From NCBI RefSeq assembly GCF_002938425.1, contig NZ_POQU01000031.1, positions 1 through 37,855 of the forward strand: a stretch of 37,855 nt of DNA, given 5' to 3'. The notes under the pieces were generated by a model. It saw only the letters and a list, made by a program, of their open reading frames with translations, ran no database searches and was not told where the DNA came from. This DNA is from Blastococcus atacamensis. GTDB taxonomy: Bacteria; Actinomycetota; Actinomycetes; Mycobacteriales; Geodermatophilaceae. Position 1 is the stretch's first letter; every line of letters starts with the position of its first letter. Made by a program: the position numbers and the translations under genes. Shown here in pieces: positions 1 to 37,855 of this stretch.

Positions 1-124
1 TTGCATTTTATTTCTTATCTATTTCATTGTTATCTTGTGTCTATTTGTTTTTTTATGAGGCCGGCGACACCCGAGACTTCCCCTGAACAGTTAGTCGGCA
101 GCGCCCGATGTGTATAAGAGCCAG
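1..124. other. Sequencing adapter and non-genomic contig end
   Basis: Positions 92-124 align without gaps to the 33-nt Nextera read-1 adapter, which ends in the Tn5 mosaic end, with 29 of 33 identities; the core TGTATAAGAG is at 111-120. Positions 55-83 sit where the 29-nt Illumina P5 oligo should be and share GGCGAC (63-68) and CGAGA (72-76). An 8-nt stretch at 84-91 fits the i5 index, so the 29+8+33 geometry is exact. Bases 1-54 are nearly all A/T and unlike the rest of the window. None of this is bacterial DNA; genomic sequence starts at about 125. Seen directly; the adapter sequences are from general knowledge. Confidence 0.93.
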
Positions 125-904
125 GTCCTGGGCGGTGGCGGCGGCGAGGGCGGATCGGGGGCCGGGTTCGGAGGGCTGTCCGGCCTCGGGGACGGCCAGA
201 CCGCCGACAACGGCCAGCTCGCGCAGAGCTGCCGCTCCGGCGCCGACGCCAACGAGTCCGTCGACTGCGCCGTCGTGGCCGACATCGACTCGATCCAGGA
301 CTTCTGGTCCCAGGCGCTGGGCGACAGCTACACCCGCACCGACACCGTGTTCTTCTCCGGCTCGGTGCAGACCAGCTGCGGCGGCGCCAGCAGCGGGTCC
401 GGGCCGTTCTACTGCCCGGCCGACCAGCTCGTCTACATCGACCTGAGCTTCTTCGACCAGCTGCAGCAGCAGTTCGGCGCCCAGGGCGGCCTGTTCGTCA
501 ACGCCTACGTCATCGCCCACGAGTACGGCCACCACGTGCAGAACCTGCTCGGTACCAACCGGCAGGTGCCCCCCGGCGAGACCGGCCCGACCAGCGGTAC
601 GGTGCGGCTCGAGCTGCAGGCGGACTGCTACGCCGGCACCTGGGCCGACCATGCCGAGACCGTGCCGGACGAGTCCGGGCAACCGCTGATCGCCGAGATC
701 ACCGAGGACGACGTCAACCGGGCCCTCGACGCGGCAGGGCGGATCGGCGACGACTTCATCCAGGAGAACCTGGGTGGCGGCACGGTGGACCAGGACGCCT
801 TCACGCACGGCTCCTCCGAGCAGCGCCAGCGCTGGTTCCGCACCGGGTACGCCTCCGGCGACCCGCGGGCCTGCGACACCTTCGGCACCGACGACCTCGG
901 CTGA
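125..904 (+). CDS. Neutral zinc metallopeptidase, YpfJ/KPN_02809 family (5'-truncated)
   Basis: Putative zinc-dependent peptidase of the PF04228 type. The translation has the zinc-binding motif HEYGH (nt 518-532) followed by HVQNLLG, and a later ELQADCYAG block that supplies the further acidic ligand typical of the family. The Gly-rich start (VLGGGGGEGG) fits the linker after the usual N-terminal membrane helix, which is missing because the contig begins inside the gene. The apparent ATG at 110 lies in adapter sequence and is not a real start. Four cysteines in the middle part could form disulfides, in line with an extracytoplasmic domain. The stop overlaps the next start by one base. Substrate unknown. 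Confidence 0.85.
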   Translation, partial: VLGGGGGEGGSGAGFGGLSGLGDGQTADNGQLAQSCRSGADANESVDCAVVADIDSIQDFWSQALGDSYTRTDTVFFSGSVQTSCGGASSGSGPFYCPADQLVYIDLSFFDQLQQQFGAQGGLFVNAYVIAHEYGHHVQNLLGTNRQVPPGETGPTSGTVRLELQADCYAGTWADHAETVPDESGQPLIAEITEDDVNRALDAAGRIGDDFIQENLGGGTVDQDAFTHGSSEQRQRWFRTGYASGDPRACDTFGTDDLG

Positions 905-1698
905 TGACGCCGACCGAGCCGGCCGAGCACCTCCGCGTCTCGAGGGACGGTCACGTCGCGACCCTGACCATCGACCGCCCGGCGAAGCGCAACGCGATGA
1001 CGCTGCGCATGTGGGCGGACCTGCCGGGGGTGCTGGCCCCCCTGGCCGTCGATCCCGCCGTCCGGGTGCTCGTGGTCACCGGCGCGGGCCCCAGCTTCTG
1101 CGCGGGAGCCGACATCACCGACCTCCTCCGAGGCGAGGACCCGGCGGACCCGATGGCCGACGTCCGGCGGCACAACCTGGCCGCCCAGGCGGCGCTGCGC
1201 GACTTCCCGAAGCCCACGCTGGCGATGATCCGGGGCCACTGCATCGGCGGCGGGGTGGAGCTGGCCACCTGCTGCGACCTGCGGTTCGCCGACAGGACCG
1301 CGGTCTTCGGCGTCACCCCGGCCAAGGTCGGCATCGTCTACACGCCTTCGTCGACCAGCGCGCTGCTCGACCTCGTCGGCCCGGCGACGACGAAGTACCT
1401 GCTCTACAGCGGGGAACTGCTGGACGCCGACGCCGCGCTGCGGACCGGCCTGGTGGACCGGCTGCTGGACGACGTAGAGCTCGAACCGGAGGTGCGCCGG
1501 TTCGCCGACGTCCTCGCGTCGCGCTCGGCACTCAGCCAGCGGGCCACCAAGGAGGTCGTCGCCGCGCTCACGGTCGGTGACGACGCCGAGTCGATGGCGG
1601 CGGCCCGGTACCGCGAGACCATCGCCGCCGGTGAGCTGGCGGAGGGCGTCCAGGCCTTCACCGAGCGCCGCGCGCCGCGGTTCCCCTGGCCGAACTGA
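904..1698 (+). CDS. Enoyl-CoA hydratase/isomerase family protein (crotonase)
   Basis: 264-aa crotonase-fold enzyme acting on acyl-CoA thioesters. The oxyanion-hole segments are visible: SFCAGADI and HCIGGGVELA. Glu119 in GGGVELA corresponds to the first catalytic Glu (Glu144 of rat hydratase). The second catalytic Glu (Glu164) is absent: the aligned segment reads VTPAKVGIV with no acid. The C-terminus EGVQAFTERRAPRF is typical of the family. The start ATG overlaps the upstream stop (TGATG), suggesting cotranscription, though the pairing with a peptidase gives no clue to substrate. With one catalytic acid it may be an isomerase or a specialised lyase rather than a classical hydratase; that is inference. 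Confidence 0.9.
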   Translation: MTPTEPAEHLRVSRDGHVATLTIDRPAKRNAMTLRMWADLPGVLAPLAVDPAVRVLVVTGAGPSFCAGADITDLLRGEDPADPMADVRRHNLAAQAALRDFPKPTLAMIRGHCIGGGVELATCCDLRFADRTAVFGVTPAKVGIVYTPSSTSALLDLVGPATTKYLLYSGELLDADAALRTGLVDRLLDDVELEPEVRRFADVLASRSALSQRATKEVVAALTVGDDAESMAAARYRETIAAGELAEGVQAFTERRAPRFPWPN

Positions 1699-1931
1699 TC
1701 TTCCCCGTTTCGTCCACCCCCTGACGCGGGTACCTGACCCTCCGCGAGGAACGGTGCTCTGCGGAGCGGCGGAGGACGGCGCAGCGCAGGTCGCTGGCCG
1801 ACGTCCGCCACCCGATCCCGCCCCGGGACGCACGGATGCGCCGGGTGGACGACGTCAGTTTTCCTGTGCACCACCAGTGCGCTGACCCACCGTCATTGCG
1901 GCCGTCCGGGCCGGTGAGCAACCGTCCGGAT

Positions 1932-1955
1932 GTGTGCGGCATTGCCGCTGGGGTA
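1932..1955 (+). promoter_or_regulatory. Candidate SigB/SigF-type stress promoter
   Basis: GTGT at 1932-1935 and GGGTA at 1951-1955 are 15 nt apart. This resembles the actinobacterial general-stress pattern (GTTT-like -35, GGGTA -10). It lies 37 bp before the ATG at 1993, which has a strong GAGGAGGA ribosome site at 1982-1989. The -35 is imperfect, so this is a weak call. The rest of the 294-bp gap 1699-1992 holds nothing else I can identify. Confidence 0.35.
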
Positions 1956-1992
1956 GCGCCTCCACCGACCACATGCATGCCGAGGAGGACCG

Positions 1993-2784
1993 ATGACTCA
2001 CTCCATCGACACCCCGTTCCCGCCCCCGGCTCCCGTCGATACGGGCGCCACGACCGCCAGCACCTCGAGCTCCAGCACGTCGAAGGCCGACGTCGCCAAG
2101 GACGAGGCCCGCAACGTCAAGGACACCGCCGCCCAGGCCGGTGGGCAGGTCGCGGCCACCGCGGCCGACCAGGCCAAGACGGTGGTCGACGAGACCCAGC
2201 GTCAGGCCAAGGACCTGCTCGAGCAGGGCCGTTCGCAGCTCAAGGAGCAGACGGTCGGCCAGCAGCAGAAGGCCGCGTCCGGCCTGACGTCGCTCGCCCA
2301 GGAGCTGCGCGGCCTCGCCGACGGCACCGGCAGCGGCGCCCCCGGCCCCGCTCGTGACCTGCTCCACCAGGCCTCCGGGATCGTCGAGGGCTTCGCCGAC
2401 AAGCTGCAGAACCGCGAGCCGGCCGAGCTGCTCGACGAGGTCCGCGCCTTCGCCCGCCGCAAGCCCGGCATGTTCCTGCTGGGTGCGGCCGCCGCAGGTG
2501 TGCTCGCCGGACGCCTGACCAGCGGTGTCCGCGCCGCGCACACCGACTCGGGCTCCACCGGTGGCGGTGCCTCCTACCGGACCACGCCCACCAACTACGT
2601 GGACCCGGCGCCGACCTACTCCGACTACTCCAGCGCCACCACCGGCACCGGGGTCGCCACGGGAACCGGCGCACCGCTGCCCCCGCCGCCGTACGGCACC
2701 ACGCCGCCGGCCGGCAGCATGGTCCCGCCGGCGACGCCCGCGGGCTGGGACGACCCGGCGCGCCGCCCGGGTGAGGTGGGCTGA
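1993..2784 (+). CDS. Ala-rich coiled-coil protein with one membrane segment
   Basis: 263-aa protein I do not recognise by function. The first 50 residues are Pro/Thr/Ser-rich. About 35-110 is an Ala/Lys/Glu/Gln-rich amphipathic stretch (e.g. KDEARNVKDTAAQAGG) resembling LEA-like or coiled-coil repeats. Around 160-175, FLLGAAAAGVLAGRL looks like one membrane helix preceded by basic residues (FARRKPG). The tail is Pro/Gly/Tyr/Thr-rich and probably disordered. A strong GAGGAGGA ribosome site supports the start. It heads an operon with a holin-X family and a DUF3618 protein, a grouping common in actinobacteria and probably envelope or stress related. Confidence 0.8.
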   Translation: MTHSIDTPFPPPAPVDTGATTASTSSSSTSKADVAKDEARNVKDTAAQAGGQVAATAADQAKTVVDETQRQAKDLLEQGRSQLKEQTVGQQQKAASGLTSLAQELRGLADGTGSGAPGPARDLLHQASGIVEGFADKLQNREPAELLDEVRAFARRKPGMFLLGAAAAGVLAGRLTSGVRAAHTDSGSTGGGASYRTTPTNYVDPAPTYSDYSSATTGTGVATGTGAPLPPPPYGTTPPAGSMVPPATPAGWDDPARRPGEVG

Positions 2785-2785
2785 C

Positions 2786-3292
2786 ATGAGCTCCCCCTAC
2801 TCCGGGGCGACTCCCGCGGGGACCCCGCAGAGCTATGCCGACCCGACGCCGCAGAACTACGCGGCCGACTACAGCGGCGGCATGGGGACCCCCATGACCG
2901 AGGCGGGCCACCCGGACGTCGAGGGCGTCTCCGTCGGTGCCCTCATCGGTGAGGTCGCCAAGGACATGTCCACCCTGATGCGGCAGGAGCTCGAGCTCGC
3001 CAAGGTGGAGATGAAGGCCGAGGCGAAGAAGGCCGGCACCGGTGCCGGGCTCTTCGGCGCTGCCGGCTTCGCCGCCTACATGGCGATCTTCTTCCTCTCC
3101 ATCGCCCTCTGGTGGGCGCTGTCCCACCTCGTGGGGCACAGCTGGTCCGCGCTCATCGTGGCCATCCTCTGGGGCGTCGTCGCCGCCGTGGCCGGCCTGA
3201 TGGGCAAGAAGAAGTTCCAGCAGGTGAACCCGAAGCCCGAGCGCACCGTCGAGACCCTCCAGCAGGTTCCCGGCGCACTCAAGCCCAACTGA
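2786..3292 (+). CDS. Phage-holin-superfamily (Holin-X type) membrane protein
   Basis: 168-aa protein resembling the actinobacterial Holin-X family (PF07332). After a disordered Pro/Tyr/Thr-rich head (1-50), VSVGALIGEVAKDMSTLMRQ begins the cytoplasmic helix LELAKVEMKAEAKKA. Two hydrophobic helices follow (around GLFGAAGFAAYMAIFFLSIA and ALIVAILWGVVAAVAGLMG), then a basic tail. The name is historical; in chromosomal actinobacterial contexts the protein is not linked to lysis. The ATG at 2786 lies 1 bp after the upstream stop and the ribosome site GAGGTGGG falls inside the preceding gene, so translation is probably coupled. Confidence 0.8.
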   Translation: MSSPYSGATPAGTPQSYADPTPQNYAADYSGGMGTPMTEAGHPDVEGVSVGALIGEVAKDMSTLMRQELELAKVEMKAEAKKAGTGAGLFGAAGFAAYMAIFFLSIALWWALSHLVGHSWSALIVAILWGVVAAVAGLMGKKKFQQVNPKPERTVETLQQVPGALKPN

Positions 3293-3333
3293 CCAGCAGA
3301 CCGCTGAGGTCTCTTGAACGGCAGGAGCCGAAC

Positions 3334-3999
3334 ATGACCAGCAGTGACCCGGATGTCATCCGGCGGCAGATCGAGGACACGCGGCGCGAGCTCAGCTACG
3401 ACGTGGACGCCCTCAACGAGAAGGTCAACCCGTCCCGCGTCATGGACCGTCGGGTGACCGCGGCCAAGGGCCGCGTGACCAATCTCAAGGACAAGGTCAT
3501 GGGCACCGCCCACGACACGAGGTCCTCGGCGCACGGCATGGCCTCCGACGCGGCCGGCTCGGTGCAGAACTCCGCCTCCACCGCGGCTGACAGCGTCCAG
3601 CACGCGGCCCAGTCCGCGGTGGGCGCCGTCCAGCAGGCGCCGGAGACGATCACCCGTCAGGCGCAGGGCAACCCCCTCGCCGCGGGCCTCATCGCCTTCG
3701 GCGTGGGTTGGCTGGTCTCCAGCCTGCTCCCCGCCTCGCAGAAGGAGCAGGACCTGGCCCAGCAGGCCGAGTCCGCGGTCCGCGAGAACAAGGATGCCCT
3801 TCTCGCGCCGGCCAAGCAGGCCGCGCAGGAGATCGGCGAGCAGCTGAAGCCCGCCGCCCAGCAGGCGGTCGAGGAGGTCAAGTCCACCGCTCAGGGTGCG
3901 GCCGAGACCGTGAAGCAGGAGGGCCAGTCCGCGGCCCAGGACGTGCAGGGCCAGGCCCAGCAGTCCAAGGAGACCGTGCAGAGCCAGGCCTCCAGCTGA
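3334..3999 (+). CDS. DUF3618 domain membrane-associated protein
   Basis: 221-aa protein. The N-terminus has the DUF3618 signature: IRRQIEDTRRELSYDVDAL followed by NEKVNPSRV. Then comes an Ala/Ser/Gln-rich region, a short hydrophobic helix near 110-130 (LAAGLIAFGVGWLVSSLLP) and a long Ala/Gln/Glu/Lys-rich tail with repeated QS/AQ patterns predicted to be helical or coiled. The start has GGCAGGAG upstream (3320-3327). Third gene of the operon from 1993, 41 bp after the previous stop. Function unknown; the family usually occurs beside holin-X proteins, as here. Confidence 0.82.
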   Translation: MTSSDPDVIRRQIEDTRRELSYDVDALNEKVNPSRVMDRRVTAAKGRVTNLKDKVMGTAHDTRSSAHGMASDAAGSVQNSASTAADSVQHAAQSAVGAVQQAPETITRQAQGNPLAAGLIAFGVGWLVSSLLPASQKEQDLAQQAESAVRENKDALLAPAKQAAQEIGEQLKPAAQQAVEEVKSTAQGAAETVKQEGQSAAQDVQGQAQQSKETVQSQASS

Positions 4000-4012
4000 T
4001 CAGCTGATCAGC
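3995..4012. repeat. Perfect 18-bp palindrome over the stop codon
   Basis: GCTGATCAGCTGATCAGC is its own reverse complement and includes the TGA of the DUF3618 gene plus two BclI-type TGATCA cores. It may add to transcript-end structure; no protein is assigned. Confidence 0.5.
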
Positions 4013-4037
4013 GGGTCGCCGACCCGCTCCGTACGCC

Positions 4038-4069
4038 TGCGCCCCGCCGGGAACTCCCGGCGGGGCGCA
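4038..4069. terminator. Rho-independent-like hairpin after the DUF3618 operon
   Basis: A perfect 15-bp inverted repeat, 4038-4052 against 4055-4069 (arm TGCGCCCCGCCGGGA), with only 2 nt between arms. No T-run follows, as is usual in high-GC actinobacteria. It separates the 1993-3999 operon from the signalling genes at 4217. Confidence 0.75.
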
Positions 4070-4216
4070 GTGCTGTCCGGACGCCCTCCCCCCGACGGGT
4101 GAGACGTCCCGGCCCCCGCTGCAGGGCCCCTCCCGTGGCGCCGTTCCTCCCGGGGACGACGCCAGGCGGCGGCGGCCGCGACCGCGGTCGGACGCCACGA
4201 CCGACGGGAGCTCCTC

Positions 4217-4633
4217 GTGGACTCGGCCCTGCACGCCACCGACCCCTCCCCCGGTCGGTCCCGGGTCCTGGTGGCCGACGACGAGGACGACATCCGCGAC
4301 CTGGTCTGCGTGGCCGTGCGCAAGGCCGGCTGCGACGTGGTCCGCTCGGTCAACGACGGCGCCGAGGCGCTGGTCGCCGCGCGCACCGACCTGCCCGACC
4401 TGGCCGTCCTGGACGTCTCGATGCCCGGGGCCACCGGCCTGGAGATCTGCACGGCGCTGCGCGAGGACCCGGTCACCACCGGCATCCGCATCCTGCTGCT
4501 CTCGGCCGGCGCCTCCCCCGACGAGGTCGCCCGCGGCCTCTCGGCCGGTGCCGACGCCTATCTCGCCAAGCCCTTCACCGTCGCCGGCCTGGTCTCCCAG
4601 GTGCGGGCGCTGACCGTGGGGGTGCCGGCATGA
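4217..4633 (+). CDS. Stand-alone receiver-domain response regulator
   Basis: 138-aa single CheY-like receiver with no output domain. The acidic pocket is VADDEDD (Asp21/22), the phospho-acceptor is Asp66 in LAVLDVSMPG, and Lys118 is in YLAKPF. GTG start with GGGAG 7-8 nt upstream. Its TGA overlaps the ATG of the following histidine kinase (ATGA), so the two are made together and probably form a phosphotransfer pair. Without a DNA-binding domain it likely acts by protein contact or as a phosphate shuttle, possibly feeding the other receiver proteins in this window (inference). Confidence 0.9.
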   Translation: MDSALHATDPSPGRSRVLVADDEDDIRDLVCVAVRKAGCDVVRSVNDGAEALVAARTDLPDLAVLDVSMPGATGLEICTALREDPVTTGIRILLLSAGASPDEVARGLSAGADAYLAKPFTVAGLVSQVRALTVGVPA

Positions 4634-6420
4634 GCCTCGCCGTCCTGGACCGTCCCGCCGCCCCCGTGCCCGCGCGGACGCACCGGCTGACCGACCCCGC
4701 CACCTGGCAGGCCACGCTCCGCGGGCCGCTCCCCTGCACCGTCGTCTTCGCCGCGACGGCGGCGGTCCTGGCGGCCGGCTGGGTGCCGGTCGTCGACCGC
4801 CTGCTGACCGGCGCGGGGGTGGCCGTCGCGGTCGCCACCTCCGCCACCGCTTGGGCGGTCCGCCGGTCGCGGGCGAGCCTCCGGTCGCTGGCCGTCCCGG
4901 CGGCGCACCTGGTGGCCGTCGCCCTCCTGTACGCCGGTACCGCGTCAGCGACCATGCTCTTCCTGCTCCTCGGCCCGCTCCTGGTGCTGTCGTCGCACCC
5001 CACCCGCGCCGGGGTCCCGATCGCTGCGGGCGGCACGGCGGTCGTCCTGCTGGTCCCCGAGCTCATGGGCACCGCGTTCGCCGCGGCGCACCCGCCGGCC
5101 GGGGCGCTGCTGCTCGGTCCGCTGGCCGTCGCGGTGGGCAGCCTCGCCGTCCACGAGGACAAGCGCCGCGTCATCGCCCAGGCCGGCGACATCGCCCGGC
5201 TGCAGCGCGAGCAGTCCGCACTGCTGGAGCAGGTGCGCAGCCGCGCCGACGAGCTGGACACCGCCTCGCGGATCCTGGCCGCGCGCGCCCAGACCATGAC
5301 CAGCGTCATCGACGCGGTGACCCAGCAGTCGATCATCGGCACCGACCGGGACGGCACCATCCGCGTCTGGAACCCCGGCGCGGAGCGAATGCTCGGTCTG
5401 CTGCGGCCTGATGTCGTCCGGAAGCGGTCGATCCTCGAGTTCCACGAGCCGGACGAACTCGCTGCCGCTGCCGAGAGCATCGGATCGACCACGCCGCTCG
5501 AGGCGCTCGTGCACGCCGCCCGGGTGGAGGGCAGCGACGTCCGCGACTGGACCTACGTCGCCGCCGACGGCAGCCACCGCACCGTGTCGGTGGCCATCAC
5601 GCCGCGGTCGGACGACCGCGGCGTGCATGCAGGCTGGAACTTCGTCGGCACCGACATGACCGAGACGCGTGCCACGCAGCGGATGAAGGACCAGTTCGTG
5701 AGCCTCATCAGCCACGAGCTGCGCACCCCGCTGAGCTCGATCCTGGGCTACCTCGAGCTGGTCATGGACGACGAGGAGTCACCGCTCACCGAGGAGCAGC
5801 GCCAGTACCTCTCGACGGTCGAGCGCAACGCCCAGCGTCTGCTGCGGCTGGTCGGCGACCTGCTCTTCACCGCGCAGGTGGAGAGCGGACGATTCACCCT
5901 CCAGCCGGCCGACGTCGACCTCGCCGGGGTGGTCCGCGCCGCCGAGGAGACCGCCCGCGTCGCCGCGGCGAACGCCGGCGTGGAGATCGTGGTGGACGTG
6001 CCGGCCGACGGCCTCGTCGTCTCCGGGGACGCCGTCCGCCTCGGGCAGGCATGCGACAACCTGGTCTCCAACGCCGTCAAGTTCACCCCCGGTGGCGGCC
6101 AGGTGCGGCTCTCGCTGCAGCGGTCCTGGCAGACCGCCGACGGCGAGGTCGTGGCCGAGCAGCGCCCCGGCGCCGTCCCCGTGGCGCTGCTGTCGGTGGC
6201 CGACACGGGCATGGGCATCCCGGCCGGCGAGCAGGGACAGCTGTTCACCCGGTTCTTCCGCTCCTCCACCGCCCAGCGCAACGCCGTGCCCGGGGTCGGT
6301 CTGGGGCTGACCATCACCAAGGCCATCACCACCGCCCACGGCGGCTCCCTGGACCTGGTCAGCGCGGAGGGCCAGGGCACCACCTTCACCATGGCCCTGC
6401 CCCTCGGGCCGGCGGCCTGA
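4630..6420 (+). CDS. PAS-domain sensor histidine kinase
   Basis: 596-aa membrane sensor kinase. Several hydrophobic helices fill about 30-175 (e.g. LVAVALLYAGTASATMLFLL), followed by a coiled linker (LQREQSALLEQVRSRADELD). A PAS domain follows (SIIGTDRDGTIRVWNPGAER) at roughly 235-345. The dimerisation domain has the phospho-accepting His362 in ISHELRTPLSSILGYLE. The ATPase domain shows the N box DNLVSNAVKFTP, the D-box DTGMGIP and GVGLGLTI. The sensed signal is unknown; the membrane part has no recognisable sensory domain. Start ATG at 4630 overlaps the receiver gene's stop. Confidence 0.93.
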   Translation: MSLAVLDRPAAPVPARTHRLTDPATWQATLRGPLPCTVVFAATAAVLAAGWVPVVDRLLTGAGVAVAVATSATAWAVRRSRASLRSLAVPAAHLVAVALLYAGTASATMLFLLLGPLLVLSSHPTRAGVPIAAGGTAVVLLVPELMGTAFAAAHPPAGALLLGPLAVAVGSLAVHEDKRRVIAQAGDIARLQREQSALLEQVRSRADELDTASRILAARAQTMTSVIDAVTQQSIIGTDRDGTIRVWNPGAERMLGLLRPDVVRKRSILEFHEPDELAAAAESIGSTTPLEALVHAARVEGSDVRDWTYVAADGSHRTVSVAITPRSDDRGVHAGWNFVGTDMTETRATQRMKDQFVSLISHELRTPLSSILGYLELVMDDEESPLTEEQRQYLSTVERNAQRLLRLVGDLLFTAQVESGRFTLQPADVDLAGVVRAAEETARVAAANAGVEIVVDVPADGLVVSGDAVRLGQACDNLVSNAVKFTPGGGQVRLSLQRSWQTADGEVVAEQRPGAVPVALLSVADTGMGIPAGEQGQLFTRFFRSSTAQRNAVPGVGLGLTITKAITTAHGGSLDLVSAEGQGTTFTMALPLGPAA

Positions 6421-6450
6421 CCGTGACCCGCCCCGCGCCCCTCGCTCCCT

Positions 6451-6480
6451 CCCGGGACGGGGGGCGTAGGGCGTCCCGGG
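6451..6480. terminator. Hairpin after the histidine kinase
   Basis: CCCGGGACG (6451-6459) pairs with CGTCCCGGG (6472-6480) across a 12-nt G-rich loop, 31 bp after the kinase stop. No T-run. Probable terminator separating the kinase from the TasA operon. Confidence 0.5.
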
Positions 6481-6533
6481 GCCGGCGAGCGCTGTCCGGG
6501 GCCCGCAACCGGCCGATCTGCGGAGTACGGGCC

Positions 6534-6566
6534 GATTCCTTGCGGATTCCTTGCGGATCGCTGGCG
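6534..6566 (+). repeat. 11-bp tandem direct repeats upstream of the TasA operon
   Basis: GATTCCTTGCG occurs twice back to back (6534-6544, 6545-6555), followed by a degenerate third unit GATCGCTGGCG (6556-6566). An 11-bp period places units on one DNA face, the spacing used by OmpR/PhoB-family regulators. The array lies about 80 bp before the TasA-like start. An OmpR-family regulator is encoded at 8873-9580. Repeat seen directly; regulator link is inference. Confidence 0.55.
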
Positions 6567-6646
6567 GGTGGCCTGCGGTTGGCCCTCCAGAGTCTGTGTT
6601 GTCGCCGGAACACCGGTGGCACCACACGGACACAGGAGACATGGAC

Positions 6647-7246
6647 ATGAGCACCTCGACCGGCATTGCCACCAGCTCCACCGCCCGCAAGGTCGTCGCC
6701 TCGCTCGGCATCCTCGGTGCCACGGCTGCCATCGCCGGCCTCGGTACCTTCGGTGACTTCACCAGCAGCACCACCCCGACCGACCTCACCGTCGGCACCG
6801 GCACCGTCGCGATCAGCGCCGCCGCGCAGGGCACCGCCACCCTCGCCGCCACCGACTTCGTCCCCGGTGACTCGATGACCCGCGTGGTCAGCCTGAAGAA
6901 CGACGGGGCCGCCCTCGGCGCGCTGAACCTGAACACCATGTCCTCCACCAGCACCAAGCTCACCTCCGACGCGCTCAACGGCCTCCAGCTGCGACTGGAG
7001 TCCTGCAGCGCCCCGTGGACCGACGCCGTCGTCCCGGTCTGCAACGGCACCAAGACCACCGTCAGCAGCGGCCAGGCGGTCCGGACCATCGACCTCGCCT
7101 CGTCCCCCGCCATGGGTGCGGGCAAGACCGACTACCTGGCGGTCACCCTCAGCCTGCCCACCACGGCCGGCAACGACTTCCAGAACCTGTCGACCAAGCT
7201 GTCCCTGGTCTTCACCGGCACGCAGCGCAGCGGCACCGCCCGCTGA
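6647..7246 (+). CDS. TasA/CalY (camelysin)-family secreted protein
   Basis: 199-aa secreted protein of the SipW-dependent TasA/camelysin type. After a polar head, KVVASLGILGATAAIAGLGT forms the signal helix, followed by FGDFTSSTT, like the SipW processing region. The mature part is a Thr/Ser/Ala-rich beta-sandwich-like domain with the typical phrase VPGDSMTRVVSLKNDG and a late LSLVFTGTQ. Two cysteines (in ESCSAPW and PVCNGT) may pair. AGGAG at 6634-6638 is 8 nt before ATG 6647 but only 2 nt before ATG 6641, so 6647 is chosen. The dedicated signal peptidase follows directly. In Bacillus such proteins form biofilm fibres; the same role here is inferred. Confidence 0.82.
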   Translation: MSTSTGIATSSTARKVVASLGILGATAAIAGLGTFGDFTSSTTPTDLTVGTGTVAISAAAQGTATLAATDFVPGDSMTRVVSLKNDGAALGALNLNTMSSTSTKLTSDALNGLQLRLESCSAPWTDAVVPVCNGTKTTVSSGQAVRTIDLASSPAMGAGKTDYLAVTLSLPTTAGNDFQNLSTKLSLVFTGTQRSGTAR

Positions 7247-7279
7247 TCCCGGCCCGACACCGATACGGAGATCCACGCC

Positions 7280-7912
7280 ATGACCACCGTCCTCCCCGTC
7301 CGCCGCCCAGGGGCAGCCACGGCGCTGCCCCTGGACACGGACGAGCGCTCGACCGCCGGCGGCAACGCCGGCCGGGCCCGCCAGATCTGGGGCCGTCTGG
7401 CCCCGTGGCTGGCCCGCGGCGCCCTGGGGATCGCGGTCCTGGCATTCGCCGTCCTCGCCGTCGGGCCCCACGTGTTCGGCTACCGCACGATGACCATGCT
7501 GACCGGCAGCATGGCTCCCGAGATCGAGCCCGGCGATGTCACCGTCGCCACCCCGGTCCCCGTCTCGGAGGTCACCGAGGGCATGGTGATCAGCTACCAC
7601 ATGCCCGTCGGGGACCAGCGCCTGGTGACCCACCGGGTCGTCTCGGTGGACCGCGCCGCCGACGGCAGCGTCACCGTCCAGACCAAGGGCGATGCCAACA
7701 CCGCGAACGACCCGTGGACCGCGAGCCTGGAGGGCGACACCGTCTACCAGGTGCAGGCGGTCATCCCCGAGGTCGGCGAGCTGATCCGGCTCTTCCGCAC
7801 CCCGGGCCTGAGCCAGGCACTGCTCTACGGTGCACCGGTCCTCCTGGCGGGCTGGCTGCTCATGACCATCTGGCGCCCCGAGCGGAACGAGAACGAGGAG
7901 GTCCCGGCATGA
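7280..7912 (+). CDS. SipW-type signal peptidase I (Ser/His class)
   Basis: 210-aa membrane signal peptidase of the ER/SipW type. A helix at about 43-62 is followed by MLTGSMAPEIEPGD with catalytic Ser77, LVTHRVV with His118 in place of the bacterial Lys, and the conserved TKGDAN box (135-140). A second membrane helix lies near the C-terminus (LLYGAPVLLAGWLLMTIW). It sits 33 bp after the TasA-like gene, its likely substrate, and overlaps the next gene (ATGA). The small secreted protein downstream may be a second substrate. Confidence 0.9.
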   Translation: MTTVLPVRRPGAATALPLDTDERSTAGGNAGRARQIWGRLAPWLARGALGIAVLAFAVLAVGPHVFGYRTMTMLTGSMAPEIEPGDVTVATPVPVSEVTEGMVISYHMPVGDQRLVTHRVVSVDRAADGSVTVQTKGDANTANDPWTASLEGDTVYQVQAVIPEVGELIRLFRTPGLSQALLYGAPVLLAGWLLMTIWRPERNENEEVPA

Positions 7913-8331
7913 CCGCCATCCGGCGAACCGTGACCGTCGTCGGCCTGATGCTGGCCGTCGTGGTCGGCAGCAGCATCCCCTCATCGGCCCTCTACAGCGC
8001 CTCCACCACGATCACGGAGCCCGTCTCGACCGGCCGGGTCGCGGCACCCTCCTCCCTCACCATCGAGGACAGCTGCCGGGGCTGGTGGTACGAGGCGACC
8101 GTCAGCTGGCCGGCCAGCACCACGAGCCGGGGCGTCACCGGCTACCGCGTCATGGCGCACCTGAACACCGGCGAGTCGGTCGTCATGGCAGAGACGGACG
8201 CCGCCACCCGGAGCGTCTACCAGCAGGTCAACGCGAGCTACCTGAACTACCAGCCCCGCCTCTCGGTCATCACGCTCACCAGCTACGGCTGGACGGCGGA
8301 GACCCCGCGATCGGCGGTGCTGACGTGCTGA
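7909..8331 (+). CDS. Small secreted protein, possible fibronectin III-like fold
   Basis: 140-aa protein with a signal peptide (TVVGLMLAVVVGSSIPSSAL) and no other membrane segment. The mature part reads like one beta-sandwich of FnIII type: APSSLTIEDSC, YEATVSWPAS, GVTGYRVMAH, LSVITLTSYGW. It has two cysteines, one near the start of the domain and one as the last residue, which could pair. Overlaps the signal peptidase gene by 4 bp and the next gene by 7 bp. I do not recognise a specific family; a partner or anchor of the TasA-like protein is a reasonable guess from context. Confidence 0.7.
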   Translation: MTAIRRTVTVVGLMLAVVVGSSIPSSALYSASTTITEPVSTGRVAAPSSLTIEDSCRGWWYEATVSWPASTTSRGVTGYRVMAHLNTGESVVMAETDAATRSVYQQVNASYLNYQPRLSVITLTSYGWTAETPRSAVLTC

Positions 8332-8777
8332 GCCTCGTCCACTCTGTCGACGCCGTCGAGGACCCGGCCGACGAGCGCCTCGCGCCGCTCTCCGCCGTGC
8401 TCGTCCCCGGCACCCTCCTGGACTTCCTGCGCGGCCGGACCACGGGGCCGGCCGCGCGGGCAGAACTCCTCCCCGTCGCCGACGAGGACCTGCACGCCGG
8501 GGACCTGGGCGACGAGGACCTGGACGCCGACCTGATGGAACGGCTGCAGCAGATGTACCGCAGCGCACTCCCCGAGCGGCTCTCCGCGATCACGACGAGC
8601 ACCTCCGCCGGGAACGCCCCCGCCGTCGCCTCGGCCGCCAACACCCTGGCCGGGACCAGCGGCCAGCTGGGCCACCCCGAGGTCGCCTCGATCTGCCGGG
8701 CCATCGCCGCCGACGCCCGCCGCGGCGTGCTCGCCCACTCGCGGGTGCAGGAGCTGCAGGCCCTCGCCGGCGCCTGA
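8325..8777 (+). CDS. HPt-like protein lacking the phospho-histidine
   Basis: 150-aa soluble protein. The C-terminal half resembles a histidine phosphotransfer domain: AANTLAGTSGQLGHPEVASI matches the HPt core AAHxLKGSSxxLG. The phosphorylatable His is replaced by Asn106 (codon AAC) and the following Lys by Ala. The N-terminal part has VPGTLLDFLRGRT and an acidic stretch (DEDLHAGDLGDEDLDADL). GTG start at 8325, overlapping the previous gene by 7 bp, chosen because it keeps the operon coupled; a shorter version could start at an internal Met. It may bind receiver domains without transferring phosphate. HPt likeness is by eye. Confidence 0.6.
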   Translation: MLSLVHSVDAVEDPADERLAPLSAVLVPGTLLDFLRGRTTGPAARAELLPVADEDLHAGDLGDEDLDADLMERLQQMYRSALPERLSAITTSTSAGNAPAVASAANTLAGTSGQLGHPEVASICRAIAADARRGVLAHSRVQELQALAGA

Positions 8778-8780
8778 GGA

Positions 8781-8864
8781 AGGACCCCCGTCCTCCCCAC
8801 CCCTCGCACGCTCGGGGCGGGCCCCTGGACGGGGGCCTCTCGCGGGTCGTCCGCAGAGGACGAC
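8781..8864. terminator. Convergent terminator hairpins between 8777 and 8873
   Basis: AGGACCCCCGTCC (8781-8793) pairs, with one bulge, with GGACGGGGGCCT (8827-8838). A second hairpin, GTCGTCC (8846-8852) with GGACGAC (8858-8864), has a 5-nt loop and lies just after the minus-strand regulator. They probably end transcription from both sides. Confidence 0.55.
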
Positions 8865-8872
8865 TCCTGGTC

Positions 8873-9580
8873 CTAGGCCACCAGTCGGTAGCCGACTCCG
8901 CGGACGGTCTTGATCTCGGGCGAGTTCAGACCGGCCGCGACCAGCTTGCGGCGCAGGTTGGACATGTGCGCCTCCACGAGCCGCAGGTTGCCCTCCCAGT
9001 CGGTCTGCCAGACCTCGCGCAGCAGCGTCTCCCGCTGCAGCACCCGGCCCGGGCGGGAGGCCAGCGCGGCCAGCAGGTCGAACTCGGTGCGGGTCAGGTC
9101 GACGATCTCGCCGTCGACCCGGACCTCCCGGCTGTCCTCGTCGACCTCGAGCTCGGCGAGCCGGCGGACCGAGTCGGCCGCCTCGACGGCTGCCGACGGA
9201 ACCGGGGGCGCGGTGCGCGGGAAGCGCAGCATCGCCTGCACGCGGGCGGCGAGCTCGCGCGGGGAGAACGGCTTGGCCATGTATCCATCGGCACCCACGG
9301 CCAGGCCGATCAGGAGGTCGACCTCCTCGGCGCGGGCGGTGAGCATCAAGACGTAGCACGCGGTCTCGGCCCGGATCTGGCGGCACACCTCGGTGCCGTC
9401 GGCGTCCGGGAGCCCGAGGTCCAGCACGATGAGATCCGGCGGGTTCCGCCGCACCTCCTCCAGTGCCGCACCGCCGGTGCCCACGGCGCGCACCGCGAAC
9501 CCGGCACGCTCGAGGACGGTCACCACGAGCTCGCGGATCTCCTCGGTGTCCTCGACCACGAGCACGGACTGTTCGGGCAC
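8873..9580 (-). CDS. OmpR-family response regulator
   Basis: 235-aa two-domain regulator. The receiver has Glu10/Asp11, phospho-acceptor Asp54 in LIVLDLGLPD, Thr81 and Lys103 in MAKPF. The winged-helix output domain shows VDLTRTEFDLLAALASRPG, LLREVW, VEAHMSNLRRKL and the closing TVRGVGYRLV. GTG start with GAGGAGGAG upstream; the nearby ATG at 9585 is out of frame. No kinase gene adjoins it. It faces away from the receiver-PIG-L operon and is convergent with the TasA operon. The 11-bp repeats at 6534 have the spacing expected for this family, but binding is inferred. Confidence 0.93.
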   Translation of the reverse strand: MPEQSVLVVEDTEEIRELVVTVLERAGFAVRAVGTGGAALEEVRRNPPDLIVLDLGLPDADGTEVCRQIRAETACYVLMLTARAEEVDLLIGLAVGADGYMAKPFSPRELAARVQAMLRFPRTAPPVPSAAVEAADSVRRLAELEVDEDSREVRVDGEIVDLTRTEFDLLAALASRPGRVLQRETLLREVWQTDWEGNLRLVEAHMSNLRRKLVAAGLNSPEIKTVRGVGYRLVA

Positions 9581-9834
9581 GACATCTCCTCCTCACGCTG
9601 AGCTGTCACGGCGCGGCGGGCCGGTCGGCCTTCCGTCACCTGACCGGGTGATCGGCACGCGGAAAGCCCTGCTTGAGCCGCGGGGCGGTCGCCCGGGAGG
9701 GGTGTTCCACCCGGAGGGGTGAGGAAAGGGGCAGCTCGGCTCATGACGGGGGCCGCTCCCGCCGTCAGAAGGAGCGGGGACGCCCCGTTCCCTCCCGGCG
9801 ACAACCGGGGGACCCGACCGAGGGAGCCGGAATC
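9581..9834. promoter_or_regulatory. Divergent intergenic region between two receiver-protein genes
   Basis: 254 bp between the OmpR-type regulator (minus) and the receiver-PIG-L gene (plus). It holds a small dyad, TCACC (9636-9640) with GGTGA (9647-9651), and a direct repeat of GGAGGGGTG (9696-9704 and 9713-9721, 17 bp apart). I see no convincing -10/-35 pair. Probably contains both promoters. Confidence 0.3.
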
Positions 9835-10926
9835 GTGGACGGTGCACTGCACGTCCTCGTCGTCGACGACGACCCCGACACCGCGTTCTTCGTGCGCACC
9901 GTGCTCCAGCGCGGCGGCATGACCGTGACCACCTGCGGGGACCCGCTCGAGGCACTGGCCCTCGTGGGCCGCGTCGAGTTCGACGCCGCCATCACCGACA
10001 TCGAGATGCCGGGCATGACCGGGCTGGAGTTCCTCGACCGACTGCGCCAGGTCCGCCCGGACCTTCCCGTCACGGTGATGACCGCGCACGCGTCGGTGGA
10101 CTACGCCGTGGAGGCCCTGCGCCGGCAGGCCGACGAGTTCCTGGTGAAGCCCGTCCCCAAGGACACCCTCGCCGCGACGATCCGCCGGCTGGCCGGGACC
10201 GCCGCGGCCAAGCGCGCCGCCGCTCCGCAGCGGCAGACGGTGCTCGCCATCGGCGCGCACCCCGACGACGTCGAGATCGGGGTCGGCGGCACGCTGGCCG
10301 CCCACCGCTCAGCCGGCGACCAGGTCGTCATCCTGACCCTCTCCCGCGGTGCCCGCGGAGGTGAGGTCGACTCCCGCCAGGACGAGTCGCTGGCCGCCGC
10401 CGAGCTGATCGGCGCCCGCCTCTTCCTCGAGGACCTCGAGGACACCCGCATCAGCCCGATGGACCCGACCATGTCCATCATCGAGCGCGTCGTCAACGAG
10501 GTGCGTCCCACGCTCGTCTACACGCACTCGGCCAACGACCGGCACCAGGACCACCGCGCCGTGCACCAGGCGGCGAGCGTGGCGACCCGGTCGGTGCCCA
10601 CCGTCGCGTGCTTCCAGAGCCCCTCGGCCACCATCGACTTCCGGCCCACCCGCTTCGTGAACATCGACGGGTTCACGCGCACCAAGCTCGACCTGCTGGC
10701 CGCCTTCCGCTCGCAGGCCGGCATCCGCGCCTACCTCGAGGACGACTTCGTCCTGGCCACAGCCCACTACTGGTCGCGCTACACCAGCGGCGGCCGCTAC
10801 TGCGAGCCGCTGGAGGTCATCCGTGACGGCGGCGGGGTCGTCGGCGCCACGAGCGACTCCGCCTTCCGGCCCGCCTCTTCCTCCACGGCCACCTCCTCGA
10901 TCACCCCGGAGCGCTTCGGTGTCTGA
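9835..10926 (+). CDS. Receiver domain fused to PIG-L (LmbE-like) deacetylase
   Basis: 363-aa fusion. Residues 1-120 are a CheY-like receiver: VVDDDPD with Asp12/13, phospho-acceptor Asp55 in AAITDIEMPGM, Thr83 and Lys105 in FLVKPVPK. After an Ala/Arg linker, residues 135-330 are a PIG-L zinc N-deacetylase: GAHPDDVEIGVGG supplies His142 and Asp145, and HSANDRHQDHRAVH supplies His237/His240. The family removes acetyl from N-acetylglucosamine-type sugars (MshB, LmbE, PIG-L). The last 30 residues are Ser/Thr-rich and disordered. GTG 9835 follows AGGGAG by 8 nt. The stop overlaps the ATP-grasp start. A phosphorylation-controlled deacetylase is the natural reading. Confidence 0.87.
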   Translation: MDGALHVLVVDDDPDTAFFVRTVLQRGGMTVTTCGDPLEALALVGRVEFDAAITDIEMPGMTGLEFLDRLRQVRPDLPVTVMTAHASVDYAVEALRRQADEFLVKPVPKDTLAATIRRLAGTAAAKRAAAPQRQTVLAIGAHPDDVEIGVGGTLAAHRSAGDQVVILTLSRGARGGEVDSRQDESLAAAELIGARLFLEDLEDTRISPMDPTMSIIERVVNEVRPTLVYTHSANDRHQDHRAVHQAASVATRSVPTVACFQSPSATIDFRPTRFVNIDGFTRTKLDLLAAFRSQAGIRAYLEDDFVLATAHYWSRYTSGGRYCEPLEVIRDGGGVVGATSDSAFRPASSSTATSSITPERFGV

Positions 10927-11905
10927 CTCTCCCACCCGCGTCCTCGTGTCCGGCGCCGGCGGCCCCGCCGGCATCGCCGTGCTCCGCTCGCTGGCCCACC
11001 GCGACGACGTCGTGCTGCTCGCCGCCGACATGGACCGCTACGCCAGCGGCCTCTACCTGGTCGAGGCCGGTGCCCGGCACCTGGTCCGCCCCGGCCTGAG
11101 CGAGGAGTTCGTCGACCACCTCGTCGAGCTGTGCGAGCGGGAGCGCGTCGACGTCCTCTTCTCCACGGTCGACGTCGAGCTGCCCCGGCTGGCCGCCGAG
11201 CGCAAGCGCCTGGACGCCGTCGGCACGACGCTGGCCGCGCCGAGCCTGGAGACGCTCGAGGTCTGCCTGGACAAGTACGCGCTGGCCCAGCGCTGCGCCG
11301 GCGTCGTCCGCACCCCGCGCACCGCGCTGCTGGGCGACACCGACCCCGGGAGCTGGGACTACCCGGTCATCGTGAAGCCCCGCCGCGGCGCCGGTTCGCG
11401 TGGCGTCCACCTCGTGGAGGACGCCGCCGCGCTGCGCGCCCTGGGCAGCGACGAGGACATCCTCGTGCAAGCCCACCTGCCCGGCGACGAGTACTCGGTC
11501 GACACCCTCGCCGACGCCGACGGCACCGTGGTCGCCGCCGTGCCCCGGTCGCGGCTGCGGGTCGACTCCGGGGTCTCGGTGGCCGGCTCGACCGTCGCCG
11601 ACCCGGAGCTCGAGGACACGGCCCGCCAGGTGGCCGCGGCCATCGGCCTGGTCGGCGTCGCCAACATCCAGCTGCGCCGCGACTCCGACGGCCGCCCCGC
11701 GCTGCTCGAGGTGAACCCGCGCTTCCCCGGCGCGATGCCGCTGACCGTGGCCGCCGGCGTCGACATGCCCTCCCTCGCGCTGGACCTGGCGCTGGAGCGG
11801 CCGCTGCCGGCCTCGGTGCCCTTCCGGGAGCTCGCCGTCGTCCGGTACCTGGAGGACGTCTTCCTCCCGCTGGCCGAGGTCGTCGCCGACGAGACCGCCC
11901 GATGA
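10919..11905 (+). CDS. ATP-grasp ligase (CarB/PylC-like)
   Basis: 328-aa ATP-grasp enzyme. The N-terminal Rossmann-like part begins RVLVSGAGGPAGIAVLRSL. The ATP-binding core has YPVIVKPRRGAGSRGVHLV (glycine-rich loop), ILVQAHLPGDEYSVDTL, and the metal-binding end LLEVNPRFPG. Such enzymes make an acyl-phosphate and join a carboxylate to an amine or thiol. GTG start 10919 has CGGAG 7 nt upstream and overlaps the deacetylase stop by 8 bp; the stop overlaps the PHP gene (ATGA). An amine freed by the upstream deacetylase would be a fitting acceptor. Substrates unknown. Confidence 0.88.
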   Translation: MSDSPTRVLVSGAGGPAGIAVLRSLAHRDDVVLLAADMDRYASGLYLVEAGARHLVRPGLSEEFVDHLVELCERERVDVLFSTVDVELPRLAAERKRLDAVGTTLAAPSLETLEVCLDKYALAQRCAGVVRTPRTALLGDTDPGSWDYPVIVKPRRGAGSRGVHLVEDAAALRALGSDEDILVQAHLPGDEYSVDTLADADGTVVAAVPRSRLRVDSGVSVAGSTVADPELEDTARQVAAAIGLVGVANIQLRRDSDGRPALLEVNPRFPGAMPLTVAAGVDMPSLALDLALERPLPASVPFRELAVVRYLEDVFLPLAEVVADETAR

Positions 11906-12651
11906 CCGCCGCGCTGGGTGAGCTGGATCTGCTGCTCACCGACCACCACGTGCACTCCACCTGGTCCGACGACGCGATGAGCGCCCCTCTGCAGAACCTG
12001 GTGGCCGCCCGCGACACCGGTCTGGCCAGCATCCGCATGGTCGACCACGTCCGGACGACGACGACGTGGGTGCCCGGGTTCCTCGCCGAGGTGTCCGCGC
12101 TGCCCCGCATCGAGGGCCTCGAGGTGCTCACCGGCGTGGAGGCGATGATCCTCGACGCCTCCGGCCGGCTCGACGTCCCCGACGACCTCGTCGTCGGCGC
12201 CGGCGGTGTGGACCGGGTGCTCATCGCCGACCACCAGTTCCCCGGGCCGGACGGCCCGTGGAGCCCCCGCCGCACCATCGAGGAACTGGCCGCCGGGCTG
12301 CCGGCCGAGGACGCGATGAGCATCCTGGTCACCGCCACGGTGGGTGCGATGGAGCGGGCGGGCCGCGGCCAGCTCGCCCACCTGTTCTCCCTGCTGCCCC
12401 AGATCGGGCTGCACGAGAGCGAGCTGCTCGACGAGCACGTCGCCGCGATCGCCGACGCCGCCGTGCGCACCGGGACCACGGTGGAGGTCAACGAGAAGTG
12501 GCGCTGCCCGGGCCCCCGCGTGGTGCTCCAGCTCGCCGCCGCCCGGGTTCCCCTCGTCGGCTCGACCGACAGTCACGAGGCCGCGACCGTCGGCCGCTAC
12601 TCCTGGGTGGCCGACGCGGCCTCCGCGACCCGACTGGTGGGAACCCGATGA
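11902..12651 (+). CDS. PHP-domain metal-dependent hydrolase
   Basis: 249-aa PHP (polymerase and histidinol phosphatase) domain protein. The first metal motif is TDHHVHSTWSDD (His16, His18, Asp23/24). Further ligands are likely in MVDHVR, GVEAM, IADHQF and the C-terminal STDSHEA. Length and motifs fit histidinol-phosphatase-like phosphoesterases rather than the polymerase-associated domain. Coupled by ATGA to the ATP-grasp gene, so probably the third step of the same pathway, such as removing a phosphate or opening a cyclic ester. The exact reaction cannot be read from sequence. Confidence 0.87.
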   Translation: MTAALGELDLLLTDHHVHSTWSDDAMSAPLQNLVAARDTGLASIRMVDHVRTTTTWVPGFLAEVSALPRIEGLEVLTGVEAMILDASGRLDVPDDLVVGAGGVDRVLIADHQFPGPDGPWSPRRTIEELAAGLPAEDAMSILVTATVGAMERAGRGQLAHLFSLLPQIGLHESELLDEHVAAIADAAVRTGTTVEVNEKWRCPGPRVVLQLAAARVPLVGSTDSHEAATVGRYSWVADAASATRLVGTR

Positions 12652-12894
12652 GATACCTCTTCCCCGCCGAGCCGGCGTGGGCCACACCGCGCTGACCGTC
12701 TTCCTGCTCGTGCTCGTGGCGGTGGGCGCGATCCCGGGGCTCGCCGGCCTGGGCCAGTTCCCGGTCATCCCGCTGCACGCGGTGCGCAACCACCGAGGCC
12801 GACCGGTGCGCGGCCGCGGCTCTACGTCGGGATGGCCGCGGCGATCGCCGTCGTCGTCGCGCTGTACTTCGCCCGCGCACTGCTCCTGGGCTGA
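12648..12894 (+). pseudogene. Frameshifted small two-helix membrane protein
   Basis: An ATG at 12648 overlaps the PHP stop (ATGA), but its frame closes at 12695 after 15 codons (MRYLFPAEPAWATPR). From about 12677 a second frame gives GHTALTVFLLVLVAVGAIPG and a following QFPVIPLHAVRNHRGRP. From about 12815 a third frame gives RLYVGMAAAIAVVVALYFAR and stops at 12894. Together they resemble one small two-helix membrane protein broken by two frame changes, or read wrongly. A GTG at 12677 would give an alternative start. It is the fourth member of the receiver-PIG-L operon. No family recognised. Confidence 0.5.
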
Positions 12895-12937
12895 GCTCCG
12901 TCCCACGTCGCTCACCTGCACCTCTGGCGCGATCGGC

Positions 12938-12956
12938 TTAGGCCAGGCTAACCTGC
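12938..12956. promoter_or_regulatory. IdeR/DmdR-type iron box upstream of bfd-bfr
   Basis: TTAGGCCAGGCTAACCTGC matches the 19-bp iron-box consensus (TTAGGTTAGGCTAACCTAA) at 15 of 19 positions. It lies 66 bp before the Bfd start. In mycobacteria IdeR activates bacterioferritin genes from upstream boxes; activation here is inferred. Confidence 0.8.
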
Positions 12957-13021
12957 GCGGGTTGCCCGGCGCCCCGCGTCGGAGCAGCGCGACCCCTGCC
13001 CCGACGTGAGGCGACCGCTCC

Positions 13022-13252
13022 ATGTACGTGTGCCACTGCAATGTGGTGACCGACCGCGACATCCTCGAGGCCATCGCCAACGGCGCCCGGTGCATCGCCG
13101 ACGTCGCCCGGGCCACGGGCGCCGGCCGCACCTGCGGCAACTGCGTCGACTCCATGCGCGAGCTCGTGTGCAAGCATTGCCCGGTCCGCGCCGAGCGCAC
13201 GACCGAGCGCCCGGCGGAGCGAGAACTGGGAGTCGCTGGTGCAGCCCGTTAG
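13022..13252 (+). CDS. bfd: Bacterioferritin-associated ferredoxin
   Basis: 76-aa [2Fe-2S] protein. The four cluster cysteines have the Bfd layout: Cys4 and Cys6 in MYVCHCNVVTD, Cys38 and Cys41 in RTCGNC. Bfd delivers electrons to bacterioferritin haem so that stored ferric iron is reduced and released. The fold ends at about residue 55; the remaining Arg/Glu-rich tail is extra. Starts 66 bp after an iron box and overlaps the bacterioferritin gene by 14 bp, so expression is coupled. The overlap forces the tail to share DNA with the next gene's start. Confidence 0.9.
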   Translation: MYVCHCNVVTDRDILEAIANGARCIADVARATGAGRTCGNCVDSMRELVCKHCPVRAERTTERPAERELGVAGAAR

Positions 13253-13724
13253 CCCCCGTGTGGTCGAACTGCTCAACGACGCGTTGACCTTCGAGCTCAC
13301 CGTCACCAACACCTACTTCCTCAACGCGCGCATGCTCGACGCGTGGGGCCTGCCGAAGCTCGGCAAGGTCTTCTACGACCTCTCCATCGACGAGATGCGC
13401 GACGCCGACGCCCTCATCCAGCGCGTCCTGCTCTTCGACGGCCACCCGAACCTGCAGCGCCTGGGTGCCATCCGGATCGGCGAGACAGCCGAGGAGATGC
13501 TGGTCCTGGCCCTCGACAGCGAGAAGGCCGCCGTCGCGCAGTTCAACGCCTCGGCCAAGGAGTGCCACGACCTCGGCGACCACGGCACCGCCTCGGTGTT
13601 CGAGGAGATGGTGCTCGACGAGGAGAAGCACGCCGACTGGTTCGAGGCCCAGCTCGCCGCGATCGAGCGGGTCGGTGCTCCCCAGTACCTCGCCGCGCAG
13701 ATCGTCACCGAGACGCCTGCCTGA
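13239..13724 (+). CDS. bfr: Bacterioferritin with an altered ferroxidase residue
   Basis: 161-aa four-helix iron-storage protein. Aligned to E. coli Bfr (offset +1), the haem ligand is Met53 in SIDEM, and ferroxidase residues Glu19, Tyr26, Glu52, Glu95, Glu128 and His131 are kept. The residue matching ferroxidase His54 is Asp55 (SIDEMRDAD instead of SIDEMKHAD). GTG start at 13239 has TGGGAG about 7 nt upstream, inside bfd. The C-terminus (YLAAQIVTE) matches the family. The substitution could slow or alter ferroxidation at one iron site, or the subunit may work in mixed shells with another Bfr. Confidence 0.92.
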   Translation: MQPVSPRVVELLNDALTFELTVTNTYFLNARMLDAWGLPKLGKVFYDLSIDEMRDADALIQRVLLFDGHPNLQRLGAIRIGETAEEMLVLALDSEKAAVAQFNASAKECHDLGDHGTASVFEEMVLDEEKHADWFEAQLAAIERVGAPQYLAAQIVTETPA

Positions 13725-13740
13725 TCCACCCGGCACCTCA

Positions 13741-13774
13741 GAGGGCCCTCTCCCGACGCCGGGAGAGGGCCCTC
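13741..13774. terminator. Bidirectional terminator between bfr and the siderophore lipoprotein gene
   Basis: Perfect 14-bp stem, 13741-13754 (GAGGGCCCTCTCCC) with 13761-13774, and a 6-nt loop GACGCC. It sits between convergent genes ending at 13724 and 13789. Confidence 0.85.
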
Positions 13775-13788
13775 GTCGTCGAACGGCT

Positions 13789-14739
13789 CTACAGCGCCAG
13801 GTCGCGCAGCTGCTCCAGCTGCAGGGTCGCCGCGCGCAGACCGATCCCGGTGTAGAAGACGTCGTCCTCGACCGCGAAGGCGCGCCCCTCGGTGACCGCA
13901 CCCAGCCGCGGCCACAGCGGGCCGGCCACGACCGCCTGCTCCCCGGAGTCCGTGGCCGGTCCGTAGGAGGAGTGCAGGACGATGTCCGCGTCGGCCTGGG
14001 TCAGCTCCTCGGGCGACAGCTCCGCGAAGGTCGTGGTCTCACCGGTGGGCAGCTGGAGCTGGTCCAGCCCGATGTCGGTGAGCACGGTGCCGATGAACGA
14101 CTGCGCCGTGTAGACGCGGATCGTGCCCTCGACGAAGCGCATGGCGCTGACCGTCGTCCCGGCCGGGTCGCCCAGCTCCTCCCCCAGCGCGGCGGCGTCG
14201 GCCTCGTAGTCCTCCAGCGCGGCCCGCGCCTCGTCCTCCAGGCCGAGCGCCTCGGCGTCGAGCAGCAGGTTCTCCTTCCACACCGCCCCGACCTTCTCGG
14301 CGAAGACCGTCGGCGCGATCTGCGCGAGCTGCTCGTAGATGTCCTCGTGCCGCACCTTGTTGGAGAGGATGAGGTCCGGCTCCAGCGCCGCGATGGCCTC
14401 GAGGTCGGGCTCGGCGATGGTGCCCACCACCTCGACGCCCTCGGCGTCGTCGGCGAGGTAGCTGAGGAAGCCGTCGGAGACGGCGGTGGTGACGGCGCCG
14501 ATCGGGGTGATGCCCAGCGACAGCGCCGAGTCCAGCTCCCCGGTGTCGAGCACGACGACGCGCTGGGGCCGCTCCGGGATCTCGGTGCTGCCCATCGCGT
14601 GTTCCACGGTGCGCGGGAAACCCTCCGCCGCGGACGAGCCGCCCGCGGCCTCCTCGGGTTCCGAGTTCCCGCCACAGGCGGTGAGCGCCAGGGCAGCGGT
14701 GAGGGTCGCCGCCACCGCACGCAGGACGCGCGTCGTCAT
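13789..14739 (-). CDS. Iron-siderophore ABC transporter substrate-binding lipoprotein
   Basis: 316-aa secreted lipoprotein of the FepB/FecB/FhuD fold. Lipobox LTAC with Cys22 follows a signal helix. Landmarks are PERPQRVVVLDTGELDSALS, IGAV, EPDLEAIAALEPDLILSN, APTV and a late SSYGPATDSGEQA. It would capture Fe-siderophores for an ABC importer, but no permease or ATPase genes are next to it. Start ATG 14739 has AAGGAG 6 nt upstream. Divergent from the siderophore-interacting protein gene, sharing an iron box at 14822-14840, so both should be repressed when iron is plentiful. Confidence 0.9.
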   Translation of the reverse strand: MTTRVLRAVAATLTAALALTACGGNSEPEEAAGGSSAAEGFPRTVEHAMGSTEIPERPQRVVVLDTGELDSALSLGITPIGAVTTAVSDGFLSYLADDAEGVEVVGTIAEPDLEAIAALEPDLILSNKVRHEDIYEQLAQIAPTVFAEKVGAVWKENLLLDAEALGLEDEARAALEDYEADAAALGEELGDPAGTTVSAMRFVEGTIRVYTAQSFIGTVLTDIGLDQLQLPTGETTTFAELSPEELTQADADIVLHSSYGPATDSGEQAVVAGPLWPRLGAVTEGRAFAVEDDVFYTGIGLRAATLQLEQLRDLAL

Positions 14740-14821
14740 TCGTTCTCCTTCGATCTCCCGGGCGCGAGCAGGTCGCCCACGCCGCTGGCCTGCGCGGCAG
14801 CCGTGTGCCAGACTGCCGAAG

Positions 14822-14840
14822 CCAGGTGAGGCTAGCCTAA
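14822..14840. promoter_or_regulatory. IdeR/DmdR-type iron box between divergent siderophore genes
   Basis: CCAGGTGAGGCTAGCCTAA matches the 19-bp iron-box consensus at 15 of 19 positions. It lies in the 140-bp gap between the binding-protein gene (start 14739, minus) and the siderophore-interacting protein gene (start 14880, plus), placed to control both. Confidence 0.82.
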
Positions 14841-14879
14841 GTCAGAAGCCGGTCTGCACCTGCGAGATCAGGAGCCGCC

Positions 14880-15815
14880 GTGACCGTCGAGACCGCCCAG
14901 GTCCCCGCGTACCGCACGTTCCCCGTCCGGGTCGCGCGGGTGCGGCGGCTGAGCGAGAGCTTCCTGCGGGTCACGTTCACCGGTCCCGAGCTGAATGCGT
15001 TCGCCTCGAACGGCTGGGACCAGCGGATCAAGGTCCTCCTCCCGCTGCCCGGCCGCGGCACCGTGGACTGCCCGGCCAGGGACGACTGGTACGGCGCCTG
15101 GCGGGCGCTGCCGCCGGAGCAGCGGATGCCGATCCGCACCTACACCGTCCGGGCCGCCCGCCCGGAACTCCTCGAGGTCGACGTCGACTTCGTGCTGCAC
15201 GGCGCCACCGGACCGGCCTCGGCCTGGGCCGAGCGGGCGGGAGCCGGCGACGAGGTCGTCCTGGTCGGGCCGAACGCCCGCTGCGCCGGACCCACGGGCG
15301 GGTTCGAGTGGCACCCCCCGGTCGACACGTCCTGCCTGCTGCTGGCCGGCGACGAGACGGCCGTCCCGGCCATCTGCGCGATCGTCGAGAGCCTGCCGGA
15401 GGGTCGGCACGCCCGGGTTCTGCTGGAGGTCCCGACGGCGGACGACGCGCTGGACGTCGCTGCACCGCGCGGAGGCGAGATCACCTGGCTGCCGCGGCAG
15501 GCAGCCCCGGGCGTGGAGCCGGCACCTCGCGGGCGACTGCTGACCGCGGCCGTCGTGGCGGCGGTGCGTGCCCTCGGCGACCGGCTCTCCCCCTCCCCCG
15601 CCGCCGAGCTCGCCGACGTCGACGTCGACTCCGAGATCCTCTGGGACGTGCCGGACGACACCCCCGCGCGCGGGTCCTCCGGCGTCTATGCCTGGCTGGC
15701 CGGAGAGGCCGCGGTGGTGAAGGACCTGCGCCGGCACCTGGTGCGCGACGTCGGCATCGACCGCCGCTCCGTGGCCTTCATGGGGTACTGGCGCGAGGGC
15801 CGGGACAGCGACTGA
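14880..15815 (+). CDS. Siderophore-interacting protein (FAD ferric-siderophore reductase)
   Basis: 311-aa ViuB/SIP-type reductase that frees iron from imported ferric siderophores in the cytoplasm using NAD(P)H. The FAD domain carries RTYTVR at 86-91; the SIP nucleotide-binding part has LLLAGDETAVPAICAIVES. The family C-terminus is clear: SGVYAWLAGEAAVVKDLRRH followed by the RR..GYWREG ending. GTG start at 14880 preceded by AGGAG at a good distance. Shares the iron box with the divergent siderophore-binding lipoprotein gene, its likely upstream partner. Confidence 0.93.
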   Translation: MTVETAQVPAYRTFPVRVARVRRLSESFLRVTFTGPELNAFASNGWDQRIKVLLPLPGRGTVDCPARDDWYGAWRALPPEQRMPIRTYTVRAARPELLEVDVDFVLHGATGPASAWAERAGAGDEVVLVGPNARCAGPTGGFEWHPPVDTSCLLLAGDETAVPAICAIVESLPEGRHARVLLEVPTADDALDVAAPRGGEITWLPRQAAPGVEPAPRGRLLTAAVVAAVRALGDRLSPSPAAELADVDVDSEILWDVPDDTPARGSSGVYAWLAGEAAVVKDLRRHLVRDVGIDRRSVAFMGYWREGRDSD

Positions 15816-15826
15816 CGCCTTCCGTT

Positions 15827-15852
15827 TGACACCGTGTCATCGCCCGGTGTCA
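15827..15852. promoter_or_regulatory. TGACAC/GTGTCA operator upstream of the small membrane gene
   Basis: TGACACCGTGTCA (15827-15839) is a perfect inverted repeat with one central base, and a further GTGTCA half-site follows at 15847-15852. It overlaps a TTGACA hexamer at 15826-15831 that could be a -35. A related CACCGTG core occurs in the MerR gene's own upstream region (16921-16926). The adjacent MerR protein is the likely ligand; this is inference. Confidence 0.5.
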
Positions 15853-15861
15853 CATGGAGGG

Positions 15862-16110
15862 ATGCCGAACCACGACGTGCTCGCCATGGACGGCCTGAGC
15901 ATCATCGGGACCGTCGGCTTCTTCGTGCCCGCAGCGATCCTGATCGCCCTGGTCGCCGGCGCGGTCGTCCGGGACCGCCGGCTCAGCGCCCGGGACGCCG
16001 CCGCCGAGGCCGCCCGGGAAGGTCTGGCCCGCGAGGCGCTGCCCGACGGCGACACCCCTCCTCGTCCTCCTCGAGCTGACGACGCTCCTACCCCTCCTCG
16101 AGCTGACTGA
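15862..16110 (+). CDS. Small single-helix membrane protein
   Basis: 82-aa protein with one hydrophobic helix (GFFVPAAILIALVAGAVV, about residues 19-36), then a charged Arg/Ala/Glu segment and a Pro/Arg/Asp tail carrying a duplicated PPRAD. ATG 15862 sits almost on its GGAGGG ribosome site; GTG 15877 or ATG 15886 (before the helix) are alternative starts. The end overlaps the convergent MerR gene by 23 bp. Possible operator just upstream. No family recognised and codon use is normal. Confidence 0.55.
   Translation: MPNHDVLAMDGLSIIGTVGFFVPAAILIALVAGAVVRDRRLSARDAAAEAAREGLAREALPDGDTPPRPPRADDAPTPPRAD
16066..16107. repeat. 15-bp direct repeat, 27-bp period, shared by two convergent gene ends
   Basis: CCTCCTCGAGCTGAC occurs at 16066-16080 and 16093-16107. 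The 27-bp offset keeps frame, encoding the repeated PPRAD of the small membrane protein; the second copy also encodes the SQLEEG end of the MerR protein on the other strand. It looks like a recent short duplication. Confidence 0.7.
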
Positions 16111-16855
16111 GCGCGGCCTCCACCGCCGCCTCCACCTCGGTCGCCATCTGCGTTCGGAAGGCCGCGAGCATGGCCTGCGCCGCCACCGGTTGCAGGCGGG
16201 TCACCGTCGCCAGGATCTCCTCGAGCCCCTCGCGCGGTGCCCCCGCGTCGACGAACGCCCGCCAGCCGGTGTCGACGAACATCTGCACGTACGTGCGCGC
16301 GATGGCTGCCACGTGCTCGTTGACCTCCGCCTGCGCCGTGATGAGGGCGGCGGGCGGCACTCCCAGGTTGACCACCTGCAGGCCGGCCATGAGCAGCGCG
16401 GGGTCGAGCACCCGCAGCCGCCCGTCGTCGAGCCGCTCCACCAGTCCCAGCTCGACCAGCTGGTCGACGATCTCCGGCTGCTCGGGGACGCCGGCGCGGG
16501 CGGCGAGCTCCGCTCCCGTGGTGATCTCCGGCTCCGGCGGCAGCCAGGGCGCCAGCAGCGCGCGGTGCAGGGCGAGGGTCGCCGAGCTGGCCGTGGGCGG
16601 GGCACTGGCCAGCGTGCGCTCGATCATCGCCAGCGAGTAGCCCTCGGCCAGCATCTCGCGCACGAGCAGCAACCGGGCGACGTGCTCCCGGCCGTAGTAG
16701 CCGGTCCGGCCGACCATCCGCGGTGGCGGTAGCAGTCCGCGGGCCGAGTAGGCCCGCACGTTGCGGACGGTGACCCCTACGCGCGCGGCCAGTTCGTCGA
16801 CCGTCAGCTGGCGATCGGACGGCTCGCCCGCGGGCTCGGCCTGTGGTGCGCTCAC
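16088..16855 (-). CDS. MerR-family transcriptional regulator
   Basis: 255-aa regulator. The N-terminal winged helix-turn-helix is clear: LTVDELAARVGVTVRNVRAY followed by SARGLLPPP and TGYYGREHVARLL. The C-terminal 150 residues form a helical effector domain without any cysteine, so it is not a typical metal or redox MerR; larger Cys-free members often sense organic ligands. GTG start with AAGGAGG upstream. Divergent from the membrane/lipoprotein operon at 16964 and convergent with the small membrane gene at 15862; both upstream regions contain CACCGTG-centred dyads, suggesting it controls both. Confidence 0.88.
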   Translation of the reverse strand: MSAPQAEPAGEPSDRQLTVDELAARVGVTVRNVRAYSARGLLPPPRMVGRTGYYGREHVARLLLVREMLAEGYSLAMIERTLASAPPTASSATLALHRALLAPWLPPEPEITTGAELAARAGVPEQPEIVDQLVELGLVERLDDGRLRVLDPALLMAGLQVVNLGVPPAALITAQAEVNEHVAAIARTYVQMFVDTGWRAFVDAGAPREGLEEILATVTRLQPVAAQAMLAAFRTQMATEVEAAVEAALSQLEEG

Positions 16856-16963
16856 CCGTCCCTCCTTCCCGTCGGAACCTCACCGTAAGCCGCTCATTCT
16901 ATGTATCACTTGTCGATGTCACCGTGATGGGTGTTCCATAGCCCCATGCCTCGAGGGAGTGCC
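16856..16963. promoter_or_regulatory. Divergent promoter region between the MerR gene and the membrane operon
   Basis: 108 bp containing a locally AT-rich stretch (ATTCTATGTATCACTTG, about 16897-16913). It holds the dyad TCACCGTGA at 16919-16927, whose CACCGTG core matches the centre of the perfect operator at 15827, and a related TCACCGTAA at 16880-16888. Promoter hexamers cannot be fixed with confidence. The arrangement fits a MerR protein controlling its divergent neighbour. Confidence 0.4.
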
Positions 16964-18802
16964 ATGCCACTGGCCGCTGAGACCCGCCCCGCCGGGGGCG
17001 CCGCCATCGGAGAGGTGCTGCTGGCGACCGGGATCGGTCTCGGTCTGACCGCGGTCCTGCTCGCCCTGGTCTTCCTGCACCGCACGCGGCGCTCGGCGGT
17101 CCTGACCCGGATCGGGAACCGGCTCGGCTCTGCCACCGGGGTGCCCGCCTGGGTGGCGCTGCCGACGGTCCTCACCACGATCTCGCTGCTGGTCGCCCTC
17201 CTCGGCATGTTGTGGGACATCAGCCTGCACATCGGCATCGGCCGGGACGAGGGACCGCTGGCGAACCCGGCGCACTTCCTCATCCTCTTCGGCCTGTTCG
17301 GCGTCTTCGCCGGCGGCATCCTGGCCTGCGCCATGCCGCTGGACGAGAAGCCGGGCCCCGCCGCCGTCCACTTCCTGCGCGGCTGGGACGTCCCGGTCGG
17401 CGGCGTGATCCTCACCACGGCCGGCTTCTACGCCCTGCTCGGCTTCCCCCTCGACGACGTCTGGCACCGGATGTTCGGCCAGGACGTCACGCTGTGGGGC
17501 CCGACGCACCTGATGCTGATCGGCGGCGCCGGGCTGTCCATCATCGGTCTGCTGCTGCTCGAGCAGGAGGGCCACGGCGGGCTCTCCACCGACGACGGCG
17601 ACCGCAAGGTCGGCCAGACCGCGCGCTTCCTCCGCCAGGCCTCGGCCATGGGTGGTCTGCTGCTGGGACTGTCGGTGTTCCAGGGCGAGTACGACTTCGA
17701 CGTCCCCCAGTTCCGGCTGGTCCTCGAGCCGCTGATGATCGCCGGAGCCGCCGGTCTCGCCCTGGTGGCCGCCCGGCTGTTCATGGGTCGTGGTGGCGCG
17801 CTCGCCGCCGTCGCCTTCTTCCTCGTCATCCGCGGCGGCATCTCGCTGATCGTGGGACCGGCGTTCGGGGAGATCACCCCGTCCTTCCCGCTCTACCTGG
17901 GCTCGGCGATCCTGGTCGAGCTGCTCGCCCTGTCGGTGTCCCTCGCGCGCCGACCCCTGGTCTTCGGCGCGGTCGCCGGCGTGCTGGTCGGCACCGTCGG
18001 GCACGCGACCGAGGCCGGCTGGACCCAGTTCACCCAGACCCTGTCCTGGAACAGCGACATCCTGGTCGAGGGCACGCTCATGGCTGTCGTCGGCGGGATC
18101 GTCGGTGGTCTGCTGGGCGCGCTGCTCGCCTCGGGCCTGCGCCGCCGGCTGCCCCGCCCCGCGATCGCCCGCACCGTGGTCGTGGGCTCGGTGCTCGTCC
18201 TGGCCGCCGCCGTCGCGAACGGCCTGATGGCGACCGTCCCGGGCGACGTCGAGGCGACGTTCGGCATCGAGGACGTCGAGACCGAGCCCCGCACCGCGAA
18301 CGTCACCGTGGAGATCGACCCGGCCGACTTCGTCGACGACCCCGCCTGGGTGCAGATCACCGCCTGGCAGGGCGACGGCCTGGTCGTCACCCAGCTCGAG
18401 CGCACCGGCGAGGGCACGTACCGGACCGCCGAGCCGGTGCCGCTGCACGGCACGTGGAAGACGCTGCTGCGCATCCACGACGGGCGCACCCTCACCGCGG
18501 TGCCGATCTACCTCCCGGCCGACGAGGCCATCGGCGAGGAGGAGGTCCCGGCCGAGGACGGCATGACGCGCTCGGCGATCCCGGAGGTCGAGATCCTGCA
18601 GCGCGAGCTGAACGGTGCGACCGGCGGCCTGTGGACGATCTCCAACCTGGTCGTGCTCGCCTGCACGCTGGCACTGATCGCCGCCATCTCCTGGGGCGTG
18701 GGCCGGTACGCCCGCCGCGCCAGCGTGCGGGAGCCCTACGCCGACGCCCCGGCGGACAGCCCCGCCGAGGGGACCACCGCGACGGGCACGGTGGGCCGAT
18801 GA
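16964..18802 (+). CDS. Polytopic membrane protein with extracytoplasmic beta domain
   Basis: 612-aa protein, no specific family recognised. About ten hydrophobic helices span residues 15-410. Conserved-looking polar residues lie at their ends (MLWDISLHIGIGRDEG, PTHLMLIGG, GHATEAGWTQF); the histidines and acids could bind metal or haem. A soluble domain of about 120 residues follows (ANVTVEIDPADFVDDPAWVQ onward), with one last helix near the C-terminus and an acidic tail. ATG 16964 is preferred: GAGGGA lies 5 nt upstream, unlike ATG 16946. Its stop overlaps the next gene (ATGA), so it works with the lipoprotein and membrane protein downstream. Confidence 0.75.
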   Translation: MPLAAETRPAGGAAIGEVLLATGIGLGLTAVLLALVFLHRTRRSAVLTRIGNRLGSATGVPAWVALPTVLTTISLLVALLGMLWDISLHIGIGRDEGPLANPAHFLILFGLFGVFAGGILACAMPLDEKPGPAAVHFLRGWDVPVGGVILTTAGFYALLGFPLDDVWHRMFGQDVTLWGPTHLMLIGGAGLSIIGLLLLEQEGHGGLSTDDGDRKVGQTARFLRQASAMGGLLLGLSVFQGEYDFDVPQFRLVLEPLMIAGAAGLALVAARLFMGRGGALAAVAFFLVIRGGISLIVGPAFGEITPSFPLYLGSAILVELLALSVSLARRPLVFGAVAGVLVGTVGHATEAGWTQFTQTLSWNSDILVEGTLMAVVGGIVGGLLGALLASGLRRRLPRPAIARTVVVGSVLVLAAAVANGLMATVPGDVEATFGIEDVETEPRTANVTVEIDPADFVDDPAWVQITAWQGDGLVVTQLERTGEGTYRTAEPVPLHGTWKTLLRIHDGRTLTAVPIYLPADEAIGEEEVPAEDGMTRSAIPEVEILQRELNGATGGLWTISNLVVLACTLALIAAISWGVGRYARRASVREPYADAPADSPAEGTTATGTVGR

Positions 18803-19227
18803 GCCGGCGGGTCCTGGCCGCCGCTCTCCTCCCCCTCTCGCTGGTCCTCGCCGGCTGCGCCGGCACCGAGGTGCTGGACGCGGCCGGGTCGAGCTCGGCC
18901 GCGTCCAGCACCTCGGGCGGTGCGACGGAGGGCAGCACGGCCGCCACGACCCCCGCGGAGCCGGCCGGGACGGCGCTGACGGTGGAGGTCGCGGGCGGTC
19001 AGCTCGCCGGCGACACCGGCCGGGTGCCCGTTCCGCTGGGGGACCCGGTGACCGTGACGATCACCAGTGACACCGCGGACGAGGTGCACCTGCACGGCTA
19101 CGACGTGACCGCGGACCTCCCGGCCGGCACACCCGTGGAGCTGAGCTTCGAGGCGACGATCCCCGGGGTCTTCGAGCTCGAGCTGCACGACGCCAGGACG
19201 GTGCTGCTGACGCTGCAGGTCTCGTGA
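18799..19227 (+). CDS. Cupredoxin-like lipoprotein without the copper cysteine
   Basis: 142-aa lipoprotein: signal helix with lipobox LAGC (Cys20), a Ser/Thr/Ala-rich linker (25-55), then an 85-residue beta-sandwich resembling the EfeO/cupredoxin-1 type (PVPLGDPVTVTITSDTADEV, LHGYD, GVFELELHD). The only cysteine is in the lipobox, so a classic type-1 copper site is not possible. Histidines in DEVHLHGYD and ELHDAR could still bind a metal. Coupled to the polytopic protein before it by a 4-bp overlap. Confidence 0.75.
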   Translation: MSRRVLAAALLPLSLVLAGCAGTEVLDAAGSSSAASSTSGGATEGSTAATTPAEPAGTALTVEVAGGQLAGDTGRVPVPLGDPVTVTITSDTADEVHLHGYDVTADLPAGTPVELSFEATIPGVFELELHDARTVLLTLQVS

Positions 19228-19300
19228 CCGGGCTCGCGAGGTCACGAGACGGCAGAGCAACCTGGGGCACGGAGCCGGCGAGCGACAGCGAGACGACCCC

Positions 19301-20605
19301 GTGAACCTGCTCGCGCACGGGGTCGGGTCACGCACCGACCTCCCGATCCCGCTCGGCCTGGCCCTGTACGGCGCCGGTGCGGCGATCCTGATCAGCTTCG
19401 CCGCACTGCTGCTGCTGTGGCGCTCACCCAAGCTGGGCGGGCCGGGGTCCGGCCGGCCGCTGCCGCCGGCCGTCCAGCGGTTCGTGGAGAGCGCGGCCAC
19501 CCGCCGGGCGCTGCAGGGGATGGCGCTCGTCCTCCTCGGGGTCGTGGTCGCCGCCGCCGTGGCCGGGCCGCCGGAGACGCGGCGCAACCTCGCCCCCTGG
19601 GCGCTCTACATCACCTTCTGGGTGGGGCTGGTGCCGGCCAGCCTGCTGCTCGGGCCGGTCTGGCGGGCAGTGAACCCGCTGCGGCTCCTGCACGCCGGGC
19701 TGAGCCGCCTCGTCCGGTCCGCCCCGGGCGGGGGGCGGTTGCCCGCGCTGGGGCTCTGGCCCGCGGCGGCGTCCCTGCTGGTCTTCCTGTGGTTCGAGCT
19801 GGTCTACCCCGGCCGCGCGGAGCCCGCGACGGTGGCGGCGTTCCTCATGGCCTACGGAGTGGTGCACACCGGCCTGGCCCTCTGGTTCGGCCCGGGCTGG
19901 TTCGCCCAGGGCGACGGCTTCGAGGTCTACTCGACGCTGATCGCGCGACTGTCCCCGTGGGGCCGCCGGGACGACGGCCGGATCGTGGTCCGCAACCCGT
20001 TGGCCAACGCGACGGCGACGCCGGAGACCCCGGGGCTCGCCGCCGTCGTCGTCGTGATCCTCGGCTCGACGGCGTTCGACGGCCTCACCCGCACCGTCTG
20101 GTGGCAGACCGGTCCTGGAGCGGCGAACGACTCCTTCTCCGGCACCGCGGGGCTGGTGCTGAGCATCGCCCTGGTGGGCGGGCTCTACCTGCTGGGCACC
20201 CGGCTCTCCGGGCGGCTGGCCCGCCAGCCCCTCGGCGTGCAGCCGCGCCGGTACGCCGCGACCGTCGTCCCCATCGCACTGGGCTACACGGTGGCCCACT
20301 ACTTCAGCCTGCTGCTCCTGGACGGGCAGACGACGTGGATCCTCGCGAGCAACCCGTTCGGCATCCCCGGTGTGGACCTGTTCGGGACGTACGGCAACGT
20401 CGTCGACCTCACCGCCGTCAGCCCTGACACCATCGCCTACGTCCAGGTGGGCGGGGTGATCGCCGGGCACGTCGCCGGGGTGACCCTGGCGCACGAGCGG
20501 GCACTGCTCTCCGAGCGCCACGCGCGGGCATCGGACCAGTTGCCGCTCGTGATCGTCATGGTCCTGTTCACGGTGGGCGGTCTGGGCCTCCTCTTCGGGT
20601 TCTGA
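19301..20605 (+). CDS. Polytopic membrane protein, resembles 'fenitrothion hydrolase' annotated family
   Basis: 434-aa integral membrane protein with about ten helices and little soluble sequence. The N-terminus (LLAHGVGSRTDLPIPLGLAL) and overall layout recall a large actinobacterial family often labelled fenitrothion hydrolase; that label comes from distant homologues and should not be taken as the function. Charged or His residues in membrane regions (FWFELVYPGR-like segments, YTVAHYFSLLLLDGQ, GGVIAGHVAG) may matter. GTG start 19301 is 73 bp after the lipoprotein stop with only a weak ribosome site. Likely third gene of the operon from 16964. Confidence 0.7.
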   Translation: MNLLAHGVGSRTDLPIPLGLALYGAGAAILISFAALLLLWRSPKLGGPGSGRPLPPAVQRFVESAATRRALQGMALVLLGVVVAAAVAGPPETRRNLAPWALYITFWVGLVPASLLLGPVWRAVNPLRLLHAGLSRLVRSAPGGGRLPALGLWPAAASLLVFLWFELVYPGRAEPATVAAFLMAYGVVHTGLALWFGPGWFAQGDGFEVYSTLIARLSPWGRRDDGRIVVRNPLANATATPETPGLAAVVVVILGSTAFDGLTRTVWWQTGPGAANDSFSGTAGLVLSIALVGGLYLLGTRLSGRLARQPLGVQPRRYAATVVPIALGYTVAHYFSLLLLDGQTTWILASNPFGIPGVDLFGTYGNVVDLTAVSPDTIAYVQVGGVIAGHVAGVTLAHERALLSERHARASDQLPLVIVMVLFTVGGLGLLFGF

Positions 20606-20622
20606 GCCGCCCGGTCGGCTCA
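20603..20622 (+). terminator. Small hairpin at the end of the membrane operon
   Basis: TGAGCCG (20603-20609, including the stop codon) pairs with CGGCTCA (20616-20622) over a 6-nt loop. Short and without T-run, so a tentative terminator. Confidence 0.35.
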
Positions 20623-20739
20623 CCCGAAAGGGAGTGCCGGCGGGCTCGCGTCTCCAGCTCCGGTCCAGGGACGTCGATGTCCCCGGTGCACGACCGGCTT
20701 GCGCGCCGGCTCCTGTCGCCGACCCGAAGGACCGCTCCC

Positions 20740-21012
20740 GTGATCGCTGTCACCTGCCGCAACGGCGAGCACTTCTCCGTCGATCCGGACCACATCGAGC
20801 GCATCGAGCGGACCGGCGACACCCTCGTCGTCCTGACCGACGGCACGCACTACGTCCTGGAGACCGGGTTCGACGAGCTGCTGCGTTCCATCAGCCGCCA
20901 CCGAGCCGGCACCCTCGCCGCCCGAGCCCGGCTGGTCAACGGTTTCGCCGCGACGCCGACCGCGACCCAGCTCGCCCGGCGGCACGGGTCGCGCAGCGCC
21001 TCCTCGGACTGA
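20740..21012 (+). CDS. FlbD-family protein
   Basis: 90-aa protein. Residues 1-60 match the small FlbD family (PF06289): IAVTCRNGEHFSVDPDHIER, then TGDTLVVLTDGTHYVLE. GTG 20740 is chosen because it begins at the usual family start and has GAAGGA about 9 nt upstream; an in-frame ATG at 20677 would add 21 Arg-rich residues. In motile bacteria FlbD sits in flagellar operons, but no flagellar gene is present in this window. The 30-residue Arg/Ala/Ser tail is extra. Function outside motility is unknown. Confidence 0.75.
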   Translation: MIAVTCRNGEHFSVDPDHIERIERTGDTLVVLTDGTHYVLETGFDELLRSISRHRAGTLAARARLVNGFAATPTATQLARRHGSRSASSD

Positions 21013-21029
21013 GGATGGGTCGGAACGGC

Positions 21030-21051
21030 GGCGACCGACCGGTTGGCCGGT
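21030..21051. promoter_or_regulatory. Possible butyrolactone-receptor (ARE-like) site
   Basis: GGCGACCGACC (21030-21040) joined to GGTTGGCCGGT (21041-21051) matches the 22-bp ArpA-type palindrome at about 14 positions; the ACCGACC/GG core is best conserved. It lies 45 bp before the start of the AfsA-like remnant, the place expected for receptor control. Confidence 0.35.
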
Positions 21052-21095
21052 AGGCTCCGCCGGCCAGTGCCGACCGTCCGCGAGGAGATGTTCCG

Positions 21096-21726
21096 GTGGC
21101 GCCCGAGCCGGCGACGGGCCCTGACCAGCGGGACCTGCTGAGCCCTGGGAAGGCCGCGGCCCTCGGGCGGTCGCTGAGCACCTGGCAGACGGTCGACCGG
21201 CGCCTGGTGCACAAGACCGCACTCCCCGAGGTGCTGATCACCGACCTGCGAGCGCTCGGGCCGGATCTCGTGGCACTGGCTTCGCAGTGGCCGCGCACCC
21301 ATCCTGTCTTCCAGGTCTACGCCCGGCTCCGCTCGGCCGCACCGGTGCTGCCCGGCCCCCGCCCGTCCGGCGAGACCCTGCCGTCCACGACCGTCGGGGC
21401 GTCACTGCTCGAGGTCGACCCCGTCACCCGACGTTCTTCGACCACCCGAGCGACCACCTGCCAGGCATGCTGCTCATCCACGCCGCCCTCAGGGCCGGGC
21501 GACCCGCCGACCGGGGACCTGCCGGGCAGTGGGGGTCCGACCTGCGGTTCGAGCGGTTCGCCGAGCTCGGCGTCGCCACCACCCTGGTCGCCTCCCGACG
21601 GACTCCGGCGTCCAGATCGTCGTGACCCAGCCGGCCGGCGTCGTCGCCCGCGGGACGGTGGAGGCCTACCCGGCCTCGCCGCTGGTGTCCGCGGCGGCCG
21701 CGCCGCCGGCCGCCGGCCGCAGCTGA
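21096..21726 (+). pseudogene. AfsA-like gamma-butyrolactone synthase, frameshifted and shortened
   Basis: Three frames together spell an AfsA-family protein (hotdog repeats). Frame one, from GTG 21096 (GAGGAG 8 nt upstream), gives VHKTALPEVLITDLRALGPD and SQWPRTHPVF, then ASLLEVD. Near 21420 the match moves to a second frame: RHPTFFDHPSDHLPGMLLIH, then RFERFAELGVATTLVAS. Near 21598 it moves to a third frame: DSGVQIVVTQPAGVVARGTV, stopping at 21726. The combined length is about 210 residues against about 300 usual, with the second half of the first repeat missing. It overlaps the convergent receptor gene by 61 bp. Probably cannot make a functional synthase; sequence error is possible for the indels but not for the deletion. 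Confidence 0.72.
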
Positions 21727-22355
21727 GGCAGCACCAGCTTCCAGAAGTTGTCCAGTCGCCCGACCAGGTCGCGGCGGCCGGTGAGCTCCCACGACACCTG
21801 CTGCATGCCGAAGAAGCTGGCCACGACGGCCTGCGCGGTGCCCTCGGGCTCGACCGCGTCGTTGATCTCACCGCGCCGCTGCCCGTCGGTGATCAGGGAG
21901 CAGAGCGCCCCCTGCCAGCCGACGTAGGGCTGCGGGAGCTTCGCCAGGGCGTCGGCCGGGAGCTCGGCCAGCAGCCGCTTCCCCGCCTGCGTCGTCAGGT
22001 CGCTGCTGAACTGTTCCGCGGCCTTGTAGGTGCAGGCGACGAGCGCGTCGAGGGCGTTCGCGTGAACCGCCATGACCGAGCCGAGCAGTGGCGGCCAGCT
22101 GGCGTACATCTGCCGCACGATCTCGAGAGCGATCTCCTCCTTGGAGGGGAAGTGCCAGTAGACCGCGCCCTTGGTCATCCCCGTGCCCGCGACGATGTCG
22201 TTGAGGGAGGCACTGGCGTAGCCGCGGGTGCTGAAGAGCGTGGCGGCGGCCTCGACGATCATCCGGCGGGTAGCGGCACTGTCACTGGCCCGGCCGCGCG
22301 GACGACGACCGGCAGGTGCAGCTCCGGGCGGCTCCGTGTCCACCGGCTCGACCAC
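21666..22355 (-). CDS. TetR-family regulator, ScbR/ArpA-like butyrolactone receptor
   Basis: 229-aa TetR protein. The DNA-binding domain reads TRRMIVEAAATLFSTRGYAS, then LNDIVAGTGMTKGAVYWHFP and SKEEIALEIV, very like Streptomyces autoregulator receptors (TKGALYFHFxSKEELA). The ligand domain also fits, e.g. RLLAELPADALAKLPQPYVG, and GMQQVSWELTGRRDLVGRLD like the VVSQTVSDYQDLxxR segment of ScbR. GTG start 22355 has GGAGG 6 nt upstream. The open frame is intact although the neighbouring AfsA-like gene is broken. It may now answer to a signal from elsewhere. Confidence 0.82.
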   Translation of the reverse strand: MVEPVDTEPPGAAPAGRRPRGRASDSAATRRMIVEAAATLFSTRGYASASLNDIVAGTGMTKGAVYWHFPSKEEIALEIVRQMYASWPPLLGSVMAVHANALDALVACTYKAAEQFSSDLTTQAGKRLLAELPADALAKLPQPYVGWQGALCSLITDGQRRGEINDAVEPEGTAQAVVASFFGMQQVSWELTGRRDLVGRLDNFWKLVLPQLRPAAGGAAAADTSGEAG

Positions 22356-22453
22356 TGCGTTCCTCCATCGTCCGGCGTGCTCGCGATGGGCGAGCGTAGC
22401 GGCATTACCTGCGAGTAGGGGTGTCCCTCTCATCTGGGCGGGTGAGACGCGCG

Positions 22454-22494
22454 GCCGGCCCCCTTCCCGGCAGCGAAGCGGGAGGAGGGCCGGC
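22454..22494 (-). terminator. Hairpin after the SGNH hydrolase gene
   Basis: GCCGGCCCCCTTCCCG (22454-22469) pairs with 22479-22494 with two imperfect positions and a 9-nt loop. It starts 14 bp past the minus-strand stop at 22508. Confidence 0.65.
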
Positions 22495-22507
22495 GCGGAC
22501 GGGCGGG

Positions 22508-23377
22508 TCAGCCGCGCCCCAGCACCGCCAGCGTCTGGGCAGCCATCGCGGCCTCGCCCAGGGCGTTCGGATGCACGACCACCGGGTTGGTGCCCTGCAG
22601 CACCGGCTCGACCCAGCGGACGCCGAGCGCTTGGCAGGCGTCGTGGCCCTCCGACACCGCGGAGAGGTCCACGTAGGTGACACCCGTCGCCGCCGCGGCG
22701 CGCCGGACCGCGTCGTTCAGGGTGGCCTGGAGGCTCCGCAGGTAGGGCACGTCGCCCTCGGCGACCGGCATCTTGTCGAAGCAGCCGCCCGCGGCCGGCA
22801 GGATCCACGGGTAGCCGAGGATCGCGATCTCGGCCTTCGGCGACCGCTTCTTCACGTCCCGCAGCGCCTGGACCAGCGCCGGGTACGTGGTGGTCCGGAC
22901 GGTGTCCTCGAAGGAGGTGCCGTACTTCTGCTGGCACGGGTTGCCCTGGCCGAGCGTGGAGAGGCCGGCGGCGCCGCAGGACAGGATCGAGTTGATGAAG
23001 ACGCCGCTGTCGTTGCCACCGATCGTCATGGTGACCAGCTGGGTGCTCCGGCTCAGCGCGTCCAGCTGCGGGGCGACGCCGTCGTACTGGGAGGCGCGGA
23101 AGTCACCGGTGTCGGCGCCTCCGCAGGTGACGTCGGTCAGCTGCGCGCCGAGCTCCGCCGCCATGACGTGCGGGTAGTTGCGGATCGACCGCAGGCACTG
23201 CGGCGGGGCGGTCGGATCGGGCGGCAGGACGCCGGAGGCGGCGCTGTAGGAGTCGCCGAGGGCGACGTACTGGAGCGGCGCCGGCGGCGCCTTGGGCGTG
23301 GCCTGCGCTGCGGGGGCGACGACGAGACCGAGCAGGACCGCGACGGCGGCCAGGATGCAGGCGGCGAGACGGCGCAC
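22508..23377 (-). CDS. Secreted SGNH/GDSL hydrolase
   Basis: 289-aa secreted esterase/lipase-like enzyme. A signal peptide (AACILAAVAVLLGLVVAPAA) precedes block I VALGDSYSAASG with catalytic Ser43, block III IGGNDSG, and block V with the late VVHPNALG holding the catalytic His. Six cysteines in the mature part suggest the three disulfides of Streptomyces SGNH lipases. GTG start with GGAGGAG 4 nt upstream. Transcribed alone, with a strong hairpin after it. Substrate likely a small ester or lipid. Confidence 0.92.
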   Translation of the reverse strand: MRRLAACILAAVAVLLGLVVAPAAQATPKAPPAPLQYVALGDSYSAASGVLPPDPTAPPQCLRSIRNYPHVMAAELGAQLTDVTCGGADTGDFRASQYDGVAPQLDALSRSTQLVTMTIGGNDSGVFINSILSCGAAGLSTLGQGNPCQQKYGTSFEDTVRTTTYPALVQALRDVKKRSPKAEIAILGYPWILPAAGGCFDKMPVAEGDVPYLRSLQATLNDAVRRAAAATGVTYVDLSAVSEGHDACQALGVRWVEPVLQGTNPVVVHPNALGEAAMAAQTLAVLGRG

Positions 23378-23471
23378 GTCTCCTCCAGTCGGCTGGGGGG
23401 CACTGTGCGCGGATCAACGGTCGAGACGGTGTCTGGTTACGCACGTCACAGGTAGTCGTCGCCGGAAACGC

Positions 23472-23505
23472 AGCAGGCCGCCCTCCGGAAGGAGGACGGC
23501 CTGCT
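23472..23505 (-). terminator. Terminator after tRNA-Ala
   Basis: 15-bp stem (23472-23486 with 23491-23505) with one mismatch and a tight GGAA/TTCC loop, 9 bp past the tRNA 3' end on the minus strand. On that strand it is followed by a weak T-run (GCGTTTCC). Confidence 0.75.
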
Positions 23506-23513
23506 CGTTCGGG

Positions 23514-23586
23514 TGGAGCTGAGGGGACTCGAACCCCTGACCCCCACACTGCCAGTGTGGTGCGCTACCAGCTGCGCCACAGCCCC
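23514..23586 (-). tRNA. tRNA-Ala (anticodon GGC)
   Basis: 73-nt cloverleaf on the minus strand: acceptor GGGGCTG/CAGCTCC with one G-U pair, D-arm around GCGCAGCTGGTAGCGC, anticodon stem CCACA/TGTGG with loop CTGGCAG (anticodon GGC), and T-arm with GGTTCGAGTCC. Discriminator is A and the 3' CCA is not encoded (ACCC follows). Downstream hairpin at 23472-23505. Confidence 0.95.
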
Positions 23587-23692
23587 GAACCCGGCCCGAT
23601 CTGGTGCGTTCGAGCCGGGAGCAACTGTACAGGGCGCCCGAGCCGACCCCGCACAGGGGTGGCCGGTGTCGCGCCCCGACCCGACGAGCCGG

Positions 23693-24478
23693 TCAGACCT
23701 CGACGCCGCGTGCCGCCAGCCACGGCACCGGGTCGATCTTCTTGCCACCGACGCCGCCCTGGTGCACTTCGAAGTGCAGGTGCGGGCCGGTCGACTGCCC
23801 CCGGTTCCCGAGCAGCGCGATGGTCTCGCCGGCCTCCACGAACTGGCCCGGCTCCACGAGGATCTTGTCCATGTGGCCGTAGACCGTCACGTCGCCGTTG
23901 TCGTGCAGGATGTAGACGGCCAGGCCGAAGCCGCTGGCCGAGCCCGCCCGCAGCACGACGCCGTCCATCGCCGCGTACTCGGGGGTTCGCATCGGGGCGG
24001 CCAGGTCGATGCCGTAGTGGAAGGTGCCCCATCGGCCGCCGTACCCACTCGTGAAGCGGGCGCCGTCGACGGGCAGGACGGCCTTCGGTCGCGCAGCCTC
24101 CGCTGCCGCGGCGGCCTCCGCCGCCTGGCGCTCGTCGCGCGCGGTCCGCGAGGCGGCGACCTCCTGCAGGCGGGCCTGCGCCTCGGCGACCGTGATCGAC
24201 GCCTGCGGCAGCATCTCGACGTCCTCGTCCGTGGTGAGCAGCGCGTCCTGGGCCTCCATCACGGAGGTGGCGTCGGCCGAGGCGACCGGAGCGCCCTGCA
24301 GCCCCAGCACGGAGGCCGCGACGCCGCCGGCGAGCAGGGCACCGAGGAGCAGTGCCGGCCGACGCCTCGGGTAGGGCCCGGACGCTGGCCGTGCCCGCCG
24401 GGCAGCGGATCGACCGGTGCTGGGAGCCACGACTCCGAGCAGCTCCGTACGGGCCTCCTGGCCGAGCTTCGCGTCCAT
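23693..24478 (-). CDS. M23-family peptidoglycan endopeptidase, membrane-anchored
   Basis: 261-aa LytM/M23 zinc peptidase acting on peptidoglycan cross-bridges outside the membrane. One N-terminal helix (about 41-60, preceded by RRRP) anchors or exports it. An Ala/Glu/Gln-rich coiled segment (75-130) follows. The catalytic domain has HYGID (His154, Asp158), YGHMD (His192) and GPHLHFEV (His223, His225), all the usual ligands and catalytic His. ATG 24478 is preferred over an in-frame ATG at 24532, which would add a Cys/Arg-rich 18-residue head; neither has a strong ribosome site. Divergent from the polyol operon. Confidence 0.9.
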   Translation of the reverse strand: MDAKLGQEARTELLGVVAPSTGRSAARRARPASGPYPRRRPALLLGALLAGGVAASVLGLQGAPVASADATSVMEAQDALLTTDEDVEMLPQASITVAEAQARLQEVAASRTARDERQAAEAAAAAEAARPKAVLPVDGARFTSGYGGRWGTFHYGIDLAAPMRTPEYAAMDGVVLRAGSASGFGLAVYILHDNGDVTVYGHMDKILVEPGQFVEAGETIALLGNRGQSTGPHLHFEVHQGGVGGKKIDPVPWLAARGVEV

Positions 24479-24899
24479 GCACCGTCCGTCTCGCGCTCCG
24501 CGGTCCCCGTCGGACCGCAGACATCGAAACATTCCGTGACCCGTTCGTGACCCCGCGTTCGACGCGTCACCGAGGACACGCCGGAGTGATGTGCACCACC
24601 AGCCCCTGCCGTCACATCTGTCACTCTGTCGATGACGAACGGATCCCCGTCCGGGCGTTTATGATCACGAGCACCCCGCTCGCGATGCCGTGCTGGTTTG
24701 CGAACGGTCCAGCTCGGGCATCCCGGTTCTCCGGCGTGAAACATCCCGCGCCGCCCCAGCGCCTCCCGCGTTCGTGAAGCGGCGCCGGGTGTAGTTGCGC
24801 GGCACCCCAGCACACCCGTGTACTGCTGATCGACTCGTACCCGGAACGAGAACGGGTCCGATCCGCCGTGCCCAGGACAGAAGAAGAAGGAGGGATGCG
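24479..24899. promoter_or_regulatory. 421-bp divergent regulatory region with direct repeats
   Basis: No gene is supported here. It contains GTGACCC at 24536-24542 and 24547-24553 (11-bp period) and GTCAC at 24611-24615 and 24620-24624 (9-bp period), with a related GTCG after. Such direct repeats are typical of response-regulator sites, and MtrA-like regulators control wall peptidases in other actinobacteria. An AAGGAGGG ribosome site for the plus-strand gene lies at 24886-24893. I looked for a c-di-AMP (ydaO) riboswitch before the M23 gene and found none I could support. Confidence 0.4.
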
Positions 24900-26522
24900 A
24901 TGTCGCAGGCCGAGTTCCTGCCCCTCCCGGCCACCACCGGGTCCACCGCGACCGTTCTTCCCTCCGGGACCGCACCTGCGGTCCCGATGACCGCCACCGC
25001 GTCCGGCACGGCCCTCAACGTCGCGGCGGCCGCCGAGATCCGGCCGCTCGCTGATGCGACCCTGTCCCACCACGGCGGGCAGCTCGCGGTTCCGACCTAC
25101 GACCGCTCGGCCCTCACGCCGGCCGTCGTGCACTTCAGCGTGGGCGGGTTCCACCGCGCCCACCAGCTGGTGTACTTCGACGAGCTGGCCGAGCGCCGCA
25201 TCAGCACCGACTGGGGTGTCATCGGTGTGGGCCTGCGCAGCCGCACGATGAAGGACGCCCTGGCGCCGCAGGACCACCTGTACACCGTGGTGGAGCGCAG
25301 CCCCGACGGCGAGCGGGCGCGCGTCGTGGGCGTCATGGTCGGCTACCACTTCGCTCCCGAGGACCCCGCCGCCGTCCTGGACCTGCTCACCGACGAGCGC
25401 ACCCGCATGGTCTCGCTGACCATCACCGACAGCGGCTACCGCCTGGACCCGTGCACCGGCCTGTTCGACGCCGACGACCCCGACATCCGCTCGGACGTCG
25501 AGGACCCGTCCCGCCCGCGCACGGTTTTCGGCTTCATCGTCGAGGCGCTGGACCGCCGTCGACGAGCCGGCCTGGCGCCGTTCTCCGTCGTCTCCTGCGA
25601 CAACATGCACCGCAACGGTCGGGCCGCGCGCACCGCCGTCGTCGGCTTCGCCCGGCTCCGCGACGAGGTGCTGGCGCGCTGGATCGCTGACCGCGTGGCG
25701 TTCCCCAGCAGCATGGTCGACCGCATCACGCCGCATACGTCCCCCGAGGAGCGGGAGGCCGTGGCCCAGCGCTACGGCGTCGACGACCGCTGGCCGGTCA
25801 TCACCGAGCCGTTCTCGCAGTGGGTCATCGAGGACACCTTCTCCGACGGCCGCCCGCCGCTGGACGAGGTGGGCGTGCGGTTCGTGCCCGACGTCGGCCG
25901 GTACGAGCTCATGAAGACGCGACTGCTGAACGCCAGCCACTGCGCCCTGGGCTACCTCGGCTCGCTGGCCGGTCACAGCAGCCTCGACCAGGTCATGGCC
26001 GACCCGGTCTTCGCCGGCTACGTCGCCCGGCTCATGGACGTCGAGGTGACGCCGCTCCTTCCGCCTCCGGACGGCATCGACCTGTCCGACTACAAGCGCT
26101 CGCTGCTGCAGCGGTTCGCCAACCCGGCGATCGCCGACGGGCTGCCCCGGTTGTGCCGCCGCGGCTCGACGAAGCTGCCGCACCACCTGCTGCCCTCGCT
26201 GCGCCAGGCGCTCGAGGAGGAGCGCCCGCACGCACTGCTCACCCTCGCCGTCGCCGGCTGGATCCGGTACCTGCGGGGCACCGACGACGCCGGCCGGCCC
26301 CTCCCCCTCGAGGACACGCTCGGCGACCGGCTGCGGGCGCTGGCACGCGAGGGGGGCACGGACCCGCGACCTCTGCTGCGCGAGACCTCGGTGTTCGGCG
26401 ATCTCGGGTCCGTCCCGGGCTTCGCCGACGAACTGGAGGAGACCCTCGTCGCGCTCGACCGGTTCGGCGCCCGGGCGACGGTCGCCCTCCGATCCCTCCA
26501 GCCGGCAGCACTCCCCCGGTGA
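24900..26522 (+). CDS. Mannitol/polyol dehydrogenase family protein
   Basis: 540-aa NAD(P)-dependent dehydrogenase of the long-chain mannitol 2-dehydrogenase/fructuronate reductase family (PF01232 + PF08125). After a 60-residue Thr/Ala/Pro head comes VVHFSVGGFHRAHQLVYFDE, the nucleotide-binding start. ITDSGYRLDPCTG and SCDNMHRNG are family blocks. The catalytic Lys339-x4-Asn344-x2-His347 motif is in MKTRLLNASH. ATG 24900 has AAGGAGGG 6 nt upstream. It interconverts a ketose (or its phosphate) and the matching polyol. As first gene before glycerophosphotransferase- and nucleotidyltransferase-like genes it probably supplies the polyol for a wall polymer rather than for catabolism (inference). 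Confidence 0.9.
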   Translation: MSQAEFLPLPATTGSTATVLPSGTAPAVPMTATASGTALNVAAAAEIRPLADATLSHHGGQLAVPTYDRSALTPAVVHFSVGGFHRAHQLVYFDELAERRISTDWGVIGVGLRSRTMKDALAPQDHLYTVVERSPDGERARVVGVMVGYHFAPEDPAAVLDLLTDERTRMVSLTITDSGYRLDPCTGLFDADDPDIRSDVEDPSRPRTVFGFIVEALDRRRRAGLAPFSVVSCDNMHRNGRAARTAVVGFARLRDEVLARWIADRVAFPSSMVDRITPHTSPEEREAVAQRYGVDDRWPVITEPFSQWVIEDTFSDGRPPLDEVGVRFVPDVGRYELMKTRLLNASHCALGYLGSLAGHSSLDQVMADPVFAGYVARLMDVEVTPLLPPPDGIDLSDYKRSLLQRFANPAIADGLPRLCRRGSTKLPHHLLPSLRQALEEERPHALLTLAVAGWIRYLRGTDDAGRPLPLEDTLGDRLRALAREGGTDPRPLLRETSVFGDLGSVPGFADELEETLVALDRFGARATVALRSLQPAALPR

Positions 26523-26566
26523 CCGCCGATCCCCGACCTCGTCCGACCCCGAAGGGAGCCCATCCG

Positions 26567-27349
26567 GTGCCGACCGTTCCGCCGACGCTCATCGAGCGGG
26601 TGCAGTACCTGCTCTGCGACGCCGACGGCAACCTCTTCCCGTCCGAGGAGCCGGCGTTCGACGCGTCGGCCGAGGTGACCAACGCCTTCCTCGCCTCCGT
26701 CGGCATCGACCGCCGGTACACGGCCGACGAGCTGCGGTCCGTGGCCACCGGGATGAACTTCCGGACCACGGCGCTGACCCTCGCGGCCGACGCCGGCGTT
26801 CCCGACGCCGACATCGAGCCCTGGGTCGCCGAGGAGCGCCGGGCGGTGACCGCCCACCTGGGTGCCACCCTCACGCCGCACGAGCCGACCCGGGCGGCGC
26901 TGGCCACGCTGGCCTCCTCCCTGGAACTGGCCGTGGTGAGCTCCAGCGCCCTCTCCCGGCTGGCCGCCTGCTTCACCGCCACCGGCCTGGACGACCTGCT
27001 GCCGCCCGCGCGGCGGTACAGCGCCGAGGACTCGCTGCCCACGCCGACCAGCAAGCCCGACCCGGCGGTCTACCGGCACGCCTGCGCGGACCTCGGCATC
27101 GAGCCGGAGCAGGGACTGGCCGTCGAGGACGCCGTGGCCGGTGTGCGCTCGGCCGTGAGCGCCGGGTGCCCGACCATCGGCAACCTGCTGTTCGTGCTGC
27201 CCGACGAGCGCGCCGAGCGCGCCGAGGCGCTGCTGGCGGCCGGGGCCCTGACCGTCGTCGAGTCCTGGCAGGAGCTGGCCGATCTCGTGCTGCCGGTCCT
27301 CGCCGGTCGCCGGTCCACCGGCGAGGCCCTCAGCGGGGTGGCCCGGTGA
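26567..27349 (+). CDS. HAD-superfamily hydrolase
   Basis: 260-aa HAD protein of the beta-phosphoglucomutase/phosphatase subfamily. Motif I is LCDADGNLF with Asp18 (nucleophile) and Asp20; motif II Ser is in VVSSSALSRL; motif III Lys in PTSKPDPAVY; motif IV in AVEDAVAGVRSAVSAG. The helical cap lies between motifs I and II. GTG 26567 has GAAGGGA about 9 nt upstream. Its stop overlaps the next start (GTGA). In this operon it could dephosphorylate a sugar- or polyol-phosphate, or set which phosphate ester reaches the cytidylyltransferase. Confidence 0.87.
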   Translation: MPTVPPTLIERVQYLLCDADGNLFPSEEPAFDASAEVTNAFLASVGIDRRYTADELRSVATGMNFRTTALTLAADAGVPDADIEPWVAEERRAVTAHLGATLTPHEPTRAALATLASSLELAVVSSSALSRLAACFTATGLDDLLPPARRYSAEDSLPTPTSKPDPAVYRHACADLGIEPEQGLAVEDAVAGVRSAVSAGCPTIGNLLFVLPDERAERAEALLAAGALTVVESWQELADLVLPVLAGRRSTGEALSGVAR

Positions 27350-28479
27350 ACATCGTCTACGTCGCCTTCCGCGGCCACTTCTCCGACAGCCCCCGCGCGC
27401 TCTACGAGGCCCTGCTCGAGCGCGGCGTCGACGCCACGCACACCTGGCTGGCCGCCGAGCACACCGCGGCCACCTTCCCGGCCGGGATCGACACGGTGCC
27501 GTTCGGATCGGCGGAGTGCATCGCGACCCTCGAGGCCGCGGACCTGGTCATCTCCAACGACCACATCCCGCTGGACTGGGAGAAGAAGCCGGGCGCCACC
27601 TACGTGCAGACGTGGCACGGCACGATGCTCAAGCGCATCCACAACGACGTGCTGTGGGCCCCCGAGGGCCGGCTGGCCTACCTGGACCAGGACATCGCCC
27701 GCTGGGACCTGCTGCTCTCCCCGAACGCCGTCACGACCGAACGGCTGCGCAAGGCCTTCGGGTTCACCGGGCCGATCCACGAGACCGGACTCCCGCGCAA
27801 CGACCTGCTCAGCAGCCCGGAGCGCGAGGAGTTGCGGGCCAAGGTGCGCGCCGACCTCGGTATCGAGCCGGGCCAGACGGCCGTCCTGTACACGCCGACC
27901 TGGCGCGACAACCTGGTCTTCGCTGGTGCCGGGTCGCAGGATTTCGAGTTCGCCATCGACCTCGAGGACTTCTCCGCCCGGCTCGGCGGGGACCACGTGC
28001 TGCTGCTGCGCCTGCACAACATGGTCATGGACCGGCTGGAGATCGTCGAGGGCTCCGCGGTGCACGACGTGTGCAGCCACCCCGACATCCGCGACCTGTA
28101 CCTGGCGGCGGACCTCATGGTGACCGACTACTCGTCGACGATGTTCGATTTCGCGATCACCGGCCGGCCACTGCTCTTCTACACCTACGACCTGGAGAGC
28201 TACCGCGACGAGTTGCGCGGTTTCTACTTCGACCTGGAGGACGTCGCGCCCGGCCCGCTGGTGCGCGACAGCCGTGAGCTGGTGACCGCCATCGCCGACC
28301 TGGACTCGATCCGGTCGGAGTACGCGGAGCGCTACGCCCGCTTCCAGGAGACGTTCTGCCACCTGGAGGACGGCTCGGCCACCGAGCGCGTCCTCGACCT
28401 CATCCTGCCGGCCGCTCCCGCGTCCGCGCAGACCACCAGCAACATCCCTGAAGGAGATGATGTCAGTGCGGACCGGTGA
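27346..28479 (+). CDS. CDP-glycerol glycerophosphotransferase-family (TagF/TagB-like) enzyme
   Basis: 377-aa GT-B enzyme of PF04464, which adds polyol-phosphate units from CDP-polyol to teichoic-acid-type polymers at the membrane. Signature segments: YVQTWHGTMLKRIHND with His91, IHETGLPRNDLL, VLYTPTWRDN, DLYLAADLMVTDYSSTMFDF, and PLLFYTYDLESYRDELRGFY. There is no N-terminal glycosyltransferase domain, so it is the single-domain form. The start overlaps the HAD gene and the end overlaps the nucleotidyltransferase, giving tight coupling. Which CDP-polyol it uses is not readable from sequence; context suggests a reduced sugar such as mannitol or arabinitol rather than glycerol. Confidence 0.92.
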   Translation: MNIVYVAFRGHFSDSPRALYEALLERGVDATHTWLAAEHTAATFPAGIDTVPFGSAECIATLEAADLVISNDHIPLDWEKKPGATYVQTWHGTMLKRIHNDVLWAPEGRLAYLDQDIARWDLLLSPNAVTTERLRKAFGFTGPIHETGLPRNDLLSSPEREELRAKVRADLGIEPGQTAVLYTPTWRDNLVFAGAGSQDFEFAIDLEDFSARLGGDHVLLLRLHNMVMDRLEIVEGSAVHDVCSHPDIRDLYLAADLMVTDYSSTMFDFAITGRPLLFYTYDLESYRDELRGFYFDLEDVAPGPLVRDSRELVTAIADLDSIRSEYAERYARFQETFCHLEDGSATERVLDLILPAAPASAQTTSNIPEGDDVSADR

Positions 28480-29281
28480 CCACGTCCTCAACCCCAAGCG
28501 TCGGGGTGGATCCCCCCTGTCGGCCCGCACGACGCCCCGCCGACAGCAGACGCAGTCCGTCCAGGTCGTCATCCTGGCCGCGGGCATGGGTACCCGGCTG
28601 GGCCGCAAGGACCCCAAGCCGCTCACCCCTCTCAGCGACGGTCGCAGCATCATGCAGTGGCAGCTCGACGGGCTGCGTTCCGTCCTCGGCACCGACGTGT
28701 CGGTGACCGCGGTCGTCGGCTACCGCAGCAAGCGGATCATGAAGGCGGCTCCCGAGCTGCTCTTCACGTACAACCCCGACTTCGCGGTGACGAACACGTC
28801 GAAGAGCCTGCTGCGGGGTCTGCGCACCACCCGCGAGGGCGGTGTGCTGTGGCTCAACGGTGACGTCGTCTTCGACCCGGCCGTCCTCGAGGTCGCCCTG
28901 CCCTACATCGTCGCGGACCAGAGCTTCGTCTGCGTCGACACGAGCACGGTCGCCGAGGAGGAGGTCAAGTACACCCTCGACGAGGACGGCTGCATCCGCG
29001 AGCTGTCGAAGATCGTCCGCGGTGGGCTCGGCGAGGCGGTGGGGATCAACTACATCTCCTCCGCCGACAAGGCCACGCTCATCGAGCACCTGGACGAGTG
29101 CTCGCACGAGGACTACTTCGAGCGGGCCATCGAGACCGCGATCGCCGAGCGTGGCCTCCGCGTGCTGCCGGTGGACATCTCGCAGTACGCCGCGGTCGAG
29201 GTCGACTTCGACGGCGACCTGCAGCGGGCGAACTCGCTGTTCGGCGGCGACGCCCCCAACATCGTGGCCGAGCTGAGCTGA
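28466..29281 (+). CDS. Sugar/polyol-phosphate nucleotidyltransferase
   Basis: About 271-aa LicC/GlmU-type nucleotidyltransferase. QVVILAAGMGTRLGRKDPKP is the nucleotide-binding loop, preceded by a 35-residue basic head. WLNGDVVFDP holds the metal-binding Asp, and AVEVDFDGDL the second acidic site. AAGGAG at 28451-28456 is 9 nt before GTG 28466, but 0 and 3 nt before ATG 28457 and ATG 28460, so the start could be any of these. Overlaps the phosphotransferase gene. Probably makes the CDP-polyol that enzyme consumes; a phosphocholine-type substrate is an alternative. Confidence 0.88.
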   Translation: MRTGDHVLNPKRRGGSPLSARTTPRRQQTQSVQVVILAAGMGTRLGRKDPKPLTPLSDGRSIMQWQLDGLRSVLGTDVSVTAVVGYRSKRIMKAAPELLFTYNPDFAVTNTSKSLLRGLRTTREGGVLWLNGDVVFDPAVLEVALPYIVADQSFVCVDTSTVAEEEVKYTLDEDGCIRELSKIVRGGLGEAVGINYISSADKATLIEHLDECSHEDYFERAIETAIAERGLRVLPVDISQYAAVEVDFDGDLQRANSLFGGDAPNIVAELS

Positions 29282-29298
29282 TCCCCGGGTCGGCCGTC

Positions 29299-29331
29299 GA
29301 GGCGCGCGTCCCCTTCGGGGGCGCGCGCCTC
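29299..29331 (+). terminator. Terminator after the polyol-phosphate operon
   Basis: GAGGCGCGCG (29299-29308) and CCCC (29310-29313) pair with GGGG (29318-29321) and CGCGCGCCTC (29322-29331) around a stable TTCG loop, with one bulged T. It lies 18 bp after the stop. The remaining bases to 29477 are GC-rich with no feature I can support. Confidence 0.85.
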
Positions 29332-29477
29332 GCGCGTTCCGGGGCGGCGCGCCCCCGCCGCCGGTGTCGGGACCGGGGCCGGGGTCGGGCAGCGACGTCG
29401 CGTTCGCGGTGCGGCGGCCGGCCACACGGTCGACGGCACGCCCCGCCGCGTCACCGCGCCCACCTGCCGCAGCCCGG

Positions 29478-30542
29478 TCAGGCGGCGGCCTTCGCCACCC
29501 GCGCCGGCGACGCGTCGGTCTCGCGGAACCGCCGGGCGGCGGCGATCCCCCCGAGGACCAACCCGATCCCCAGCGTCGCCAGGACCGCGACCGCGATCCG
29601 GGCGACCGCCTGCGGGCCCGCGGAGGCCACGTTCGCCGTCCACAGCACGTCGACGTCGGGCAGGCCCTGGACCAGCAGCAGCCAGCCGGTGACGACGGCG
29701 AGCAGCCCGGTCATCACGCCCCGGCCGCGCAGCGCCGCGCGCACGCCCAGGACGGCGCATCCCAGGGCGGCGAGGGCCGGCATCAGCGCGGACACGAGGG
29801 CGCCGGCGTGCGAGCCGACGGTCACCGACGGCTCCGGCGTCGCCAGCGCGTGCCAGAGCGCGGCCCCTGCGCCGAGCGCGAGCAGGGCACCCAGCAGCCG
29901 CGGGCTGCGGGCGAGCAGCCCCGCGGCCGCCGCGGCCAGCGCGAGCGCCGCGACGGCCGGCCACACGGCCCACGGCGACGGCGGGGGGCTCCAGGTGAGC
30001 ACCCCGGCGACCTCGGCCTCCGTGCTCCCGTGCCGCAGGGGCACGAGCCACTCCGAGACCAGGTGTTTCCGGGTGGGGTCCTCCGCCACCCGCGGCGGCA
30101 GCACGCCCTCGCTCATCCAGTGCGTGCGGTGGTCGTGCCAGACGTACTCCGGTTCGGTGGACACCTGCTCCCACGCCGGCTCGGCGTCGGCATCGACGCC
30201 CGCCGGCATGCTCGCCCGGCCGTACCGGTCCAGGTTGAGATGGGTCGCCGGGCTGTGCGCGTTGCGCCAGACCCCGTTGGGGCCGATGCGCAGGTAGGGC
30301 TCGTCGGAGTAGCCGGGCACGAGGACGTCGGTGCCGGACTCGTTGACCAGCTCGAGCTCGTCGCCGAACTGCAGGATGCGCACGGTGACGCCGGGCAGGC
30401 CCGGTGTCACCGACACGATCCGCGCGTCGAAGTCGCTGCCGGCCGCCTCTCCCCCGACGTGGGCCGACGCGGGACCGGCCACGCCCAGCAGCGCGAGGGC
30501 GCCGGCCAGGACGACGAGGAGGCGCACCGGCCCGCGGCTCAC
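29478..30542 (-). CDS. Membrane protein of the copper operon, His-rich exposed domain
   Basis: 354-aa protein. A signal peptide (LLVVLAGALALLGVAGPASA) ends just before AHVGGEAAG, leaving an early His as in CopC/YcnI. An exposed domain of about 160 residues contains VWHDHRTHWMSEG, rich in His/Met/Trp and a plausible Cu site. Four to five membrane helices follow, ending with a short basic tail. No named family recognised. GTG 30542 overlaps the SCO gene's stop (GTGA). Last gene of the minus-strand operon that starts with the anti-sigma factor, so a role in copper delivery or resistance is inferred from context. Confidence 0.75.
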   Translation of the reverse strand: MSRGPVRLLVVLAGALALLGVAGPASAHVGGEAAGSDFDARIVSVTPGLPGVTVRILQFGDELELVNESGTDVLVPGYSDEPYLRIGPNGVWRNAHSPATHLNLDRYGRASMPAGVDADAEPAWEQVSTEPEYVWHDHRTHWMSEGVLPPRVAEDPTRKHLVSEWLVPLRHGSTEAEVAGVLTWSPPPSPWAVWPAVAALALAAAAAGLLARSPRLLGALLALGAGAALWHALATPEPSVTVGSHAGALVSALMPALAALGCAVLGVRAALRGRGVMTGLLAVVTGWLLLVQGLPDVDVLWTANVASAGPQAVARIAVAVLATLGIGLVLGGIAAARRFRETDASPARVAKAAA

Positions 30543-31210
30543 GCGCCCGCCACGAGCCGGAGGTCGTCGGCGATGTCGTCGGCGGTGTTCTCCGCGTCGA
30601 AGGCAACGTGGGCCTCGTCGTCCTCGGCGTACAGCAGCAGCAGCGTCGAGTGCAGCCGGCCGTCGTCCTCGGCCTGCGGCACGCCGGCCGAGAGCTGCGC
30701 CTGGTCGATGGCCTCCTGGTCGCCGGTGAGACCGACGAACGAGGTCGGCAGGTCGGCGTCGAACCGGCCCAGGTACTCGCCCAGGACCTCCGGCGAGTCC
30801 GTGGCCGGGTCGGTCGTCACGAACACCACCTGCACCTGCTCGGCCAGCTCCCGGTCCAGACCGCGCAGCGCCACCGCGACGTCGGCCATGGTCGTCGGGC
30901 AGACGTCGGGGCACTGCGTGTAGCCGAAGAACAGCAGGGTGGGGCGCCCCCCGGTGACCTCGGCGAAGTCGAAGCTCGCGCCGGTGGTGTCGGTGAGGGT
31001 GAACGACGGCCGGCGGTAGGGCTCGGTGAGGTCGAGCCCGGCGTACCGGTCCTCGGGGCCCTCCACCGTGGCGGGCGGGTCGCCCGAGTGGTCGTGGTCG
31101 CCGCCGCCGTCGGCCTCCGCCGACGTCCCGCAGCCGGCCACCAGCAGGCCCGCAGCGAGGAGCAGCGCCGGGAGCGAGCGACGGGTACGGCGGCGGACGG
31201 CGGAACTCAC
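30539..31210 (-). CDS. SCO1/SenC-family copper chaperone lipoprotein
   Basis: 223-aa thioredoxin-fold lipoprotein. Lipobox VAGC (Cys27) follows the signal helix, then a short DHDHSGD His cluster. The copper motif is GYTQCPDVCPTTM with Cys100 and Cys104; a third ligand, His, is in DGRLHSTLLLLY. SCO proteins deliver copper to the CuA site of cytochrome oxidase or keep its thiols reduced. GTG start overlaps the YcnI stop (GTGA). The extra His cluster near the lipid anchor is a possible second metal site. Confidence 0.92.
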   Translation of the reverse strand: MSSAVRRRTRRSLPALLLAAGLLVAGCGTSAEADGGGDHDHSGDPPATVEGPEDRYAGLDLTEPYRRPSFTLTDTTGASFDFAEVTGGRPTLLFFGYTQCPDVCPTTMADVAVALRGLDRELAEQVQVVFVTTDPATDSPEVLGEYLGRFDADLPTSFVGLTGDQEAIDQAQLSAGVPQAEDDGRLHSTLLLLYAEDDEAHVAFDAENTADDIADDLRLVAGA

Positions 31211-31938
31211 GAGGACACGGTACGTCGGTTGGCGCGCACGCCGAGGACGACACCGGCCAGCGCCGTCAGGAACGCGAGGATGGAGAAGAAGAGGGCGAGC
31301 GCACCCGGGTCGTCGGTGTGGCTGCCCTCGTGGGCCGCCTCGTCACCGGTCGCGGTGTCCGCCGTCGACGGGCTTCCGGAGTCGGCGGTGGCGGTCAGGG
31401 ACAGCACCGGCGCGGGGCGCTCGGGCTCGTCCTGGCCCGGGATGGTCGGCTCGATCCACGCCGACTCGCTACCGTCGCTGTAACTCTGGATCGCCGGGAA
31501 ACCCAGTGCGTCGGTGTCGGGAAACGGGCCGCCGGAGAGGGCGAACTCCTGGAACTGGCCGGGGTCGATTCCTCCGCCCGCGGCCGCGCGGAACTCCACC
31601 ACGGAGACGTAGGAGCTGATCTCCTGCCCGTGCACCTCGAGCGGCTCGGCCAGGTCGGCGGTCGTGGTGGTGATCGTCCAGCCCGGCACCGGCTGGGCGC
31701 GCAGGGAGCCCAGGGCGGCCTCGGCGGGGATCTGGATCCGCACCGCCACGGTGCTGGCCGTCTCGCTCTCGTTGGGCACGCGGAACGTCAGCTTGCCGTA
31801 GCCACCGGGGACGGCGTCCGCGGAGGACACGGTCACGTGGGCCGAGGCGGACGCGGCGAGCACGACGGTGCCGGCGAGGGCGCTTCCGACGGCGGTCAGC
31901 AGGACGGCCAGACGGACGAGCGGGCGGGGCAGGGACAC
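31207..31938 (-). CDS. YcnI-family (DUF1775) copper-binding membrane protein
   Basis: 243-aa protein. The signal peptide is cut before His34 (ASAHVTVSSADA), so the mature protein begins with the His that binds Cu(II) in the YcnI family. The DUF1775 domain follows: LTFRVPNESETASTVAVRIQ, PVPGWTI with the conserved Trp, and SGGPFPD. A Ser/Thr/Asp linker with His (HEGSHTDD) and one C-terminal helix anchor it outside the membrane. GTG start with GGAG a few bases upstream. 36 bp downstream of the CopC-CopD gene and coupled to SCO. Confidence 0.92.
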   Translation of the reverse strand: MSLPRPLVRLAVLLTAVGSALAGTVVLAASASAHVTVSSADAVPGGYGKLTFRVPNESETASTVAVRIQIPAEAALGSLRAQPVPGWTITTTTADLAEPLEVHGQEISSYVSVVEFRAAAGGGIDPGQFQEFALSGGPFPDTDALGFPAIQSYSDGSESAWIEPTIPGQDEPERPAPVLSLTATADSGSPSTADTATGDEAAHEGSHTDDPGALALFFSILAFLTALAGVVLGVRANRRTVSS

Positions 31939-31974
31939 GGAACTCCTGTCGTCGAGGGGGGTGCGGAGGCGGGA

Positions 31975-33750
31975 TCAGCGCACCGGGAAGTCGGTGGCCG
32001 CGGTGAGGGCGGTGAACTCGTCGAGCCGGACGGTGACGGTGAGCGACCAGGTGCCGGCGCCGGGGATCGTCATGCCGTCCCCGACGAAGTGGCCGGGCCC
32101 GGCAGGCTCGAGGTCGACGTCCAGCGGCCCGATCTCCTGGCTCCGCTCGGTCAGGGTCACGCGGATCTCGATCGGCTGGGTGAGCCGGCCGGCGTCATCG
32201 AAGAGGTAGACGTGCAGCGAGTTCTCCCCCGGTCGGGCGGGGTCGACCGACACCTGCACGGTGCCCGAGGCGGCCGCGGTGCCGCCCTGCAGCGGCAGCA
32301 CCGTGTCGACCGGCTGGGCGACGGCCGACCGGGCCGGTGGGGTGCCGACCAGGACGGCGGTCACGGCGAGCACCACCGCCGCCAGGCCGGCCTCCAGGAC
32401 GACCGACCGGCGCAGCGAGGGCAGGTGATCCGCGGCGTTCTCCGCCTGGGCGCGGTCGCGCTCCGCGGCGGCCGAGAGCTCCTCGGGTCCCGGCTCGCCC
32501 GTGGTGGCGGCAGAGAAGGCGTGCACGGTGATCGTCCGGCGCGGACGGGGCCGGCGGATGCCCAGCCGCTGCTGGACCCACACCCGCGAGACGCCCGCGA
32601 CGGTCAGGATCACGACGACCAGCAGCAGCTTGCCGATGAGCAGCCGGCCGTAGCCGGTCGCGGCCAGGGCCGACGGCGAGCCGACCTCGCGCACCGACTG
32701 CACGATCCCCGAGACCACGAGGACACCGACCGCACCGAAGGCCAGCCGGGAGAAGGCGGGCAGCGCCGTCGCCACCTCCGCCGGCGGCGTCGGAGGTCGC
32801 AGCAGGGCCAGGAGCAGGCCGGCCAGACCACCCAGCCACACGACCATGGCGGCGACGTGCGCCGTGGCCACCACGACCGCCAGGGCCGGCCACGGACCGG
32901 CCACGGGGTGACCGGTGGCCGCGGTGGCGACGACGAGCCCTCCCGCGAGCGCACCAGCCGCGACGAGCAGCGGGCGCCCCGGCGTCTCCGGACGGCGGGG
33001 CATCCGGCGCAGCACCAGCAGGAGGGCGATGGCGAGGACTGCCCGGACCAGCGCCACCCAGCCGGCCTCGGAGCGCAGGGTGGCGCCCAGCAGCGCGGGA
33101 TCGGCCACCGAGCCCGGTCCTGAGCCGGCCGCGTAGGGGCCCTGCAGGACGAACGTCGCCAGGGCGCCGATGACGACGGCGACGGCACCGAGCGAGGCGG
33201 CACGCCGCAGCCGGGGTGCCGCCCAGCCGGCCGGCCAGCACGTCGCGGCCAGGACGGGCAGCCCGACGGCCAGGGCGAGGCCGGCGAAGCCGAGCCACCG
33301 CGCCACGGGCAGCAGCGCACCGACGACCGGATCGGTGTCGTCCTGCGCCGCCTCGCCGCCGGTCGCGAGCAGCTCGGCGTCGCCCACGGCGAAGGAGAAC
33401 GCCCCGGCCACCGGGTGGGAGTCGGCCGAGATGACGCGGTAGGTGACCAGGTAGCCGCCGTCGGGGAGGTTCCCGCGCAGCGGGATGGTGAGCACGGCGC
33501 CCTCGACCTCGGCAGCTCCGGCGTCGACCCGCTGCTGGTCACCGTCGAGCACGCGCGCGTACCCGGCGCCCAGCGAGACGCCCTCGCTGAACCGCAGGGT
33601 CACCGCTCCCGGCGCCGCGTCCAGCCGCGCGCCCTCGCCCGGCTCGGTGGAGACCAGCGACGCGTGGGCAGCAGCGGGATCGGCGGTCACCACCCCGGCA
33701 CCCAGCCAGCCGGTGACCAGCAGGGCCAGCAGGAGCGCGGTCCGCCTCAC
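31975..33750 (-). CDS. CopC-CopD fusion copper protein
   Basis: 591-aa fusion. After the signal peptide, a CopC domain starts AAAHASLVSTEPGEGARLD with His29 as the mature N-terminal Cu(II) ligand, and has the matching VISADSHPVAGAFSFAVG. About eight helices (150-440) form the CopD domain (PF05425), with TGHPVAG, TAHVAAMVVWLGGL and GKLLLVVVILTVAG. A C-terminal beta domain (500-591) resembles the YtkA-like/immunoglobulin-type tail seen in such fusions. GTG 33750 overlaps the anti-sigma gene stop (GTGA). Proposed to bind copper outside and move it across the membrane. Confidence 0.92.
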   Translation of the reverse strand: MRRTALLLALLVTGWLGAGVVTADPAAAHASLVSTEPGEGARLDAAPGAVTLRFSEGVSLGAGYARVLDGDQQRVDAGAAEVEGAVLTIPLRGNLPDGGYLVTYRVISADSHPVAGAFSFAVGDAELLATGGEAAQDDTDPVVGALLPVARWLGFAGLALAVGLPVLAATCWPAGWAAPRLRRAASLGAVAVVIGALATFVLQGPYAAGSGPGSVADPALLGATLRSEAGWVALVRAVLAIALLLVLRRMPRRPETPGRPLLVAAGALAGGLVVATAATGHPVAGPWPALAVVVATAHVAAMVVWLGGLAGLLLALLRPPTPPAEVATALPAFSRLAFGAVGVLVVSGIVQSVREVGSPSALAATGYGRLLIGKLLLVVVILTVAGVSRVWVQQRLGIRRPRPRRTITVHAFSAATTGEPGPEELSAAAERDRAQAENAADHLPSLRRSVVLEAGLAAVVLAVTAVLVGTPPARSAVAQPVDTVLPLQGGTAAASGTVQVSVDPARPGENSLHVYLFDDAGRLTQPIEIRVTLTERSQEIGPLDVDLEPAGPGHFVGDGMTIPGAGTWSLTVTVRLDEFTALTAATDFPVR

Positions 33751-34391
33751 GCGGTCACCCGCCGGTCGGCCACCGCGGGGGCCTCGCGCCGACGGCGTCC
33801 GCGCCACGCGAGGACGGCGACGGCGGCCACCCCGGCGACCAGCAGCAGGTGGGCGACCGCCCGGTCGGCGTGCACGTGGCCGGCCGAGAGATCCGACACG
33901 GTCACGGCGGCCAGCAGCGCGGCGAAGGACCCCAGGAACGGCAAGGCGCCGGCCGCCAGCCCGGGAGCGGCCGCCACGGCGAGGAAGGCCGCCGCCAGGG
34001 CCACGTTCCACGCACCCGTCTCGTGCGCCATGTGCACCGGTGCGCTCATCGCCCCGGCTCCGGAGACCAGGACCGGCCAGGCGAGCGCGGCCTGGGCGAC
34101 ACCGACGGCGAGCAGCACCAGCCGCAGCCCGGTGACCGCCAGCCGGGACCGGGCGGCCGCGCGGGCTCCGGGGAGCTCCCGCGGGAGGGCGGCCAGCACC
34201 GTGGCGGTCAGGTCGGGCACCGGCGGCGCGGGTGCCAGTCGCGCGCGGCGCGTCACCACTTCCGCGACCCGCACCCAGGCGGCGCAGTCGGAGCAGGCGG
34301 CGAGGTGCCCGTCGAGCTCGTCGGCGGGCAGGCCGAGGGGCTCGCCGTCCAGGCGCGCGGACAGCGCTTCGCGGCAGTTCTGGCAGGACAT
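33747..34391 (-). CDS. Zinc-finger (zf-HC2) transmembrane anti-sigma factor
   Basis: 214-aa anti-sigma factor. The N-terminal ZAS domain has His29-x3-Cys33-x2-Cys36 (DGHLAACSDCAAW) with Cys3/Cys6 before it (SCQNCREAL). Four or five helices follow. Loops between them are His/Met-rich: SAPVHMAHETG and SAGHVHADRAVAH. It heads the copper operon and is divergent from the ECF sigma gene at 34464, its probable partner. It should hold the sigma factor at the membrane until a signal, perhaps copper on the exposed loops, frees it. Copper sensing is inference from the residues and the operon. Confidence 0.85.
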   Translation of the reverse strand: MSCQNCREALSARLDGEPLGLPADELDGHLAACSDCAAWVRVAEVVTRRARLAPAPPVPDLTATVLAALPRELPGARAAARSRLAVTGLRLVLLAVGVAQAALAWPVLVSGAGAMSAPVHMAHETGAWNVALAAAFLAVAAAPGLAAGALPFLGSFAALLAAVTVSDLSAGHVHADRAVAHLLLVAGVAAVAVLAWRGRRRREAPAVADRRVTA

Positions 34392-34463
34392 GGTTCATTG
34401 GTCGTCGCCGGACGCCGTCCGGTTCCCGCCCCGCGGGACTTTCTCCCGCACGAGGACGAGCAC
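34392..34463. promoter_or_regulatory. Divergent sigma/anti-sigma promoter with palindrome
   Basis: CCGGACGCCGTCCGG at 34408-34422 is a 7+1+7 inverted repeat. On the minus strand GGAACC (34426-34421) and CGAC (34404-34401) are 16 nt apart, like an ECF promoter, and would start transcription almost at the anti-sigma ATG (leaderless). This fits self-control by the ECF factor; the hexamers are short, so it is tentative. Confidence 0.4.
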
Positions 34464-35027
34464 ATGGACGACCTGGCGCGCATCGCCGCGGACGCCGCCG
34501 ACGGCGACCCGCTGGCCGCAGCCACCCTCGTCCGCGAGACGCAGTCCGACGTCTGGCGGCTGTGCGCCGCGCTCGGCGACCGCGACACCGCCGACGACCT
34601 GACGCAGGAGACCTACCTCCGCGCCTTCGCCGCCCTGCACCGCTTCGAGGGCCGGTCCGCGTTGCGCACCTGGCTGCTCTCCATCGCCCGGCGGGTCTGC
34701 GCCGACGCCGTCCGGGCCCGGCGCCGCAGACGGCTCACCCTGGTCCGCGAGGCCTCCGACCTGGAGCTGCTCGCCCCCGACGCGACCGACGACGCCGTCG
34801 GCGAGGGCGCGACCGTGTCCGACTTGCTGGCCCGCCTGGACGCCGACCGCCGGGAGGCGTTCGTGCTCACCCAGCTGCTGGGGCTCTCCTACGCGGAGGC
34901 GGCGGAGGTCGCCGACTGCCCCGTGGGCACGATCCGCTCGCGTGTCGCGCGCGCTCGCGCGGACCTCGTGGCGTCCCTCTCCGGGGGGAGCGAGGACGCG
35001 CGCCGGGGCGATACCGCTCACATCTGA
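34464..35027 (+). CDS. ECF-family RNA polymerase sigma factor
   Basis: 187-aa sigma-70 factor with only regions 2 and 4. Region 2: DTADDLTQETYLRAFAALHR, then RTWLLSIARRVCADAVR. Region 4: LTQLLGLSYAEAAEVADCPV, then GTIRSRVARARADL. No extra domain. ATG 34464 has GAGGAC about 7 nt upstream. Divergent from its likely anti-sigma factor, an uncommon layout since such pairs are usually co-transcribed. It probably drives the copper operon and perhaps itself. The exact ECF group is not assignable by eye. Confidence 0.92.
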   Translation: MDDLARIAADAADGDPLAAATLVRETQSDVWRLCAALGDRDTADDLTQETYLRAFAALHRFEGRSALRTWLLSIARRVCADAVRARRRRRLTLVREASDLELLAPDATDDAVGEGATVSDLLARLDADRREAFVLTQLLGLSYAEAAEVADCPVGTIRSRVARARADLVASLSGGSEDARRGDTAHI

Positions 35028-35135
35028 TGCCCCGGTGAACGACGGGGAACCGGCGGGCGACCTATGCTGCCCGACGGCCCTGCGTCCGCCCCGGGCGGCC
35101 ACGGTCCGTGCCCACATCCGAGACGGAGCCCCCGC

Positions 35136-35753
35136 GTGCCCTTCAGCCTGTCGCCCAAGGACTCGAGCTTCTACCCCTTGTTCACCGCCTCCGCGGAGAA
35201 CCTGGTGGCGGCCACCGACGTCCTGAGCGAGTTCATCCACGACCACGCACGGCGCGAGGAACTGGCCGGTCGGCTGCGCGACCTCGAGCACGTCGGCGAC
35301 CAGCACACGCACGCGATCTTCCGCCAGCTCAACACGAGCTTCGTGACGCCGTTCGACCGCGAGGACATCTACTCGCTGGCCAGCAACCTCGACGACGTCA
35401 TGGACTTCGTCGAGGCAGCCGCGGACCTGGTGATCCTCACCGGCCTGGGCACCCTGCCTGCCGAGATGGGCCAGCAGGTCGCCCTCCTGCAGCGCTGCGC
35501 GCAGACCACCGCCGAGGCCATGCCCCGGCTGAAGACGCTCAAGGACCTCTCCGACTACTGGATCGAGGTCAACCGGATCGAGAACGAGGCCGACAAGCTC
35601 TACCGGCGGCTGCTGTCCCGGCTCTACAGCGGGGAGTTCGACGCCCTGGAGATCCTCAAGCTCAAAGAGGTGGCCGACCAGCTGGAGGAGGCCGCCGACG
35701 CGTTCGAGCACCTCGCCAACGTGGTCGAGACGATCGCCGTCAAGGAGTCCTGA
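35136..35753 (+). CDS. DUF47/PhoU-like accessory protein of the PiT transporter
   Basis: 205-aa all-helical protein of the DUF47 (PhoU-like, PF01865) family. PFSLSPKDSSFYPLFTASAE is the usual start, and DLEHVGDQHTHAIFRQLNTS then FVTPFDREDIYSLASNLDDV carry the typical metal-binding E/D patterns. GTG 35136 has ACGGAG 7 nt upstream. It lies 21 bp before the PiT gene, the standard pairing, and is thought to regulate low-affinity phosphate uptake. Confidence 0.92.
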   Translation: MPFSLSPKDSSFYPLFTASAENLVAATDVLSEFIHDHARREELAGRLRDLEHVGDQHTHAIFRQLNTSFVTPFDREDIYSLASNLDDVMDFVEAAADLVILTGLGTLPAEMGQQVALLQRCAQTTAEAMPRLKTLKDLSDYWIEVNRIENEADKLYRRLLSRLYSGEFDALEILKLKEVADQLEEAADAFEHLANVVETIAVKES

Positions 35754-35774
35754 GGCCCGAATGGACAGCTTCTG

Positions 35775-36773
35775 ATGGACGCGGCCTTCATCGGTCTGAT
35801 CATCATCGTCCTGGTCGCTCTGGCGTTCGACTACACCAACGGCTTCCACGACGCCGCGAACGCGATCGCGGTCGCGGTCTCCACGAAGGCGCTCACCCCC
35901 CGCGTCGCGCTCGCCCTCGCCGCGGTGATGAACCTCGTCGGGGCGCTGCTCTCCACCGAGGTCGCCAAGACCGTCGGCGCCGGGATCATCGACCCGCCCG
36001 AGGGCAACAACGGGCTGGAGATCGTCTTCGCCGCCCTCATCGGCGCGATCACCTGGAACCTCATCACCTGGTGGTACGGGCTGCCGTCGTCCTCGTCGCA
36101 CGCTCTGATCGGTGGCCTGGTCGGCGCGGCGCTCGCGGCGGCGCACTCGGTCCAGTGGATGGGCGTCCTCGACAAGGTCATCATCCCGATGATCGTGTCG
36201 CCGCTCGTGGGCTTCGGTCTCGGCTACCTGTTCATGCTCGCGCTGCTGTGGACCTTCCGGCGGGTCAACGTCTCGAAGGCCAACCGCAACTTCCGGTACG
36301 CGCAGATCCTCAGCTCCGCGACCATGGCGCTGGGTCACGGCATGCAGGACGCCCAGAAGACGATGGGCATCATCACCCTCGCCCTGTTCACCGCCGGCGA
36401 GATCGACAGCTTCGAGGTCCCGTTCTGGGTCGTGCTCGCCGCTGCGGCCGCGATCAGCGCCGGCACGTACGCCGGCGGCTTCCGCATCATGCGGACGATG
36501 GGCCGCCGGATCATCCAGCTCACCCCGGCGGGCGGCTTCGCGGCGCAGACGGTGGCCTCCAGCGTCATGGTCACCACCGCCACGGTCTTCGCGGTCCCGG
36601 TGTCGACCACCCACATCACGACCACCTCGATCATGGGTGTGGGCTCGACCCGTCGGCTCTCGGCCGTGCGCTGGGGCGTCGCGGGCAACATCGTCGTGGC
36701 CTGGGTCGTCACGCTGCCCGCCGCCGGCGCCGTCGCGGCGATCGCCTACTTCCTCACGGCCGCCGTCGTCTGA
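35775..36773 (+). CDS. pit: PiT-family low-affinity inorganic phosphate transporter
   Basis: 332-aa integral membrane transporter. Both PiT signature repeats are present: DYTNGFHDAANAIAVAVSTK near the N-terminus and ATMALGHGMQDAQKTMG in the second half. LPSSSSHALIGGLVG and VPVSTTHITTTSIMGVG are the paired re-entrant segments. It imports metal-phosphate with protons. A four-codon reading frame (35761-35775, MDSF) ends on the start ATG and may aid re-initiation. Same operon as the DUF47 gene; a strong hairpin follows. Confidence 0.95.
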   Translation: MDAAFIGLIIIVLVALAFDYTNGFHDAANAIAVAVSTKALTPRVALALAAVMNLVGALLSTEVAKTVGAGIIDPPEGNNGLEIVFAALIGAITWNLITWWYGLPSSSSHALIGGLVGAALAAAHSVQWMGVLDKVIIPMIVSPLVGFGLGYLFMLALLWTFRRVNVSKANRNFRYAQILSSATMALGHGMQDAQKTMGIITLALFTAGEIDSFEVPFWVVLAAAAAISAGTYAGGFRIMRTMGRRIIQLTPAGGFAAQTVASSVMVTTATVFAVPVSTTHITTTSIMGVGSTRRLSAVRWGVAGNIVVAWVVTLPAAGAVAAIAYFLTAAVV

Positions 36774-36778
36774 CCCGT

Positions 36779-36811
36779 CCGGCCCCCGTCGCGCTCCGCG
36801 ACGGGGGCCGG
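36779..36811. terminator. Terminator after pit
   Basis: Perfect 15-bp stem, 36779-36793 (CCGGCCCCCGTCGCG) with 36797-36811, and a 3-nt loop CTC. It lies between the convergent pit and polysaccharide lyase-like genes and can serve both. Confidence 0.85.
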
Positions 36812-36837
36812 CTCATGTTCGGGCAGCGGTCATGCGA

Positions 36838-37855
36838 CTAGTCGAGGGGCGGCAGGTTCTCGACGGCCGCACGGGAGTCCCCGAGGCGTAGCGGGCCGTG
36901 CTTGACGAAGTGCTGCCGGTAGGTCCCGGCGGCGCTGTAGATGCCCTGCTTCACATAGGCCGACTGACCGACGTAGAGGGTGGCGTCGTTGGCCGAGTGG
37001 ACGAGGTCGCCCTGGTGCCAGACCTCGACCCGGCCGACGTCCGGGTCGCTCGACCAGACGATGTGCACCATGAAGTCGTTCCACTCGCCGAGCGCCAGGT
37101 CGCCCAGGTTGTAGGACCGCGCGAACTGCGCATCCCCGGAAGTCCGGCCACCGGTACCGCCCCGGACGTCGAGGCGCAGGTCCTCGTTGACGTCGGACCA
37201 GAAGTGGATGTTGGGCTGTCCGGAGTTCGAGGTCTGGTGGAACTGGGTGAAGATGAGGCCCTGGCCCCGCTCGTCCCAGTTGAAGTCGGCCGGGAAGAAC
37301 GTCGGCCAGGCCCACCACTGGTCGGTCCCCTCACCCGGCGATCCGGACTCCGCGATGGTGGTCCGCACCTCCGAGCGCAGGGTGCCCACGGTTCCGTTCC
37401 AGCCGGTGTCACCACGCCGCACGTTGAACTCGGCGCTGGCCGTGGTGCCGGGGTACGGGTTCTCGGTGGTGACGCGGTACTGGTCGCTCCTCAGGGCGTG
37501 GACCTCCGACCACGGGGGGAGCAGCTTGCCGTCCTCGTAGTCCCAGACGCGGGTCGGCTGGGCCACCGGCTCGTCCGGCTCGGACCCGGCGTCCGTGGTT
37601 GGCGGCTGCGTGCTGCCTTCGGGCAGGACCGTGACCTTCACCTCGGCGGACCGCTGGGACTCGACCCCGTCGACCACCGCGCTGACCGCGTAGAAGTAGT
37701 CGCCCGGCGCCAGCGGCGACGAGGTCCGGGTGGACTGGGTCACGGTGGTGACGCGGCCGGCGGTGCGCCGCTCGTAGACCGGGTAGGCGTCGGCGTTCTC
37801 GACGTCGCTCCAGTCGAGCACGACCCGGCGGTCGGGCTGGACGGTGGCGGTGAGG
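36838..37855 (-). CDS. FnIII + polysaccharide lyase-like secreted protein (N-terminus beyond window)
   Basis: At least 339 residues visible; the frame stays open to the window edge, so the start is missing. The visible N-terminal part is a fibronectin III-like domain: VVLDWSDVENADAYPVYERR, then GDYFYAVSAVVDGVESQRSA. A Pro/Thr/Asp linker follows. The last 240 residues resemble the heparin lyase I-type jelly roll (PF14099): GQGLIFTQFHQTSNSGQPNI, then LGEWNDFMVHIVWSSD and VEVWHQGDLVHS. It probably binds and cleaves an acidic polysaccharide outside the cell. Any signal peptide or further FnIII domains would lie upstream. Confidence 0.82.
   Translation of the reverse strand, partial: LTATVQPDRRVVLDWSDVENADAYPVYERRTAGRVTTVTQSTRTSSPLAPGDYFYAVSAVVDGVESQRSAEVKVTVLPEGSTQPPTTDAGSEPDEPVAQPTRVWDYEDGKLLPPWSEVHALRSDQYRVTTENPYPGTTASAEFNVRRGDTGWNGTVGTLRSEVRTTIAESGSPGEGTDQWWAWPTFFPADFNWDERGQGLIFTQFHQTSNSGQPNIHFWSDVNEDLRLDVRGGTGGRTSGDAQFARSYNLGDLALGEWNDFMVHIVWSSDPDVGRVEVWHQGDLVHSANDATLYVGQSAYVKQGIYSAAGTYRQHFVKHGPLRLGDSRAAVENLPPLD

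Follow-up and report, generated by a model that had tools for sequence, protein, structure and literature searches.

Response regulators act mostly on transcription, and the exceptions with enzymatic output include CheB and the GGDEF/EAL types. Among the enzymes that expose or acylate the amine of N-acetylglucosamine (GlcNAc) glycans, PgaB and IcaB, which serve poly-N-acetylglucosamine (PNAG) synthesis, are secreted enzymes of another fold than PIG-L, and NodB and NodA have folds other than those of PIG-L and ATP-grasp proteins. The run of genes considered here lies at positions 9835-12651 of the window (the whole stretch of 37,855 nucleotides that was analysed), in a Blastococcus-type genome, and joins a receiver to a PIG-L domain ahead of an ATP-grasp and a PHP protein. 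An earlier note had read this layout from the DNA and claimed that the genes are translationally coupled; the coordinates are confirmed, and the reading frames overlap by 8 bases (REC-PIG-L with ATP-grasp) and by a 4-base ATGA (ATP-grasp with PHP), with the start/stop overlaps intact. The features are collected in Table 1.

Table 1. Features of the window bearing on the REC-PIG-L run, with the evidence for each.
Feature	Position	Strand	Evidence
REC-PIG-L fusion, 363 aa, GTG start	9835..10926	+	Pfam, alignment A1, AlphaFold2, Foldseek
Receiver part of REC-PIG-L	about 9853-10182	+	
PIG-L core of REC-PIG-L	about 10243-10584	+	
ATP-grasp ligase-like protein, 328 aa, ATPgrasp_Ter / PRK12767 type	10919..11905	+	Pfam, NCBIfam, 2pn1, alignment A3
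PHP-fold phosphoesterase-like protein, 249 aa	11902..12651	+	weak Pfam, NCBIfam, alignment A2, model and fold search
Remnant of fourth gene (PgaC/IcaA-like GT2)	12648..12793 (end approximate)	+	homology match, blastn junction
OmpR/CreB-like response regulator, divergent	8873..9580	-	profile matches; same place in 15/15 genus loci L010-L024
Hpt phosphotransfer domain protein	8085..8777	+	receiver plus Hpt in relative L056
PAS-HisKA-HATPase histidine kinase	4630..6420	+	homology to kinase downstream of complete run in many Micrococcales
Small stand-alone receiver, overlaps kinase gene	4217..4633	+	domain scan of window proteins

The claim that a receiver with its phosphorylation residues is fused to a PIG-L domain with intact zinc ligands is borne out by Pfam and by alignment alike. 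Pfam finds Response_reg (8.8e-29) and PIG-L (PF02585, 1.6e-24) within the one protein, and in alignment A1, which comprises the window protein and 39 others hand-picked for a clear receiver and for diversity (the sequences of A1-A4 were all chosen by us for diversity), D12, D55 and K105 of the receiver and H142, D144, D145 and H240 of the PIG-L domain are invariant, while D13, T83 and H237 are kept in at least 90% of the 40 sequences. The protein thus carries the acidic pair, phospho-acceptor Asp, Thr/Ser and Lys of a two-component receiver, together with the family match, AHPDD motif and distal HxxH of the PIG-L/LmbE proteins. The metal-binding and catalytic roles of these PIG-L residues are in part those usual in the family. 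They are otherwise taken from PMC4101496, in whose main text the terms 'receiver' and 'response regulator' each occur 0 times. Among the papers that literature searches listed, we recognised none on a receiver/PIG-L fusion; earlier accounts may exist in work on ATP-grasp amidoligases or Ter systems. The AlphaFold2 model (pLDDT 90.8, pTM 0.73, at which the orientation of the two domains is not firm) finds its best Foldseek matches in LmbE/BshB proteins and diacetylchitobiose deacetylases, with the hydratase 5cgz also among the matches to the PIG-L fold, and its receiver half matches the structures of NtrX, PleD and PorX. Most members keep the active-site residues of both the receiver and the deacetylase; the receiver is degenerate in 9 of the 93 loci of the wider set (L105, L108, L120-L123, L127-L129), and the alphaproteobacterial receivers deviate at the phosphorylation residues.

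The two enzymes that follow are recognizable with differing ease. The ATP-grasp protein matches ATPgrasp_Ter (PF15632) at 2.3e-32, with 112 bits against a cut-off of 29.1, and also the PRK12767 models at scores under their cut-offs; its nearest solved sequence is 2pn1, and its fold is one of carboxylate-amine ligases. No Ter match came up among the window proteins scanned by domain profile. For the PHP protein, both the Pfam PHP model (0.003) and NCBIfam PRK09248 (1.9e-10) score under their cut-offs. Its AlphaFold2 model (pLDDT 94.0) matches YcdX (1m65, 5.7e-10), histidinol phosphatases and PolX, and in alignment A2 H18, H49, E80 and H111 are invariant, with H16, H160, D223 and H225 kept in at least 90%; we assume these residues to be metal ligands. 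Fold match and alignment together mark it as a PHP-fold, phosphoesterase-like protein, despite the Pfam score. At three alphaproteobacterial loci a His_Phos_1 gene stands after ATP-grasp in the place of PHP.

Overall, we find that REC-PIG-L, ATP-grasp, PHP and a PgaC/IcaA-like membrane glycosyltransferase (GT2) form one conserved run of genes in many Actinomycetota, and that small receivers and a histidine kinase often follow it. Within the genus, all 15 loci in which ATP-grasp is matched over its full length (L010-L024) have REC-PIG-L, ATP-grasp and PHP in the same order; this gene order is found again across Actinomycetota, and other phyla have shorter versions of it. Wider tallies cover the best 80 of at least 561 relatives (at least 597 stretches), and so describe the nearest relatives, with Microbacterium and Cellulomonas over-represented: ATP-grasp directly follows REC-PIG-L in 62 of the 78 loci with enough flank, PHP comes next in 52 of 60 loci with ATP-grasp and in 0 of 16 without it, 52 of 75 loci have a same-strand GT2 gene downstream, 47 of 75 have all three, and no complete set was seen outside Actinomycetota. 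In four loci (L059, L060, L065, L083) ATP-grasp and PHP are present and no GT2 gene precedes the kinase. Comparison of the window with seven relatives gives a dN/dS of 0.08-0.23 in the three genes, which together with the order kept in 15/15 genus loci argues that the three-gene run is not a product of chance. Joint conservation of the three genes, on which the earlier note had staked its reading beforehand, is thus found both in the genus and in the best-80 loci. Gene clustering was carried out on 63 of these 80 loci, 17 near-duplicates being left out, and gene clusters 6 and 9, which look like antisense frames, were not used; the tree was built without 19 of its 94 rows, most of these being near-duplicates and one frame-split. 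Two other genomes of the family (L141, L142) hold PIG-L, GT2 and ATP-grasp without a receiver, beside a UDP-GlcNAc 2-epimerase. Long frames elsewhere in the family match the ATP-grasp protein at 39-45%; they were considered as members of the same operon and rejected, as they belong to this paralogous 2-epimerase set in the two genomes examined.

The set of three is therefore real and at the same time incomplete, since the run continues into GT2 in relatives and a remnant of that gene survives in the window. The relatives' GT2 has D93-D94, DAD 151-153, AED 243-245 and QRxRW invariant across 21 sequences that were chosen from four phyla, and so carries the motifs D, DxD, ED and QxxRW that we take to denote a processive membrane GT2. 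In two relatives its best NCBIfam match is PgaC/IcaA (TIGR03937), at 133.4 and 122.5 bits, followed by NodC (TIGR04242) at 59.0 and 66.6 bits, which stand under cut-offs of 422.3 and 550 respectively; at a score so far below the PgaC cut-off, the match does not assign its sugar. These observations weigh on the pathway that the earlier note had proposed by analogy with mycothiol, in which PHP would dephosphorylate, PIG-L deacetylate and ATP-grasp ligate a carboxylate to yield a free metabolite of mycothiol or bacillithiol type. The PIG-L domain is indeed nearest LmbE/BshB proteins in sequence, the ATP-grasp and PHP folds suit the ligase and phosphoesterase steps, and the window itself carries the three enzymes without GT2. 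Against this, the run includes a membrane GT2 in most relatives tallied, PHP tracks ATP-grasp and not PIG-L, the BshB1 model scores 90.6 bits against a cut-off of 182.5, and MshB is encoded elsewhere in the genome (411.6 bits, cut-off 224.35), the MshB model matching two other places and giving no match to REC-PIG-L at E 1e-5. Identification of REC-PIG-L as a mycothiol or bacillithiol enzyme was accordingly set aside, and we consider a small-molecule pathway of this kind unlikely.

In the window, the start codon of the GT2 gene persists in an ATGA overlap with PHP, and about 48 codons are left, stopping upstream of all four motifs; the homologous part (73% identity over query residues 7-47, E 1.6e-11) lies off the start frame. 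A single deletion of ~1.46 kb accounts for this, the blastn junction placing window position 12792/12793 against 5008 and 6466 of L055. A contig break was rejected as the cause, because the sequence goes on past the junction and there enters a stretch that relatives conserve; an assembly error may lie behind the apparent deletion. Another GT2 gene adjoins a second PIG-L gene on contig C80. Such a loss raises the prospect that the operon is decaying in the window strain and has no present function, all the more as the same run is broken in genome G008 (ATP-grasp, REC-PIG-L and GT2 alike), and G010 has a stop within REC-PIG-L, with no close ATP-grasp or GT2 orthologue matched. At the same time, the three frames and their overlaps are intact and their dN/dS is comparable to that of relatives with the complete run, although values of this kind would not yet reveal a recent loss. 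Given purifying values despite the loss of GT2, either the loss is recent or the three genes work without it, and we regard present-day decay as doubtful, if a serious contender.

The signalling genes around the run provide the link to phosphorylation. The earlier note had tied REC-PIG-L to the kinase at 4630, and in many Micrococcales a homologue of this kinase (a probable orthologue; 445-612 residues aligned, 37-50% identity) does follow the complete run. Among the best 80 of at least 561 relatives, a kinase of at least 300 bits, a threshold that may admit other kinases, lies within 6.5 kb in 41 of the 45 complete-run loci with enough flank, and in 55 of all 73 loci with enough downstream flank. 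Such a kinase is nearby in 55 of 65 of these loci with an intact receiver and in 0 of 8 with a degenerate one, a grouping drawn up after the alignment had been inspected, with the degenerate loci amounting to about three lineages on the tree; ten intact-receiver loci are without it, and three of these ten (L113, L115, L117) have another, hybrid kinase instead. The kinase does not belong exclusively to the operon, since a homologue occurs in 23/23 genus genomes, five of which are without a REC-PIG-L orthologue; its adjacency in many Micrococcales stands. One might then see REC-PIG-L chiefly as a signalling device, the output of a kinase, whose deacetylase would liberate or break down either a signal or a GlcNAc compound that stems from the wall, while the adjoining enzymes vary with the host. 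Receivers, Hpt and kinases do surround the gene, and in eight loci a kinase follows REC-PIG-L with no adjoining ATP-grasp, PHP or same-strand GT2 (L043, L044 and L046, with only about 1.5 kb of flank, and L101, L068, L090, L104 and L112). The last four, in particular, indicate that the locus need not carry the wider pathway. The enzymes nonetheless follow in fixed order in most of the best-80 loci, and we think a primarily signalling role quite unlikely.

Regardless of these alternatives, the complete run suggests a general pathway, and we judge the chances to be evenly balanced that it is a phosphorelay-gated one for building and modifying an amino-sugar glycan in the cell envelope; its substrate, its reaction order and its control by the receiver are inferred from gene content and homology. 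For example, consider a relative with all of the genes. The kinase, perhaps by way of the small receivers and the Hpt protein, would phosphorylate D55 of REC-PIG-L, which would raise or lower the activity of the PIG-L domain on a GlcNAc unit, be it a nucleotide sugar, a lipid-linked unit or the end of a growing chain. The ATP-grasp enzyme would cap the freed amine with a carboxylate, PHP (or, in some alphaproteobacteria, the His phosphatase) would take a phosphate off the ligation partner or the product, and GT2 would polymerise or export the glycan. As GT2 is deleted in the window, that strain would make no product or a truncated one, or would rely on a GT2 in trans, such as that on contig C80. 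If this glycan pathway is correct, phosphorylation directly controls how an envelope glycan is charged or decorated. It would do so through a receiver built into a sugar-modifying enzyme; many Actinomycetota keep this enzyme together with a synthase-like GT2, a ligase and a phosphatase, and other phyla keep a shorter form of the set. The run also provides a context for one subfamily of ATP-grasp proteins and one of GT2. A bolder version, which we put forward as unlikely, is that the run matches the Nod-factor core in function with non-homologous parts, and stands directly under two-component control. A synthase of PgaC/NodC type would build a GlcNAc oligo- or polysaccharide, the receiver-gated PIG-L would play the part of NodB and the ATP-grasp enzyme that of NodA, with an amino acid or other carboxylate. 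The composition of the resulting glycan, whether it serves at the surface or in signalling, would be switched post-translationally, and in Kangiella and Marinicella nitric oxide (H-NOX) would be one of the inputs.

Set beside the known systems, the run shares features with several. PNAG synthesis (PgaABCD / IcaADBC) offers the nearest membrane GT2 and a probable GlcNAc de-N-acetylase; here, however, the GT2 scores 122-133 bits against a cut-off of 422, deacetylation would fall to a receiver-fused PIG-L domain, and ATP-grasp and PHP are extra. The NodC/NodB/NodA system would be alike in logic, with a GlcNAc synthase, an amine-exposing deacetylase and N-acylation, and the GT2 matches NodC at 59-67 bits, whereas the ATP-grasp enzyme would attach its carboxylate with ATP. 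MshB and BshB share the PIG-L/LmbE family and fold, and differ in that REC-PIG-L bears a receiver, falls under the BshB1 cut-off, keeps other gene partners and coexists with a separate MshB. The ATP-grasp protein resembles the ATPgrasp_Ter / PRK12767 carbamoyl-phosphate-synthase-like proteins in matching both sets of models, although it stays under the PRK12767 cut-offs. Finally, response regulators with enzymatic output, such as PorX, likewise fuse a receiver with phosphorylation residues to an enzyme; what sets REC-PIG-L apart from these is that its output is a PIG-L deacetylase.

The earlier note's layout of this stretch, a receiver/PIG-L deacetylase fusion (REC-PIG-L) followed by an ATP-grasp ligase-like protein and a PHP phosphoesterase-like protein in overlapping genes, is confirmed by the coordinates (see table), and both the gene arrangement and the conserved sites stand as observations. 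Fold matches of the predicted PHP model (pLDDT 94.0, pTM 0.91) to YcdX, histidinol phosphatases and PolX, together with metal-site residues conserved in the alignment, settle the identity of this protein. The REC-PIG-L model is good inside its domains (pLDDT 90.8) and less sure in their arrangement (pTM 0.73); structure comparison places its C-terminal half with LmbE/BshB and diacetylchitobiose deacetylases.

Coordinates of features in the window and at loci of relatives (L numbers)
Feature	Location	Strand	Remark
PAS-HisKA-HATPase kinase	4630-6420		
Weak camelysin (Peptidase_M73) match	6551-7246		among the signalling genes, after the kinase and before the Hpt gene
REC-PIG-L	9835-10926		Response_reg 8.8e-29, PIG-L 1.6e-24
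ATP-grasp	10919-11905		ATPgrasp_Ter 2.3e-32
PHP	11902-12651		weak family match, PHP 0.003
GT2 remnant	12674-12796		query residues 7-47 only, 73%, E 1.6e-11
BFD-like [2Fe-2S] protein, then bacterioferritin	13022-13724		
Periplasmic-binding-protein-like gene	13789-14739	minus	
H-NOX (haem-NO-binding) gene and hybrid histidine kinase	L115 4230-6446	minus	Kangiella, divergent to REC-PIG-L/ATP-grasp/GT2
His_Phos_1 gene	L105 8251-9219		directly after ATP-grasp
His_Phos_1 gene	L108 4031-4852		directly after ATP-grasp
His_Phos_1 gene	L123 8450-9229		directly after ATP-grasp

The genus comparison covers 23 genomes, counting that of the window: 17 carry a full-length REC-PIG-L orthologue, one of them (G010) with an internal stop, and 16 carry a full-length ATP-grasp orthologue (>=83%), which in G013 has an in-frame stop; the genus search found no ATP-grasp orthologue at >=83% identity in G010. 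The three genes stay together: at all 15 genus loci L010-L024 the order is identical, with a divergent OmpR gene, REC-PIG-L, ATP-grasp and PHP. Between the window and seven relatives, dN/dS is 0.12-0.19 for REC-PIG-L, 0.10-0.23 for ATP-grasp and 0.08-0.21 for PHP; across six pairwise comparisons of four relatives it is 0.04-0.19. In G008 (locus L025) the entire run is decaying, with REC-PIG-L a fragment whose PIG-L part is mostly gone, ATP-grasp in two pieces, and the next gene carrying stops and broken into three pieces (L055 protein query).

That next gene, directly after PHP in genus relatives, encodes a membrane glycosyltransferase (GT2) of about 490 residues, nearest to PgaC/IcaA yet far under that model's cut-off. 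Its synthase motifs are invariant across 21 aligned sequences, and its mean column identity of 62% is the highest among the alignments made (others 53-55%, from differing sequence sets). With the protein of Blastococcus sp. LR1 (L055) as query, GT2 is full length in 15 of the 23 genomes. In the window only a remnant persists, its start codon still overlapping the PHP stop (ATGA): window 12401-12793 aligns to L055 4621-5008 and window 12792 onward to L055 6466 onward, a single clean deletion at 12792-12793 that, relative to L055, removed about 1.46 kb and nearly all of GT2. With the native synthase lost in this strain, the window's copy of the run either became an orphan recently or relies on a different GT2.

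Beyond the genus, both domains are matched in 12 of 394 genomes of a class-wide sample, a count that takes in the window's genome and one relative from the genus, and PIG-L only in two more. A wider set comprised 80 loci from named genomes, a number of them metagenome assemblies, which are the best 80 of at least 561 relatives; the nearest are Blastococcus, 82-92% identical in the PIG-L part. Within these best 80, 76 give a receiver match, a weak one in the alphaproteobacteria, and ATP-grasp lies directly downstream in 62 of the 78 loci with enough flank. PHP comes next in 52 of 76 (52/60 with ATP-grasp, 0/16 without, one of the 16 having PHP nearby on the other strand), a same-strand GT2 lies downstream in 52 of 75, and ATP-grasp, PHP and GT2 are all present in 47 of 75. 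Loci of this set range over Actinomycetes, Thermoleophilia and Acidimicrobiia; among the 80, the complete set was seen in Actinomycetota only, and a shorter form in Alpha- and Gammaproteobacteria, Bacteroidota, Gemmatimonadota, Myxococcota and Rhodothermota. The REC-PIG-L tree (75 rows, built with a quick method and with 20 of its 71 inner branches open) largely tracks lineages, and complete runs turn up in several of its deep branches of actinobacteria; it also holds PIG-L proteins (L122, L127, L129) whose N-terminal stretch has no match to the receiver family. Several Microbacteriaceae (L064, L066, L067, L069, L090, L104, L112) share a conserved gene directly upstream of REC-PIG-L, a CN_hydrolase in L104, and some have an aminotransferase-cluster gene further on, on the other strand.

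Since PHP at these loci occurs with ATP-grasp and not directly after REC-PIG-L without it, its role is probably tied to ligation. At three alphaproteobacterial loci a histidine-phosphatase-superfamily gene takes the place that PHP has in Actinomycetota, as if any phosphatase would serve, and in Kangiella, Marinicella and Chryseobacterium GT2 directly follows ATP-grasp, which means that the locus can do without a phosphatase gene.

In many Micrococcales, as well as in Nakamurella and Pseudonocardia, GT2 is followed by zero, one or two small receivers and then a PAS-HisKA-HATPase kinase (domains checked in L065). The window kinase, paired with a small receiver and separated from REC-PIG-L by an Hpt protein and an OmpR regulator, aligns with kinases of complete runs at 37-50% identity across 445-612 residues, and most of these alignments extend into the region that precedes the PAS domain. 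The earlier guess pointing to this kinase is therefore supported by homologues adjoining complete runs; a private pairing with REC-PIG-L, however, is rejected, because a homologue is present in 23/23 genus genomes, including five (G005, G007, G015, G016, G021) without a REC-PIG-L orthologue. A kinase of at least 300 bits lies near 0 of 8 degenerate-receiver loci versus 55 of 65 with intact receivers, an association that is suggestive only, as the former represent about three lineages and were grouped after the fact. In Kangiella and Marinicella, a hybrid kinase and an H-NOX gene are divergent to the run (domains checked in L115; L113 and L117, Marinicella, assigned by cluster).

Geodermatophilaceae also hold a paralogous set without receiver, PIG-L, GT2, ATP-grasp and UDP-GlcNAc 2-epimerase (two genomes, L141 and L142). 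The window itself lies on contig C89 of a Blastococcus-type genome; in that genome a second PIG-L adjoins a GT2 on contig C80, and contig C94 carries an epimerase as well as a weak match to ATP-grasp, possibly the same set split over two contigs. Together, these genes point to UDP-GlcNAc-derived glycan chemistry.

The best-supported reading, to which we give about an even chance, is a phosphorelay-gated amino-sugar glycan pathway. Phosphorelay would gate the REC-PIG-L deacetylase, an amino-sugar substrate would be deacetylated, and an acid would be ligated; we infer this gating as well as the substrate, which acid is joined, and whether deacetylation or polymerisation comes first. The mycothiol-like logic proposed earlier is weakened by the GT2 in the run, a BshB1 score under the cut-off, and a separate MshB in the genome. 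Full-text searches of open-licence papers, most subscription journals lying outside them, found no description of the fusion or its gene run. All the parts are known families; what we rate as new here is a response regulator with an enzymatic output of the PIG-L kind, in a run that probably belongs to a new version of an envelope-glycan pathway.
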